A stretch of 64,000 bases of DNA from Isoetes taiwanensis. Lineage: Eukaryota > Streptophyta > Lycopodiopsida > Isoetales > Isoetaceae. The stretch spans positions 9,269,003-9,333,002 of the forward strand of contig JAJEKV010000006.1 in the NCBI GenBank assembly GCA_021234155.1, in the 5' to 3' direction. Shown here piece by piece: positions 1 to 64,000 of this stretch. The notes below the pieces were generated by a model, which was given only the letters and a program-made list of their open reading frames with translations, was not told the DNA's origin and searched no databases. Each line of letters opens with the position of its first letter. Position 1 is the first letter of the stretch. The position numbers were made by a program, and so were the translations under genes.

Positions 1-539
1 TCCTCTCCCTCCTCATCCGAACCGGAGGGAACTTCGACCATATTAATGTTTGGAACATGAGGCCCCATAGCTGTAAAGGCATCCGGTGAAGGCTGAGATG
101 GCGGATCCTGCATCACCAGTTCTCGAAGCCGTAACAGAGTTTCAGCTGGCTCTATGGTCTCCTGATGGAATTGGAGTAGCTGTTGTACCTCCTGTGGAAG
201 GTCAATGGGAGTAAAGTCGATGAAATCATCTATACAGTACTCCGCTAACTCATAGAGTACATGGTCCTTGCATCGGCGCTTAAACCCGGCCACCATGTGA
301 TAAGTCCAGATGATATCATCCAAGAGAAGATACTCTTGCCCTTGGTGATACACAACTGGAAGGGCATCTAACCCGGACAAGCGTGCAGCTTGTTCCCGAC
401 GTGGTGGCATCTCCTCTGCCAGCTGCTTCCAACGGGCGAAGTCACCCATGCTTACGTGCTCATCCTTTTCCTCCTCGGAAGACTCGGGAAGTTTGCCTTT
501 CTCTGCCGGCAATGTCTCATCCTCAACATACTGATCCAT
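1..539 (-). CDS. Second ORF of family-A copy 1, downstream part (open at window edge)
   Basis: On the minus strand an open frame starts at the ATG at 539 and stays open for about 180 codons to position 1. It was missed by simple ORF calling because it has no stop in the window. The frame also reads sensibly upstream of the ATG: codons 566-540 give EVAFALAIL followed by MDQYVEDE. It is therefore probably the continuation of the ORF starting at 886, separated from it by a frameshift near 575-595. The protein is acidic at the start (SSEEEKDE), has an aromatic, charged middle and ends acidic (GSDEEGE). I recognise no family. Position in the element suggests a structural or accessory retrotransposon protein; that is inference. 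Confidence 0.5.
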   Translation of the reverse strand, partial: MDQYVEDETLPAEKGKLPESSEEEKDEHVSMGDFARWKQLAEEMPPRREQAARLSGLDALPVVYHQGQEYLLLDDIIWTYHMVAGFKRRCKDHVLYELAEYCIDDFIDFTPIDLPQEVQQLLQFHQETIEPAETLLRLRELVMQDPPSQPSPDAFTAMGPHVPNINMVEVPSGSDEEGE

Positions 540-547
540 GAGGATGG

Positions 548-886
548 CTAGGGCAAAGGCAACTTCAAGGTGTGCTGGACAACGGGCAATTGTTTACCCC
601 ATCTAAGCTTGCCCTTGAGCACATCATATGCGTGGGTGTCACCCCCTAGCATATCTCGGACTACATCCCGTTCTAGATACAACTGGGGAGGTTCCCCAAA
701 AGGAGTACACAGAGGGAGCATCTCCTTTGTGTAAAACTGTAGGAATCCGGCATAATCTGGGTGCCTCTGCATATTAGAGATGAGGTCGAGGCGCTGACAT
801 AAAAAGGGCCGTAACAGGTCGAAGCACACCTGTGGATCCCAATGCTCTCCATCCTGGTACCATGCAAGTAGGTCGGTGGCAGCCAT
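548..886 (-). pseudogene. Second ORF of family-A copy 1, N-terminal part, frameshifted
   Basis: The likely start is the ATG at 886 (MAATDLLAWYQ), in a good plant context with G at +4. The frame can be extended upstream to 997, but that stretch is low-complexity leader. It encodes about 112 residues rich in aromatic and charged residues (DLLRPFLCQRLDL, GFLQFYTKEML), then ends in TAG at 550-548. The shifted frame continues as a plausible protein (AHLEVAFALAIL), so a one-base indel around 575-595 is likely. This ORF follows the H3-like frame by about 190 bp of AT-rich spacer. No known domain was recognised. Confidence 0.5.
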
Positions 887-1075
887 GGGCGCTGGAAGGG
901 AGGAGGGAGGAAGAGAAACAGATATAAACAAATGAAAAAGGAAATTTAAAGATCCTTTTAACCCTTTATTTATGCTGACGTCAGCATTTTCGTACACAAT
1001 ACAAGGACAAAATGTAGATTTTTATTTAATATAACCAAAAAAATTATTTACAACGCAGACATTCACCACAATTTA
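887..1075 (-). promoter_or_regulatory. AT-rich spacer between the two retroelement ORFs with CRE-like palindrome
   Basis: This spacer separates the H3-like frame from the second ORF. On the minus strand it carries the palindrome CTGACGTCAG (near 973-982), a bZIP/CRE-type site, followed at once by an A/T stretch with TAAATAAAG and then a pyrimidine-rich run up to the ATG at 886. It could be a small internal promoter or leader for the second ORF, or the 3' untranslated part of the first, since AATAAA-like sequence is present. Only the motifs are observed; the role is inferred. Confidence 0.3.
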
Positions 1076-1591
1076 CTAAGGACGCTCTCCCCGAATCCTG
1101 CGGGCGAGGGCCAAATCCTTTGGCATTATGGTGACTCTCTTTGCGTGGATAGTGCAAAGATTCGCATCACCAAAAAGTGCCACCAGGTAGGCTTCTGCAG
1201 CCTCTTGAAGCGCTAGGATGGGAAAAGTCTGGAAGCGGAGATCGGTTTTAAATTCTTGCGCTATCTCCCGAACCAACCTTTGAAAAGGCAGCTTCCGTAT
1301 CAGAAGTTGCGTGGACTTCTGAAACTTACGGATCTCCCGTAAGGCCACGGTACCGGGTCGGAACCGGTGGGGTCTCCTTTGTGGAGCAGGGTTGGGAGGC
1401 GGCCCCCTTTGCCGTGGTATCGTCTTGGCCCCAACAACAAGACGGGGCCGGGAGGCATCCACCCGCTCCTGTCTCCGGCTGGAACTCGCGTTCTTCTCAA
1501 AAGCTCCGACAGTCTTCAACTTCTCCTTGTACTGGCTACCGGACTTTCGGGCTACGGCTTTTCTCTGGTGCTTAATGGGCGTCCGGTCCGT
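1076..1591 (-). CDS. Histone H3-like domain segment of the retrotransposon ORF
   Basis: This 171-codon segment has no ATG and follows in frame directly after a TAG at 1594-1592. Its last ~100 residues are an almost intact histone H3 fold: [15 protein letters not shown] (alpha-N), [21 protein letters not shown] (canonical loop 1), [15 protein letters not shown] (alpha-2), [16 protein letters not shown] (L2) and ARRIRGERP at the end. Visible differences from textbook H3 include Y to F in alpha-N, TFPI before alpha-2, GLFED changed to ALFGD, and a final P. The ~70-residue tail is not a normal H3 tail: it is basic, proline-rich and without the usual lysine spacing, but contains one ARKS. The frame ends in TAG at 1078-1076. 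No introns interrupt it. It sits in the first ORF after the PBS of an LTR element, so it is retroelement-borne, not a normal histone gene. Whether it is translated is unknown. Confidence 0.8.
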
Positions 1592-1882
1592 CTAATTCGG
1601 CCACTGCTCATTCTCTGGTCCCCCATTACCCTGCTGGTCCTGCTGTTCTTGTCGGGCCTTCTCCTCCTTTTCCTTTTGGATCCTTTCCTGCTCCTCCCGG
1701 AACTCCCGAGCTCTCCTGAGGTCTTCTTCAACCTCATTGTACCGTCTCTCTACAATGCGGCGAAGGAGTTCAGCGTGGTATCGATTGGGCCGCTGGCTCA
1801 TATCAATCTGGATCATCGTCAGATAATCCAGGCTGATGTCAGGAATCTCTCCCCACATGAAGCTCTGGGAAGCTTCATGCCA
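1592..1882 (-). CDS. Charged helical segment of the retrotransposon ORF
   Basis: This 96-codon segment is in the same minus-strand frame as the segments on both sides, bounded by TAG at 1885-1883 and TAG at 1594-1592. It reads WHEASQSFMWGEIPD, then MSQRPNRYHAELLRRIVERR, then a long E/R/K/Q run (VEEDLRRAREFREEQERI, KEKEEKARQEQQDQQ) that should form a coiled coil or single alpha helix, ending in a Gly/Asn/Pro-rich linker. It directly precedes the H3-like segment. A multimerisation linker, as in some Gag proteins, is plausible but not shown. An internal ATG at 1858 or at the MSQRP codon could start translation separately. Confidence 0.5.
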   Translation of the reverse strand, partial: WHEASQSFMWGEIPDISLDYLTMIQIDMSQRPNRYHAELLRRIVERRYNEVEEDLRRAREFREEQERIQKEKEEKARQEQQDQQGNGGPENEQWPN

Positions 1883-2341
1883 CTAAAATGGGGGAATCTC
1901 GATTGCCCTGCCGTCAATGACGGCGACTCCATCTCCTAAATACCTATACTCTCGACCTCGAGCCGCCGTATCGGCTCGTTCTATCTCTCTGCGGTCATCC
2001 TCCCTGGCCAAGTTCTGGATACGGTCGGCCTCTGTTCTTATGTCCTCCTCTTCAGTGTGGCCCTCACATTCAGGAGGATAGAATTTAATCAACATCATGA
2101 CCAGGTCAGGCTGCTCGGCCATGGTATAAGGAAGCTGTCGGAGATTTAACCTAACCAAAAATGACTCTAAGTAATGGTAGATTGGATAGGGTATCCTAGC
2201 GTTGTTGGCAAATCTATTTACCAACTCATCTAGAAGTATGTCAATCGAAGCAGGATCAGTAGCCATATGTTGGGCGATCAAAGCATAGATCTGGGCTATA
2301 GTGAGGGTAGTGGGGTCCACGGTACTCTTGGTGGTGGCCAT
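1883..2341 (-). CDS. N-terminal segment of the retrotransposon ORF (152 aa)
   Basis: This is the first ORF after the PBS. The ATG at 2341 lies in a strong context (GCTATGGCC), giving MATTKSTVDPTTLTIAQIYA. The segment is mostly helical in character (IDILLDELVNRFANN, LVMMLIKFYPPECEGH) with an acidic end (HTEEEDIRTEADR) and stops at TAG 1885-1883. The next two segments are in the same frame, so the ancestral product was probably one ~420-residue protein: N-terminal domain, charged helix, H3 fold. I do not recognise the N-terminal domain. Position suggests Gag or an extra 5' ORF. Confidence 0.5.
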   Translation of the reverse strand: MATTKSTVDPTTLTIAQIYALIAQHMATDPASIDILLDELVNRFANNARIPYPIYHYLESFLVRLNLRQLPYTMAEQPDLVMMLIKFYPPECEGHTEEEDIRTEADRIQNLAREDDRREIERADTAARGREYRYLGDGVAVIDGRAIEIPPF

Positions 2342-2599
2342 AGCTATGGCGCTGAGGTCTAAGGCGGCGGGTAGTGAGGCGCTTGCGATTAGGAAGACGG
2401 TAGGGAAGGCGCTAGGGGTAGAGAAGGCGGGAGAGAAGAACCAGAGTGGGAAAACAAAAGCGAGTCCGGTAGCTATGGCGGGCGTCAGACCTAGCGGGCG
2501 GAGGCGTGGTAAAGCAAAAAAAATGAACGGCCGCCTACCTCTTAAAATTTTAAAAGTTTACTTTTTTTTTTTAAAAAAAAAGATAATTATACGGCGGGA

Positions 2600-2809
2600 A
2601 TATGCGCAATTATACGGTCGGGTGCCGACGGCATTCTAGGCGCTCCCACCGTGACTGTAGGTCGGTAAAAAGCAAGCGGCGCCCGGGTTGACTTTCGGGC
2701 CGAAATACGCGCGATTATATGGTCGGGCGCCGACAGCATTATACGCGCTCCTACCGCGGCTGTAGATCGAGAAAAAGCAAGCGGCGCCCGAGTTGACTTT
2801 CGGGGCCCC
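2600..2809 (-). repeat. Two 105-bp tandem repeats in the retroelement leader
   Basis: Two diverged copies (2600-2704 and 2705-2809) share ATTATA-GGTCGGG, GCCGAC-GCATT, GCGCTCC-ACCG, AAAAAGCAAGCGGCGCCCG and GTTGACTTTCGGG. They lie between the PBS and the first ATG. Tandem GC-rich repeats with W-box-like TTGACT cores in a leader may act as enhancer or packaging sequences; the repeat is observed, the role is guessed. The flank 2540-2580 is an A/T homopolymer tract. Confidence 0.7.
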
Positions 2810-2812
2810 TCC

Positions 2813-3100
2813 TTGACTCCTTTCCGCCTGTTGATGACCCTCCTAGGGTTTTCGGATATGCCCGATCCATTGGAATCACTTTCACCTTCATCTGAACTAC
2901 CTACAAAAAGTTATAGCCCCTCCAAACTTGGGTCCTCCGGTTGCCCTAAACCTCTTAAAACTTACAATCTACTACATCAACCTAGCACAAAACCAAACAT
3001 CAAAGAGTTAAACAATCACACTAGTTTAAACTTCCACCTAACTACCGAACTAACGAGTTAGAATTTGGTCAGTGCTATGATTTCGAGCAATCGAAATCAC
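2813..3100 (-). other. Leader sequence between the PBS and the tandem repeats
   Basis: This stretch belongs to the untranslated leader of family-A copy 1. A short open frame on the plus strand has no recognisable features and is opposite to the element's direction. The part next to the PBS (about 3045-3100) resembles the corresponding part of copy 2 (20985-21030): both have AACGAGTT and AGTGCTATGAT. Confidence 0.5.
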
Positions 3101-3113
3101 GGCTCTGATACCA
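3101..3113 (-). other. Primer-binding site (initiator tRNA-Met), family-A copy 1
   Basis: Read on the minus strand this is TGGTATCAGAGCC, the classical plant iMet PBS, one base inside the LTR end. The same site flanks copy 2 at 21031-21043. It fixes the element's orientation as right to left. Confidence 0.9.
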
Positions 3114-3834
3114 CTGTGACCAGTGTTGTTTACGTACGCGTATTTTACCTCTGGGTACATATAATACCTCTTGCATAGTACTATACGTACGATACCTTAA
3201 AGTTGCTTTGCCAAATTTCCAGTCCTTTTGTTTAATACCGTACTTAACGTATTTGTCTAAAAAATACGTATAGTACGTATTTAACCCAAAAAAAACCTCC
3301 AAATGCCTTAAATACAAAAAATGGGTCAAAATGACATTTAGATTTAAAAAAAAAAAAAGAGGGGAAAAACAAAACCCCCGTCACAATTTTCCCTCTCTCT
3401 CTGTTTTTTCCTCTTTCATTTACCCTAAGACGAATAGAGGCTGCCGGAAATGCTACTCTGATCGATGCAACAGCTAGCATTTGGTTTTTATTCAAGGATT
3501 CGGTTATGAGCATATAGAGGAGTTCGGCTTACAGGTGTTCGGCTTACAAGAGCAAGAGGTCTGTAACTAACAGGAGTTCGATTTTTAAGGAAGTGAAACA
3601 TAACGGACAACCAGCTCTTCTAAATAGCTTCTGAAAGTACCAAGCTTAACCCGTTATATGAAATGATGATATGGATCTACATTTTTGTTTCTTGAGTTTG
3701 CAAGCATTTGTACATCGCTTGTCAACGTGACATCTTTGCACTCGATTTAGCCTGAGATTATCTATTTCTAGAGATGAATAACAAGACCATTCTACCTATT
3801 TTATAGGTTGGGGCTACTGCAATTAACTATGGAG

Positions 3835-4420
3835 TTGGGAATTCCTGTACAATTGGGGAACTTCATGTTCTGAAGGATCTACACTTACGGTAATTACTTT
3901 GCTGATGAGTTTTGTCATCACGCTCATGTTGCCAGCATGTTGCCTTGTTGATATCGTTTGCTTAATCAATCTGCAGTACTGTAGACGAGCTTGGGATTAG
4001 TGTCAATGTAATTTCAGGTATGTTCCATGGTTTAAAGTTTCTGAACATCTTAACTGCTTCGGTAAGTTTTTTGGTCCAACACAATCTGTATAGGTCTCAT
4101 TGAAGAGTTGGAAGGGCTTCTTAAAGGCATTTCTTTGATGAAAGAGTTAACAAACTGCACAAAGGATTATCTTGTTTCTTTTGATGAGTGAATGTCTTCA
4201 AGAATTTTTGCAGCATATTTGAACAAGCTTGAACTGAAGGCAAAGCAGGTCTTTAATCTAAATGCATAGAAATGTTACGATTATAAATGTCTTTGTGACT
4301 CACTGGAAGGCTTTTAGTATGATGCACCAGATATAGGATTTGTTACCACAGATGATTTTATGAATGTCGATATCCTAGAAGACGCTTATGTAACAGTAGG
4401 AAAAGCAGGCCAGTATCATG
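3835..4420 (+). pseudogene. Captured aspartate kinase fragment (exons and introns)
   Basis: Four exon remnants with GT-AG boundaries are visible. Exon a ends at 3889 (LHVLKDLHLR). Exon b is 3977-4017 (TVDELGISVNVIS). Exon c is 4094-4248 (GLIEELEGLLKGISLMKEL, DYLVSFDE, stop, MSSRIFAAYLNKLELKAKQ). Exon d starts at 4318 (YDAPDIGFVTTDDFMNVDIL). These match the order of the plant aspartokinase catalytic domain, where the family has DYLVSFGECMSTRIFAAYLNK and FITTDDFTNADILE. Aspartate kinase makes aspartyl phosphate in Lys/Thr/Met synthesis in plastids. The TGA where Cys is expected, and loss of both gene ends, make it a pseudogene. Confidence 0.85.
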
Positions 4421-5164
4421 GTTCTTGGCCAATATCATAGTTCTGGATAGGCCGACATTCTTCAGAAAGGAATAAAACTGTGATATGGGCTAGAAGTTAT
4501 GCCATCTGCAAAACGGTTGAACTAATCCTTTGTATTATTTGTATATGTTGAACAATCTTCAGACTTGCATAGGCAAAGATTGTAGCAATTTAAATATTTG
4601 GTTCTTGAGAACTTCTGAATTTTTTATTCCTATGAGCTCTGTCATAAACTTTAAACAGTAGCTGAGTTTTATCTTACATTTTTCTCCAGTATCTGAGTTT
4701 CATCTACAAGAATTGGACGAAAGCGTGTATCTGATCTGCAACATCTTTTGGATAGTCTTCTCGTGGAAGCAGAGCTCCAGGTACTTCAACAAATTTAGTA
4801 ACCCCTTTTGCTCCAGATTTCACCAGACTTGTGTCTCAAAAGCTTGAGTGAGTGCTTGCACCTGTTTAATTCCTTGCAAGAATACTAGAAGTTTTATTGC
4901 TCCCTTCCACCTTTTCATTTTCAGAGAGCACTTACATAATGGCCTGTGTTTCTTTGTCAGGCATGCATCCTTATGCGGGCTTAAAGCCTTTTATCCTTTA
5001 TGTATGTCGGTCAACCACAGTGAGGAATGGTTTCAGTGTGTGGTCCACTTGAAAGATGGTTTCTTAGTCAATTATCTTAAGTGGAAAAGAATTTGAATGT
5101 TTCTTATTTGTCTACCTGTTAACTTAGATATAAATGGAGATGGGAATTTCAGTGTTTCATTTGT

Positions 5165-5600
5165 AGGATTTAACAGTTGTCCTAGAGGTTTTGAGGATTC
5201 TTGCTGTTGCTCTTTCACCCGTAGTTTCAGATCTCTGTCGCAGGGTATACTTGCAACTGGGCTATTCTCTTTCCGAGTATGAAGCAACAACATGGGTATG
5301 TGCATCCATTAATTAAAGAAAACAAACAAAAAAGAGAACTCCAGCCTCTCGCACCTCTGCCTTCTCTTGTTAATGAAGTGATGTTCCTTTATGAACTTCC
5401 ACCTCTCCAGTTGGATGTCTCTGCTGCAAGGTTCATCTGCATTAGAAACAAGGCTGTTGGGCATTGCTAGGCTTATCACATCGAAAGGCCTGATAACACA
5501 TTTAGATCATCTGGAATGGGGCGGGATTAATGCAGGATTAGTGGGACCAAAATCTACTGATGGAGCAGCATTGAAGGGCATTGATGGCTCTTACTGATGA
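5165..5600 (+). pseudogene. Captured methionyl-tRNA synthetase C-terminal fragment
   Basis: An exon remnant at about 5169-5294 starts after an AG acceptor and reads DLTVVLEVLRILAVALSP, then VVSDLCRRVYLQLGYS, EYEATTW, and is followed by a GT donor. A second piece near 5505-5595 reads HLEWGGINAGLVGPKS. In plant organellar MetRS the anticodon-binding region has the same order: LEV-R--AVALSP, a SLSLRIY-QLGY-like block, ITW, then KWGGLKAG. The match is by recalled family pattern, not alignment. It cannot encode a functional enzyme. It shares the hAT element with the aspartate kinase piece, so the transposon carries exons of two unrelated genes. Confidence 0.65.
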
Positions 5601-6179
5601 AATCTAATAAGGAAAAAATCGTATGCTGTTCTGTATGCTTTGTGTTGAAGATTTTGAATGCTGGTAAACAATTATTTTAAAGAACCTAATTGTTCTTGAA
5701 ACCTTAAGCTATTGTTCAATAGTTGGTATTCCTTGAAGTCCTTATTTACTCTTTTCTATCTTCTTGCAGTTAAGGCTGGATATTGCAACAAACTGGCATT
5801 TTTGATAAGCATATTTTGTTTAAGCTTTCAAACTTAAGTTTCATTATGAAGAATGCAAACATTAAATATAGCTACTCTTAGCTAAAGTTTTTGAGAAAAC
5901 AATTATTTATGGAGACTATAGTATGATCTATTGCTTGAAGCTGAAAATCCATTGTAATTGCAGCTATTTTAGAATTTAGAACTGTTTTTAAAAATTGGCA
6001 TGAAGTACTTAACGTACTATACCTTAAGTACGTATTTTACGTATTTTACAAGTATTTAACAAATACGAAAAATGTATTTAAAGTACTTTTAATCTAGGAG
6101 GTATGGAACCCGTATTAGTACGTTAAATACGTACCGTACCCGTATCGTACCTGACGTACCTGACAACACTGACTGTGAC

Positions 6180-7759
6180 GCTCCCAGAACATATACGACG
6201 CTCGGCCGTATATGTACGGGGACTTTCCCCTCCCATGGCGACCATCTCGCCATGAGCAGGGCCCTCTGTCTATCCCAGGCCATCTATAGAAAGATACCCG
6301 AGTGAAGGACACAGAGGGGTCATTCGGCCCACGCCTTCAATGGGACTCCTAAGTCGCGGAAGCATGAATACAAGGTTAGCACACATCATAAATCATATAT
6401 AAATAATCACCACGAAGGGTGGCACATCCATCCAAGTATCAACGGCAAAGAATATGCATCTAATCCTAAGGAAACACCCTAAACCCCAGCTTCTACCCCG
6501 GTTCAGACTCCTGTGAGGATGGACTGACGGCTCGGTCTCAAGAGATCAGCAGACAGAGGTATAACCTGGCGTTGGCTGGCATAGAACAGTGGCTAGGGTT
6601 GTCCACTCCATCCGCCCCTCCTGTGCACACTTTGCAGATGGGTCGATTCACGCTATGGCTTCGCTATAGCCTTCCGGAGACGCAGACTCAAGGTATCACC
6701 CTTTGAGCCTACTCCAGGGTCCATGACGCCCCGGTCCGATGAGGCAGGTCAGGGAAGCGTCCCCTTCCAGGATCACAGTGGTTCCATGGGTGAGCTAGGG
6801 AATACGTGCCGCATCAGCGACCCCCGCATCCGTACCCAACTTACTCACCCTAAATCTAATCAAAGTGCATGGTGCCCCATACGGGTCACACCACTACACC
6901 AGTGTCGGACCCATACCGGCCCTCTCGTGACTGGCTATCGGGCCTAGCCCATTTGTAGGAGTCTCGGCCGACCTTTTATGTTCATGCAAGACCCCACCCC
7001 ACTTCACCACTTCGTCCCTTTTTGGTGCTAAGGCATTCCATAGCATCTACGACCGGTGGTCTCTTGTACACAAAGCATAAAATAATGGGAAATACAGGGG
7101 ATCAACCTAGGAGTATACTACTAACATGGCTCAGAGGTCTCTACCCCCTTAATTCCCCATTTCCAGAATAATACTATGCAAAGAACTAATAATCCATCCT
7201 TTAAGAGCAAAACCAGAATCAGAGATAAAGAGAACTCACCTTTGCAATCAAGGGTTAGTTCCTACAAGTAAACACAAAGAGAACAGAAGAAATAAACACT
7301 ACAAGTGCCCAACAAGGGCGCTACTCTAGAAATATCAAGCTACACTAACCACCCACCCTCGAAGTTCCTCATTGGATCCGTTGCCATTTGGTGCTTCCAT
7401 CTTCCCTGGACTTGGCGCTCAGCTCTGGACACACAGGTAAAGGTGCTTGGCAAGGTGGGCGCTCAGCTGCTGCTCCTCTTGATCGATTTTGGGAGTCAAT
7501 CAGGGCCTAGGGATCAAGTTGATGACCCAAATTGGAACTTCCCATGCTGGCGAATCGAGCTAGGCCAGGTGGCGCTCCCCTAAATAGCCAATTAGTATTA
7601 TTCAATTAATTGGATAATTATCCTTTAATGGTTAATTTAGCATAGCTCAATTAATCCCTTTTAGGTCAATGTCAAAATACCCCATGGTGGCGTACCTTTA
7701 CTGGTGACGTGTCAGTATATTATTTATACGTATCCCGTATAAATCCATGGAACGTCATA
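6180..7759 (-). repeat. 5' LTR of family-A copy 1
   Basis: Together with 3115-3120 this is a ~1.59-kb LTR. On the plus strand it begins TGTGACGCTCCC and ends GGAACGTCATA, the same ends as the other copies (GGAACGTCACA). The GCCGTATATGTACGG palindrome near the start and CCCCTCCCATGGCGACC are conserved in all copies. The ORFs here lack protein-like character and are LTR sequence read through. Confidence 0.85.
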
Positions 7760-9784
7760 ACTTTGGACTAGTTGCATGTTATGCATGCATAAACAAAAGT
7801 CCTTGCATCCAAGATTTTCTGACTGGCTGGATCTTTTTACTTTTAAATGCACATTCCCAGCCTATTCCCTTACTTTTCAGTTATTTATCATGAAGACCTC
7901 GGAAGACCTTTGCACCTAGTTCTCAATGATTCAAGACACCTTTACATAATCCTGGGACACATGTTACAAATCAGTCTACTGCCATTTTCAATGGCACAAC
8001 ATATCTACCAGTTCAGTTTTGGAGATCATAATCCTTTGTCCTTTTGAGCAATAAATTATGATTATATGGACTATCACATGGGTATTTAAGACCAAACAGA
8101 CGTCACTTTCCAAATCACGAGCTTCCCTTACCTTAAAAGTCGTGCATGTCTTGCACAAAAATATGTTCAATTTTGCATCTAGCACTTAGTTACTTTAGAT
8201 GCTTGCAAAATTAATACAGTGAATTGAGAAACAAGTGTTTACCTCGGTTTCCGATATAGCTTCTTTTACTAATATTTATCCATAACAAATCTAAGCATAT
8301 ACAACCTGCTTTAACCTGTGGAAGACGTATGATATAGTATTTAAAATCAGGAATCACTTTTGATTGTTTATCTTCAAAAGTTGGCTCAAGTCCATGTCCA
8401 GATCTACCAAGTTTAACCAACGAAGAGCAAGAAAAAAGACAAGGGCAGGAGTTGCCCGGTACCTGCAACCAAACATCAAAACTTTAGCATAAAAATAGTA
8501 AAGATTGAGGGGCTAAAAGGTACTAGAGTCTTTCGGTTTATAGCCGATCAACCCTTGTATCCTTCTGCCATATTAGTACAACATAATAGATCCATATTTT
8601 ATGAATAAATGTAAACAATGGCTATAAAGTGGGTGCTTAAACCTGTTAAACTATGCACATACAGTTATATTGGGCTCATTCAATCAGCTTATCACTGGTT
8701 TTTCAACAAATTAAGATATATTATACCTGAATTTTGTCTTGGTCTGAAGTATAGCTTCAACAAATTGTGTCTTAGGGATGTTGGTCTCTCCCTTATCATT
8801 ACAACCAGAACTATTTTTATATGCTAATCTACCCCTAGAATTTTCTTTTCCGTTTGTTACAGATACTTTGGCCAGGCTTGCCTCCCTCTTAAGGCTAAAA
8901 TCTATTCTCTGATCTCCCATATTGCTGGGTATTTCAATGTTATCAGACAGAGATAAACATGTTAGGAGTTCGTCTTCCAGCCACCTTTCATTCAGGTTTT
9001 CTTCTTCAGGGCCAGAGCCACAGGGTCGGCCGTCTAAATCAAACTCTCCCTCCATAATATATAGAGGTTTTGTGGATTTACCTAAATTCTTACAGTAAAT
9101 CCTGAGCATGCCATGCCTTGTGCCAGATTTCTTTTCTAAAGCTAGAAAGTATTGTCATACTTAGATTTTGACCTAAAGTCTTATCTAGCTTACATTGCAA
9201 CGAATCCTCACAATCAACAAATCCATTTCACTATCTTTTTGTATCCTAATCTAGTAGAAGAAATAAGACTTTTAACACATATTCTTGAGTTTAAATTAAG
9301 CAGTTCAACTGGTCATTTCATGCCCCGCAACTAAAAAAAGAGCCACCTTACGGCCAATCTTGCTTCAAAAAATAAGGAACACCCTGGTTTGAGGAGAAGG
9401 CTAGATTTTGTAATTTTAAAAGAGGCCGTAAGGCCTTTCAGCTATGCATCTGCATCTGTTTTTTAGTCATAATTCAATGTCGATGGAATGTTTGTAAGAA
9501 ACAGGAAGAATTTGGTGATCCAGGATTAGCAACGGATAAGTCCATTTGGCTATATTGTGATAAAGTTTGTCATAGCTCTTGATATTTATATGCTTTTCTT
9601 AGGATTTGGATTTTACAGTTTTTGCAGTTCTATGCTAATTTCTGAGTTGCTTTTTGAAGAATCGAGCATTTTCCTCCAATCTGGTGGTAAATCATACAAT
9701 GCATTACTCTGAGATAGGCGATCCGGATTGCTGGAGAAATTCTAAGCCCTTTCTTTCCACAGTTTCGGTTTGACTTTGATGGAA
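7760..9784. other. Intergenic stretch with one exon-like ORF
   Basis: No known gene or complete element was recognised. The only noteworthy frame is on the minus strand at 9109-8711 (listed separately). The rest is AT-rich with short unremarkable ORFs. Confidence 0.4.
8711..9109 (-). CDS. Hypothetical exon-like ORF, 132 aa
   Basis: This frame starts at ATG 9109 and has protein-like composition: MEGEFDLDGRPCGSGPEEEN, then LNERWLEDELLTCLSLSDN, then a Ser/Lys-rich tail. It contains no repeats and no transposon motif I recognise. It may be an exon of a host gene or a captured fragment. Neighbouring sequence gave no convincing further exons, so function and completeness are unknown. Confidence 0.25.
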   Translation of the reverse strand: MLRIYCKNLGKSTKPLYIMEGEFDLDGRPCGSGPEEENLNERWLEDELLTCLSLSDNIEIPSNMGDQRIDFSLKREASLAKVSVTNGKENSRGRLAYKNSSGCNDKGETNIPKTQFVEAILQTKTKFRYNIS

Positions 9785-9889
9785 TGACAAGTGGACGATA
9801 AAAATACCTTTTTTCCTTCCTTCCTTCTCTGGTTGTCACAGAAAATGATCAGTGGGAGATCAATGTATATACCCAAATCCATGTAGAGG
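9785..9889 (-). repeat. Detached copy of a copia RNase H segment (105 bp)
   Basis: This stretch is nearly identical to 10450-10554, including the LINE-like insert (GACAAGTGGACGATAAAAAT, TTCC repeats) and the RNase H codons beside it. It lies just outside the copia 3' LTR. It looks like a templated insertion or gene-conversion copy made after the LINE-like tail had entered the RNase H region. Confidence 0.75.
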
Positions 9890-9952
9890 TTCTTGTCATC
9901 ACTTTTTTGCAAGAGCAATCGACTGATTGCAGGGCTGATTGTGACATCTTTG

Positions 9953-10222
9953 TGTTAAATATTAATAGTGCAAAACATAAGAATTGAACCCTTATGAAGA
10001 TAAGAACTCGAAACTTTGCATTCAGAAAAAACTTGATTTGATCCAATGATCTACAAGGCATTTTATATGCCATAGCAACACAAACTTAGGTTTAACACAA
10101 GCCTTAAGATTAGAAACTTAGAGCAAAATAAGGAACCGATTACTCAGCATAATTCAAGGAGTAAATTCAGCATAAACAAAAAAAAGATATTTCCAAGACT
10201 GTGAACCTTTTGATATCCAACA
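9953..10222 (-). repeat. 3' LTR of the copia element
   Basis: The 270-bp repeat begins TGTTAAATATT and ends GATATCCAACA on the plus strand (TG...CA on both strands). It matches 27150-27403 over nearly its whole length. Confidence 0.8.
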
Positions 10223-10259
10223 CGCCACTTCAAAAGGTACGAGACCAATTGAACCTGTT

Positions 10260-10715
10260 TAAAACATTCCAAGCTGCTTCAGATTTTTGTTCATCTTCAG
10301 ATTGGCAAGAGCTTTGGTTAGGACATCTGCAGCCATATCATCTGTACAACAGTAATCAATCTTGATCTTTCCTTCCTCAACCAATTGCCTAACCACATGA
10401 AATTTAATATCAACATGTTTCATTCAAGCATGCATCACTGGATTTTTAGAGATGACAAGTGGACGATAAAAATACCTTTTTTCCTTCCTTCCTTCTCTGG
10501 TTGTCACAGAAAATGATCAGTGGGAGATCAATGTATATACCCAAATCCATGTAGAACTGTTGTAGCCATACTGCCTCATTACTTGCATTAGCAAGTGCTA
10601 TATATTCAGCCTCAGTTGTAGACTGAGCCACACACTTCTGTTTAGTGCTTTTCCAGCTTATGACATCCCCTGCAATGATGAATGCATAGCCTGAAGTTGA
10701 GGTTCTATCATGCAA
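10260..10715 (-). pseudogene. Copia RNase H, interrupted by a LINE-like 3' tail
   Basis: The frame reads DRTSTSGYAFIIAGDVISWK, STTEAEYIALANASNEAVWL, LPLIIFCDNQ, typical copia RNase H with the TEAEY motif. After CDNQ it runs into a ~45-bp insert (10453-10497) and then resumes as SKNPVMHA, stop, MKHVDIKFHVVRQLVEEG, ADVLTKAL. The insert resembles the 3' end of the LINE family elsewhere in this window (GTGGACG-TAAAAA plus a simple tail) and replaced about four codons of the RNase H. Confidence 0.85.
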
Positions 10716-10718
10716 GTT

Positions 10719-11570
10719 TCATGCCCAGTCAGAATCAGAATAGCCAAGAAGATTTGTAGTGTCCTTTGCATTGTACATGATGCCATAATCAATTGTGCCA
10801 GCAAGATACCCGAGACATCTTTTGAGGGCAGTGCAATGAGATTGTTTTGGGGAGACTGGGAATTGACTGAGTTTACATATGACAAGAGACAGATCTGGTC
10901 GTGTGGTCAGGGCTGCAAAGTTCAGTGATCCAATGATGCTTCGATAATTGTCACAAAAGTACTGCATGTTTGGGGAACATTCTGGATCATTTGGAAGCAG
11001 AGATAGATTTGTTTCCATGAGTGTTTTAACTGCATGACTGTCAGAAAGGCCAAGATTTTTTATTAGATTCTGCAAGTATTTGGTCTGTTTCATGGACAAG
11101 GTTCCATTTAACTGATCATATGAAATTTCTATGCCAAGAAAATAATGTACCTGGCCAAGATCTTTCATCTTGAAATTGGCTTGAAGCTGGGGATTTTAGA
11201 AGGTTGAGGTCCTTTTCATTGGCTGCAATGATGAGAAGACCATCCACATAACATATAATAAATACTGGTGAGACATCATGACGAATGTAGATGCTGGGAT
11301 CTACATGACTAGGAATGAATAAGAGATCAGTTAGGGTTTGATGGAGCTTAGCATACCATGCACGAGGTGCTTGTCACATCTAATTGATGAATATGGAAAT
11401 GATTTTTGGTGGCATGAGCAAGCAAGACTCATATTGAAGTCATTATGGCTATTGGGGCATATGTTTGATCAAAATCAATTCAGGAATTTGGCTAAAACCC
11501 TTGGCTACAAAGAGTGCTTTGAAATGTGATATTTCTCCAGCAGAGTTGTATTTGAGCTTGAAAACCCACC
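10719..11570 (-). pseudogene. Copia reverse transcriptase (degenerate)
   Basis: The 3' part is clear at 11168-10719: MKDLGQVHYFLGIEISYD, KYLQNLIKNLGL, RPDLSLVICKLSQF, CLGYLAGTIDYGIMY, DSDWA. Upstream, near 11270-11220, the catalytic box reads YVDGLLIIA, so the usual YVDD has lost its second Asp. Further upstream the frame is broken. Confidence 0.85.
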
Positions 11571-11579
11571 TAGATCCAA

Positions 11580-12818
11580 CTACATGGTGATTTGCAGGCC
11601 TGGGGACAACATTCCAAGTATTGAGATCAGGAAAGTTCTTTGGTGTAGGTCAAATAACCTATAGGCTTTTTGAGTTGTGCAGTAGCCAATAAAAATACAG
11701 GCCTTTGATTTGGCAAAAAACTTTGGCTGATTGAGAACAAGTGCAAAAGCAAGACAACCAAAAACTTTTAAATGCTTGAGACTTATAGATCTTCTTGACC
11801 AAACTTCTTCTGGCAGCTGATTGTTGATACCACTGTGAGGAATTCTGTTTGTAACATACACTGCAGTAAGGACAGCTTCCCCCCAAAATTCTGCTAGAAC
11901 TTGTCGAGCACTGAGCATTGTTCTGGCCATCTCAATAATAGTCCTATTTGCACACTCTACTCTGCCAGTTTGTTCAGATGTATTGGGAGTTGTGATCTGA
12001 TGCAGAATCCCTTCTCTTGTACAGAAATCCTTGAAGGCATTTGAAGTAAATTCTCCACCTTCATCGCTTCTGAGAACAACTAGTTTGTTGCCTGTAGATC
12101 TCTCTACTTCAAGAAAAGCTGTAAATTGTGTGAAGGCCTCACTCTTGTTGTGTAGCATATACACAAAATGCTTTCGAGAGTAATCATCCAAAATCAACAT
12201 AAAGTATCGGGCTCCTTGCAGAGTTGAGGGTTTGACTGGTCCACATAAGTCGACATGAAGTAATTCAAGAGTTCTGGATGTTTTGGAGTCAGAAACAAAG
12301 AAAGAGGTACGAGTGATTTTGTTCTGGAGACAATGGCTGCATGGTAATACTGAGGAGGATTTATCAGGCAAGTACCCTTTGTGGATCAAGTGATCGATGC
12401 ATGCAGATGAAATGTGGCCAACTCTAGAGTGCCATAAAGCTTGAGGAGTATTCAGCACGGCAAGATTTACTTCTTCAAAAGCACTTGCAATTTGATAGAG
12501 ATTACCTTGTCGAGTGCCTGTAAGTATAATTTCCTCAGCAGCATTTCGGATGTGATAGAGATCTGTTTCAAATGAAACAACAAGTCTTGCATCAGTAATT
12601 TTACTTATACAGACAGTAATCCGGGAACATGCAATACATCCTTCAGAAGTTTGTGAACACCAGACTTGGTCAGAATTTTTACTGTTCCAATCCCTTTGGC
12701 ACGTTGAAGATGATTGTCTCCCATGCGAACAGTTTGATCCTCGTTCAGAGATTGGTAGATAATGAAGTTTCTTCGGATGGGAGTCATATGACAGGTTGCA
12801 CCAGAGTCTAGAAACCAT
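11580..12818 (-). pseudogene. Copia GAG-pre-integrase and integrase
   Basis: This 412-codon frame contains ALWHSRVGHIS and PCSHCLQNKI (H2C2 zinc-binding region), then the DDE core: HVDLCGP and LDDYSRKHFVYML (first Asp region), LRSDEGGEFTSNAFKDFC (second Asp) and QTGRVECANRTIIEMARTML (Glu). Integrase inserts the cDNA into host DNA. The core residues are retained, but the downstream frame degenerates. Confidence 0.9.
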
Positions 12819-12889
12819 ACAGGTCCTGCATTGGATACTTCAGTGAGTGCAGCACAAAAATAATCCATAGCCATGTTGCTTTGCTCCAT
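12605..12889 (-). pseudogene. Copia aspartic protease segment
   Basis: WFLDSGATCHMTPIRRNF contains the retroviral-type DSGA active site followed by the copia CHMT motif. This is the protease that cuts the Gag-Pol polyprotein. It overlaps the integrase segment in another frame, so a frameshift separates the two. Confidence 0.85.
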
Positions 12890-12899
12890 AGTAGGCTCA

Positions 12900-13471
12900 G
12901 ATTTAGCAACTGGTGCCGGTGCTCTGCAATCTCAGGCTAGATATCCCTCCTTTTGACATCTATAGCAAGTAAATTTCTTGGCTTTCTTACCTTGACTCTG
13001 ATTTCCTCGAGCATCTTTACTGGAATTTCTTCGAGTATCTGCAACCATAAGGTCATCATGAGGACGAGATTGTTGTCTCTATCTCAGAGACTCAATTTTG
13101 ATTCTCTCATAAGCCGTGTCAAAGGTATAGACATCAAGTCTACCCTCAAAAGAGATCACCAAGTCTTCATAAGATTTAGGACGGCTATTGAGCAGCATGC
13201 AGACTTTCTCGTCCTCACTAATTTCGCCTTCAGTGGCACACAAATCATCCAGCATATCTTTCAATTTACAGACATGCTCAAGCAAATCACCTCCTTCAGA
13301 TAGTTGGAGTTCATACAGACGCTTCCGCAGCACCAGACGATTTCCAGCAGTGGCAGACTCATAGTGAGATGTAAGGGACTCCCACGTAGCTCGGGCAGTT
13401 GGGGGGCCCTTCACAATGTGTGCAGGAACATCGTCAAGGCTCGTTATCAAAATAACTGAGCTTTACGATCC
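12900..13471 (-). pseudogene. Copia Gag, C-terminal part
   Basis: The frame 13450-13079 reads VPAHIVKGPPTARATWESLT, LRKRLYELQLSEGGDLLEHV and SYEDLVISFEGRLD, typical of the UBN2-type copia Gag. Near 12960-12915 a zinc knuckle remnant CYRCQKEGYLA, stop, DC is visible. The start of this part (GAA AGG GAT CGT AAA GCT CAG, ERDRKAQ) joins the other gag part at 26821 across the nested insertion. One indel near 13450 breaks the frame. Confidence 0.85.
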
Positions 13472-13476
13472 CTTTC

Positions 13477-15155
13477 TGTGACGCTCCCTGAATATATACG
13501 GCACCCGGCCGTATACATACGGGGACTTTCCCCTCCCATGGCGACCACCTCGCCATGAGCAGGGCCCTCCGTCTAACTCGGGCCATCTATAAAAGATGCT
13601 CGAGTGAAGGACACAGAGGGGTCATTCGGCCCACGCCTTCGATGGGGCTCCGTCGCGGAAGCGTGAATACAAGGTTAGCACACAGCATAAATCATATACA
13701 AATAACTACCACGAAGGGTGGCACATCCATTTAGATACCAACGGCAAAGAATATGCATCTAATCCTAAGGAAAACACCCCAAACCCCAGGTTCTACCCCG
13801 ATTCAGACTTACGGAGGGTAGACCGACGGCTTCGGTCTCAAGAGATTAGCGGACATGTAGGTATAACTTTGGCGTTATCGGCATAGAACATCGGCTAGGG
13901 TTGTCCACTCCATCCGCCCCTCCCGTGCACACTTTGCGGATGAGTCAAATCATGCTATGGCATCACTATAGCCTTCCCACACACAGACTCAAGGTATCAC
14001 CCTTCCCAGCCTACTCCAGGTTCATGAAGCCCCGTCCGATGAGGCAGGTCGGGAAGTGTCCCCTTCAGGATCACAAAGGTTCCATGGGTGAGCTAGAGAA
14101 TACGTGCCGCATCAGCGATCCCAAGATCCGCACCCCAACTTACTCACCCTAAATCTACTCAAAGTGCAAGATGCTCCATACGGATCACACCTCTACACCC
14201 GTGGAGTGTCGGGACCCATACCCGCCCCTCACGCGACCCGGCCATCGGCCTAGCCCACCAGTAGGAGTCCCAGAGCCTTTTATGTTCGTGCAAGACCCCA
14301 CCCCCACTTCACCACTTGTGTCCCTTGTTTGGTGCTAAGTCATTCCATAGCATCCACGACTCGATGGTCTCTTGTACACAGGCCGCATCTAATGGGAAAT
14401 ACATGGATCAACCTAGGAGCATACTACTAAACATGGCTCGTAGGTCTCTACCCCCCCTTAATTCCCCATTTCCCAGTAATACTATACAAAGGACTATCAA
14501 TCCATCCTTTAAGAGCAAGACCAGAATCAGAGATAAAGAGAACTCACCTTTGCAATCAAGGGTTAGTTCCTACAAGTAAAGCACAGAGAGAACGGAAGAA
14601 ATGAACACAACAAGTGCCCAACAGGTGTGCTACTCTAGAACATGAAGCTATACTAACCACCCACCTGAGTTCCTGCTGGATCCATTGTCATTTGGTTCCC
14701 TGGACTTGGCGCTCAGCACTGGACACATAGGTAAGTTAGGCGCTTAGCAAGGGTAGGCGCTTAGCTGCTGCTCCTCCTGGTCGATTTGCTGAAGGGTGCC
14801 TGGCTGCTGCTCCTCCTTCTCCATCTCCAATTGCTCCTAATTCGAATTGGGGCAAATGGGGGTGCAAAACCCCAATTTGGGTCCCAAGTTAGTAACCCTC
14901 CCTTGCCCAATCGATTTGGGCCAGGTGGCAGCTCCGGGTTGGCTAATATTAACTAATTTGGTGTTTTAGCCCCTTTTAATATTAGTTTAAGCCCTAAATT
15001 CGAGTTAGGGTTTAAGGTTAGGTTTCCACCTTCATAATTTAATTATTAACATAGCTAACTTTAGCTTATGAATAATTAATGTGCCATTAATTATTCATAG
15101 TGACGTGTCATGTATTTATACTTAAAAAAGGCATATAAATATGTGGAACGTCACA
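13477..15155 (-). repeat. 3' LTR of family-A copy 2
   Basis: The LTR is intact at 1679 bp, beginning TGTGACGCTCCC and ending GTGGAACGTCACA on the plus strand. It is followed by the polypurine tract (plus-strand TTCTCCCCACCTT). Small open frames inside it are shared with the other LTR copies and are not genes. Confidence 0.9.
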
Positions 15156-16002
15156 TTCTCCCCACCTTAAAAATGATGCTGTCCTCAGCATCAAGACTAC
15201 TCTTGTTGCAGGGCAGCACATCGTACATTAGAAGGAAGTCTCCCCTCCTTAAAGAGATAGCGTGATATTATAAGTCACATAGACTTTGTCATGTTCAAAG
15301 TGATTAAGTTTGAAATGACTTGTAATGTGCAATTTATAACTCTGGGATATAGAAGGTAGAGGTATAGATTAGACCTGATGATTGCCTAGGACTGTCAAAA
15401 GTGAACAGTCAAGGTGTGTGGAAGTCTCACTGTTTCCAGAGTATAGCTAATTTTGAATTCATTCTTTCTATACACACGTGTAATTGATTATATATTATGG
15501 AGAGGTATAGACACAAGCAACTTCTATTTGTTCTTATATTATAATGCGGAGTTATTAAGCTCACACTGTTTAGTATAAAGTGATCCTAATGATATTAACT
15601 TCTGTTTATATGTATTATATTCTCCCGTCGCTTTGCAATCCATTTAATTAGAGCCAGCGCTAATTTAATTTTGTATCAGAATTTTGTTTTCCTATTTTGT
15701 TATAGTTCTGACAACTCATAAGGTCCTATCCTCAGTATTTGACATGCCCCTCACATTTAGACTTACCATTTAATACAATTATATCGTACTGTATCTGACA
15801 CTTTTATGCCTATACTCTAATATGAACTACAGGGACACGTTCTTCATCAATTACTATTCATAACCTTCTAAGATAATCTAAGTCTTGTTATTCTCTCAGA
15901 AGTTTGTGTAAGACATACATAATTATCTCCTTCTATTATATTTGATTATGTGTTTAAATAGCTTGCTGCTTTCGATTATCTTTAATGTTTCCACACTCAC
16001 AC

Positions 16003-16115
<113 letters not shown>

Positions 16116-16141
16116 AGCATAGATTACAGTCATATGAGGAC

Positions 16142-16279
16142 ACATATTAATTCATTGGTTATGTTTATACATTTATCAGACGTGCCGATATTCTTTCATT
16201 TGAATTACTTACATATTAATTCATTGGTTATGTTTATACATTTATCAGACGTGCCGATATTCTTTCATTTGAATTACTT
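16142..16279. repeat. 69-bp perfect tandem duplication
   Basis: Two apparently identical 69-bp copies (16142-16210 and 16211-16279) starting ACATATTAATTCATTGG. Absence of differences suggests a recent duplication in an otherwise old element, likely slippage next to the microsatellite. Confidence 0.9.
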
Positions 16280-19200
16280 ATTTATTTTATTGTTATTTTC
16301 ATAAATTTATGGCACATACAGACATAGTTATATTTACAGGGCACAGGTACAGCTGACATATACATTCGACGTAATTGGTACCGCCCCGGTCGCTATCCGG
16401 TAGTGGTATGGCTATGCAATCGTCCTGTATCACGTAAGGCCGCCAGACTATGGTGTCCACGGCGAAGCATCAAACCATGCCTAGTGTGTCCCGCAGCCCG
16501 CTATATATGGCGATGACCGAAAGCAGTCCCGGCTCTTACTTGAAGCAGAAGTGCTAAACGTTGGGCATAGTGAGTGTTAAGGTATCCCTATATTGGATGG
16601 ATACGGAGAAAATTTGTATGACGATGTTTGGTATCTGATTAAAACACTGGACCTAATAATTACGAAGATTGATTTGTTATGTGGCATATATATTGGCATA
16701 CACCATATATCCGAGGAAGAAGTGGTTTATGATTATTTACCATAGACCACGTTAGAGCATGATGGTGCAGGCATAGAATGTTGAGCCAACATTTTATAGC
16801 TATTGCCACTTGAATGGAGATATGACTCGCGGAAAGGTAGAGAATAATGTTGTATGAGGATGCGGATCCATAAACTACGGATTATAAAATTACGCATACG
16901 TTGTGTTTCGTAAGAAGATTGGTGTTCCTGAGGTGTGCAATAACAATGTAAGCGGGTGCATGAATAAGATGACGACATAGTCACTTGGATACGCTCAATG
17001 ACGTTGGTCAAATGCATGACCATTACGAAGGATATAAATTAAGGAAATGGACAGATGTCTGCTGGGAACATGGAGATGCCGAATAAGAGACTGGACAATA
17101 GTGTGGAACGTAGTTTGCACATAAGGTCAAGAGAAGACGACAATTGGGAGCAACAGGCACAAGCATCTAAAAACTGCAAGGTATGTTGGATCTTTGGTGA
17201 AGCCAGACTATGAAGGAAAGTTGACCTTCAACTAATGATACATTAGGAAGGCAAGTAATGTACCCACACGACAAGTGGGAGACAAGAGGTGCTTGAAAGT
17301 TGTTGTAAACAACGTTTCAAATATAGAACGTTGAATATACCTAAGTCTAGAGTATGAACAAGGTAGGCGCCCAATGAACATCTCACCAAGGAGGATGTGG
17401 TCTGGACTTGGTATGGTGTGTATATTCCGAGGAGTAACTCCGCGTTGGTATATCTAGAAAAAGATAAGATGTGTAATAGAACTTTTAGTTCACATATATG
17501 AATATGGAAGTAATGAAGATAAGAATTCCTATACTAGACATTAAGTATGTCCACTAGGAACTTAGGGTGGTATTTGCCCCTGTGGAATTTATGACTAGAG
17601 CGTGAGGACCAAGGCAACCTAAGGCTAGAGAGTCTAGAAGGTATGGTGTGAAAACCACAGCATATATTGCACAAGCTAAACGAGTTGAGGAAATACAATT
17701 GCGGGAAGGATGAACATAGCTAGGTGGCTATGTCAACGAATTACATATGAGTCTAGAGTTAGGGTTGGTGCACACATGTTACTATATCTCATAATAACAA
17801 CGTAGTGGTTTCAGATGTTTGAAGGATGTAGTAGTATTACATACTACACTAGTTAGGAGATCGAAGATGTTAATTGTGATATTGAGATGTATATCATATT
17901 AAAAAATAGTAGAATATCCGTACAAGGGGAGTGAAACATTACTTGACAAGGTGTAAAGAATATGATATGCTTATATACGAAGATATTGGGTTAGGTATGT
18001 TTTACCAGAGATAAGCATTCAAGCTATCCCAATGGTTAGAGTTGACTATCTTGGATACGTCGTACTAAGGGAGATGAGAAGAGTTTAAATCAGTGAAAAT
18101 AGCTAGAGTAAGTCTAGCATGTACGGTGACATCACATTGAAGAACATCCCGAGGATGGTTGGAACGGTATTGGAATAAGCGATAATGAGAGGTTAACTAC
18201 TCAAAGGTTCTAGAATACGAATTAATTACTGCAACGTTGTAAGCTGAGAGCATTTATTTGGTTTTGGGAATAAAAAGATGTATAAATTCGCGTCCCCCTG
18301 ATAGAAGAGAAGAAGGAGTACGACGACTTTGGTGATTACATCTTTAGGGATAACCGAGAAGAGGCAATACATAGCAATTCCAAGTCCCGATAAAAATCAA
18401 GACGAGGCCTATAGATTACAAGGGGTGAGATTATATATAGACCAATAGTGGGGTAAGGAATTGAATAATCATATGGCGGTTACTAACGAAGATTGAAACA
18501 TTGGGTTTCCCTATTAGAAGACCAGGAGGTTTTAGTGTCTCCACTTCATTATGAGGGAGTCAAAGACGGCAGCATTTGAAGCTGATCTAAAGCTGAAGTG
18601 CATATGATAACTTAAGAAAATAGGTTAGTTGTGACAAAGCATGGCGAAACACAAAGGATAATTAAGTGAAGGAACCTTTAGAAAAGGCCTTTGGCTGTGG
18701 TAGAAACCTTTGGAATTATGGCATAATCCCATGGGGAAAATAAAGTTTATGTACGGGGTTAAAGTACCATAAGGTACCAAAGGAATGGTTGAAATAGCTA
18801 GAGACCCTGTCAAAATATAGGCAACATATACAAGTCCAACATAAAGTTGGCCCCTGTCCATTTGGGAAGTAGGTGGCGCAGCCACATCATAAAGTCACAT
18901 AGGCAATGGATTTTGTTTGAAAGAACTACCAAGGTTACACTTTAGCTAAGTTAGAGCAGAGCTCTAGCAGATCTTAGAGGTAATGTAAGTGGCGATACAA
19001 GGGAAGAAAGACGACTCCAAAGTTACTAATGAAGGGTCTGGAGATATATTCGAAATGTGCAAAGGACCGCCAATCCGTTGCATGCTAGGGTAGTTGGCAC
19101 TTGAAATAAATGTCAAGGGCCCACAAAATAAAGGTCAAGATGATGGAGTTGAATAGTACAGTAGTACAATTCCAGGATGAGTAGCAAATAGCAGTTACTT

Positions 19201-20640
19201 GCTAGAAGTTGAGATGTGGCTTGCGTAGACACTTGGTGAACAGCATGGGTTACATCGAGGTGTATGTTAGGATATATACAGGACTCGAACAGGGATACAA
19301 GTCTGGGTTATGTCACACATAGGTAATTGTAGAAAGGCTCACAAAATACCAGGCAGGCACCTTGATGACTCCAGGTAATTCACGATTTATACGAAGGCTC
19401 ACCCGCTCCTAGGGCATGACTATGGCTTAAATGAGGATGCAAAGTCATTTGTAATGCCACAATAGTGTCATAACATCATGACAGAGAAATATAATGACTA
19501 ACATTGCTAGGATGTAGGACAACGTTGGATCATAACCCCCAATGATAGGTGGGTTAAGAATATAGGGAACATATCATAGCGGCTTAGAAGCCCCAAGACG
19601 GTTAACGGATACGTAAAGGAGTAATTGGATTGGTGACTCTACTGAATATAGATCACAACTAAAGGGTGATTTGTATACGCTGTGGCAGACGTAAGGGCCA
19701 GGATACTGAAAATCGGCCATAGACGTAGGAAACATATTGAAGAAGAGAAGGAATGAAGGACCCTTATTAATGATATTTAGCAATCTGGATAGGAAGGTTA
19801 TTTCCTAACATGAAGGGTAGTCTTTGCTAACATGCAAAGGTATACCTGCGGCTTGAAAGGCAGCAAGAGCTGAAAAACTCTTTATGTATGACTTAAGGAA
19901 GAAGTCTTCCATGTCCTAGGACAAGATGGTGAATTGAATTCACCAAAGACATTTTTTAATAATTAGATAGATAGGTAGATAGCATTTATACGTGATGCCA
20001 GATTGGCAGCGTCCATGCGGACATATGAGGAACCCTCAGAGACTTGAAGACAAGATCTCTGGATAGAGGAGGCCTATCGTGAGAGGTCTTTGGGTGGTAC
20101 GGTCCCCTGGGATCTTCACGTAATCGCTTGGAATATGTAAGTTCATTTGCGGAACTTAATGACGTTTAGGCACGAAAATAATGGTTGGAAATACTTTGCC
20201 CGGACCATATCTAGATACCCTAGAAGGAGGTGACTAGCCAACAATGGTTGAAGGCCATTGGAATGTACGAGAGAACAACTCCAAAAAAAGGACGGGCTGC
20301 TATCAATTCGACAGGCATGTGGCGCGGATAAATAATCACGACCATATGGCGGTGAACTTTGGCACAAAATAATACTAAATTTTGTATCCGGGATTGATTA
20401 GAACAAAGTGTTGACATTATTATGGGGTTCTAATACAAGCACTCACTACGTGTTACAGAGTATGTAACATGACCTGGGGAAAGTGATCCATAAAAGGAAC
20501 ACGACCAATGAGAAGAAATATTGAAGGGTGGTAGGATCAAAGAAATCCAAACCCATGGTCTAGAGGGGTGCTGCATGGCAGTCCCTAGTTGGTTGGGCGA
20601 AAAGAGATCCTTTCACTGGGAAATGAGACGAGTCAAGGCC

Positions 20641-21030
20641 CAGACACTAGAAATTTATTTATTTATTTTTTATTTTTTTTATTTTTTTTTATTTTTTTTT
20701 AGGGTGGCGGGCAGCCTCTACCCTGACTCCCCCACCGACGCCAGAGACGCCCGGGTACCCCCTGCCTGCCACTTAGGGTTTCGCGCCTGCATTGTTTCCA
20801 TTTTGGGTCGGCCAAAGGGTGTTCTAAACTAACTAGGTTGTTCCGGACGCAATGGAATAAAAATCGCGGCAATCCGAGCTTTCTAGAGAAAGCTATGGCC
20901 TCCGAAAGAAAGGGACTGCATTCTGCCGAATGGCTTTGGTGTACTTTTCCTACGTTGGAGGTCTCCTACTATCTAAACGGTCTAACGAGTTTGACATGGC
21001 CAGTGCTATGATCTGGTCCACCAAAATCAT
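20641..21030 (-). other. Poly(A/T) tract and leader of family-A copy 2
   Basis: 20651-20701 is an A/T homopolymer-rich tract. 20702-20790 resembles, in reverse orientation, part of the copia LTR at 63390-63475 (AACCCTAAGTGGC-GGCAGGGG and GCCCGCCAC). The rest is leader next to the PBS. Confidence 0.5.
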
Positions 21031-21043
21031 GGCTCTGATACCA
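21031..21043 (-). other. Primer-binding site (initiator tRNA-Met), family-A copy 2
   Basis: Reverse complement of TGGTATCAGAGCC, one base from the LTR start at 21045, identical to copy 1. Confidence 0.9.
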
Positions 21044-21044
21044 C

Positions 21045-22518
21045 TGTGACGCTCCCTGAATATATACGACACCCGGCCGTATACATACGGGGACTTTCCC
21101 CTCCCATGGCGACCACCTCGCCACGAGCAAGGCCCTCCGTCTAACTCGGGCCATCTATAAAAGATGCTCGAGTGAAGGACACAGAGGGGTCATTCGGCCC
21201 ATGCCTTCGATGGGGCTCCTACGTCGCGGAAGCGTGAATACAAGGTTAGCACACAGCATAAATCATATACAAATAACCACCACGAAGGGTGGCACATCCA
21301 TCCAGATACCAACGGCAAAGAATATGCATCTAATCCTAAGGAAAACACCCCAAACCCCAGGTTCTACCCCGGTTCAGACTCATGTGAGGGTAGACTGATG
21401 GCTCGGTCTCAAGAGATCAGCAGACAGAGGTATAACCTGGCGTTGGCTGGCATAGAACATCGGCTAGGGTTGTCCACTCCATCCGCCCCTCCTGTGCACA
21501 CTTTGCAGATGAGTCGAATCATGCTATGGCATCACTATAGCCTTCCGGACATGCAGACTCAAGGTATCACCCTTCGAGCCTACTCCAGGGTTCATGAAGC
21601 CCCGTCCGATGAGGCAGGTCGGGGAAGTGTCCCCTTCCAGGATCACAGTAGTTGCATGGGTGAGCTAGAGAATACGTGCCGCATCAGCGACCCCCGCATC
21701 CGTACCCAACTTACTCACCCTAAATCTACTCAAAGTGCAAGATGCTCCATACGGATCACACCTCTACACCCAGGGAGTGTCAGACCCATACCCGGCCCTC
21801 TACGTGACCGACTATTAGACCTAGCCCACTGTAGGAGTCTCAAGAGCCTTTTATGTTCGTGCAAGACCCCACCCCCACTTCACCACTGTGTCCCTTGTTT
21901 GGTGCTAAGTCATTCCATAGCATCCACGACTCGATGGTCTCTTGTACACAGGCCGCATCTAATGGGAAATACATGGATCAACCTAGGAGCATACTACTAA
22001 ACATGGCTCAGAGGTCTCTACCCCCCCTTAATTCCCCCATTTCCAGAGTAATACTATACAAAGGACTATCAATCCATCCTTTAAGAGCAAGACCAGAATC
22101 AGAGATAAAGAGAACTCACCTTTGCAATCAAGGGTTAGTTCCTACAAGTAAAGCACAGAGAGAACGGAAGAAATGAACACAACAAGTGCCCAACAGGTGT
22201 GCTACTCTAGAACATGAAGCTATACTAACCACCCACCTGAGTTCCTGCTGGATCCATTGTCATTTGGTTCCCTGGACTTGGCGCTCAGCACTGGACACAT
22301 AGGTAAGTTAGGCGCTTAGCAAGGGTAGGCGCTCAGCTGCTGCTGCTCCTGGTCGATTTGTTGAAGGGTGCCTGGCTGCTGCTCCTCCTCCTCCATCTCC
22401 AATTGCTCCTAATTCGAATTGGGGCAAATGGGGGTGCAAAACCCCAATTTGGGTCCCAAGTTAGTAACCCTCCCTTGCCCAATCGATTTGGGCCAGGTGG
22501 CAGCTCCGGGTTGGCTAA
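21045..22518 (-). repeat. 5' LTR of family-A copy 2, first part
   Basis: This matches 13477 onward of the 3' LTR nearly base for base up to GGTTGGCTAA, where a Helitron interrupts it. The remainder is 26608-26815. Confidence 0.9.
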
Positions 22519-24189
22519 TCCTATATTATAATGTTGTGTAATGGACCACGCCCTAAATTGAAGGGCTAAGATTGTCCGAGCCTAATCTAAAGGCCCGAAT
22601 TTGCTCTAGGGTTCGCCCGGGCGACTGTGGTTGAGATTTGATGCTCTAGAGTTCGCGAAGACAACCTTCGAAGAAAAGCAGAGGCATGAAGCTTGGCCAT
22701 GGGCACTTGACATGCTAATGCTTTGTTTTTGCTTTGTTTCTTGAATGCGATCTCCAGGTTTTGTTGCCCGACGATGTCCTGTGATGCGTTTTAGCTTAAA
22801 GAAGTCTGAGCATGGCATAAATGTTGCAGATGAAAAGGGCCATGATTTTGCATCTCCGCTTCAGCTCACGATGATAGCAACACAGAACGACTTGAAGACA
22901 TCTATGGCTATGGCGTGCTAGGTGAAGATGGGCAGAAGCTTTAAAATGGCAGAAGCTAATATCCCAACTACACGAAACCCTTCATAGAAGCGAAGACCTA
23001 TGGTCGGAGGATTGCTTGCAGAAGTTAAACCCCTGCACACATTTGGAGAAGCCCCAAAGCTTTACAAGGTTTTGAGGTTAATGTGGTGATCGCTGTGGTA
23101 AACTAAAGCTATTCCTGTAAGTTTTAAATCTATCATAGCCAAATTGAGCATATATTTATTCAGTCCTTTGTAGCTTTTGCAGGATGTTGGTCGAAGTTTG
23201 TAGCCTGTGTTGCAATCAGCAGCCCTGGAATGAGCTCCTGAAATGGTCCTGAGGTATTTTATACAAGAAGATGCAAGAAGGTGAGCTTCTGAAATGGTTC
23301 TTGACTTCGCAGCTAGGCTGATATTTCCTAATGCATGTACTAAATGTTAAACTTCCTAGGCACACCGTTTTATGTGTTCCATTTTGCCCTCTTATTAAAC
23401 TATAGTACCTGTCTTTGTAGATGGATTGGTCAGACCAGGAAAGACTAAACCAACAGTTTTCAGATGCTGTGTTTATTCTAATGGATTCGACATAACCATG
23501 GACATTACGATGAATCCTGGAAACTTCGGTAAGTTCTCTATACATATGTATATACAAGTTGATCAGAATGGAATTCTCCATAATCATGTATTTAAGGTTT
23601 AAATTGAATTTCGATTGTTAACCTATTTAACTGAATCAAATCGAAAGAAATGGGCACAATCCTAAGGTTGTATTGTGTTGTGCAGGGTTTTCTGTTCAGT
23701 GAATGCTTGCTATGGATAAGGAGCGTTCAATGGGTGGGTTGTTTGTACCACAGGTTCTAATCTTTGTCAAGGGTGAGATGCCTTTCTGTAGTGGAACCCT
23801 TACCACTTAACACGCAGTCTTAATACGATTATTGTCAATAGAGTTACCTCCTTCTGACATTAGTCCTATCAATCTCAGGTAGCTCCTCAACATGTGACCT
23901 CCCATAATTCTTAATCCCATGCCAGCAATTTCTCATTCATATGTATCCATATTTTGTACCTTTGCTTGCCATAATTTCAATGTTAGATGGTTGCAGACTC
24001 ACCTGGAGCAATAGTTGAGGCACTAAGCTATTGAGTTGCATGAAAACTACGGAAAAGTAAAAGGTAAGCTAGAGATTCAAGACTTGCTATTTTGGGTTTG
24101 GATGCTGCATTAGAATCTATTAAGGTATTTCTATTTTTGTATCATTTTTATTATAATAATGTGTGTATTATTATTGTGTGTTGACTTAG

Positions 24190-24335
24190 ATATAGGAAAG
24201 AAAGAAACCTTCAGACTGCATCCGGTTGTTCTGCTAATGCTGCCGCATGAATCCATAAAAGACTGCAACATTGAGGGTTCTAGAATACCCAAAAAAACAG
24301 CAGATTTTGGACGAGCAATTGGAGCATCCATAGCT
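24190..24335 (+). pseudogene. Captured cytochrome P450 fragment (K-helix region)
   Basis: After an AG acceptor the frame reads KETFRLHPVVLLMLPHES, then KDCNIEGSRIPKKT, then AIGASIAWLG. Plant P450s have the K-helix ExxR in KE-LRLHPP-PLL-PHES, then C-I-GY-IPK-T and AIGRDP--W in this order. The ExxR is kept (ETFR). The heme-binding cysteine region is absent, so this is a captured exon without activity. It is the only recognisable host-gene piece in Helitron 1. Confidence 0.75.
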
Positions 24336-25135
24336 TGGCTTGGTGTAGTTCTCCATATAAAATCTAGATCATTGCTCCATTAGCTGCTTAAGTCATGATC
24401 GAGCTAAGACGTGTAAGAAAAGTTTTAGCTTAAAGCCTACATCTGCTGTATCTGGGGATTTGGCTGCTGTGCCTGGAAATGCAAGCAGAACAGAGACATA
24501 GGGCAGTATTGAAGACTTTGCGGCTTTGGGCTCTGTTTGGAATGTCAACATTTGTTCAACATTTAGTTCAGAATAAAAGCTCATGTGGACATATGATTGT
24601 TGTCTGGATATGCATTGGCAAGAAAAATGTGGGCACTTGAGGGTAGCGTGCAATATTTTTGCCAATTTGCTAAATCAAGATGTGGCTGTCCAATGTTTTA
24701 ATAGCATAGACTAGATCATGCAACATATAGTATACTTATTGCATGTAGTCATGCTGGTCTATAAGACGGTCATTGGTATTTGATGCATGTTGGTCTATGA
24801 GATGAAGGCCACTGTATTTCAAATAATGACAGGAACTCTTGACATTATGCCTAATATGTTCCACTACATTTGAATTGAACCCAATATTTGTATGTAGATC
24901 ACTGTATTTCAAATAATGACAGGAACTCTTGGCATTACGCCTAATATGTTCCATTATGATTGCTTAAATCAATCTTTTTAGAAGCTAAATATACTTCAAG
25001 CTACATTTGAATTGAACCCAATATTTGTGGGTTACAATTGAATTTGTGGTTGTATTGCCTTATCAACTATAAAATCAATCCCCTTAAGCAATATACACAA
25101 TATAGTGTTGAGTCGTTAAGAAAACGGACGTTATA

Positions 25136-25257
25136 GTGGATATCATTTTCAATGGTGTTGAATCTCTAAAAGACCATACATTATGTTAAAGCATGGTGGA
25201 TATCATTTTCAATGTTGTGTTGAATTGCTAAAGATCACACATTATGTTAAAGCATGC
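25136..25257. repeat. 60-bp tandem duplication in Helitron 1
   Basis: Two diverged units start GTGGATATCATTTTCAATG and end ACATTATGTTAAAGCATG. A similar diverged duplication of ~100 bp is visible at 24740-25030 (CACTGTATTTCAAATAATGAC repeated). Confidence 0.8.
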
Positions 25258-25261
25258 TAAA

Positions 25262-26310
25262 TAATAGAATAGAATAGAATAGTTTTTTTATCGTCCACTG
25301 AGACCAATCGGCCTATGGGACCCAGAAGGAGCGCAACAAACTTATTACTGTCCGGGTTAAAAAACCCCCGCCCCGAAGGGTTTTCGAGGGAAAAACCGTG
25401 GCAGTAATAAGAATCTTTGTCAAAACTGCATACAAGTATACATCATCATGAAATAAATGTGTATGTACATGTCAAGTCGTGCCCGAGGACATAGCCGATC
25501 TCGCATGTCCATGACCTCCCGGCGGTATGATCCTAGCATCCGCATGCGGATGCCGTGTGCTCAATGTCACATGTAGCGGCCGGCCAGGCGACCAACTCAA
25601 AGATAGCGGCGTCGGATTTGATCATATCTTTGGGCAACTTTGAAGGGTATGAGATTCATCCTCAATGACTCCCATTTGGCAAAGATTGACAGAGCCTGTC
25701 CCCGACGTGGCTCACCAATCCATCCGTCTGCCTCAATTCAAGATGATGTGCCCCCATGCGAATGGAGGCAATGAGTCTCGTCTTTTCATGGGCAAGTGGG
25801 TGCGCAGGTAGCATTGTGGGCCTCGCTTCCAATGTGGAATTTATGTGGCGCCGGTAGTGTCTTTGTCTTGACCTGTTCAAGGGCTGGCATCCCAAAGCTT
25901 GCCGATGAAGCAAGCGTCAAGATATTGCATCAAGCTATGGCGATGCCTCTGTTGCACATGTATGCACCTCGTGTTCTCGCACATTCCATCTAGCCATCCA
26001 TTGAGCTCTCTTTTCCCTCCAGCAGGCCTTGAGGCGTTGTGGCCCCATCGCCATGACATAAGCTAGTTTTGGGAGACGAGCATCGTCCATGTTGACCACC
26101 TTCTGAAAATAGACAATGTGGCGATCAAGGGCCGCCCTCTGAAGAGGCAAGAATCCTGTTTCCTGCAGTAGAATTTGATATGGGACTGTGGACTTCACCC
26201 CTAGTGCTCGTACCAAGAAGGCTTTCTGCACCTGCTCCAAGTCATTCCAAGTAGCAAGAAAGACTCCAAATTCATGACATGGAATACTATGCGAAAACAA
26301 TGTCAAAGAT
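25262..26310 (-). mobile_element. LINE 3' fragment inside Helitron 1
   Basis: On the minus strand the fragment ends with the family's 3' UTR (GGTCTCAGTGGACG-TAAAAAA) and a tail of ATTCT units at 25281-25262. Coding remnants on the minus strand (26306-25935 and 25913-25662) include CHEFGVFLATWNDLEQVQKA, FLVRALGVKSTVPYQILLQE and ALDRHIVYFQKVVNM. The same block occurs in LINE copies at 46849-48030 (minus) and 60011-62634 (plus, e.g. ALERHIAYFQKVV). The fragment is 5'-truncated. Confidence 0.8.
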
Positions 26311-26607
26311 GGTTATTGCATATACCAAGTGTACAATAGTTCCAAAGAACCATCATTCACAACATTTTTAGATGATGGTAAGATAGTGAACATATAGGGG
26401 TTGCCGTCATAATGGCCCATGCCAAAGTTGGAGAAGGCCAAAAGACCCTTTATAAATTGAAGACAACATAAAATATGCTCCCAAAAAGTTACGATGAATT
26501 GTTAAAGTAGTAAGTTTTCGTGGATTGTTCAAGTTTTCAACATTTACAAGTTACCAAATTATGCCCAGCAACAAATTATGCCCAGCAACGCTAGGCATTC
26601 TAACTAG

Positions 26608-26815
26608 TATTAACTAATTTGGTGTTTTAGCCCCTTTTAACATTAGTTTAAGCCCTAAATTCGAATTAGGGTTTAAGGTTAGGTTTCCACCTTTAAAATT
26701 TAATTATTAACATAGCTAACCTTAGCTTATGAATAATTAATGTGCCATTAATTATTCATAGTGACGTGTCATGTATTTATACTTAAAAAGGCGTATAAAT
26801 ATGTGGAACGTCACA
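26608..26815 (-). repeat. 5' LTR of family-A copy 2, second part
   Basis: This continues the LTR from 22518 after the Helitron (TATTAACTAATTTGGTG...) to the GGAACGTCACA end. With the first part the LTR totals 1682 bp, against 1679 bp for the 3' LTR. Confidence 0.9.
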
Positions 26816-26820
26816 CTTTC

Positions 26821-27042
26821 AACTTCGTCAACAGCCTCCGGAATCAAAGGTTCATCAACAGCGGCTTCACCATCCGGATTGTCAAGAATAGCAATAGATG
26901 GAGTAGGCTCTACGACATCCCAGAGCTTCCGATCCTTCAAAACCACTTGCATTCTCCATTTTCACATCTGGAAATTCTTCTCCGAGAAGCGAGGAATCAC
27001 GCGCCACTCAGAGGCAGAAAGAGTTCGGGTGTTATCTTCCAT
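26821..27042 (-). pseudogene. Copia Gag, N-terminal part
   Basis: The frame starts at ATG 27042 and reads MEDNTRTLSASEWRVIPRF, SEKNFQM, stop, KWRMQVVLKDRKLWDVVEP, a typical copia Gag start (family pattern: FDG-NF--WK-RMQ--L-D--LW-VV). It ends at EVE, where family-A copy 2 is inserted. The continuation is at 13471. Confidence 0.85.
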
Positions 27043-27149
27043 ATCCAGGCTTCAAAAAAAGGTGATGAGACAGAGATACCGTACACGAGATTAATCACAA
27101 ACTTTAAGAATCTGCAACGGATGTTTAAAGCATATGTGGGCCCATAACT

Positions 27150-27403
27150 TGTTAAATATCAATAGTGCAAAACAGAAGAATTGAACCCTTATGAAGATGA
27201 GAATTCGAAACTTTGCATTCAGGAAAAACTTGATTTGATCCAATGATCTACAAGGCATTTTATATGCCACAGCAACACAAGCCTTAAGATTAGATAACTT
27301 AGAGCAAAACAAGAAACCTTTTAACTTAGCATAATTCAAGGAGTAAATTCAGCATAAACAAAAAAAGATGTTTCCAGATATTTCCAAGCTCGTGAACCTT
27401 TTA
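27150..27403 (-). repeat. 5' LTR of the copia element (slightly truncated)
   Basis: This matches the 3' LTR at 9953-10222 from TGTTAAATAT to GTGAACCTTTT, then diverges where the last ~11 bp (GATATCCAACA) should be. No canonical tRNA primer site was found just inside it. Confidence 0.75.
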
Positions 27404-30143
27404 TAGCATGGCTTTGAGATGGCAAGCCCTCTTTCGAAATTGTCCTTGTACAGATCCTTGAGCAACCCAATCAACCAGTTTTGACTAATTTGCTAGGATT
27501 TCTCTCTCCCAATCATGAACTTGAGATAAGGTTTTGTATATAAGAATGGCAGTTTACTGCGCATTCCCAGGGAGAAATCCCCGCGCGTCAGTAGGGATGA
27601 CTCCCTGGGAATGCGCAGTAAACTGCCATTCTTATAACGTGGATGCAACTTGGGTTGTATTCTACACCTTAGAGCTCCAGAATCAGCAGTAAAATCTCCA
27701 GAATCAGGGTTAGAAACGTCGGAATGAGAGGTAGATGGTGAGAATAGAAGGTAAATTCTCAAGAATGCAGAGTAACGGCCGTCGCTGTTGAGCTTGGTAG
27801 TAGTTTTGGAAAAGAAACTCAACCAGATGGCGCAATGCCATTAGCAGATATGGCAGAATGCAACCTAAGTTGCATTTTACGGGAAGCGGTACCGAGCCCT
27901 TGATTCTTTAATCTAAGAATATATGGTCAATAGGGAAGAATTAGGCTATTTTTCATTCGTAATTAGTATACTTTCCCTTGGGAGTAAAAATTATTTCATC
28001 CTACTACAATGTAAGGAAGGATGTGATTCTTTATTGTGCTTCATTTGTATCGAAAAAGTTTTGTTCTTAAAACTTGTATGAGTTGCAGACATGGTTTAGG
28101 AACCGAATCATTGGTATCTACTTTGGTTGTGTCAACGCTTGAATATAACATCATGTCTTCATATAGTCTTAGGCCCCATAAACGAACACATCTCAATTGA
28201 CAAAGGGAACTTGCTATAGTGTCACGTATTTCCTGTTGCGGGACAAACAACTCTTAGAGGTGATAATTAGAAATATAAAATGACATAGTAGTTTTAAAAC
28301 AACCATTTATATCCTTTTGAATGGGACTTTTGTAAGACTTTAGTACAATATGTGAGACTTTGATATAATGTGTGCCTACGCCACAACAATGGCTGCTCAG
28401 AATTTTGATTGTTTCCATTAGAATGTTTTGGTCCAAAGACAAGAAAATTGCCTTGGCCGCGGCAATAAATTTCTTATAATAGAATACATTGTAATGCTTT
28501 AGATAATTTTATCCCTTGCCCTTATATTATTGGGCGAGGAATATTAAATAGCTTTGCCATATTTTCTATAGCTCTTTCATCGTGGGCCACTTCCCTGTGC
28601 TTGTACCATTAATGACTTCTATTCAAAGAGATGCTTTGATTCAGTGTGGCAAAGATAGAGCCATTTGCACGGATTATACATTCAAAAGCAATGTTAAAAG
28701 GTGCAAAGGTTATGTTTTGTCTTCATTCCATTAAGGACAGCTTGCCTGGATTTACTTAATAAGTCGGCTTTACGTTGCCAAATCCTAGCTTTTCACTTAT
28801 TGCATTTGACGAACATTGCAATGGGATTCCCATGGCCTAGGTAATCACTGAATCTGCATCTCCCTCCTAGTGGACATTAAAAATGACATGCACACCCATC
28901 CAACTTGCAATATGAAATATAGAGGAAGATGAATAGTGAATATGACATGTAAATAGTTTAGAATAGACCTTTATATGCTAAAACGAAGACTTCTTCTATC
29001 TCATCATCGTAGCGACTATAGCAAGATTCCTTGCGTCTGCCATTGTAATTACTTAGCATAATGGAACGTGTGAATGTTCAATATAATGGATTATAACATT
29101 AAGGATACTGTGCCCCATTATTAGGTGTTTCAAGGGGAACGGGGCGATGTGATCCTAGTAAAAGGTGGGCTTGATGTGAAAGTCATCTTGCCCAAAACAC
29201 GAGAGTTAGAAATCTGGAATAGTGACTAAAATTCAAGCAGCTTGTGTTATAGAAAAAATTTGGCGCATGACGTCGCTGAGTTGGATGTTTGGATTTACGT
29301 ATTAGGAAGATTAGATCACACTTTGTAACATCCACAATGAACAACACGTAAGATTGATCAATGGGACCCAAGTGATCTGAAAACTTCTGTGGATGATAAA
29401 AGCAGATTCAATTTGATTTAAATTGTGTAGCAAAAGGGGTCTTGCGAAATGGTGGCTAATGCTAGGCCTAGTCTTTAGTCTTTTTCTCGTCTTTCCAAGG
29501 TGTTTCCTTTTCTCAACGTGTTCTGGTTGGAAGTTATAGTAAGGTTTATTTAGGCAGGGATCTACACAAAATGGAAATGGATATGAGAGTGAACCTTTTA
29601 TCAATATTTACAGTATGTGTAAAAATAGAAGCACAAAATGTTTCACAATTACGAGCATTTCGTCCGAATAACGACACCGGACTAAACGGCGATGGCACGA
29701 GCCCGGAAGCTGGTCAATTCTGCCTCGACGCCGAACCTTCGGACCCCTTCTTATCTTTCGTCTCTTCCTTAGCTCTCCTTCAGTCCGGTGGTCTCCAATG
29801 GATCCGGCCATGGCGCACCTATGGCAAGCTTTTTTTCCGCTTTTTTCTCTTCCCGCAAACATTTAGTCTTTTGTTCTTTTCCCTCTAGCTGGAGCGAGTT
29901 TTTCGTTCAACACACAGGTTGCTCTTTGCATGTAAATGTCCTCTTTCTACTTCCTTATATTCGGCCTTTGCTTCTGCTCAAAACTCTTCAAAACACTTCT
30001 TGGCTTAGATTTGGTGAATTTCGCGAGATCCATATTATATGATGCAATTCTGTAGTTTCAATCCATTGAAACCTTGGAACTAAGCGAATGTGCACATTTC
30101 GCGACGAATTTTAAGCTGTTCTTTTCAAAGCTGAATCTTAGGC
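27404..30143. other. Upstream region of the RGLG gene; no other gene recognised
   Basis: About 2.7 kb without recognised coding. It contains a perfect 35-bp inverted repeat (27540-27635). The part nearest the gene (about 29570-30143) is richer in GC and pyrimidines, with CTCTCTTCC-type stretches, and probably includes the promoter and 5' untranslated region. A possible 5' UTR intron acceptor (TTTTCCCTCTAG) ends at 29889. No clear TATA box can be assigned. Confidence 0.4.
27540..27635. repeat. Perfect 35-bp inverted repeat with 26-bp loop
   Basis: 27540-27574 and 27601-27635 are exact reverse complements (arm begins ATAAGAATGGCAGTTTACTG). The 26-bp loop is GC-rich (CCCCGCGCG). The RNA would fold into a long perfect hairpin. 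It could be a young foldback insertion, a small-RNA precursor or a palindromic repair product; no flanking duplication was seen. Confidence 0.9.
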
Positions 30144-33100
30144 ATGGGAAATTCATCTTCAAGAAGCTCCCGTTATTCCTCCTCCCATTCGCTAAGCCCA
30201 AGGGGGAGGCCCATCTTGACTAAGCGGGTATCTAAGAAATATATGGTCATTGATGATAACTACAATACCCTTGAGCAGGTAGATTGATATTTCTGGCAAA
30301 ATTTGTCCTAGAGTTTGCATATATTATTTCATATGTTATTCATTTGACCAGGTTCAAGATGCCTTGAGTCAAGCTGGCCTTGAATCATCAAATTTGATTG
30401 TTGGTATTGACTTTACCAAAAGCAATGAGTGGACAGGTACACCGTAGTACTTGAAGTTGGCATCCGCACTCCTCCAGAAAACGTTTCTGAAAGTCTTCGT
30501 TTGATGGCAGGAAAGCACTCATTCAACGGGAGATGTCTACATGCAATTGGCGAAATACTTAATCCATATGAACAGGCAATTTCCATTATTGGACGTACAT
30601 TGTCCAAATTTGATGACGATAACTTGATTCCTTGTTTCGGATTTGGTGATGGTATTAATCCAACTTATGTGCCTTTTGTGATGTTCGTTATAAATCAGGA
30701 ATTTGTCCATGGTGGTAGTTTTTCTTTCATTTCTAATGCAGGAATAAGCACCATGCAGAAAATTTACAAACCATAATGCTGGAACTTTTGAAGACTCATA
30801 TAATTATCTGCTTTTGCATTCTTTATAACACAACACGAATGTTTAATATGCAGCAACTACTCACGATCAACACGTGTTTAGCTTCAATGCGGACCACCGC
30901 CCATGTACAGGGTTTGAAGAAGCCCTCCTCCGTTACCAGAGCATTGTCCCGCATCTTCGACTTGCTGGTTGATAACCCTCAGAGAGATGATATTAGCTCT
31001 TTTACTTGAAAGCCTGGAATGACATTGTGATGTCTGTTTTGGGTTACAGGTCCAACATCATTTGCTCCCATAATTGAAACAGCAATCAAAATTGTTGAAG
31101 AAAGTGGATGCCAATATCATGTTCTGCTCATCATAGCCGATGGTCAGGTTAGTGATATGTGCTCTGGTGGAAATGGTAGTAATCAAACATTTATGACACC
31201 AATGATTATTGCTTTTAAAAACACTGAAGTTCTTATTTATCTTTTCTTCTCCTACTTTAGCATTTCTTCATAGCATGCTTTGATGGCAGTTCCTTGGACA
31301 TTATGGTCATGCCGGAAGTCTAATCTTAGTTTTCACTTAGATGTAAAATTCAGCTTTATCATATCTTAAACAGATAGTATTGCCTATTGACAGTACACAT
31401 GTAATATGATCAGATGTCATTCTGTCATTTTTCTATGGTTAGTAGACTAATAAGTCTGCTCCTATATTTGAGATAAAGCTTTTCAAGACCATTGCTGATG
31501 GCAGGATATCCTCATTCTTATTCTATGAAAGCGAGTGTCTTTGATTTATAAGTTGTTGAATGAGACAAGATTGGTGTCTGTATGAACGGATGGGATTCAT
31601 GCTGGTCAGAGGCAATGCTGAAACACAATGTAATCTTACTACACTGCCTGTCCAATATTTGAGCATGATGTTCCTGTCTGTCAGAAGCACGTGCATAATA
31701 GCATATGCTATATATAGGTTGTCCAATACTATGGACGTCTTGGTTAACATGCTTGATAATCTTTCGAACAATTATAATGAGCTTGCTGCTTAAGCGCAAG
31801 GGCTGATTTCTTCGTAAAATCAGAACTTTGAATAGGAATTATATGATGCGTATTGCTCTAAGCATAAGATCTGATATATTCTTAAATTCAGAATATCATT
31901 AAACTGGCAACCATTTTTTATGGGATGGCGAGCTGGAGTCGTCGTAAATGTGAGGCTTAACTTCAAAATGTTTTTATTTCTTCAGGTTACTAGGAGTGTA
32001 AATGTTGAACGTGGGAATCTGAGTCCACAGGAACAAAAGACAATAGATGCAATTGTGGCTGCAAGGTGATGGTTCATCTTTATTTGCAGTTTCATCCAAA
32101 GTGATTTTTAGATGCAATGAATTAAAATAAGTAAACCAGCCTCACCTGGATAAATGAATGAAATTATGGTTCTATTCCTGCTACTATTATCCTCTCGCCA
32201 TTACATAGATAAATTGGTGAAATAATCAGCTGTCTGTCTTTCATCCTTTCTTGCACTTCGAAATTGATGTGTTGCAGTTATGACATGATGAAGTATTTAT
32301 AGAGCTTGATGGCAACAGCACTATAGAAGGCATTATCGTTGGACTTAAATTTCTGAATTGATTGGGTCTCCCAAATGCCTGGTGGCTGGAGGCACATATA
32401 GAAAGCACAATTGATAGAACTTAATTATGAAGTGGTCGTGGTTGGTTTTCCCAAATAATGCCGCGCTGGAAAGTCACTATTCTTATAGGTGGGAAGAAAA
32501 GCTGCAGTATATCTTTTGAATGTTTGGAGAATAAGAATTTAGATGTCGTTGTCCATAATGGAAAGGCAAATAATTGCCTTGCATAGAGACCAAAGCATAT
32601 AAGACGGGAGCTATCAGAGCTGTGGACTCCTATTGAAGAGTTTTTATTTCTCTGAGAGAGCAATTACCGCATTTTGAAGGGTTGATCATTTTGCCAAGTT
32701 GGTTGTGTTGAAATTGAAGCCAATTTTACAACGAAGGAAAGTTAGAACAAACCTTACAGTAACACGACGTCTGCCCTCATTATTAAGAGCAATTGTTCAA
32801 GAGGAAAATGGTCTTTTGTTACCGGTTCTAGAATCCCAGTTGACTTCTACTTAATTCATTCGATGCGGTTTGTTGTTTCTTTGACGAGGCAGTATCTAGA
32901 TGCAAATTCCTGCTATTGTGCATTTCTATGCAAAAGCTTAATATACGATTATGTTCCAGCGCCTATCCTCTTTCTATCATTTTGGTTGGGGTTGGTGATG
33001 GCCCATGGGATATGATGCGCGAGTTTGATAACAATATTCCTGACCGCCAGTTTGATAATTTTCAGGTGAGTCCAGTTTCCATGTCCAATTATTCCCTTCA

Positions 33101-33929
33101 TAGGGTTGTCCATTTAGGAATTAACTCATGCATTATTCTATGCCCATGCTCCTCAATTTTTACATGTTAAATCTGCATGTAAATGGATATCTTTTTCTTT
33201 GCATTGCAGTTCGTTAACTTTTCAGAGATAATGTCGAAACCTATGCCCTCTGCTTCAAAAGAGGCTATGTTTGCATTATCTGCACTCATGGAAGTTCCTT
33301 CACAATATAATGCAACTATGGAACTAAATCTTTTGGGGTGAGCTATTATATAAGCTTTCATGATTTACTTAATGACATAAATCTGGAGGAACATAAAATG
33401 TGTGTAAAGGAACACAGTATTGCAGATCTAAATGCATTATTACTCACAAAGCAGCAATGTTTTCTTCTGGTTTAAGGAGTCAGAGACATCAATTTCGAAA
33501 TGTGAACTCCCCTCTTCTGCCACCACAAGCTGTTCTGGAGGCGGATGAAGCGGCCTCACGGTATGCACGGTCTCCACAATTCGATTCACATAGTTATTAT
33601 TCTGCTGGCTCTCGATCTCCCTCTGCACCTGTACACTCTCAAGCCGAAGGACAGGTATTTGCATTTCTTTTAGCAGAAAATTAAGATTAAGTTTGGGGCT
33701 GATAATTTGTACCTGTGCTTCAGATGTGTCCAGTCTGTATGTCATCAAGAAAAGATATGGCATTTGGCTGTGGCCATCAGGTGGGGCTATGATTTGTTCA
33801 CTACAAGATAGTCTTGATTTTTATTTAATGCACTTCTGTCTGTAACAGACCTGTAGGGATTGTGGCGACGGCTTGCAAAATTGTCCAATATGTCGCCAAA
33901 GGATCAAAACTAGAATACGTCTTTATTGA
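30144..33929 (+). CDS. RGLG: RGLG-type RING E3 ubiquitin ligase (copine/vWA plus RING), 11 exons
   Basis: Coding exons: 30144-30278, 30352-30436, 30511-30651, 30854-30967, 31050-31147, 31986-32065, 32960-33065, 33210-33337, 33477-33654, 33724-33780, 33849-33929. All junctions are GT-AG and in phase, giving 1203 nt, 400 aa. The protein starts MGNSSSRSS (Gly2 suits N-myristoylation, membrane anchoring). The copine-like vWA domain spans about 46-296, with GIDFTKSNEWTG holding the metal-site Asp near residue 65, then SIIGRTLSKFDDDNLIPCFG, HVLLIIADGQVT, ILVGVGDGPWDMM. A Pro/Ser-rich linker follows, then a C3HC4 RING at 356-400 (MCPVCMSS, FGCGHQTCRDC, CPICRQRI). Arabidopsis relatives build Lys63-linked ubiquitin chains and act in ABA, drought and auxin responses. 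No defect was seen; this is the only intact conventional gene in the window. Confidence 0.96.
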
Positions 33930-34394
33930 TTTCCAAACAAGGCAACTTTCCACCATATGAAATTTTAACCATCCATTCCATGGTATGTTGTACAATACCT
34001 TTGTACTTTGCACTTTTGTACATAGCCCAAAGTTGATCATTGAGCTAGTGTTTATGATTGAAAAAGTTTCCATGCCCTGTACAGCAACATTGTATTTCAT
34101 TTTATCATAACAGGAAGTCTTTCTTATTACATTCTTTAGCCTTTGGTGAACATGAAATGTTTCAATCACGGGGGCCCCTTTTTTGACAAATCAAATCTCT
34201 CTATCTATAAATTTGACAGCCTCTCACAAAGTTCCAAAAGTTACAAGTGCCATATTCTTTTAGTATTTTGAGGATGGGTTGTCTTCAGTTATCCTTTTTT
34301 TTTAATGGGATGGGCTATTACCTATTGCACCTGATTCCAATTGTTTCTGATGCTGAATTCTAAAAATTTGAAAATTGTACTTATATATTTGATA
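33930..34394 (+). other. 3' flank of the RGLG gene
   Basis: AT-rich sequence following the stop codon; it must contain the 3' untranslated region, but no single poly(A) signal stands out. Helitron 2 begins 466 bp after the stop codon. Confidence 0.4.
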
Positions 34395-34535
34395 CTAGAA
34401 AAAGTGCCCAGCGTTGCTGGGCTTTTGTTAGAAACATATTGAAATATTTTAATCATGTAATAGCATATTTAAATGATTTTGATCTTTGGAACACCATTGA
34501 CTAAGCTATTTTGTTGGGCATTTAGAGTTGGTGTG

Positions 34536-34591
34536 TTATTATTGGGTAGGAATAGAATAGAATAGAATAGTTTTTTTTATTATTGGGTAGG
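34536..34591 (-). mobile_element. Tail-only LINE insertion with 15-bp target duplication
   Basis: TTATTATTGGGTAGG occurs at 34536-34550 and 34577-34591. Between them are only 26 bp: AATAG repeats and a T run, matching the 3' tail of the LINE family at 25262. Reverse transcription apparently stopped almost at once. Confidence 0.8.
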
Positions 34592-36874
34592 AGCAAGGAC
34601 TACATCATAAGTTATAGGTGTAGAATATTTTTGAAATGGGCAAATGAGGTTGGTGCTAAAAGAGGAGCAAATATTGATAGTATAAAACTTTCGTTGGGTC
34701 TATGTCATTGTACATTCCAGATATTGGTTCAAAAGGTTCATCTTAATATGGTGTCTAAAACATGATTTGTTCATTAAAAAGATTTTACCAAGACCTGACA
34801 TTAGAAGTTCTACGAGGATGGTATGAAGGTTGGAGTTAGTGTCCAACGTGTCCATTGTATCTAGTATCTAGCCTTGATTAAATAGTGCAAATGAATGTTG
34901 GAAGCTAAAAGAAATACCAAGGTATGTCCTCGCTAAAGTGTTATAGTCCTACGTTGTCACGGCCATGAAAAATTAACATCCTTCATATAATTCATCGGTC
35001 CATCAAAGTTTTAGCATTACATATTGTACATTCTGCATGGCGATCTTTCTAGTTGTAGGTTAATAAAACCGCTACTATATTAAAACTTATTGTGAGACAT
35101 GTACATAATAGTTGCACGTAATTTTATGTTTGATAAGATGCACCCTCAATTTCTACAACGAAGAGGCTTTCATTGTGTTCACAAATACCTATTCCCATTT
35201 GATGGAAAAAAATACTTAAACCAGTATCCAATAGCTTTTGATGACCTCGCTTCGCATGTGATCCAACCACAGGACACAAGTCCAATAGCCTGCAGAGTGT
35301 TCAACATTTCTTTTACGCAAAGATTGATAGTCAAGAATCTGTTTATCCATCTCTCCCATCATTACAAAGGCCTGACTAACAATTGACATGAATAGAATCA
35401 GATACATGGCACACATGCCATATGGAGTAATTTTGTTTTGAAATTCCATCTAACATTTGTTTTGCCAATTGAAGAACATTTGATTCCCAATAAGCAATAG
35501 CTATAGAGTTTAATTAAAATAGAAAAATGGAAAGCACATGTTTTTAAATATAGTTATGAGCAAGAGTAGCCGAGAATCCATTTAAAGAAACCTCAGGTTG
35601 ACTTACGAATTGCGGAAATGCTATAACTGTGCCAACTATGGTGTGCGTATACCCAATCCATGTTCTAAACTGTTTAAAAAAGAGAGCATTGTAAAAATAC
35701 CCCTATATTTTGAGATATTATCAAAATACCCTAAATTTCTCAAAAAATCTCAAAATGACCTTCTCCTTCCATGGCAACAAAGAATCGGCAAGATTATCAC
35801 ACCAATCATGCTTTTTTCCTTAGTTTCTAATAAGCAAGAGTTTGCTTTTTGTATACAAGTGTTTCATAGCAGTAAAACAAAGATACAATGGACTCTGTTT
35901 GCACTTTGTAACTCTTACTTATTGAATGTAGTAGGATTTCCATCTACAATGGCCAAGGTCATGGTTGTTAAAGAATCATAAGAATCATGTTCTAAAATCA
36001 AGCTTCAAAAATTATGGGCTAAATCCAACTCAAAACTGAATTCCAATTCAATGTTTTACAGCAATAAACAAAGAGGTAGCAGGATTTCCACTTAGAATAT
36101 GCCAAGGTCATGGTTGGCAAAACCTGCATTTAATAAGAAAGAAATGAAAAATGTAAAGAATGCACTTGCTCTACACTATTAAATACCTTTTACATGTTGG
36201 CTAATTCAGCAAAGATATATACAAATTGCATGGGTAATACAAATCTTTTGCAAGGTCGCCAAATCTTGATGATATTATCGTGATCCGCAATGCAGTTGGA
36301 AAAATAGGTAGAGGTGAGACTTGTTAACAAACCCATTGCACCCTCGTAAAGCCTAAACCATCCATCTTAGTTTTGCTTGAGATGCTCTTGCTCCAATGTT
36401 TGATCTTTGAGACAATGCCTATGGCGTAACCCCAAGGAGTATCCTACCTAAACTCTTATCCAAAACACTTTGCCTTTGTTGAATGAAGGACCCTGGCCGT
36501 TGAACGAATTGGGACCAATGCGCTATGTTCAACCATAGCCATAGCCAAATTCTTCCTAAGCCAAATGCATTTTGTTTTTCTAACTTCATGATCAATCACA
36601 ACCTTCAAAGACTTTTTACTTCAAATGCAATCTAAAGTTTGTATGGAACCCAAATCTCCACCATGAAGAAACCAAAATCGTTGTAACAATTATAATGCAT
36701 CAAAGGGCTTGTTCCCTCTGAGGTTATTTATAGCTTGTGAATCTTGTTCACGCTTGCAAAAAAGGAAAAGTTGGGTAGAGTTGTTGCTAGGAATTATAGA
36801 GGCTTTTTTTTTTCGGTGTTCCATTACTTGTGGACATGCATTATTTCGAGAAAGAGCTGAGGGAAACATCATCA

Positions 36875-36935
36875 TATGTTCAAATTTTTAAGTAATTTGA
36901 CACCGCATCATATGTTCAAATTTTTAAGTAATTTA
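36875..36935. repeat. 30-bp direct repeat
   Basis: CATCATATGTTCAAATTTTT followed by AAGTAATTT occurs twice in tandem with a ~7-bp spacer, inside Helitron 2. Confidence 0.7.
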
Positions 36936-37519
36936 CCTTCCCTCGATTGATAAATTTAGCTTCAGCCTTTGCTAGCCTTTGTTGGGCGTAGGTGGATATC
37001 CGCCAAAAGCCCACTGACAAGTATGAATGCCAAAGCTAAACATCCCGTATGAACGGATCATGATTTTGCGAGTAAAGATTGTACAAAATGCAAGCACTCT
37101 CTATAGCGAAAAAAGTATAACTACTATTGAAATGACGGCTTTGTTTGTTTGATGCGAATATACAACATAAAAATAGAAGTAGCAAAGGAAAAAAAAAACC
37201 GAGCAAGCATTACCGAGAATGCTCTAAGCGTGAATCAATAGAAAATACATTTAATATCTCCATTCTAATCTTTGTCCCATATCATACAAATAGGATTATG
37301 GAGTCGCGGAAAAACAGACCTCGTGAGAAGCTCAAGCGTTGATGACCGACCTTGCAAAAAATCAAAACATCAAAAGCTCGGCTTCAACTTATTTAAAACA
37401 TCATCCAAATCTAATCATCATGTAGATTTTCGAGCTTGTCGATAGAGACTTACCCGCTTATGTTCATATGTGAAACTCTTTGAAAGCCGCAAGAAAACCT
37501 TTTAAATAACTTCCCCGCT

Positions 37520-37752
37520 TTTTTGGAAAGCAATATCATGGCCGCTCCATGGAAAAATTTGAGATGAAGGCAAAACATCAAGCACCCTATCCCACGTAAA
37601 GAGCTTACGAAAACGGCCTTGAACCATCTTGCCTTGAATCGATTTACAGCTTGCAAGAGCTGGGTTAACCCGCCAGTTGCCCAAATTACCGAAAGCAATA
37701 TCATGGCCATTCCATAAAAAAATTTGAGACGAAGGCAAAACATCAAGCAACA
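37520..37752. repeat. Diverged internal duplication in Helitron 2
   Basis: Two ~60-bp units share GCAATATCATGGCC, CCAT-AAAAAATTTGAGA and GAAGGCAAAACATCAAGCA, about 150 bp apart. On the minus strand both read through as VLPSSQIF-W-GHDIAF, so a duplicated exon piece is possible, but no protein family was recognised. Confidence 0.7.
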
Positions 37753-38683
37753 TCCTCCTGTATCAAAAATCGCCCACAACAAAGCAATGCTTGGTTGAGC
37801 CGCAAGGGTTTAATCTTCTGCCATATTGATAAAATCATAATCCAGAGTCCGTCAGACATGCCGAATCATCTGCATAAAATACAAAATAGAAATCCCATTG
37901 CCTGCACATAAAAATTGGTCTGTTCAATATGCAGAAGCGGTAAGAAAACCTCTGCACCGAAGCTCTGCACCAAATGAATGACCTGCAAAAGTGTTGCATC
38001 TCCTGCACATTGCAAAACCAGATAAGATGCAAACCGCTTGAATATAGTTAAGATGCAAAATAGATAAAATCGACCTTAGTTAGGGTTCAAGAACAATATG
38101 AATGTGCAAAAGAATCGATTTCAACCGAAAAGAATAGCATCTTATTCTATCGGAGGAATGAGGCGGAGGAATGGCTATGGCGGTGCTTACCGCTTTGAAG
38201 CCCTTTTCCGGCCGCCAATCGAGCGCCAGTGTTCGCCAGCAAATCGTAAACTCTTTGAAGCGATGATTTTTTCATGCCTCAATCGGGTTGGAAAATGTAA
38301 TGTTACGCTCTTTGATGTTTGCACAAAATGTGCCTCGCATTTGATAGATTACGACATCTTATTAAAAACCATTTGTTGAAAGGGAAGAGAAATAAAGAAC
38401 ACAGGCGCAAAAACCCTAATGGATTTGATCCAAAAGCAAGGGAGCCTAAGAAAGGATAGGCTAGGGATAGATTTGCTTCACCGCCACGCTTTGAGACCCA
38501 TAACCCAGATTTGGTTCGACAGGCGCCATTCACATCGTTCTGGCATGCATTAACCTAGTGAGCTAGTGAGGACAAAATAATAACTAATTATTTAACGGCT
38601 TAGAATAAAAGTTTTCACACAACAAAATCAACGGCCGAGATGCCCTGCACAAACTACATTTTGCTTTTATTACTATATATAGA

Positions 38684-39199
38684 TTTTGAAGGTGGGTTCT
38701 TGCAATCGATTTTTATGCATAATTGAACACGGGTGTGTTGGTGTGACATAATGTGAGGAGCAAAAGTATTTTATGTTGGAATAAATATGTCATCTTGCTT
38801 CACATGGGCTATTCCCAAAATATTTTCACAAGATATTTCATGAAATTAATCTTGGGGTTTTATTGACTGCTAGCATGCATATAGACATTTAGCTCGATGG
38901 TAAGCCACCATATGGGGCATTGTGTAGTGAAGTCAAAACAATGAGACTGTTTGCATATTTTTTGTTTTGTTGTTTGTGTTGGGATCTTCTTCGTTTAGTA
39001 TTGAGCCCTTTGAATGGCATAAACATAGGGATTCATTTTCATAGCCCAAATTTTCTCACATTTCACAAGTTTGAAAGTTATTTCATACAACTAGAGAAGA
39101 AACTAGCAGTATGGTATGATAGGCTTGGGGCAAAGAGTTTATGCAGCAAGGCCTAGAGATCGCTACGTAACTCCAAAATAAGATATTGTGGAAAGGCAT
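38684..39199. other. Short intergenic stretch
   Basis: AT-rich sequence between Helitron 2 and the palindrome-rich repeats. One plus-strand ORF (38920-39156) has no recognisable features. Confidence 0.3.
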
Positions 39200-39213
39200 C
39201 TTCTTCCAATGCC

Positions 39214-39528
39214 CTAGCTTAGAGACTTTAAAGGCCGACATTTATTGTTCGCGAACATCCTCATGCGATCTTTAACTACTATTGTCTCGCTTGTCTCATC
39301 CTTGAGTTGGTCCTCATAGAATAACTGAGCCATTTGGGTGCACATATTCCATGTCTCGTCATCCAAATACACAAAATAATCATAGTCTCGCATGCGCTTC
39401 ACTATAGCAACCCAATCCCGCACAATGTAGCAACACTTAGAACATTGGAAGACTGTTGGGATCAAATTGGGCGCTCGCCCAATTTGACACATAGTGTGGA
39501 CATCAAGCAGCATGTTGCTTGCACACAT
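39214..39528 (-). CDS. Hypothetical ORF, 104 aa, running into the tandem repeats
   Basis: The C-terminal two thirds look protein-like (DWVAIVKRMRDYDYFVYLDD, ETWNMCTQMAQLFYEDQ, ETIVVKDRMRMFANNKC). The N-terminus comes from the repeat unit next to it. Family not recognised; it may be a decayed transposon or host exon. Confidence 0.25.
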   Translation of the reverse strand: MCASNMLLDVHTMCQIGRAPNLIPTVFQCSKCCYIVRDWVAIVKRMRDYDYFVYLDDETWNMCTQMAQLFYEDQLKDETSETIVVKDRMRMFANNKCRPLKSLS

Positions 39529-39998
39529 GGCTCCAAATTGGGCGCACGACCTTGAGAGAGATATCTAGAGTGGATGAGGGGTGTCAAGCTAGCATGTCCA
39601 TGCACACAAGGTCCCAAATTGGATGCCTGTCCAATTTGAGGTACATGGAGAATGTCAAACAAGCATGTTGCTTGCACACAGGAGCTCCAAATTGGACGCC
39701 TGCGAAATTTGGACTTTGAGAGAGAGATGTCTAGAGTCGATAAGGGGGTGTCAAGCTAGCATGTTCCCATGCACGCAGGGTCCCAAATTGGGCACCCACC
39801 CATGAGGGATAGGGAGAATGTCAAACAAGCATGTTGCTTGCACACAAGAGCTCCAAATTGGGCGCCAACCCAATTTGAACTTTGAGAGAGATGTCTAGAG
39901 TCGATAAGGGGGTGTGAAGCTAGCATGTCCCATGCACACAGGGTCCCAAATTGGGCGCCCATCCAATTTGGGGGACATGGAGAATGTCAAACACGCAT
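39515..39998. repeat. Three ~160-bp tandem units with CAAATTGGGCG palindromes
   Basis: Units start with TTGCTTGCACAC at 39515, 39668 and 39834. Each contains GAGCTCCAAATTGG, GAGAGAGATGTCTAGAGT, AAGCTAGCATG, GGTCCCAAATTGG and AGAATGTCAAACA. The CAAATTGGGCG and CCCAATTTG parts form imperfect inverted repeats within each unit. Confidence 0.85.
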
Positions 39999-40249
39999 GA
40001 GGGTGTGAAGCAAGCACCTTGAATGCAAAAATTCATGACAGACTTACCGAATATGCGCCTCCTTGAGACAATCCACGTTTTCCTTTCTTCGGCTTGCCAT
40101 AAAATTCCCATTGATTACGAAGTTGTGGAGTTTGCTCAATGTAGACATCCATATGAATGGAATTCTTTGTAATGTCATTGCTTTCCTGGATCACTTTAAT
40201 ATACTCCGTTGGAGTCAGGTTTCAGCAAGCACCCGGCATTTTCTTTTAG

Positions 40250-40790
40250 CCTAGAAGAAGAATATAAGGTCCAATTTGCTCCCTCTGGAGAGCTCAAGGC
40301 ATGAAGCCGGCATGCACTTTTGGTGGGCAAATTGGGCGCACGGAATTTCAAGTGATGTGAAGGCATGAAGCCAGGCATGCACTTGGGGGCTTGTTAATTT
40401 GCTCCCTCAGAGAGGCTCAAGGCATGAGCCAGCATGCACTTGGGGGGCCAATTTGCAACCCCAGGTGATGTCGACGCAAACATTATGCATGCACTTAGGG
40501 GGCATGCAACAAGGGGAGCAAATTGGGCACCCGCCCAATTTGCTAGCTGTAGAGCTCAAAGCAGGCATGCACTTGGGGAGCCAAATTGGGCACCCACCCA
40601 ATTTGCTTGGAGAGCTAAAGGCATGAAGCCAGGCAGGCATGCACTTGGGTAGACCTCAGGGGATGTTAAGGCATGAAGCCAGGCATGCACTTGGGGCGGC
40701 CAAATTTGCTACCTAAGCTGATGTGTAGGCAAACAATATGCATGCACTCCGGGGACATGCACCAAGGTGTGGTTACTTCTTTGGGGCTAC
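40250..40790. repeat. Irregular repeat block (GGCATGAAGCCAGGCATGCAC)
   Basis: Repeated words AAGGCATGAAGCCAGGCATG, CATGCACTTGGGG and CCAATTTGC recur at variable spacing on the plus strand, with further CAAATTGGGC-NN-CCCAATTTG palindromes near 40520 and 40585. The block is related in motif content to 39515-39998 but not in unit structure. ORFs here merely read through the repeats. Confidence 0.7.
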
Positions 40791-40999
40791 GGAGCAGGAA
40801 GAATGCATAGGGAATGTCTATAGGACCAAGAGACATAAAGATTACCACCGAGCAAGCGCTTGCAGTAATTGTGCAAGAGAGTGCAAATAGGAACAGAATG
40901 GAGGAAAGAATAAAAAAGTGATGCCGGCATTACCTTTGTCCCCCTTTGTGGGCCGACTTTCCATCAAAACTGGAGTGGATGGTCGCTAGAGAAGTGGCG

Positions 41000-42945
41000 C
41001 CTTGTCCTAGGTGATCGTGATGATGCCCGCAACTATAGAACAATATTTATCAGGTGTATATTTTCAAAGTTTTTATATAGGAGGCTTGTTGGAGGTGAAG
41101 TTGAACAAGTGGGCCGAAGAAAATAACAAAAGGGCACTATGTCAGGTGGGCTTCCGGAAAGAGCGTAACACTCTTGATCATATCCTAACTTTAAAGGTTC
41201 TGATTGATAAGGCCAAAGCTCCCAGAAGAACTTTGTATCTAGCATTTATAGACTTCTCAAAGGCGTTTGATATAGTGCCATGAAGAGATCTAGGGGCCAG
41301 GATGGAACAAATTGGAGTACCCAGAGAACTGAGAGCAGCAGTTTCATGGTTGTACGAAGAAGTTATAGTTCAAGTATCACTAAGCACAGAAGTCCGGATT
41401 ACGATAGGCATCTGGCAAGGTTGCCCGCTTTCTTCTACACTATTTGGGATCTATATGGATGACCTAGAATCTTGGTTGAAGCAGAGAGGTATTGCTGGAA
41501 GAAAGCTGGGAAACCTGCTAATTCAACTATCGTTATACGCAGATGACGTAGTGCTTTTACAAATATGCCAGAGGGGTTGCAATCACATTTAGATAGTCTT
41601 TCTTCTTTCTGTGATGCTAAGAAAATGAAGGTAAATCTTGCAAAATCAAAGGTTATGATTCTTGCCACTATGAAAAAACATACTATCTTGTACAAAGGGG
41701 AGGCTTTGAAAGTTGTTGATAACTATAAATATCTGGGTTTGGAGATCTCTTCGAACGATAAATGGAAAGACTGTATTAAAAAGCGAGTAGTAGGCGGGAA
41801 AGCTGCTTTGTATAGTATGATGTCAAAATGTTTCAATGCCTCTTTGACAGATTGGGACTGAAAAAGATATTGTTTAAAACATTGGTACAACTAGTACTCC
41901 TATGTGGGGCTCCAATTTGGGGGCCTTTCCCTTTTTTTTTGGAAGGACAAACAAAAAGTTTATTAATCAGCAAGAATAAATATTTCTCATCTAGTTATGT
42001 AAGCACAACTGGAACACGAGCCTGCGACACCATACTCTATACTAGATAAGTAAAAGGAGATAAGGCTGTGCTTAAGAGTCTAACCGCATTGAACTTGTAA
42101 CGGCATCAAATCCGATGTGACTACTAGAATCTCAGGAGAGTTTGAAGATGTAACTTGGTCCTTCGACAAGAGAGATTGGAGATTGTACTGAAGACGTTTA
42201 TCAGAGAAGAATTGGAGGTGAAGAATCAAATACCTTATGCAATTCTCTTGGTGGAGACAGGCCTGATCCCATTAGAAGTTGAAGCTTTATATCAGACCAT
42301 TAATTTTGTGAACAGGTGTTTGGATTAGGACAGACTACCAAAATTGGCCAAGCATGACTCAGCCGAAAAGGGGTGGTATCAGGACATTATCAAATGGGAT
42401 GAAAGATGGGGCATAGCAGAGGCCAATTCGTCGACTTCTGAGTTGGGCGTCCGTGACATGGTACAAACGGCCGCTGTAAATAAGCTCCGGGAAAATAAGG
42501 GACCGAGAATGATGATCTACTCATCAGACATCAATCCAATGTTTACATACTCGGATCAGAGCTATCTACATGCCTCCATTTCAAAAAACATGCATTGGAT
42601 AGTTAGATACAGAACCAATTTGCAGAAATTAAAAGTAGAAACTGGAAGATGGTGTCAGGTTCCTAGAGAGGAAAGAGTATGCACTTTTTGTGATTTAAGA
42701 CAGGTGGAAGATGAGAACCATGCCTTGATGGTATGCCCAGCATATGATGACATTAGGCATCAATTCCACATAGAGGTATCTGACTTTAAGTCATTTAGGC
42801 TTCATGATATTAGGGAACTTCATTAAATCCGTTGATTCCCACAGAGAATTCCTTTTGAAAACTCAGTAATTGTACATGTCGCTCCATGACCCTTGAGGTC
42901 CATTGTGGGCCTGATAAATATATATTTATATTTATTTATTTATAT
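41000..42945 (+). mobile_element. LINE (5'-truncated), reverse transcriptase to 3' tail
   Basis: A decayed plus-strand LINE. RT pieces in order: NYRTIFIRCIFSKFLYRRL (about 41030-41085), LCQVGFRKERNTLDHILTLK and TLYLAFIDFSKAFDIVP (41011-41283), IGIWQGCPLSSTLFGIYMDD (41302-41592), LYADDVVLL (YADD catalytic box near 41535), and DSLSSFCDAKKMKVNLAKSK and NYKYLGLEISS (41565-41861). The C-terminal part (42344-42826) ends with a cysteine cluster CTFCDLRQVEDENHALMVCP. A TTTA-rich tail lies at 42915-42945. Several frameshifts and stops make it dead. Confidence 0.9.
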
Positions 42946-43988
42946 CCTTCACTAGTCCAGATGATGCAGTATGTGACCAGTTCCTGGGTATGAAGACCAT
43001 AGGAGTGTCTATTACTAAGGGATTTCCCCTCCCGACTGATGTGAATTTTCGATGTCAAGCATATCTGCAAGTGCTTAAAGTAGGCATGCTTGTGAGGTGG
43101 CAAAATGATCTTGTTAAAGTTGGTGGAGTGAAGGTGTCTGAGATATTAAGTGCAACACCGGAAGAACAATGAGACACGACATCCATCCAGGGTAGTTCGG
43201 GACTTGAAAAGCATCCACAGTACGAGAAGCATAAATACACCTTGCATTCTCATCAGCCGAAGAAGTTTCTAAGGGTGCCAACAATTGAGCCGCTCATAAC
43301 TAATGAAGTCATATTGAATTATAGGAAGACCATGTGTTGTAAACAGAGATATTGTGAGAAGTTCACTAGGGATCAAGCTATAAGCATACGAAAGGAATTC
43401 CTTGCAATGAAATCGAGTGACAGGGTTACATTTATATATAACATGTTAGGCAGCAATATGAAGGGCAGAAGAGTTCATCGACTTGTGTTGCAGGGCATGA
43501 CCATTTGCGAGAGTGCCTTGTACCTTGGTCTTGGGATTTCGAAGTAAAGGTATCTTAAGTGGAAGGCGCAATTCCTAGAAGGTGCTCCCAAAGCCAAGCA
43601 TGGCAATTCAGGCACAATGAAGGCCCGTGCGACAACCTTAGCCTCAAAGGCTATTTTCTCCATGTTTATCAAGAAGAATTGTGAATCCCTACCTCATTGT
43701 AGTAGGAGGAATGAAGATGGGATTTGGGCAAATGTGAGGAAGTTGCCTGCAATGTTTATGAAGACTTGCATTCTTAAGGAGGTCATTGCAGACGTCATGG
43801 CACTAGCGAGCAAGAAGGTCTCCCCGATAGGATTTCATAGAACATGGAGATGGAGCCTCATGGATATGAGTATAGCAAAGAAGATTGTATTCTCCAAATG
43901 TGACACCTACGAGGTAATCCGTACAAAGCTGTGTCCAGTAAGGGTGTCCAATAAGGTGGAGTACAAGTCTTGTAGAAATTTTGTATAA
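42946..43988 (+). pseudogene. Unidentified 333-codon reading frame with two stops
   Basis: From ATG 42990 to 43988 a single plus-strand frame is broken only by TGA (43170-43172) and TAA (43545-43547); it also reads sensibly back to about 42955 (SPDDAVCDQFLG). Three segments: MKTIGVSITKGFPLPTDVNF; then HPQYEKHKYTLHSHQPKKFL, KTMCCKQRYCEKFTRDQAIS, FIYNMLGSNMKGRRVHRLVL, ALYLGLGISK; then RYLKWKAQFLEGAPKAKHGN, MFIKKNCESLPH and GIWANVRKLPAMFMKTCILK. The CC-x4-C cluster followed by a helical block recalls the N-terminal region of some DDE-type transposase-like proteins, but I cannot name a family. It lies between two LINE copies. Confidence 0.45.
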
Positions 43989-44500
43989 ATTTTGTAAAAT
44001 CCATATAAACTTTGCAAAAATTTTCTTTTGTACGAACCTTTGATAAAAATCTTTTCGTAAAGATCTTCTGTGAACTTATAGATATTTTCAGAAGGGATTG
44101 GGAATGCAAGAGTGTTTTTACATATTAAATATTGTGATACACATAAGATAAAATTAGAAGAGAAGCCATTGGAGTGTTACTAGATGTGGAGCCATATGAC
44201 ACATAAGACCGGGACTACTATAGCCAAATGGATGACTACACAAAGCTAAGCAAACCCTGCTTGTATGCTACATGTGGATGGAGAGGTTCGCAGTTGCTAC
44301 AAATAGCTCTTGAGTTGGCAAGGACGAAAATATAATGTAATCTATTCACCAACATTGACGGTTAATGTTAAATACCAGCAAAAAAATAGACGAAAAGCCA
44401 CGACGAGACCCTGAAATAAGGGACGCACGAGAGGCCACGGGAGAATGAGACACGACCTCCGCCGTAAAGACATGGCATAAGCCGTGGTCGGGATCAAACC
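43989..44500. other. Spacer between the unidentified frame and the next LINE
   Basis: Contains a short run of TTTTGTA-AAATT-like repeats near 43975-44030. No gene recognised. Confidence 0.3.
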
Positions 44501-45638
44501 TCGAGGAGGCATTGGAATACAAGTATTTAGGATACGACACTCATGGCACAGGGAAGTGGTCAAAAGGGGCAGACTCGCGGTTTCAAGCAGCAATCGATAA
44601 CTTCTATTTGATGAGAATCTACTGCAATAGGAGTAGGATCATCGACTGGGATATCAAATCCTATCTCTTTAGTACACAAGTGGCAAGCACACAACTATAC
44701 GGGTCGGAGGCTTGGGGGCCCGGCTTAACAGAAGGAAAATGGGAAGAACACAAAGGGATATTCAGGCAATGGCACAATCAGGAATTCCGGGTAAGGACAA
44801 ATACACCAGTAACCATCATGGTATATGAGACAGGGGAGAGACCAATGGAGATAAGAGCATGGGAGCAAACTATTAGATATTTGTGAAAGACAACAACACA
44901 GAGAACCCCGTAAAGTTGTCAACCATAGCAGTACATGCATCCGCCAGATAGCACCTTGTGTCAAGATCGGGATGGTTCAGGGATGTGGCACAATGGACAC
45001 GGGATCTTGGGATGGAGCTCAGCCATATACTGGAACATGGAAAGTGGGAAGACAAGTGGATGGCGGAAGTATATAGCAGCAACATGGCTAAGGAAGAGGG
45101 CAGGACCAAAAACACAGTGGATACTAGACATGTTCAACCCAAGGATGGAAATATGACAGGCTTTGTACCGGGATAGCAGAATATTAGGGAAGGAGGCAAA
45201 GCGAGACACGTTAGCAAGATTCAGGATGGGAAGCCATGATTTGCGAATAGAGAAAGGCAGATGGAAGAAGATAAACGGGGAAGATCAAACATGCAAAATA
45301 TGTGATACAGGAGCAATTGAGGACGCAAATCGTATGTTGAATGACTGCCCAACATACAACGAGATTAGGATGAGATATAGTAGAATCAAATGGGGAGCAT
45401 CAATACCAACACTGATGGCCCACAGTGGCACCATTACAAAACTAGCAGACGCTATTGCAGAAATGACCAAAAGACACCGAGAAATTCATGAAAGAGGGTT
45501 CGTAATTTGATATCACAAGAATGTGTATCAATGGAACCCGCGAAGTATGGCTCAAAGTCTAGTATAACGAGGCTCACCCGCATGACCTGGATATCAAACA
45601 AAAGCGATATGCTGGTTTAAAAAAAAAAAAAAAAAAAA
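44500..45638 (+). mobile_element. LINE 3' part with poly(A) tail
   Basis: The plus-strand frame 44512-44886 reads EYKYLGYDTHGTGKWSKGAD and QVASTQLYGSEAWGPGLTEG, the region after the RT palm in non-LTR elements. 45163-45510 contains RDTLARFRMGSHDLRIEKGR and CKICDTGAIEDANRMLNDCP, a C-terminal zinc cluster like that in the copy at 41000-42945 (CTFCDLRQVEDENHALMVCP). An A19 tract ends it at 45638. It is 5'-truncated, with stops. Confidence 0.85.
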
Positions 45639-46739
45639 AGAAAACCCAGCCTGAACTAGAATCCTAGACCAGACATCTGCCTCAGTCAATCCCTTGGCAG
45701 TATTATCACTCTACTACTAGCATGAGCCTTTCTAGTATAGTATCAATTTACCCCTCATAATCAAATCAAATACATGCATCACTAGATCATATAGATATTC
45801 CCATACTGGTATAATAATTTATACAAAGTGGTATCTGCTTTAGGGATTAGATGACAGTTATTTTCACATTTAAGACTTGAGAGAGACAAAATGTCATAAT
45901 CAAAACTGTATTAAAAGCCTGAAAAACTTCGAGTCTTAGACCAAGTGCCTTTCTAGAACCTTACTGTTTATCTAGAGCTAAACGTAGCCCGATTGATATT
46001 TAATATTCTGTTTCAGCTATATCCTTTTAGGCCAGAAGACTATTAAACGGTATTTGTGAATTTAGAATTTAGATCCAGCTAGGTGTTCTCTATCACATGA
46101 ATTTCTTTGGATTTCATAATATGGTTTTGCCAAGGGCCTATTGTGTTCAGCCAAATTGGGATCATATTACCCCACCATGGCCATCATATTATAAACAATT
46201 AAAGGTTATAAAGAACCTTTAGGGACTAGTCAGTTATTTCGATCTGTCCAATCTATTATATGTATTTACTGGCTTGTATGCCTTAGTTAATGTTTTTGCA
46301 ACATAGCATAACCATTAGTATGATCATACAGGTTCGAAAATATGATACACCAACAGATCAGATCCAAATACATGATATATTTGTGACAAAGGTCTTTTCC
46401 ATTATTTATCTTATCTCAAAACGGTAGGTTTCATTTCATGAGAGTAACTTACTTACAAAATATCTCCATAGACCATTTTCCTTTTTAAGATTTGTAATTC
46501 ATAGACTTTTAAGCCGAAAATATATCATTATCTATATCATTCAGCATAATGTATTATAAGCAAACTTTGCAGGAATATAAACTCAAATATAAAAGAACCC
46601 TATTCGTGTGCTCAGTAGACATATCAGTGTGTTGTATAGGAACGCCAACTGCTATGTTTATCAGAACTTGATCCATCCTTGTAGCCAAACCATACTTGTG
46701 AAGCAAACAATACCCTGTTAGCATAAGAATAGTATCAGG
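45639..46739. other. Intergenic, nothing recognised
   Basis: AT-rich, short ORFs only, no repeat structure noticed. Confidence 0.4.
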
Positions 46740-46797
46740 TGTGACGTTCCACATATTTATACGCCTTTTTTAGTATAAATACATGACACGTCGCTTT
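46740..46797 (+). repeat. Family-A LTR (reversed copy), start
   Basis: TGTGACGTTCCACATATTTATAC... ACATGACACGTC is the sense-strand start of the family-A LTR, here on the plus strand, opposite to the other copies. It breaks off after GACACGTC and resumes at 48961. Confidence 0.85.
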
Positions 46798-46848
46798 CCA
46801 TCCAATGGCCTACACAGATCCTACAGCCAGTTGTTGGTGGATCCCTTT

Positions 46849-48030
46849 GGAAGGAAGGAAGGAAGGAAGGTTTTTATTGTCCACGGAGACCAATCGGTCT
46901 ATGGGACCCAATACAAAAACGCAGCAAGTTTAATTACATCGCCCGGATTAAAAACCCCGCCTCGGCTGGTTTTCGAGGGAAAACCGTGGCAAAGAATCGC
47001 CCCTAACATATAAAATGCGTAAACACCCAAATATATACAAATATGCACCACACCCGTAGTGCCTAATCAACGGGCAGCCAAGAAGGGGCAAGGTGACCTC
47101 GTTGGGTCCAAGATTTCCCCGAATGTACTGACCCTCGTGGCACGATCGACGGGTGGTGTTCATCAAGAAATGCAAGGGCAAGTCCGGCCGCATTAAGGGA
47201 GCGATTCGGCCTTGATCCGACCAACGCCGGGCAACTCGAAAGTGTGAGACTCATCCTCAATGGCACCCGCTTGACAAAGATCGACAGAGTCCGCCCCGGC
47301 TCCCCAATCCACCGCCTGCCTCGATCGCGAAGATGGTGGGCACCTCGCGGGCGAATGGAGGCAATGAGTCTCGCTTTTTGGGCAGCCGGAACGCAGTATA
47401 GCTGTGGCCCCGCTAACACGGGTTGATGTGCTCCTTTGTAATGGGCCATTTTGACCTGTCAGAGCCGGGTCCCAGAGCTTGCCAAGGAAACAAGCGCCTA
47501 GGGTACTCCCGCAGCTCGCCACGACGTCGGGCCGTGCCCACCGCGACGACCGCAGGTTCTGCACATTCCATCTGGCGAACCATCGATCTCTTTACCCTCC
47601 AACAGTTCTAAGCCAGCCGCGACCCATGGCCACAAAGTAAGCCAAAAAGGAGCCGAAAGCATCACCCATAGTAACCACTTTCTCAAAATAGACGATGTGT
47701 CTATCAAGGGCCGCCGGCGGCAAGAATCCGCCGCAGCGTAACCGATAGGGACTCCGGGTTTCACCCCTGCGCCCGTGCAAAATGCCTTCTCTCGCGCCTG
47801 CCAAGTCATTCCAGTCGCCAAAGAGACGATCGGCCCCAAACCTCGACCCCGCATGGGGGACAGCTCGACCCGCCTGCAATCGTGATGTGACCGATGGCCC
47901 CAATCATAGAGCTCGCCTCGGTGACTGCTTGTTCGCATGGGGTGACGGTCATGCGATTGTCCCCCGGTCTCTTCGCCCATCCATTGACGCAAACGCCGGT
48001 GGCGAGCAGCGTGTGTGCTCACCAGTGATC
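46849..48030 (-). mobile_element. LINE 3' fragment inside the reversed LTR
   Basis: Minus-strand LINE end: coding remnants include DRHIVYFEKVVTMGDAFGSF (47903-47592) and WPWVAAGLELLEGKEIDGS in a second frame. The 3' UTR with GGTCTCCGTGGAC is near 46890-46880, and the tail is GGAA/TTCC units at 46849-46870. Same family as 25262-26310 and 60011-62634, but the tail repeat differs (TTCC instead of ATTCT). Confidence 0.8.
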
Positions 48031-48039
48031 TCCATGGTA

Positions 48040-48959
48040 TAATGAGACAAGATTGTTGACGCGGAATGAGTTCAAATTGAAGTTCCTTCTCCTTCGCTGG
48101 GACCGGAGCATTTGGGAAAAAGTAGCCGCTACACTTCCTCCACACCCACAAGACGGGCTCCCCACCGGGTGGTTCATGACAAGTAGCAAGGAGGAGCACC
48201 TGCACTTCGATGTATGTGGTCCTACTTCATCCCGAGGTGTTGCCTCCATCGCCAAAGTGGCCTTTAGTTATCCCCAGCCTCATCGTAAAAGCAAATCAAG
48301 CGATGGATATGGGATAAATTGCTTCATCCTAAGCTTGTCCATTTTATGGTGGCGAGATCACTCATAGATGCATGCGGGTAAACACCGTTGTTCATCGATT
48401 TCGGCCCGTAAGTCTCGCGGATCTGCCCTCTTTGCACGCTAGGGGATGAGACAATTGAGCACCGCTTTTCTTGTGCACCATGTTCGACCTCCTTGGCGGT
48501 GGCTTCGAAGTCTTTTCCATTGTGACTTGAATAGTCGCCAGTCCTATTGTCGGAGTCTATCCTAGTTCTTGGGACAAGTTGGCAAAGAGGGCTTTCCACT
48601 TAACATCTGCTTGGATCATCTGGTCCATCTGGAAGAGACGAAATCTCCTCATCTTCAAGGGACAGCTCTTTTCAGATACGCAAGTGCTTAACGATGCCCG
48701 TAGTCGCATTGTGAAGGCGTACAAATGTTCTTCCTTGAAGGATGACATCAAAAGTGTCATTTGGGAGAAATATCTTCAGATTCACACCTACTCATAGCAA
48801 ACAGTTGTGCTCATGGTGATCTGCATTCTCTGCTTTTCTATGTTATGTATGTGGTGGGTAGTGTTGCTCTAGTGGATATCTTCGCCACTGGGTTTTGAGT
48901 CCCCCATGTACTCTTTGTATTCTTTTGAGTAATAAAGGTCCACGTTCATTAAAAAAAAA
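48040..48959 (+). mobile_element. L1-like LINE 3' end with poly(A)
   Basis: Plus-strand remnants: LRWDRSIWEKVAA near 48090, a zinc-binding reverse-transcriptase domain piece CPLCTLGDETIEHRFSCAP (about 48425-48480), then AFHLTSAWIIWSIWKRRNLL (48579-48797), as in plant L1 elements (family pattern W-IWK-RN--IF). It ends in a poly(A) run at 48947-48959 directly at the LTR sequence. It is a different LINE lineage from 46849-48030. Confidence 0.8.
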
Positions 48960-49718
48960 AAATAATTAATGGCACATTAATTATTCATAAGCTAAGGTTA
49001 GCTATGATAATCATTAATTATTAATGTGAAAACCTAACCCTAAACCCTAATTCGAATTTAGGGCTTAACCTAATATTAAAAGGAGTTAAAATATTAAATT
49101 AGTTAATATTAACCAATTTGGAGTTGCCGCCTGGCCCAAATCGATTGGGCAAGGGAGAGTTGCTAACTTGGGACCCAAATTGGGGTTTTATACCCCCATT
49201 TGCCCCAATTCGAATTGGGGGAGGTTGGTGGAGGAGAAGCTATTGTTCCACCCTGTTCCAGCCAGAAGGATGGAGAACTAGAGAGATAGTGGATCTAGCT
49301 ATGATCCCAGTTAGAACGTAGATAGCTTGGATTCCTAGATAGTCATAGGACTAACTCTTGTATGCTGAGAAGGTAGCTAGGATTAACCCTTGTATGAATA
49401 GATGTATTGTTAATCTCTATTTTATGTTCTATTCGAAGCTATGGATGGATGGATGTATAAGGATAGCTTTCTTTCTGTTCCTCCTGTGTTGTATGGGTAA
49501 AAAGGGGGGTAGAGACCTAAAGGCTTAAAACCCAGTAAATGCGGCCTGTGCACAAGAGCCAACCGGGCTAGGATGCTATAATGTGGTTCAATATCAAATA
49601 ACGAGTATGATGGTGAATCTCTGACCTGCCTCATCGGACCGGGGACATATAACCCGGAGTAGTCCCGTAGGGTGATTCCTTCGGATTGCGTCTTCGGAGG
49701 GCTACAAGCACGTCTGTT
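48960..49718 (+). repeat. Family-A LTR (reversed copy), continuation, truncated
   Basis: TAATTAATGGCACATTAATT... through AACCCTAATTCGAATT, CCCAATTCGAATTGGGG and GACCTGCCTCATCGGACC to GGCTACAAGCACGTC follows the LTR order of the other copies. The last ~860 bp of the LTR are missing and no internal region follows. Confidence 0.85.
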
Positions 49719-49908
49719 TTTATTGCAAGTATTACTTTAGCTGGAGGCTTCTAGCTCATTACTCATAGTATAGTATTTTGAATGGATTTACATGATATAA
49801 TTATATCAATATGTCTGGGTAATATGTTTGCCCAATATGTATTTGTAAAGGGATTAAACATCCACATGGGCATGATCTATCCATGCATGATTTAGCAGAC
49901 AAGGTTGG
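49719..49908. other. Short spacer, nothing recognised
   Basis: AT-rich, no coding and no repeat noticed. Confidence 0.3.
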
Positions 49909-50340
49909 TTATAATTTGTCAGTACAAACAACAACTCCTCCTTGTTCAACTTCAAAACCAGGTGCCTGCTTCATGTACACTTCTTCATCAAGTTTTGCAT
50001 TCAAAAATGCTGTGCTCACATCCATGTGATGCACTTCTAACTTATTTGCATTTGCAAATGCCAACAGTATTCTTAGACTAGTTAGCTTTACAATAGGAGA
50101 AAAAGTCTCATCATATCCCGTACCTTTCTTTTGGGTAAAATCTTGTGCCATTAGTTGAGCTTTGTACTTCTGCTCACCATTTGCTCCAGTTTTTAATTTG
50201 AAAATTCATTTGCTTCCTATTATATTTTTGTTTGCTGGCTTAGGTACGAGCTGATAGGTGTCAATTCAATCAAATGCATGCATTTCTTCTATCATGACTT
50301 GTCTTCAAACTTCTCTTTTAGTTATTCCTGTAGATATACA
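49909..50340 (-). pseudogene. Copia reverse transcriptase fragment
   Basis: Minus strand: TYQLVPKPANKN near 50240, IFKLKTGANGEQKYKAQLMA, then DFTQKKGTGYDETFSPIVKL, ILLAFANANKLEVHHMDVST, AFLNAKLDEEVYMKQAPGF. This is the N-terminal half of a copia RT; the YVDD part is absent. No LTR was found beside it. Confidence 0.9.
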
Positions 50341-50450
50341 ATGGTCTACGTAGCATAGTAGAGGCCACATAGCCACTAAGGATATTACAATATTTACTTG
50401 CATAGATTCAACAAGACTAAAGAGAATTAAACCCTAAAACGATGCATTTA

Positions 50451-50848
50451 CTGAAGGTGGGCTTGAAAGGCAGTAAAGGCCGTTTGACCTAGCAGAAGAT
50501 CTATGACAATGGTCCAATAGCCGATTTTCTCTTGGGTGCATGCGCCCACATAATGGGCTACTTTTCTAATGGTAATTACACATTGGATTCTGATAATGAA
50601 GAACTTAACTTTTTTGATTTGAAGTGGGAGCTTGAAGCTTATACAGTTAGAACTGGTAAGTCTGATCACAAAATGGATTCTAGAGGCATTAGAGGCGGCT
50701 ATGGCCAAAGAAGAGGCAGTTTTCAAAGAGATGATAGAAGCTTTCAAAGAGGTCCCAAACATTTCGGCAAAAGGCACCAGGATGAGTATCAAGATATACA
50801 AAAAATCCAAGAAACTCAGGAGATGGATGGGGATCCAGACTTCGATCA
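50451..50848 (+). pseudogene. Exon-like ORF with Arg/Gly-rich end, unidentified
   Basis: Between an AG acceptor (CTGAAG) and a GT donor (CAG|GTTTCA) the frame reads GLKGSKGRLT, stop, QKIYDNGPIADFLLGACAHI, MGYFSNGNYTLDSDNEELNF, FDLKWELEAYTVRTGKSDHK, then RGIRGGYGQRRGSFQRDDRS and DEYQDIQKIQETQEMDGDP. One TAG (likely from CAG) interrupts it. The composition is clearly protein-like. The family was not recognised; a host exon or captured fragment is likely. Confidence 0.4.
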
Positions 50849-51266
50849 GGTTTCATTTAGATTTATAAGTTTAATCTGTAGTTATAGTTGCATAGATAAG
50901 TTTATCTGCTTGTTCTAGATTTTGCATGATGAAACTTATAAGGCAGGTCTGCTCATAAGGATTCAGGAGACTGTTAGATGCATTAGAAATACATCTATAA
51001 GGCACCAAATAAAGGGTTAAATTTTGATTTTTTTTAGCCATAGAGGTTACAGCTGATAGCCCACTGACTGGATCAATAAATAAAGACTGATATATCAGTA
51101 TATCACCATTTGTTGGTCTAGGTTTGGCCTTCTTGTTGAGATTTTTAACAGGGTAAAATTGTAAAGCTATGAGGAGATCTACACAAACATGAATATATTC
51201 TGATAACTTAGGGCAGGATTGAAGCTATGGAATGCTTTATATCAGTGATAATTATATCTAAATACA

Positions 51267-54200
51267 CTAGTAACGGTGCCCAGCGTTGCTGGGCTTATGT
51301 TGGAAGTTTGCAAATATTTTGGCCGCAATGAGAAAAGTCGAACTCGCGCCATCATCCTTAGTATAGATAAAGATCATAGCTACATGCTCAAAATGTTGTG
51401 GCGAGACACTAATGTCAAAATATATGTAAATGTAGAAAAATTGCACACCATTGCCAGGAAAGAAGGCCGTTAATTGGCTAAATATTGTAGAATACATGTA
51501 GCATTAGCATTGGCTTGGTGCCAATGTAGGTAGATGGTATTGGGGTTTCTTAGCAAACAAAGTGAGATGTAATTGGGGTTTTCCAAAAGCCTAAATGTTT
51601 TTTATTGGGGCTTCAGAATGTTCTATGTACCTTGTTGTAGGAAACCACTTTATCCAACCTATGTTCCATGAAAGTATAAAAAGGATTATAATGCATAAAC
51701 TCAAACAAACATTCCCACATTGTAATAAACTGGCTCTATGAGGAACGACTACAAAACCCTAAATATGATGACATGAGAAAATGAACAAATAGAACAAAAC
51801 CCTATGACGACGACAACAACATCAACAACAACATTCCAATATGGTATAAATTAAAGCAAACTCATATTGTGGAGCTTGATTGATGCCCAATATAAAGTAC
51901 TTCTCTAGATTATCAAAATAGAGAAGGAAGGAAAAGCGGAGGAAGGGGGAGGGGGAGGATGAGTTGTTATAGAGTTGTTTATATAGCTTTTTTTTCCTAC
52001 TTACTATATATTGCATCACACTGCCTAAATGCGAAATAAGAATGAACATTGTGGATGAATTATGTGGATATTTTATGAATTATTTGCAATGAATTTTGGA
52101 ACTAACTTTGTGAGATGTGATAAGACAGTAAGTCACATCTCAAATGCATTATAATTTGTTCACTTTTTCTAGTGCACTTAAGAAGCTTGTGTCTTGAAAA
52201 AATTTATTTTCAGACAAAATAGGTTTTATCTTGCTACTTCACGTTATATTTTGCACAATTGAAGCTTTTAGTTGCAATGCTGAAAAAGCAACACAATGTA
52301 CAAACCCATCGACTACCAACAATGGGATAAATTATAGCTTCCATGCAGTCTTGAATGGAAGCAAACCTTGTAGGTAGAAACCGAATTCCAATTCCCGAGG
52401 ATTGATGTTAAACCACTTATGTCACTTGTCACTTGAAGAAATTACAAAGTGTTTAGCACATCAGGCATTAGAGACCTGGTTGGATCTAAAAGGCAATGCC
52501 TTCTAGTCTTTGTGATAATTGCACCACTTGAATATAGCAAATTCGGCCCAAAGAATTGCCGATTCAGTGAGAGCAAATTTGCGACATATATAGATGCAAA
52601 AAGCAAATCAATACACGAGAAGCTAAGCAATGCAAAATCGAGGAGTCGAAAAAGGTTAGAGGCTCTAAAATCTAGCCTCACAACGCTCAGCCTTCATGGG
52701 AGGCGTTAGATACTACATACCCGATCCAAAATTTTATATATGCAGAGGGAGTATTTGATGGAGGTGCTAGTAGGAACTCCAAAGAAAGAAGTTCACAAAG
52801 AATTCTTGACACGAAGCGATATAGTTTGGTTTAAATGCAACCCTTGCAGCGGGCTAAAAAGCGCGGATTCTCGCCTTGCAATTCATGCCCTCCAACCGTG
52901 CTATATCATGCAATTCAACACAATATTCTTATCTCACCTTGAGTAACATGTTCGAAGCTGAAAGTGGTACTTGTGATTACCACTATGGATATGCCGATGA
53001 GTCATACAACAATGGACGGTATGTATCGAAGCTCTTCATTTGCTTTGGACTCGGTCCTTCGCAACCTTTTGATGTGGTTGTAGGTTGTGCTCATACACTC
53101 ACCGGGGACTTCAAAGGTGGAGATGGGCTGGTTGGATTTGGGATGGGATCCTCTTCCTTGATATCTCAAGTTTCTTTTTTTGGATGGAAAATTCTCTTTA
53201 TCGTCTCACTAGCTATACCGAAAAGCAACGACGATGTATTGCTCCTTGGCGATTCTTACGCCATCTCAAATCCTTCCGCTTAGCTCTACCCCCTATCCTC
53301 TAATCTTCAAGCCAGGTTTACTATGTCAAACTCAAGAGCATCACCGTAGGTGACACTCTTATCTCCCATTCCACCTCAGAGCACCATCTTTGACTCGCAC
53401 TACCTTTACATACTTGGATACTAATCTTTTCAATTATGTGAAAGATGCCTTCGTCAATGCCTTGCCCGATCTTCCCGTGTTGCTCAACTATAAGGGTTTT
53501 GATGTCCGCTTTAATATGTCGTGGGTTTCTTCTTCTTTCAATTCCCTTCTCTCGCCTTCCAATTTGATGGGGCTTTATTGAACCCTCCTCGGACAAATTA
53601 CTTGGCTTTTGTTGATTCTCGCTAAGACCATCAAGTGCTTGTTGCTCACTCCTCGCAGATGATGGTCCGGGAATTATTGGGAACATATTGCAGCAAATTA
53701 CCTTGTTGCCCATGATATTACACGGATGAAGCTTTCGTTTCTCGAAAAAACCGCAATGACGCTTGAAAATATCAATTTGTGGTACATACCGGGTGAATAT
53801 GTGGTATATAATTTGGCGCATTAATCGTATATAAACTTATAAAAATAAATTTACCTTGCCCATTCACGCTTTGCAAATCAAATCAGAAACCCTAGGATGA
53901 TCTTGCTCTCCATATTGTACAATACATATCAAACTGTTCGCTTTTGCATCAAATGATTTACATTAGACAAAGTCTTGAAAAACTTGATTTTTCCATGTTT
54001 CTACATTTTGTGTGCATGTTTTAGCTGTATACATGCAAATCTTCAGAACGGAGTTTTTGCTTGATGCTTGATGTCAACAGTGGTATTCACATTTCCTGCA
54101 TCAAGCAATAACTCCAAGCTAAAATTTGCTTATAACAAAAGAAGAATAAACAGGGCAAATCTTTAAAATCACATACCTTGTAACAATCATCATGTGGGCT

Positions 54201-54843
54201 TCATATGCTCGCTTGGCACAAAACCCTTTGCACAAAACCCAAATTATTCAGATAAGACATGACCTTAAGAAAAACTCGATACTTGAGTTATGTTGCCCTC
54301 AAAATTGCAAAGATGTGAATGGCCGCTAGTCCTTGCACTTGCTCTCGCCAAGCAAACCCAATCATATTCATAATTTTAGGATTTAGTACGATTTTAGAAT
54401 TTAGAGAAACTCAAAAGCATACACTGACCTCTTCTTGCCACAACTCTCTGGAGACTTCAAAAATTAGACTCGACCCTGCATAAATTACCACCAAAACTTA
54501 TTACAATTCCATGCTCAAGTTTTAGATTCCGCATATCCAAGCTCGAGATTCATGTGAATAGACCTTCTGATGCCCTTAACCCATTCCCTGATAGACATTT
54601 CCTTTGCTTTGTCCAGCCAAACCAGATAAACATGATAATTTGCAACACAGCAATGGGCACACGCAGGAGTCCTACCGGAAGCAAAGCCAGGCAAATCCGA
54701 CGCCATCGCCACACTCTTTCTTGTTTTAGGGTAAAAAAAAGGCTGAGTTTCTCAGATCTGAACCGTTTAACTTTTAACTGAAATCTCGGCCATTCGATCT
54801 AGGGCGTGGTTCACGACACACCCTATAACATTATAATATAGGA
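51267..54843 (-). mobile_element. Helitron 3 (non-autonomous) with captured aspartic protease
   Basis: On the minus strand the 5' end at 54843 is TCCTATATTATAATGTTATA, the same as Helitron 1 for 17 bp, and both continue into ...ACCACGCCCTA. The 3' end is CTAG at 51270-51267, followed by T, with the hairpin GCCCAGCGTTGCTGGGC at 51278-51294. The base before the 5' TC is C rather than A, so either that base mutated or the true end is a few bases further. Without Rep/helicase. It carries a nepenthesin-like gene in antisense and small ORFs of unknown origin. Confidence 0.82.
52742..53585 (+). pseudogene. Nepenthesin-like aspartic protease, captured by Helitron 3
   Basis: Plus-strand pieces in family order: REYLMEVLVGTPKKEVHKEF, LTRSDIVWFKCNPC (family: LIADTGSDLIW-QC-PC), GTCDYHYGYADESYNNGRYV, VVVGCAHTLTGDFKGGDGLV, GFGMGSSSLISQ, YYVKLKSITVGDTLI, TRTTFTYLDTNLFNYVKDAF, LPDLPVLLNYKGFDVRF. 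The first catalytic DTGS is changed to LTRS, so the active Asp is lost, and the second DSGTT is frameshifted. Plant A1 proteases of this type are secreted or vacuolar. No introns are evident over ~840 bp, compatible with a single-exon gene. It lies antisense to the Helitron. Confidence 0.85.
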
Positions 54844-55245
54844 GGATAACCATAGTTTGCAGTTGAAATACAAAGGTTAATCTCTAATTTCAGTTCATTC
54901 TTGTAGTCAAGACTTACTAATAGGGCAAAACGAACGAGTGCGAATTTTTGGAGGGTTTTTCTTCTAGACTACATATTATAATAAATATAACTACACGAAA
55001 GTAGTATATTGTTCATACCATTATACTAAATACACCATACTCCTTACTATGTTATGTCCATACATCATACTGCCCATACTATTATAATAAATATAATTGC
55101 CTTAGTGTTCATACTGTTATTATCATATCCACAGTATAGGCATAGAAAAAGATAGCATTGTAAAGCAAATTGTTTGAAGTATACAACGGAAGCCAAAACA
55201 CTATGAGAAACAATAATGTTATGAAAATACAGCCACAAGAAGTCG
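54844..55245. other. Spacer, nothing recognised
   Basis: AT-rich, with CATACT-ATTATAATAAATATAA motifs repeated near 54975-55095. No coding recognised. Confidence 0.35.
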
Positions 55246-55352
55246 TCATCCTTCTTCACACTCATCATCTACAAGCAGACAACGTCGACGTCTCCTTTCC
55301 ACTTGAATTGGGGATTCCCTTGTTGACAATAGTGATGCTACTTGATTCTGCA
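55246..55352 (-). CDS. Possible last exon of the methyltransferase-like gene
   Basis: On the minus strand, after an AG acceptor (TGTATGCAG), the frame reads NQVASLLSTRESPIQVERRR, then an Arg run and an acidic DDECEEG stop. It lies ~90 bp downstream of the methyltransferase exon. Joining at the GT donor there would not keep this frame, so either the gene is decayed or the splice choice differs. Confidence 0.3.
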
Positions 55353-55439
55353 TACACACGTAGAATGCTAATACGTAAAAAAAGTTAAGTAGCATTGACA
55401 CAAATGCTAAAAAATTACAGTAGAAAAAAACAAACATAC

Positions 55440-55803
55440 TATGAAGGTTCTTCATCTTCCTCTGCCACTTCGTCGTGATCAATAATCCTTTCATCAAACT
55501 TTTGTGAAAAACTTGCTAAGGCTGAAAGACGAGATGCCTTTACATGTTCCACTAACAGTTTATCATTGTCCAATCCATAGCAGTGACGAGATAAAATAGC
55601 AGATGCTATCAATGTTGAACCTGTGCCGCTAAGTAGGTCCAATACCAAGCCTTCTTTTGGACTAAAATTCTCAATAATAAACTCCATGAATGAAATGGAC
55701 TTCTCGGTGGATTTCCTACCAGGCGTAGTAGGACTTGCTGTAAGTTTACTGCCTTCCATGAAGAAATGAGCAAGAGATTGCTTGGAGATTGAAAGACGTT
55801 TGT
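55440..55803 (-). CDS. N4/N6-type DNA methyltransferase domain exon
   Basis: The exon follows an AG acceptor (CATTTCAG) and contains a class I AdoMet-dependent methyltransferase core: TTPGRKSTEKSISFMEFIIE, then GLVLDLLSGTGSTLIASAIL, then RHCYGLDND. In PF01555-type (N4/N6) enzymes of the beta arrangement, the AdoMet-binding FxGxGTT motif with the following acidic -G-E/D lies near the C-terminus, as here. The upstream DPPY-type catalytic motif was not found. The exon ends acidic (DEVAEEDEEPS, TAG). Such a domain is unusual in plant nuclear genes. It might be a host gene, a transposon-encoded enzyme, or a transfer. Confidence 0.6.
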
Positions 55804-55926
55804 CTGAAATGGACAAATATTAATAAAACATGAAACCAGATATAGTAAAACTAAGATAAACATAAAATCAATATACATCAAATAAGATAGCTTATAATGT
55901 AATAGATAAAATTGAAGATCACTTAC

Positions 55927-56030
55927 TTGAGAATTGAACATTACTCTGAATGCTTGGTGAAGTACCCTTTCTTGACCATACAGTCACTAGCAACACGTTG
56001 CTTGTGAACTTCCCAATTCTGTCCTTCTGT
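55927..56030 (-). CDS. Exon preceding the methyltransferase exon
   Basis: The minus-strand frame reads SADPLMSEHTEGQNWEVHKQ, RVASDCMVKKGTSPSIQSNV, QFS and ends at a GT donor (CAA|GTAAGT, intron 55926-55804, 123 bp). Splicing to 55803 keeps the methyltransferase frame (SNKRLSISKQ). Upstream the frame hits TGA just before SADPLM. A diverged copy of this sequence (CSADPATSEHTEDAF) lies at about 56210-56165, so the region is internally duplicated. Confidence 0.4.
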
Positions 56031-56518
56031 GTGTTCGGACATGAGTGGATCAGCAGATCAAAAACATGTGGTAGGCAACTGGTCTACTAATCAGTGCATT
56101 GACATTAAAGAGAAAGAAATGCAAATGGGCAAGAACAAGTTTGGAGAGTCAGTTAGCTTACCAAAGGCATCCTCAGTGTGTTCAGATGTGGCTGGATCGG
56201 CAGAACAAAAGCATATGGTGGACATCAATGAGGAAGATAGTAGCAGTCCAAAAGAGAAAGCTACCAGCATTGAGAACGTGTCACTCCATGAGAACGCACG
56301 TCCTTTAAGGATGCAGAAAAACAGAACATCAGGAATACCTCTTCTGTTCAGAGAATTTGCAATAATAGAGACATGGCACTAGGCAACCATAATACAGACC
56401 AAATTTACTAGGCATGAAAATGTATAAAGTGATTATTAAATCCGGCTTGAGCACCTTACATAAACAGAATTTGATAACGTAGACATCAAAATTTGAATCA
56501 GATAGTTTACCTTAATCT

Positions 56519-57075
56519 AAGAGGTGCGCCGCCGCACTAGGTCTGCAGTCTGTTGCCATGACTTCAAAAAAACATGGAATACTATGGATTTCAGTTAAAA
56601 AACATGGAATACTATGGTCTGGGCTGGGTCAGATAATTTAACATCTGAGCTCTTATAATCTGAGTGTTACAACAGACTAAAGATCTGCAGTTTGCCTACC
56701 ATCCCAGAGGAGGTGCGCCGCCGCACTAGATCTGTAGGCCGTTGTGGTGATGCATTCAAACAAAAAAAAACCCAACCATTCTTACCTTTCTGGAGGATGT
56801 GCGCCGCCGCATTGGGTCGGATTGAAGCTGGAGCAAGGATTTAGATATGAATACATCTGAAAATAGGCATGGTAAATCTCTCAAAATTGGCCCTTACAAA
56901 TCACAGACATGTGTTTTTCCAAAACAGATCTTACCTTACTGAATGGAGTGCGCCGCCGCACTAGGTCGGATTGCAGCTGGAAAAAACATGGAAAACATCG
57001 TGGAAATCATGGAAATCATGCAGCTTATTCAAATCGAACCTACGTTGCTGGATGGAGTGCGCCGCCACACTGGTT
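56519..57075 (-). repeat. Five GC-rich exon-like repeats (GTGCGGCGGCGCAC)
   Basis: The 14-bp core occurs at 56524-56537, 56713-56726, 56799-56812 (one change), 56948-56961 and 57057-57070 (one change), at irregular spacing (189, 86, 149, 109 bp). On the minus strand several cores are preceded by an AG and followed by (A)AG|GTAAG or GTAGG: a unit of ~33-42 nt looks like a small exon. One shared frame gives RPSAAAHSIQ, RPNAAAHILQK, SSAAAHLLWD, TSVAAHSIQQ. The core itself is a hairpin (GTGCG/CGCAC). Confidence 0.75.
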
Positions 57076-57363
57076 CTGTAATGGGTAGAAAAATTTCCAA
57101 GAACAGATGATTTTCGAACGATTTTGGGAGAGGTATTTTGAAAAAACAGAGGTACAGAGATATTTTCCGACGTACAGAGGAATGTTTCGAGGTTTTCCCG
57201 AAAGCATCCCACCTGCACATGCCCGGATTTCATGAGTAGAGAACTGAAAAGGATATACATTCCATGCAAACATCTGATGTACGTATTTGCGAAAGTCCTG
57301 AACCACGACCCCAGGTTTTTCTTGGACATCATTCAGCCTGTATTGACAGAGGATGTTCTCCAA
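57040..57363 (-). CDS. Possible first exon of the methyltransferase-like gene, 107 aa
   Basis: ATG 57363: MENILCQYRLNDVQEKPGVV, DFRKYVHQMFAWNVYPFQFS, GKPRNIPLYVGKYLCTSVFS, ending in the fifth GC-rich repeat (QCGGALHPAT). A second frame over the same DNA ends NQ... TSVAAHSIQQRRFDLNKLHD, so which frame is used is unclear. No family recognised. It is linked to the methyltransferase exon only by strand, spacing and splice-like sites. Confidence 0.3.
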   Translation of the reverse strand: MENILCQYRLNDVQEKPGVVVQDFRKYVHQMFAWNVYPFQFSTHEIRACAGGMLSGKPRNIPLYVGKYLCTSVFSKYLSQNRSKIICSWKFFYPLQNQCGGALHPAT

Positions 57364-57375
57364 AGGGTCCTCGCC

Positions 57376-57749
57376 TGAGGAAAAACAGTTCTTGGTAGGA
57401 AGATTTTCATATCAAATTATAATAGTTATTAGTGTGGTAATCAGCAATTTCGCTACATGTTGACTCAAACTGATCTCATTATGGTATATGTTATAACCTT
57501 CACACTACACATGTTCATTAGATGAACGCAAAATTGTTTTATTTTAAAAGGTCTTATAGTGACTTTTGCTACATGGAAAAAAAATGGCGAGTGGTGCGAC
57601 ATGCCACAATAGAATATTCTAAAGAATATTCTCCCATGGAACCCTCCAAGCCATCTAAAAAAAACCCTCCAGATAAAATTCCCCAAACGAACAATGGGTA
57701 ATCAGCGAAGAGCTGAAAATCCCAATGTACCTTTTGGCCCTTGCCCTGA
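57376..57749. other. Spacer before family-A copy 3
   Basis: No gene recognised. Short minus-strand ORFs extend into the LTR and are not convincing. Confidence 0.35.
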
Positions 57750-59341
57750 TGTGATGCTCCACGAATCCATACGATGCTCCCATCGTATAAATATGGGAAA
57801 TTCCCCTCCCATGGTGAATCCATCACCACGGAAAGGCCCTCCATCTGACTCGGACCACTTGTGATGGCCAAGTGTCCAGGTGAAGGACACGGATATCGTC
57901 CCATGCCTTCTATGGGAATCCTACATAGTGGAAGCGTACATACATGTTAGCACCTAGCAACAATACTAATAAATAACATACCACCACGAAGGGTGGCCCA
58001 CCATCATCAACACAACTAACAATAGAATACCAACATAACAAAGGAAATGCACCATAAATAAGGGCTATACCCTGGGCTCAGACTCCATGGGGTCGACTGA
58101 CGGTCAGGGCCTCAAGATAACAGCAGACAGAGGTATAACATGACGTTGGATGGCATAGAACAATGGCTAGGGTAGTCCACTCCATCCGCCCCTCCTGTGC
58201 ACACTTTGCAGATAGGCTGAATCATGCTATGACGTGCTTGTAGCCCTCCAGAGACGCAACCCCAAGGAATCACCCTACGGGACTACTCCGGGTTACATCT
58301 CCCCGGTCCGATGAGGCAGGTCAGAGAGGCGTCTCCTCCCCGAGCATGACGGATCCCTGGGTGTACTAGAGAACACGTGCCCCCCACTGACCCCTGCATC
58401 CGTACCCGACTTACTCCCCTAAATCTAAAGGCTGGCTTCCCAGCTCATTTGAGTCCAGGGCGTCCATATAGGCACGTCTGCTGCGACCCAAGGAGTGTCA
58501 AACCCATACCCGGCCCACACACAGTGACCGGCTATAAGCCTAGCACACTATAGGAGTCCTGTAGCCGCGCTAGGCAGGACCCCACCCCCGATTCACCATC
58601 ATACTCGTTATTTGATGTTGAACCACATCATAGCATCCTAGCCCGGTTGGCTCTTGTGCACAGGCCGCATTTACTAGGTTTTAAGGGTTCTATCTAGGAA
58701 ACATCTCTACTTCTAGATAGCCTTTAGGTCTCTACCCCCCTTTTTACCCATACAACACAGGAGGAACAGAAAGAAAGCTATCCTTATACATCCATCCATC
58801 CATAGCTTCGAATAGAACATAAAATAGAGATTAACAATACATCTATTCATACAAGGGTTAATCCTAACTACCTTCTAAGCATACAAGAGTTAGTCCTATG
58901 ACTATCTAGGAATCCAAGCTATCTACGTTCTAACTGGTATCATAGCTAGATCCATTGTCTCTCTAGTTCTCCATCCTTCTGGTTGGAACAGGGTGGAACT
59001 GCAGCTTCTCCTCCACCAACCTCCCCCAATTCGAATTGGGGCAAATGGGGGTATAAAACCCCAATTTGGGTCCAAGTTAGCAACTCTCCCTTGCCCAATC
59101 GATTTGGGCCAGGTGGCAACTCCAAATTGGTTAATATTAAATAATTTAATATTTTAACTCCTTTTGATATTAGGTTAAGCCCTAAATTTGAATTAGGGTT
59201 TAGGGTTAGGTTTCCACATTAATAATTAATGATTATCATAGCTAACCTTAGATTATGAATAATTAATGTGCCATTAATTATTCACAGTGACGTGTCATGT
59301 ATTTATACTAAAAGAGGCATGTAAATATGTGGAACGTCATA
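57750..59341 (-). repeat. 3' LTR of family-A copy 3
   Basis: 1592 bp, plus-strand start TGTGATGCTCCACG and end GGAACGTCATA, more diverged than the LTRs of copy 2. It keeps CCCCTCCCATGG, CCGGTCCGATGAGGCAGGTC and CCCAATTCGAATTGGGG. Confidence 0.85.
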
Positions 59342-59642
59342 TTCTCCCCACCTTAAAAATGATGTTGTCCTCAGCATCAAGACTACTCTGTTGTAGGGCA
59401 ACACATCGTACATTGGAAGGAAGTCTCCCCTCCTTAAAGAGATAGCGTGAGATTATAAGTCACACAGACGTTGTCATGTTCAAAGTGATTAAGTTTGAAA
59501 TGACTTGTAATGTGCACTTTATAACTCTGGGATATAAAAGATAGAGGTATAGATCATATATGATCATAAAGGTTTGTGGAAGTCTCACTGTTTTCATAGT
59601 ATACCTAATTTAGAGTTCATTGTTTGTACACATACATGTAAC

Positions 59643-59664
59643 TATATATATATATATATATATA
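59643..59664. repeat. (TA)n microsatellite
   Basis: Short alternating TA run in the internal region of family-A copy 3. Confidence 0.9.
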
Positions 59665-60000
59665 GATATAAACGTCGTCTAGTTGTTCTTTTAATATAAG
59701 ACACACTTATAATTCGATCATTGTTTACTACAAGTTATTCTAATGCTATTAAGCTATGTCTATACGTTTAGTATATTTTCTCTTCACCTTACAGTTTGTT
59801 TTATTGCAGTGAGCCCTAATTTAATTTTGTATCAAAATTTTGTTTTCTTATTTCTTTACAATTTTAACAAGTCGTATATTGCTATCCTCAGTGTTTTACA
59901 TGCCCCTCACATTTATACTTATCCTTTAGTATAATTATATATTGTACTGTATCTCACAATTTTTTTTAATATATACTTTAATATTGATTACAGACACATG

Positions 60001-62644
60001 TTCTTTATCACCGGCCCCTGTTCATGCATCTCCATTGGGAGGCTTCCCGCGGCACCTTGCCGCAACATACCGGTGCCCTACCGCCATGGACTCTGACCGC
60101 AGTGGACCTATGCCCAAATTACCGCTTGAGCATGATCCGCTGACTCACTAGAACTCCCCACACTTCAAGAGCAACTGGCCACCGACTCAACCGCCTTCGA
60201 CGGCCGAAGATGCTTTGGGAGAGGCCGCCACGGCGAACCACAGCACTACCATCTTTCCCGCAACAAATGGTTTGATGATGAGTGCCGGGAGCTCAAACGC
60301 ACACTCCCAAGCAAGTCACCGATCCCATCTCCGCCCACGCCATCGGGTCAATACCGCCTTTCTCAAGAACAAGAAGGCCGATACCTCGCAGAGCATCGCG
60401 AATGATGTTTGGTCTCCTGACCGCACCCCAGACATTCTCGAGAAGGGTCTTGAGCAAGCCTCCATGACCCACGTGGAACATCACCTCGAGCAATGGGTAC
60501 GCATTTGCAACAACCCCATCACGACCCGCTCGGGCCGCCGCACCAGCCCCTCCACGATAGGCATGGCTCGTTATCACGTATGGGGATGTTATCATGGGCC
60601 TACCGTTTGCTAATGGGAAGGCATCGATTTAGATGGCATGCGCGTAACTTCAAATGGGTCGGCCTCCACCGGTGCCCGCCCTCACCGCATTATTCAATAA
60701 AGCATTGGCGGAGGAGGCCCCACGCAATGGACCACTAGCGAGTGGTGCCCATATACAAAGCAGGGGACCCTCAATGCCCGCCAACTACCGTATTATTATG
60801 GTCAGCTCTCTTTTGCAAAACTGTAGTCGGGCATCCTTGAGCAAATGGGCCACAATATGGGCGAGGAAACGGAGGTGCGAAGCCTTACACGTGCGTGGTT
60901 TTCGCCCGCATTTTCCACCATTGATCATATCTTCACTCGCGCATTGATTGAGGATAGCGTGAATCGCCGCGTAACCCGCATCGTTGTTTCGTCGATTTTG
61001 TAAAAGCTGCCGACACAAGCATTCGCAACAAGCTCGGGGACGATTGGGCAGCTGGGACCCCCTCGACTTGCGAATGCAAGATATAGGTCAGACGAGGCAT
61101 AATCGGGCAGATCACATCAGCAAAGACAGCCGTAATCGTATAGCATTGGAGTGCGCCGGGGTTGCTCCCTCTCCCCCACACTCTTTGGCCTATACATTGA
61201 TCGGTTGGAAGATTGGCTCTCTCGAGCATGGAGGCGCGCAAGACATCTCATGCATCACACAATCGGCAACTCATATATGCCGATGATGTCAACCTCATGG
61301 CCTATACTCCGCAGGACATGCAAAGTCACCGATGCTCTTGACACTTTTTGCCAATTCACCGGCATGCGAAGTTAACTCCTGGCCAAGACTAGGTGTCAAG
61401 TGCTAGTTGCATCGTCCCGACAGCCAAGGCTTCCCACCTTCACTTACCGGGGGCAAGAGGTAGAGGTGGCTCCGACCTACAAGTACTTGGGGATTGAGTT
61501 CTCAACTACCACCCATTGGGATGCGGCTATCGCGTTGGGGTCACGGCTGGTTGGAAAGCACTATATGCCATGCGTAACAAACGTACCATAAGGCAGAAGT
61601 TGTACGGGGCCACCAGTCACATTTTTTTGGGTCTTGGTTGAGCTCGGTCCTTTGTATAGGGCAAAGTGTGGGTCCTGATATCCCTCAACACCTAGAATGA
61701 CCTCGAAAGTGTGCAGAAGGCCTTCTTTGGCACTGGCACCGGGGTGAAGTCCACGCCCGCGCACTCAGATCCTACCCGAGACAGGCTTTCTACCCCTTCA
61801 ACGAAGCTGCATTGGAACGCCATATCGCTTACTTCCAAAAGGTGGTCGCTATGGCTGATACACGCTGCCCCATCTTGCTTTGGCCACGCCAATGGGTCCC
61901 CAAACCAAATCCTGGCTGAAAGACAAGCAAGCTCGGGTTCTCACCGGGCAGGTGCAAACAGATGCGCCCGTGTCGACAAAGAAAGATCGCGAGGCACTAA
62001 AAACGCACTGATGCTACTTTCTCTCTTCGCAAGCTCGGGATGCGAGGGCTCGACGCACGTTAAGCCGGCACACCATCGCCAGCAAAGTCAATCCTAGGCT
62101 CACAAGAGGCCCACACCGCATTTGTACACCCAAATTGCCCATGAAGAAGCGCCAGACTTATAGCCTCCATTCGCGACGGGTGCACATCACCCGCATTGAA
62201 AACAGGGCGCTGGGCTCCCTGGAAGCACGAGAGCAAAGGCTTTGCTGTTGCCACCGTAGCGCCGACATGAGGATGAATGTCATACCCTCCGTGATCTGCC
62301 CGCATTTGCCCATATCCGAGAGGTATGTTCGACTACCAGTGTCCGCCAGCCATTGCATCGCTTATTGACTACGGCCAATGGGTTTGTTGGGGTCATACCT
62401 CCGGGAGGTTATGGATGCACGGACTGCTTGTGTCCTACGGACGGTCTTGAACTGTCCCATGCAATTGTATAGTTCCGCCAAAGATGCTTATTATCGCTAA
62501 GGTTTTTTTCCTCAAACCCTTCGGGCGGGGGTTTTTAATCCTTGCCAAGAACACGCTTTGTCGCTTCTTTTTGTTTGGGTCCCATAGGCCAGTTGGTCTC
62601 CGTGGACGCTAAAAACCTATTCTATTCTATTCTATTCTTTATCA
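60001..62644. repeat. 10-bp target-site duplication TTCTTTATCA around the LINE
   Basis: TTCTTTATCA at 60001-60010 and 62635-62644 flanks the LINE. Removing the insert restores continuity with the internal sequence of family-A copy 2 (GGACACGTTCTTCATCAATTA). Confidence 0.85.
60011..62634 (+). mobile_element. LINE, 2.6 kb, 5'-truncated, ATTCT tail
   Basis: Plus strand. RT-region pieces: GCSLSPTLFGLYIDRLEDWL (61151-61375), YADDVNLMAYTPQDMQ (YADD box near 61280), TYKYLGIEFSTTTHWDAAIA (61400-61591), ALERHIAYFQKVVAMAD near 61810-61860, and the 3' UTR CCAGTTGGTCTCCGTGGACG, TAAAAACC and (TATTC)n tail. Upstream 60050-60980 is GC-rich and encodes the region before the RT in broken frames (e.g. DPISAHAIGSIPPFSRTRRP). 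The GC content is well above the surrounding AT-rich element, making its limits obvious. Confidence 0.88.
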
Positions 62645-63131
62645 TTTATTATCCATAACCTTTTTATAATCATAATTTAAGTTTTGTTATTTTATCTTAT
62701 TCTATTATATTTGATTATGTGTTTAAATACCTTTCTCCTTTTGACTATCTTTAATGTTTCCACACTCACACTCTCGATCTTCACCATAGTTTACACTCAC
62801 ATGAGCACACATAAATTCATTAGTTATATCTATACATTTATCAGACGTCTAGATATTCTTACATTGACATCGCACAGATACGATGGAAGCATCGAAAGCA
62901 TGCCTGGTGCTTCTTGAGGATATTATATAATGATGGTTAAGCAGGTCCTGGGTTCTTACTTGAAGTAGAAGTGCTGAACGTTGGGAATAAAGAGTGGTAA
63001 GGTAACTTAATTTGGGATCGACAGTCGAGAGAATTGGTATGATATGTTTGTTATCCTATTGAAGCATTGGACTTAATAATTACGAGGATTGATTTATCAT
63101 GCGGCATACATATTGCCATTCAACGTAGAAG
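62645..63131 (-). other. Internal sequence of family-A copy 3 with conserved noncoding block
   Basis: This follows copy 2 (about 15850-16690) in order but lacks the CTAT microsatellite and the 69-bp duplication. The block 62870-63115 matches 16370-16680 in GAAGCATCGAAAGCATGCCT, TCTTACTTGAAG-AGAAGTGCT and AACGTTGGG. Confidence 0.6.
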
Positions 63132-63640
63132 TGTTAGAATCAAAGCTTAGGATATGAACTCAAGTATACAAAGATAAGCTTCTGCCTCTTCCAACCCGCA
63201 CCTATCACTTCATCTGCCACAGATACCTCCATCTATCCCCATCATCCCTATATATATGAATATTTTCTTGCCAATCTGGACATATCCACTTGTCAAATCG
63301 TGCATGCCCTTCATATAGAAAGTTTTTCCAACTTGCCTAGATAATAGGATGCCCAAGTTCCAGCTGTCGTTGACTTTGACCGTTGACCAGTCAACCCAAA
63401 ACCCTAAGTGGCGGGCAGGGGTACCAAAGCGATTTCTGGCGGGCGCAACCTCGGGGTAGTACCGCCCCGCCACTTTTCAATTTCGAGCTTTTCTTTCTTG
63501 CATTCACCGCCACTTTGCTTCTCATGAATGCTTGTATGAATCCTCATTAGCCTAGGGGAGCCAAAATGTGGTCACTAATCCCCTTATGTGCTCGAGTATC
63601 ACATGACACACTCTTATGCAATGACTTCATTTTTCTAACA
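63132..63640 (-). repeat. 3' LTR of a second copia element
   Basis: 509 bp, plus strand TGTTAGAATC... TTTTCTAACA, with inverted TGTTAGAA/TTCTAACA ends. On the minus strand it is preceded by the purine run GAAGGAGGAG (polypurine tract). Part of it (63390-63475) resembles 20702-20790 in family-A copy 2. Confidence 0.85.
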
Positions 63641-63757
63641 CTCCTCCTTCATTGCATAAGCAATTAACCTTTAACTGCTTTTGAAAAACTGTAAACTTAC
63701 TTTTCGAAGCCCTTTTGTGAAAAACATTCGCTATTTGTTTGTCGGGCCTGATATACA

Positions 63758-64000
63758 TCATTTGATATTGCCCTTTGTTTGCTTGATCTCCTCGATGTAA
63801 TGCAAGCTTAACTCAATATGTTTAGTTCTCTCATGTTCAACTGGATTTTTGACTATTGCAATGCAACTTTGGCTATCGAAAAAGATAGTTGTAGGATTTA
63901 TCTGCTTGATATCCAACTCTTCTAGAAGTCTTCGAGCCAAACTATTTCTCCGACAAAAGAGATGAGGTCGCATATTCAGCTTCAATAAGATAAGGCTATA
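63758..64000 (-). pseudogene. Copia RNase H, 3' end of the second copia element (runs off right edge)
   Basis: Minus strand: EAEYATSSLLSEK in one frame (the TEAEY motif region, partial), then after a frameshift RRLLEELDIKQINPTTIFFD, SQSCIAIVKNPVEHERTKHI and ELSLHYIEE. FDSQSCIAIVKNP-EH-RTKHIE is the typical copia RNase H end. The stop lies ~110 bp before the LTR. Confidence 0.9.

Follow-up and report, generated by a model that had tools for sequence, protein, structure and literature searches.

A large lineage of Ty3-type LTR retrotransposons in the quillwort Isoetes taiwanensis, a lycophyte, encodes a chimeric protein as its first gene after the primer-binding site. This protein (ORF1) consists of an N-terminal domain (N-domain), an acidic linker, a basic tail and a histone H3 core. 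The lineage is described here from one copy in a window of 64,000 nucleotides, which is the whole stretch of DNA that was analysed, and from its relatives in the host genome, for which the window's own assembly was searched. The first-pass annotation of the window had reported an intronless H3 fold in the first ORF of an LTR element, and this was borne out. The frame on the minus strand from 2341 to 1079 joins H3 with the N-domain and a charged segment, and its last segment matches the histone family PF00125 of Pfam with an E value of 1.1e-39 over residues 57-167 of 171. The parts of the window copy are as follows.

3102..3113, minus strand: primer-binding site TGGTATCAGAGC, an exact match, 772 bases ahead of the ATG at 2341
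2342..3101, minus strand: leader from the primer-binding site to ORF1, parts of which are 75-92% identical to other window-type leaders
2341-1079, minus strand: whole frame of ORF1, one frame with two in-frame TAG stops; terminal stop at 1076-1078
1886..2341, minus strand: N-domain of ORF1, 152 amino acids to the first stop, of no known family
1883..1885, minus strand: in-frame stop TAG that interrupts ORF1 in the window copy
1595..1882, minus strand: charged segment of ORF1, net charge -7
1592..1594, minus strand: in-frame stop TAG that interrupts ORF1 in the window copy a second time
1373..1591, minus strand: basic tail ahead of the H3 core, net charge +15, with the canonical H3 tail lost as judged by eye
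1079..1372, minus strand: histone H3 core of 98 residues, from Pfam, the PDB and comparison with plant H3.3
548..886, minus strand: first part of ORF2, of no known family, 57-58% identical to ORF2 of loci L009 and L023
3..593, minus strand: second part of ORF2 in another frame, 45-48% identical to ORF2 of L009 and L023

Because of the two in-frame TAG stops in ORF1, the window copy is a broken one. Its ORF2 is also broken and continues past window position 1, with the remainder in locus L029. Within 8 kb, only a gag fragment was detected, with no protease (PR), reverse transcriptase (RT) or integrase (IN), and a search of the 8 kb on the pol side revealed no second LTR. The first-pass annotation had placed an initiator-Met type primer site and its LTR upstream of ORF1. 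The site is present, and we take it to be of the initiator-Met tRNA type, but the LTR beside it was not confirmed in the window copy. The sequence beyond the site matches none of 31 other loci (11 of which are represented by about 0.7-0.9 kb of LTR), nor does it match the family-A LTRs elsewhere in the window. The flank is therefore not of family A as had been assigned, although other copies of the window subfamily do have such LTR ends. The leader contains a tandem duplication of 107 bases (window 2593-2804) whose units are 85% identical. A similar duplication is seen in L026 and L041, and several other leaders seem to have one unit.

Further repeats occur elsewhere in the window. LTR-like copies of 1.3 kb lie at 6172-7489, 13476-14787 and 21043-22359; relative to the first, the second shows 86% identity and the third 89%. 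A primer site lies at 21043 in the third copy, whose LTR end, GAGCGTCACA, is typical of the H3 elements. Searches for ORF1-3, gag and pol at E 1e-4 gave no match in the interior between the second and third copies, and it may for this reason be a non-autonomous or nested derivative. Open frames with Ty1/copia-like pol fragments, recognized by eye, are found close to family-A LTR copies at 10719-13462 on the minus strand. A pair of 89-base direct repeats, 89% identical and with starts 166 bases apart, is located at 39637-39891.

The identity of the H3 domain is clear from several comparisons. Its best match in the PDB is histone H3.3 (7ux9) with an E value of 5.5e-52, followed by H3.1 with 2.5e-51. 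The window core is identical to plant H3.3 at 83 of 98 positions without gaps, and six element cores are identical at 82-86 of 98, also without gaps. A88P and A111T are present in the window core and absent from the five other element cores compared. Compared with plant H3.3, the element H3 has an N-terminal extension of about 300 amino acids, and the canonical tail is gone. When 20 ORF1s were set by eye against the host H3 tail, short tail motifs only were recognized, and the modifiable N-tail with K4, K9, K27 and K36 was not. Within the core, the recurrent differences from H3.3 are T107A (30 of 30 element H3s and none of 43 cellular H3s), V89I (28 of 30), I124L (26 of 30) and a change of residue 105 (30 of 30). 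The centromeric variant CENH3 is marked by a diverged core with a longer loop 1. The element core is not of this kind: it is gap-free against H3.3 over 98 columns, and its best PDB matches are H3.3 and H3.1. When long proteins only were searched with the H3 part, 5358 matches were obtained, the best 120 of which are by name mostly H3, CENH3-labelled or uncharacterised gene models. Phages gave no match to the H3 part. AF2 models of the window N part and H3 part, made without alignment, had pLDDT values of 55 and 52, which are too poor for use.

The arrangement recurs across the genome. A search with PF00125 found at least 150 loci, all above the cut-off. The top 15 are alike in score, and the eight of these that were inspected are ordinary H3 genes; among the other 135, 36 lie in open frames of 400-494 amino acids. 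Twenty of these 36 long-frame loci (L009-L028) were picked by H3. All 20 have an ORF1 ending in H3, with frames of 403-494 amino acids, that of L013 continuing beyond H3. An exact primer site is correctly placed in 13 of the 20, and ORF1 starts about 600-780 bases further on. The LTR end before the primer site is GCGTCACA in 12 of these 13 and GCGTCATA in L024. ORF2, ORF3 and gag were detected by tblastn in 19, 16 and 18 of the 20 loci, respectively, some of the matches being short.

Since L009-L028 were chosen by H3, searches with the N-domain only were run as a control against bias. The window N-domain is present at no fewer than 150 loci, and all 150 scored loci match with 79-100% identity. 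In all 12 of the best window-type copies (window included), H3 lies directly behind the N-domain; several of these copies have stops or frameshifts. The N-domain of another subfamily, A, likewise matched at least 150 loci (150 of 150 scored, 62-100% identity), and the two locus lists have zero overlap. When every 15th of the 150 subfamily-A loci was taken, blind to H3, nine of the 10 loci in this sample (L043-L052) contained H3. Four of these cores are unbroken and five are frameshifted or decayed; L044 has no H3 within 1 kb of its N-domain. Frames of at least 400 amino acids occur at 56 of the 150 loci of the window subfamily, B, and at 54 of the 150 loci of subfamily A, frames with counted stops included. 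The loci of both subfamilies are spread over many contigs. The samples picked by N-domain cover subfamilies B and A, and all copies of the third subfamily, C, were picked by H3. Recurrence in 12 of 12 and nine of 10 copies picked by N-domain excludes a chance origin of the arrangement. Two outcomes had been named in advance as contrary to the first reading, namely an H3 present only once genome-wide and other copies with an ordinary gag in its place. Neither was found, as H3 is repeated in the genome and is present in all 12 of the best copies of the window subfamily.

The gag-pol genes downstream of ORF1 are of the ordinary Ty3 type. Ty3 capsid gag and protease are encoded in L011, L019 and L026, RT in L011 and L019, and RNase H (RH) and the integrase zinc domain in L011. 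The order of domains above the cut-off in L011 is PF19259, PF08284, PF00078, PF17917 and PF17921. The integrase core PF00665 is just below the cut-off in L011 (E 6e-7) and also in L026. The capsid gag families, PF19259 and PF03732, are found in separate genes downstream of ORF1, and zinc-knuckle matches in gag are weak and below the Pfam cut-off. The whole element L011/L030 covers 11,169 bases, with a 5-base target duplication, CAATC. It has two LTRs that are 95.6% identical (K2P 0.046) with the ends TGTGACG..GTCACA, and it contains ORF1-H3, gag and pol, the latter with a stop between its two frames. The integrase carries a chromodomain (PF00385, E 6e-9) at its C-end in L030. This is the sole element traced to its 3' end, and the results on the LTR pair, the duplication and the chromodomain rest on it. 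It is a Ty3 element with LTR ends TG..CA, a 5-base duplication, gag, the order PR-RT-RH-IN and a chromodomain. The typical gene order ORF1-ORF2-ORF3-gag-pol was assembled from several loci; L011 has no ORF2 or ORF3 match by tblastn, so the five-gene order comes from the others. Chromoviruses, such as those surveyed in lycophytes and mosses (PMC2864245), share the LTR ends, the primer site, capsid gag, PR-RT-RH-IN and the chromodomain, whereas the H3 element adds ORF1-H3, ORF2 and ORF3 before gag. The part of the survey available to us describes additional ORFs of unknown function and no histone ORF, the word histone occurring once, with regard to chromodomains reading marks (PMC2864245).

The fusion partner of H3 had been annotated as Gag-like, and this claim was given up. 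The N part and middle part of the window ORF1 match no gag family in Pfam up to E 1, the matches being weak and unrelated, and capsid gag, protease and RT follow downstream as separate genes. Since capsid gag has its own downstream gene, H3 is part of an extra first gene and not of Gag. The whole ORF1 of L019 gave histone-fold families and one weak unrelated match in Pfam. For the N-domain of subfamily A, a search that requires shared five-residue words in a set of 5.8 billion proteins left none of 2195 candidates at E <= 1. Profile searches of the PDB with the ORF1 N-domain and ORF2 had best E values of 0.42 and 0.28, which were taken as chance, and comparison of the two profiles with each other gave a probability of 0.2. 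ORF2 (about 470 amino acids) and ORF3 are two further uncharacterised proteins between ORF1-H3 and gag in most of L009-L028. A protein search with ORF2 found a single relative, P0121, on a 2.95-kb ENA contig; it is 42% identical and about equally distant from ORF2 of all three subfamilies. The C-end of ORF2 looked by eye like a diverged H2A. This candidate was rejected, with a profile probability of 0.1, no PDB match up to E 10 and no Pfam histone family in any of 10 members.

ORF1 of the 20 loci L009-L028 falls into subfamilies A (13 copies), B (one copy) and C (six copies), and the window and its relatives belong to B. Median identity between subfamilies is 31-35% in the N-domain and 83-90% in the H3 core. 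A tree was made of 73 H3 cores (30 element, two host and 41 other cellular), with the window-type copies L036 and L042 excluded for their split H3. The 30 element H3s lie on one side of a branch and the 43 cellular H3s on the other, with support of 99/98. Warnings from the tree program concerned the small number of columns, a bootstrap that had not settled and the meeting of long branches (C with cellular H3s and B with A), which may produce false joins, and the split is therefore good but not final evidence. E77 is found in 26 of the 30 element H3s and both host H3s and in none of the 41 others; this distribution suggests that the capture took place in the lineage of the host. Because H3 is present in all three subfamilies and the element H3s are separated from the cellular ones in the tree, a single old capture is likely, with a host-like H3 as the probable source of the core. 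Between element and host H3s, pN is 0.10-0.13 and pS is 0.89-0.93, which is saturated (five A, one B and five C copies, picked by H3 and with an open frame, against three host genes). The saturation argues for an old capture, and the copies compared give no sign of recent refreshing from the host.

Substitutions within the subfamilies tell how the parts of ORF1 are kept. In the H3 core, pairwise NG86 omega has a median of 0.037 in A (66 pairs, 12 copies) and 0.021 in C (10 pairs, five copies), values that are biased downward because H3 score and an open frame were the criteria for choosing the copies; L017 (A) and L022 (C) are left out of these sets. The corresponding values are 0.114 and 0.092 for the N-domain, 0.242 and 0.130 for the linker, and 0.133 and 0.225 for the tail. 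Pooled pN/pS in the 12 B copies picked by N-domain is 0.104 for the N-domain, 0.177 for the middle, 0.292 for the tail and 0.138 for H3, in a set that is biased toward a conserved N-domain and has nine stops inside these segments. The tail is more variable than the H3 core in all three sets. The first-pass annotation had described the H3 core as better kept than its surroundings and had explained this by past selection or recent capture. The description holds for the H3-picked A and C copies but fails against the N-domain in the N-picked B copies. As to the explanation, selection agrees with the low omega of the core, and recent capture is contradicted by the saturated pS. The tree and the substitution counts together support the view that the H3 core has long been under purifying selection.

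The rest of the element is distributed differently over the subfamilies. The six C copies are 44-45% identical to A copies in ORF1 and 38-46% in ORF2. Identity to A in ORF3 is 76-85% in five of the six and 58% in L022. In gag it is 80-92% in L023-L025 and 35-64% in L018, L021 and L022; in the RT part, it is 92-93% in L023-L025, 86% in L021 and 54% in L022, with no match in L018. A copies themselves are 76-87% identical to L011 in gag and are thus as variable among each other as C is against A. ORF1 and ORF2 are strongly diverged between subfamilies, and the better copies are closely similar in ORF3, gag and RT, which suggests cassette exchange. The closest 150 RT loci listed show 96-100% identity. 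An N-domain lies upstream of at least 25 of them (A in 12 and B in 13; 21 of the 25 at 5.7-6.0 kb), and a listed ORF1 or H3 lies upstream in at least 37 of the 150. Closely similar gag-pol thus carries all three ORF1 versions. From the several ORF1-ORF2 cassettes on such gag-pol, we infer recombination between ORF2 and ORF3. ORF1 and ORF2 may be a working pair.

With a probability of roughly 60%, we propose that the ORF1 protein is an H3 variant borne by the element, whose H3 core forms a pair with host H4 and so brings the protein into nucleosomes. Host histone chaperones would handle the core, and nucleosomes containing the ORF1 protein would form either on newly made element DNA or in host chromatin. 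The N-domain would be the element's own attachment. Judging from nucleosome structure, the kept core presumably includes the interfaces with H4 and with a second H3. Because conservation is higher in the fold core than in the tail, a nucleosome part fits better than plain DNA-binding or use of the tail as a decoy. Among the possible purposes, we tentatively favor escape from silencing, at somewhat less than even odds. Nucleosomes with the element H3, which is without the normal K9/K27 tail, could resist the H3K9 methylation that silences the element. This benefit is preferred by analogy with unintegrated retroviral DNA, which, in the part of the report at hand, is loaded with H3, marked by H3K9me3 and silenced (PMC8621569). 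A fuller account, which we hold to be possible though short of probable, is that ORF1 is a self-made nucleosome part. It would combine an H3 variant with the element's N-domain, be deposited, and have been long selected and swapped together with ORF2 as a cassette on nearly constant gag-pol, diversifying against silencing.

The main rival, which we regard as rather unlikely, assigns the protein to targeting. The ORF1 protein would sit in host nucleosomes and its N-domain or tail would draw the integrase, so that H3 would be a self-made landing pad. The chromodomain of an integrase is a reader of H3 tails, and one is present at the integrase C-end of L030. By eye, the window-type tails keep ARKS, a motif like that around H3 K9 and K27, in 10 of 12 copies, yet the aligned A and C tails have no intact ARKS motif. 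It is improbable that the H3 domain serves to bind nucleic acid in the virus-like particle or on the cDNA and forms no true nucleosomes. Net charges in the two copies computed (+15 to +17 in the tail and +8 to +10 in the core) and the weak zinc-knuckle matches in gag would suit such packing, but a basic tail alone would suffice for it, and the core is nearly as in H3. We give a similarly low weight to a decoy that sequesters H4 of the host, its histone chaperones or enzymes that modify H3 and thereby weakens silencing everywhere, without deposition at the element. An H3 core and an acidic linker are present, as a decoy might need, but sequestering of enzymes that act on the tail would conserve it, and the tail varies more than the core; this does not speak against titration of chaperones or H4.

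A functionless passenger, captured and copied along, is very improbable, even though the window copy is broken, as is a fair share of the sampled copies, and five of the 10 sampled A copies have a broken H3. The core omega of 0.02-0.04 in H3-picked copies and the pN/pS of 0.138 in N-picked copies speak against it, as do the retention of H3 in all three subfamilies, the saturated synonymous divergence from host H3 and the long frames at more than 50 of the 150 N-domain loci in both B and A. The chance that ORF1 is an N-extended host H3 variant whose repeats are merely near retroelements is negligible in spite of its host-type H3 sequence, being contradicted by the start of ORF1 about 600-780 bases after the exact primer site where one is present, the gag and pol that follow, the scatter of the loci over many contigs and the full element whose two LTRs and 5-base duplication enclose ORF1-H3 and gag-pol.

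Core histones encoded by selfish elements are known from viruses, such as the histones of giant viruses and the bracovirus H4. The carriers in these cases are DNA viruses, not retroelements. Retroelements read chromatin through chromodomains. The nearest precedent of the H3 element is a hAT transposon with an H3-like gene (H3L) in the fungus Pyrenophora tritici-repentis, in which an H3-like ORF is likewise mobile and multicopy and came to notice through an excess of PF00125, as far as the consulted part of the report describes (Manning et al. 2013, PMC3538342). According to the same part, hAT-H3L is a DNA transposon with H3L as a separate ORF, and its 26 very similar copies indicate recent spread (PMC3538342). 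The element described here is instead a retroelement with an in-frame fusion, old and diversified, and with measured purifying selection. An assignment to the hAT-H3L type, with hAT transposase and terminal inverted repeats, was rejected, as the element has LTRs and reverse transcriptase. A Ty3/gypsy element of orchids with a captured AlkB m6A demethylase has similarly retained a host domain as part of an extra ORF; in the accessible part of that report, the domains listed are CHROMO, PMD, AIR1, AlkB, G-patch, KOW, ArgoL2 and B3, with no histone among them (PMC9289625). The term histone is absent from the part at hand of a review on extra ORFs of plant LTR elements (PMC7264820). It is also absent from the main text of the Isoetes taiwanensis genome paper, which gives Gypsy elements as 10.7% of the assembly (PMC8566536). 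In what was seen of the open-access literature, no histone-encoding retroelement was found.

Repeats can thus conceal many histone-like open frames. That H3 has changed so little over a long evolutionary time suggests manipulation, by the element, of the chromatin in which it resides. If this is true, an element that supplies a core histone would write chromatin as well as read it, and its H3s would be a collection of variants, arisen in nature and shaped by selection, in which the fold persists and the tail has been lost. It would also become directly testable whether mobile elements make nucleosomes of their own to escape silencing or to steer integration.
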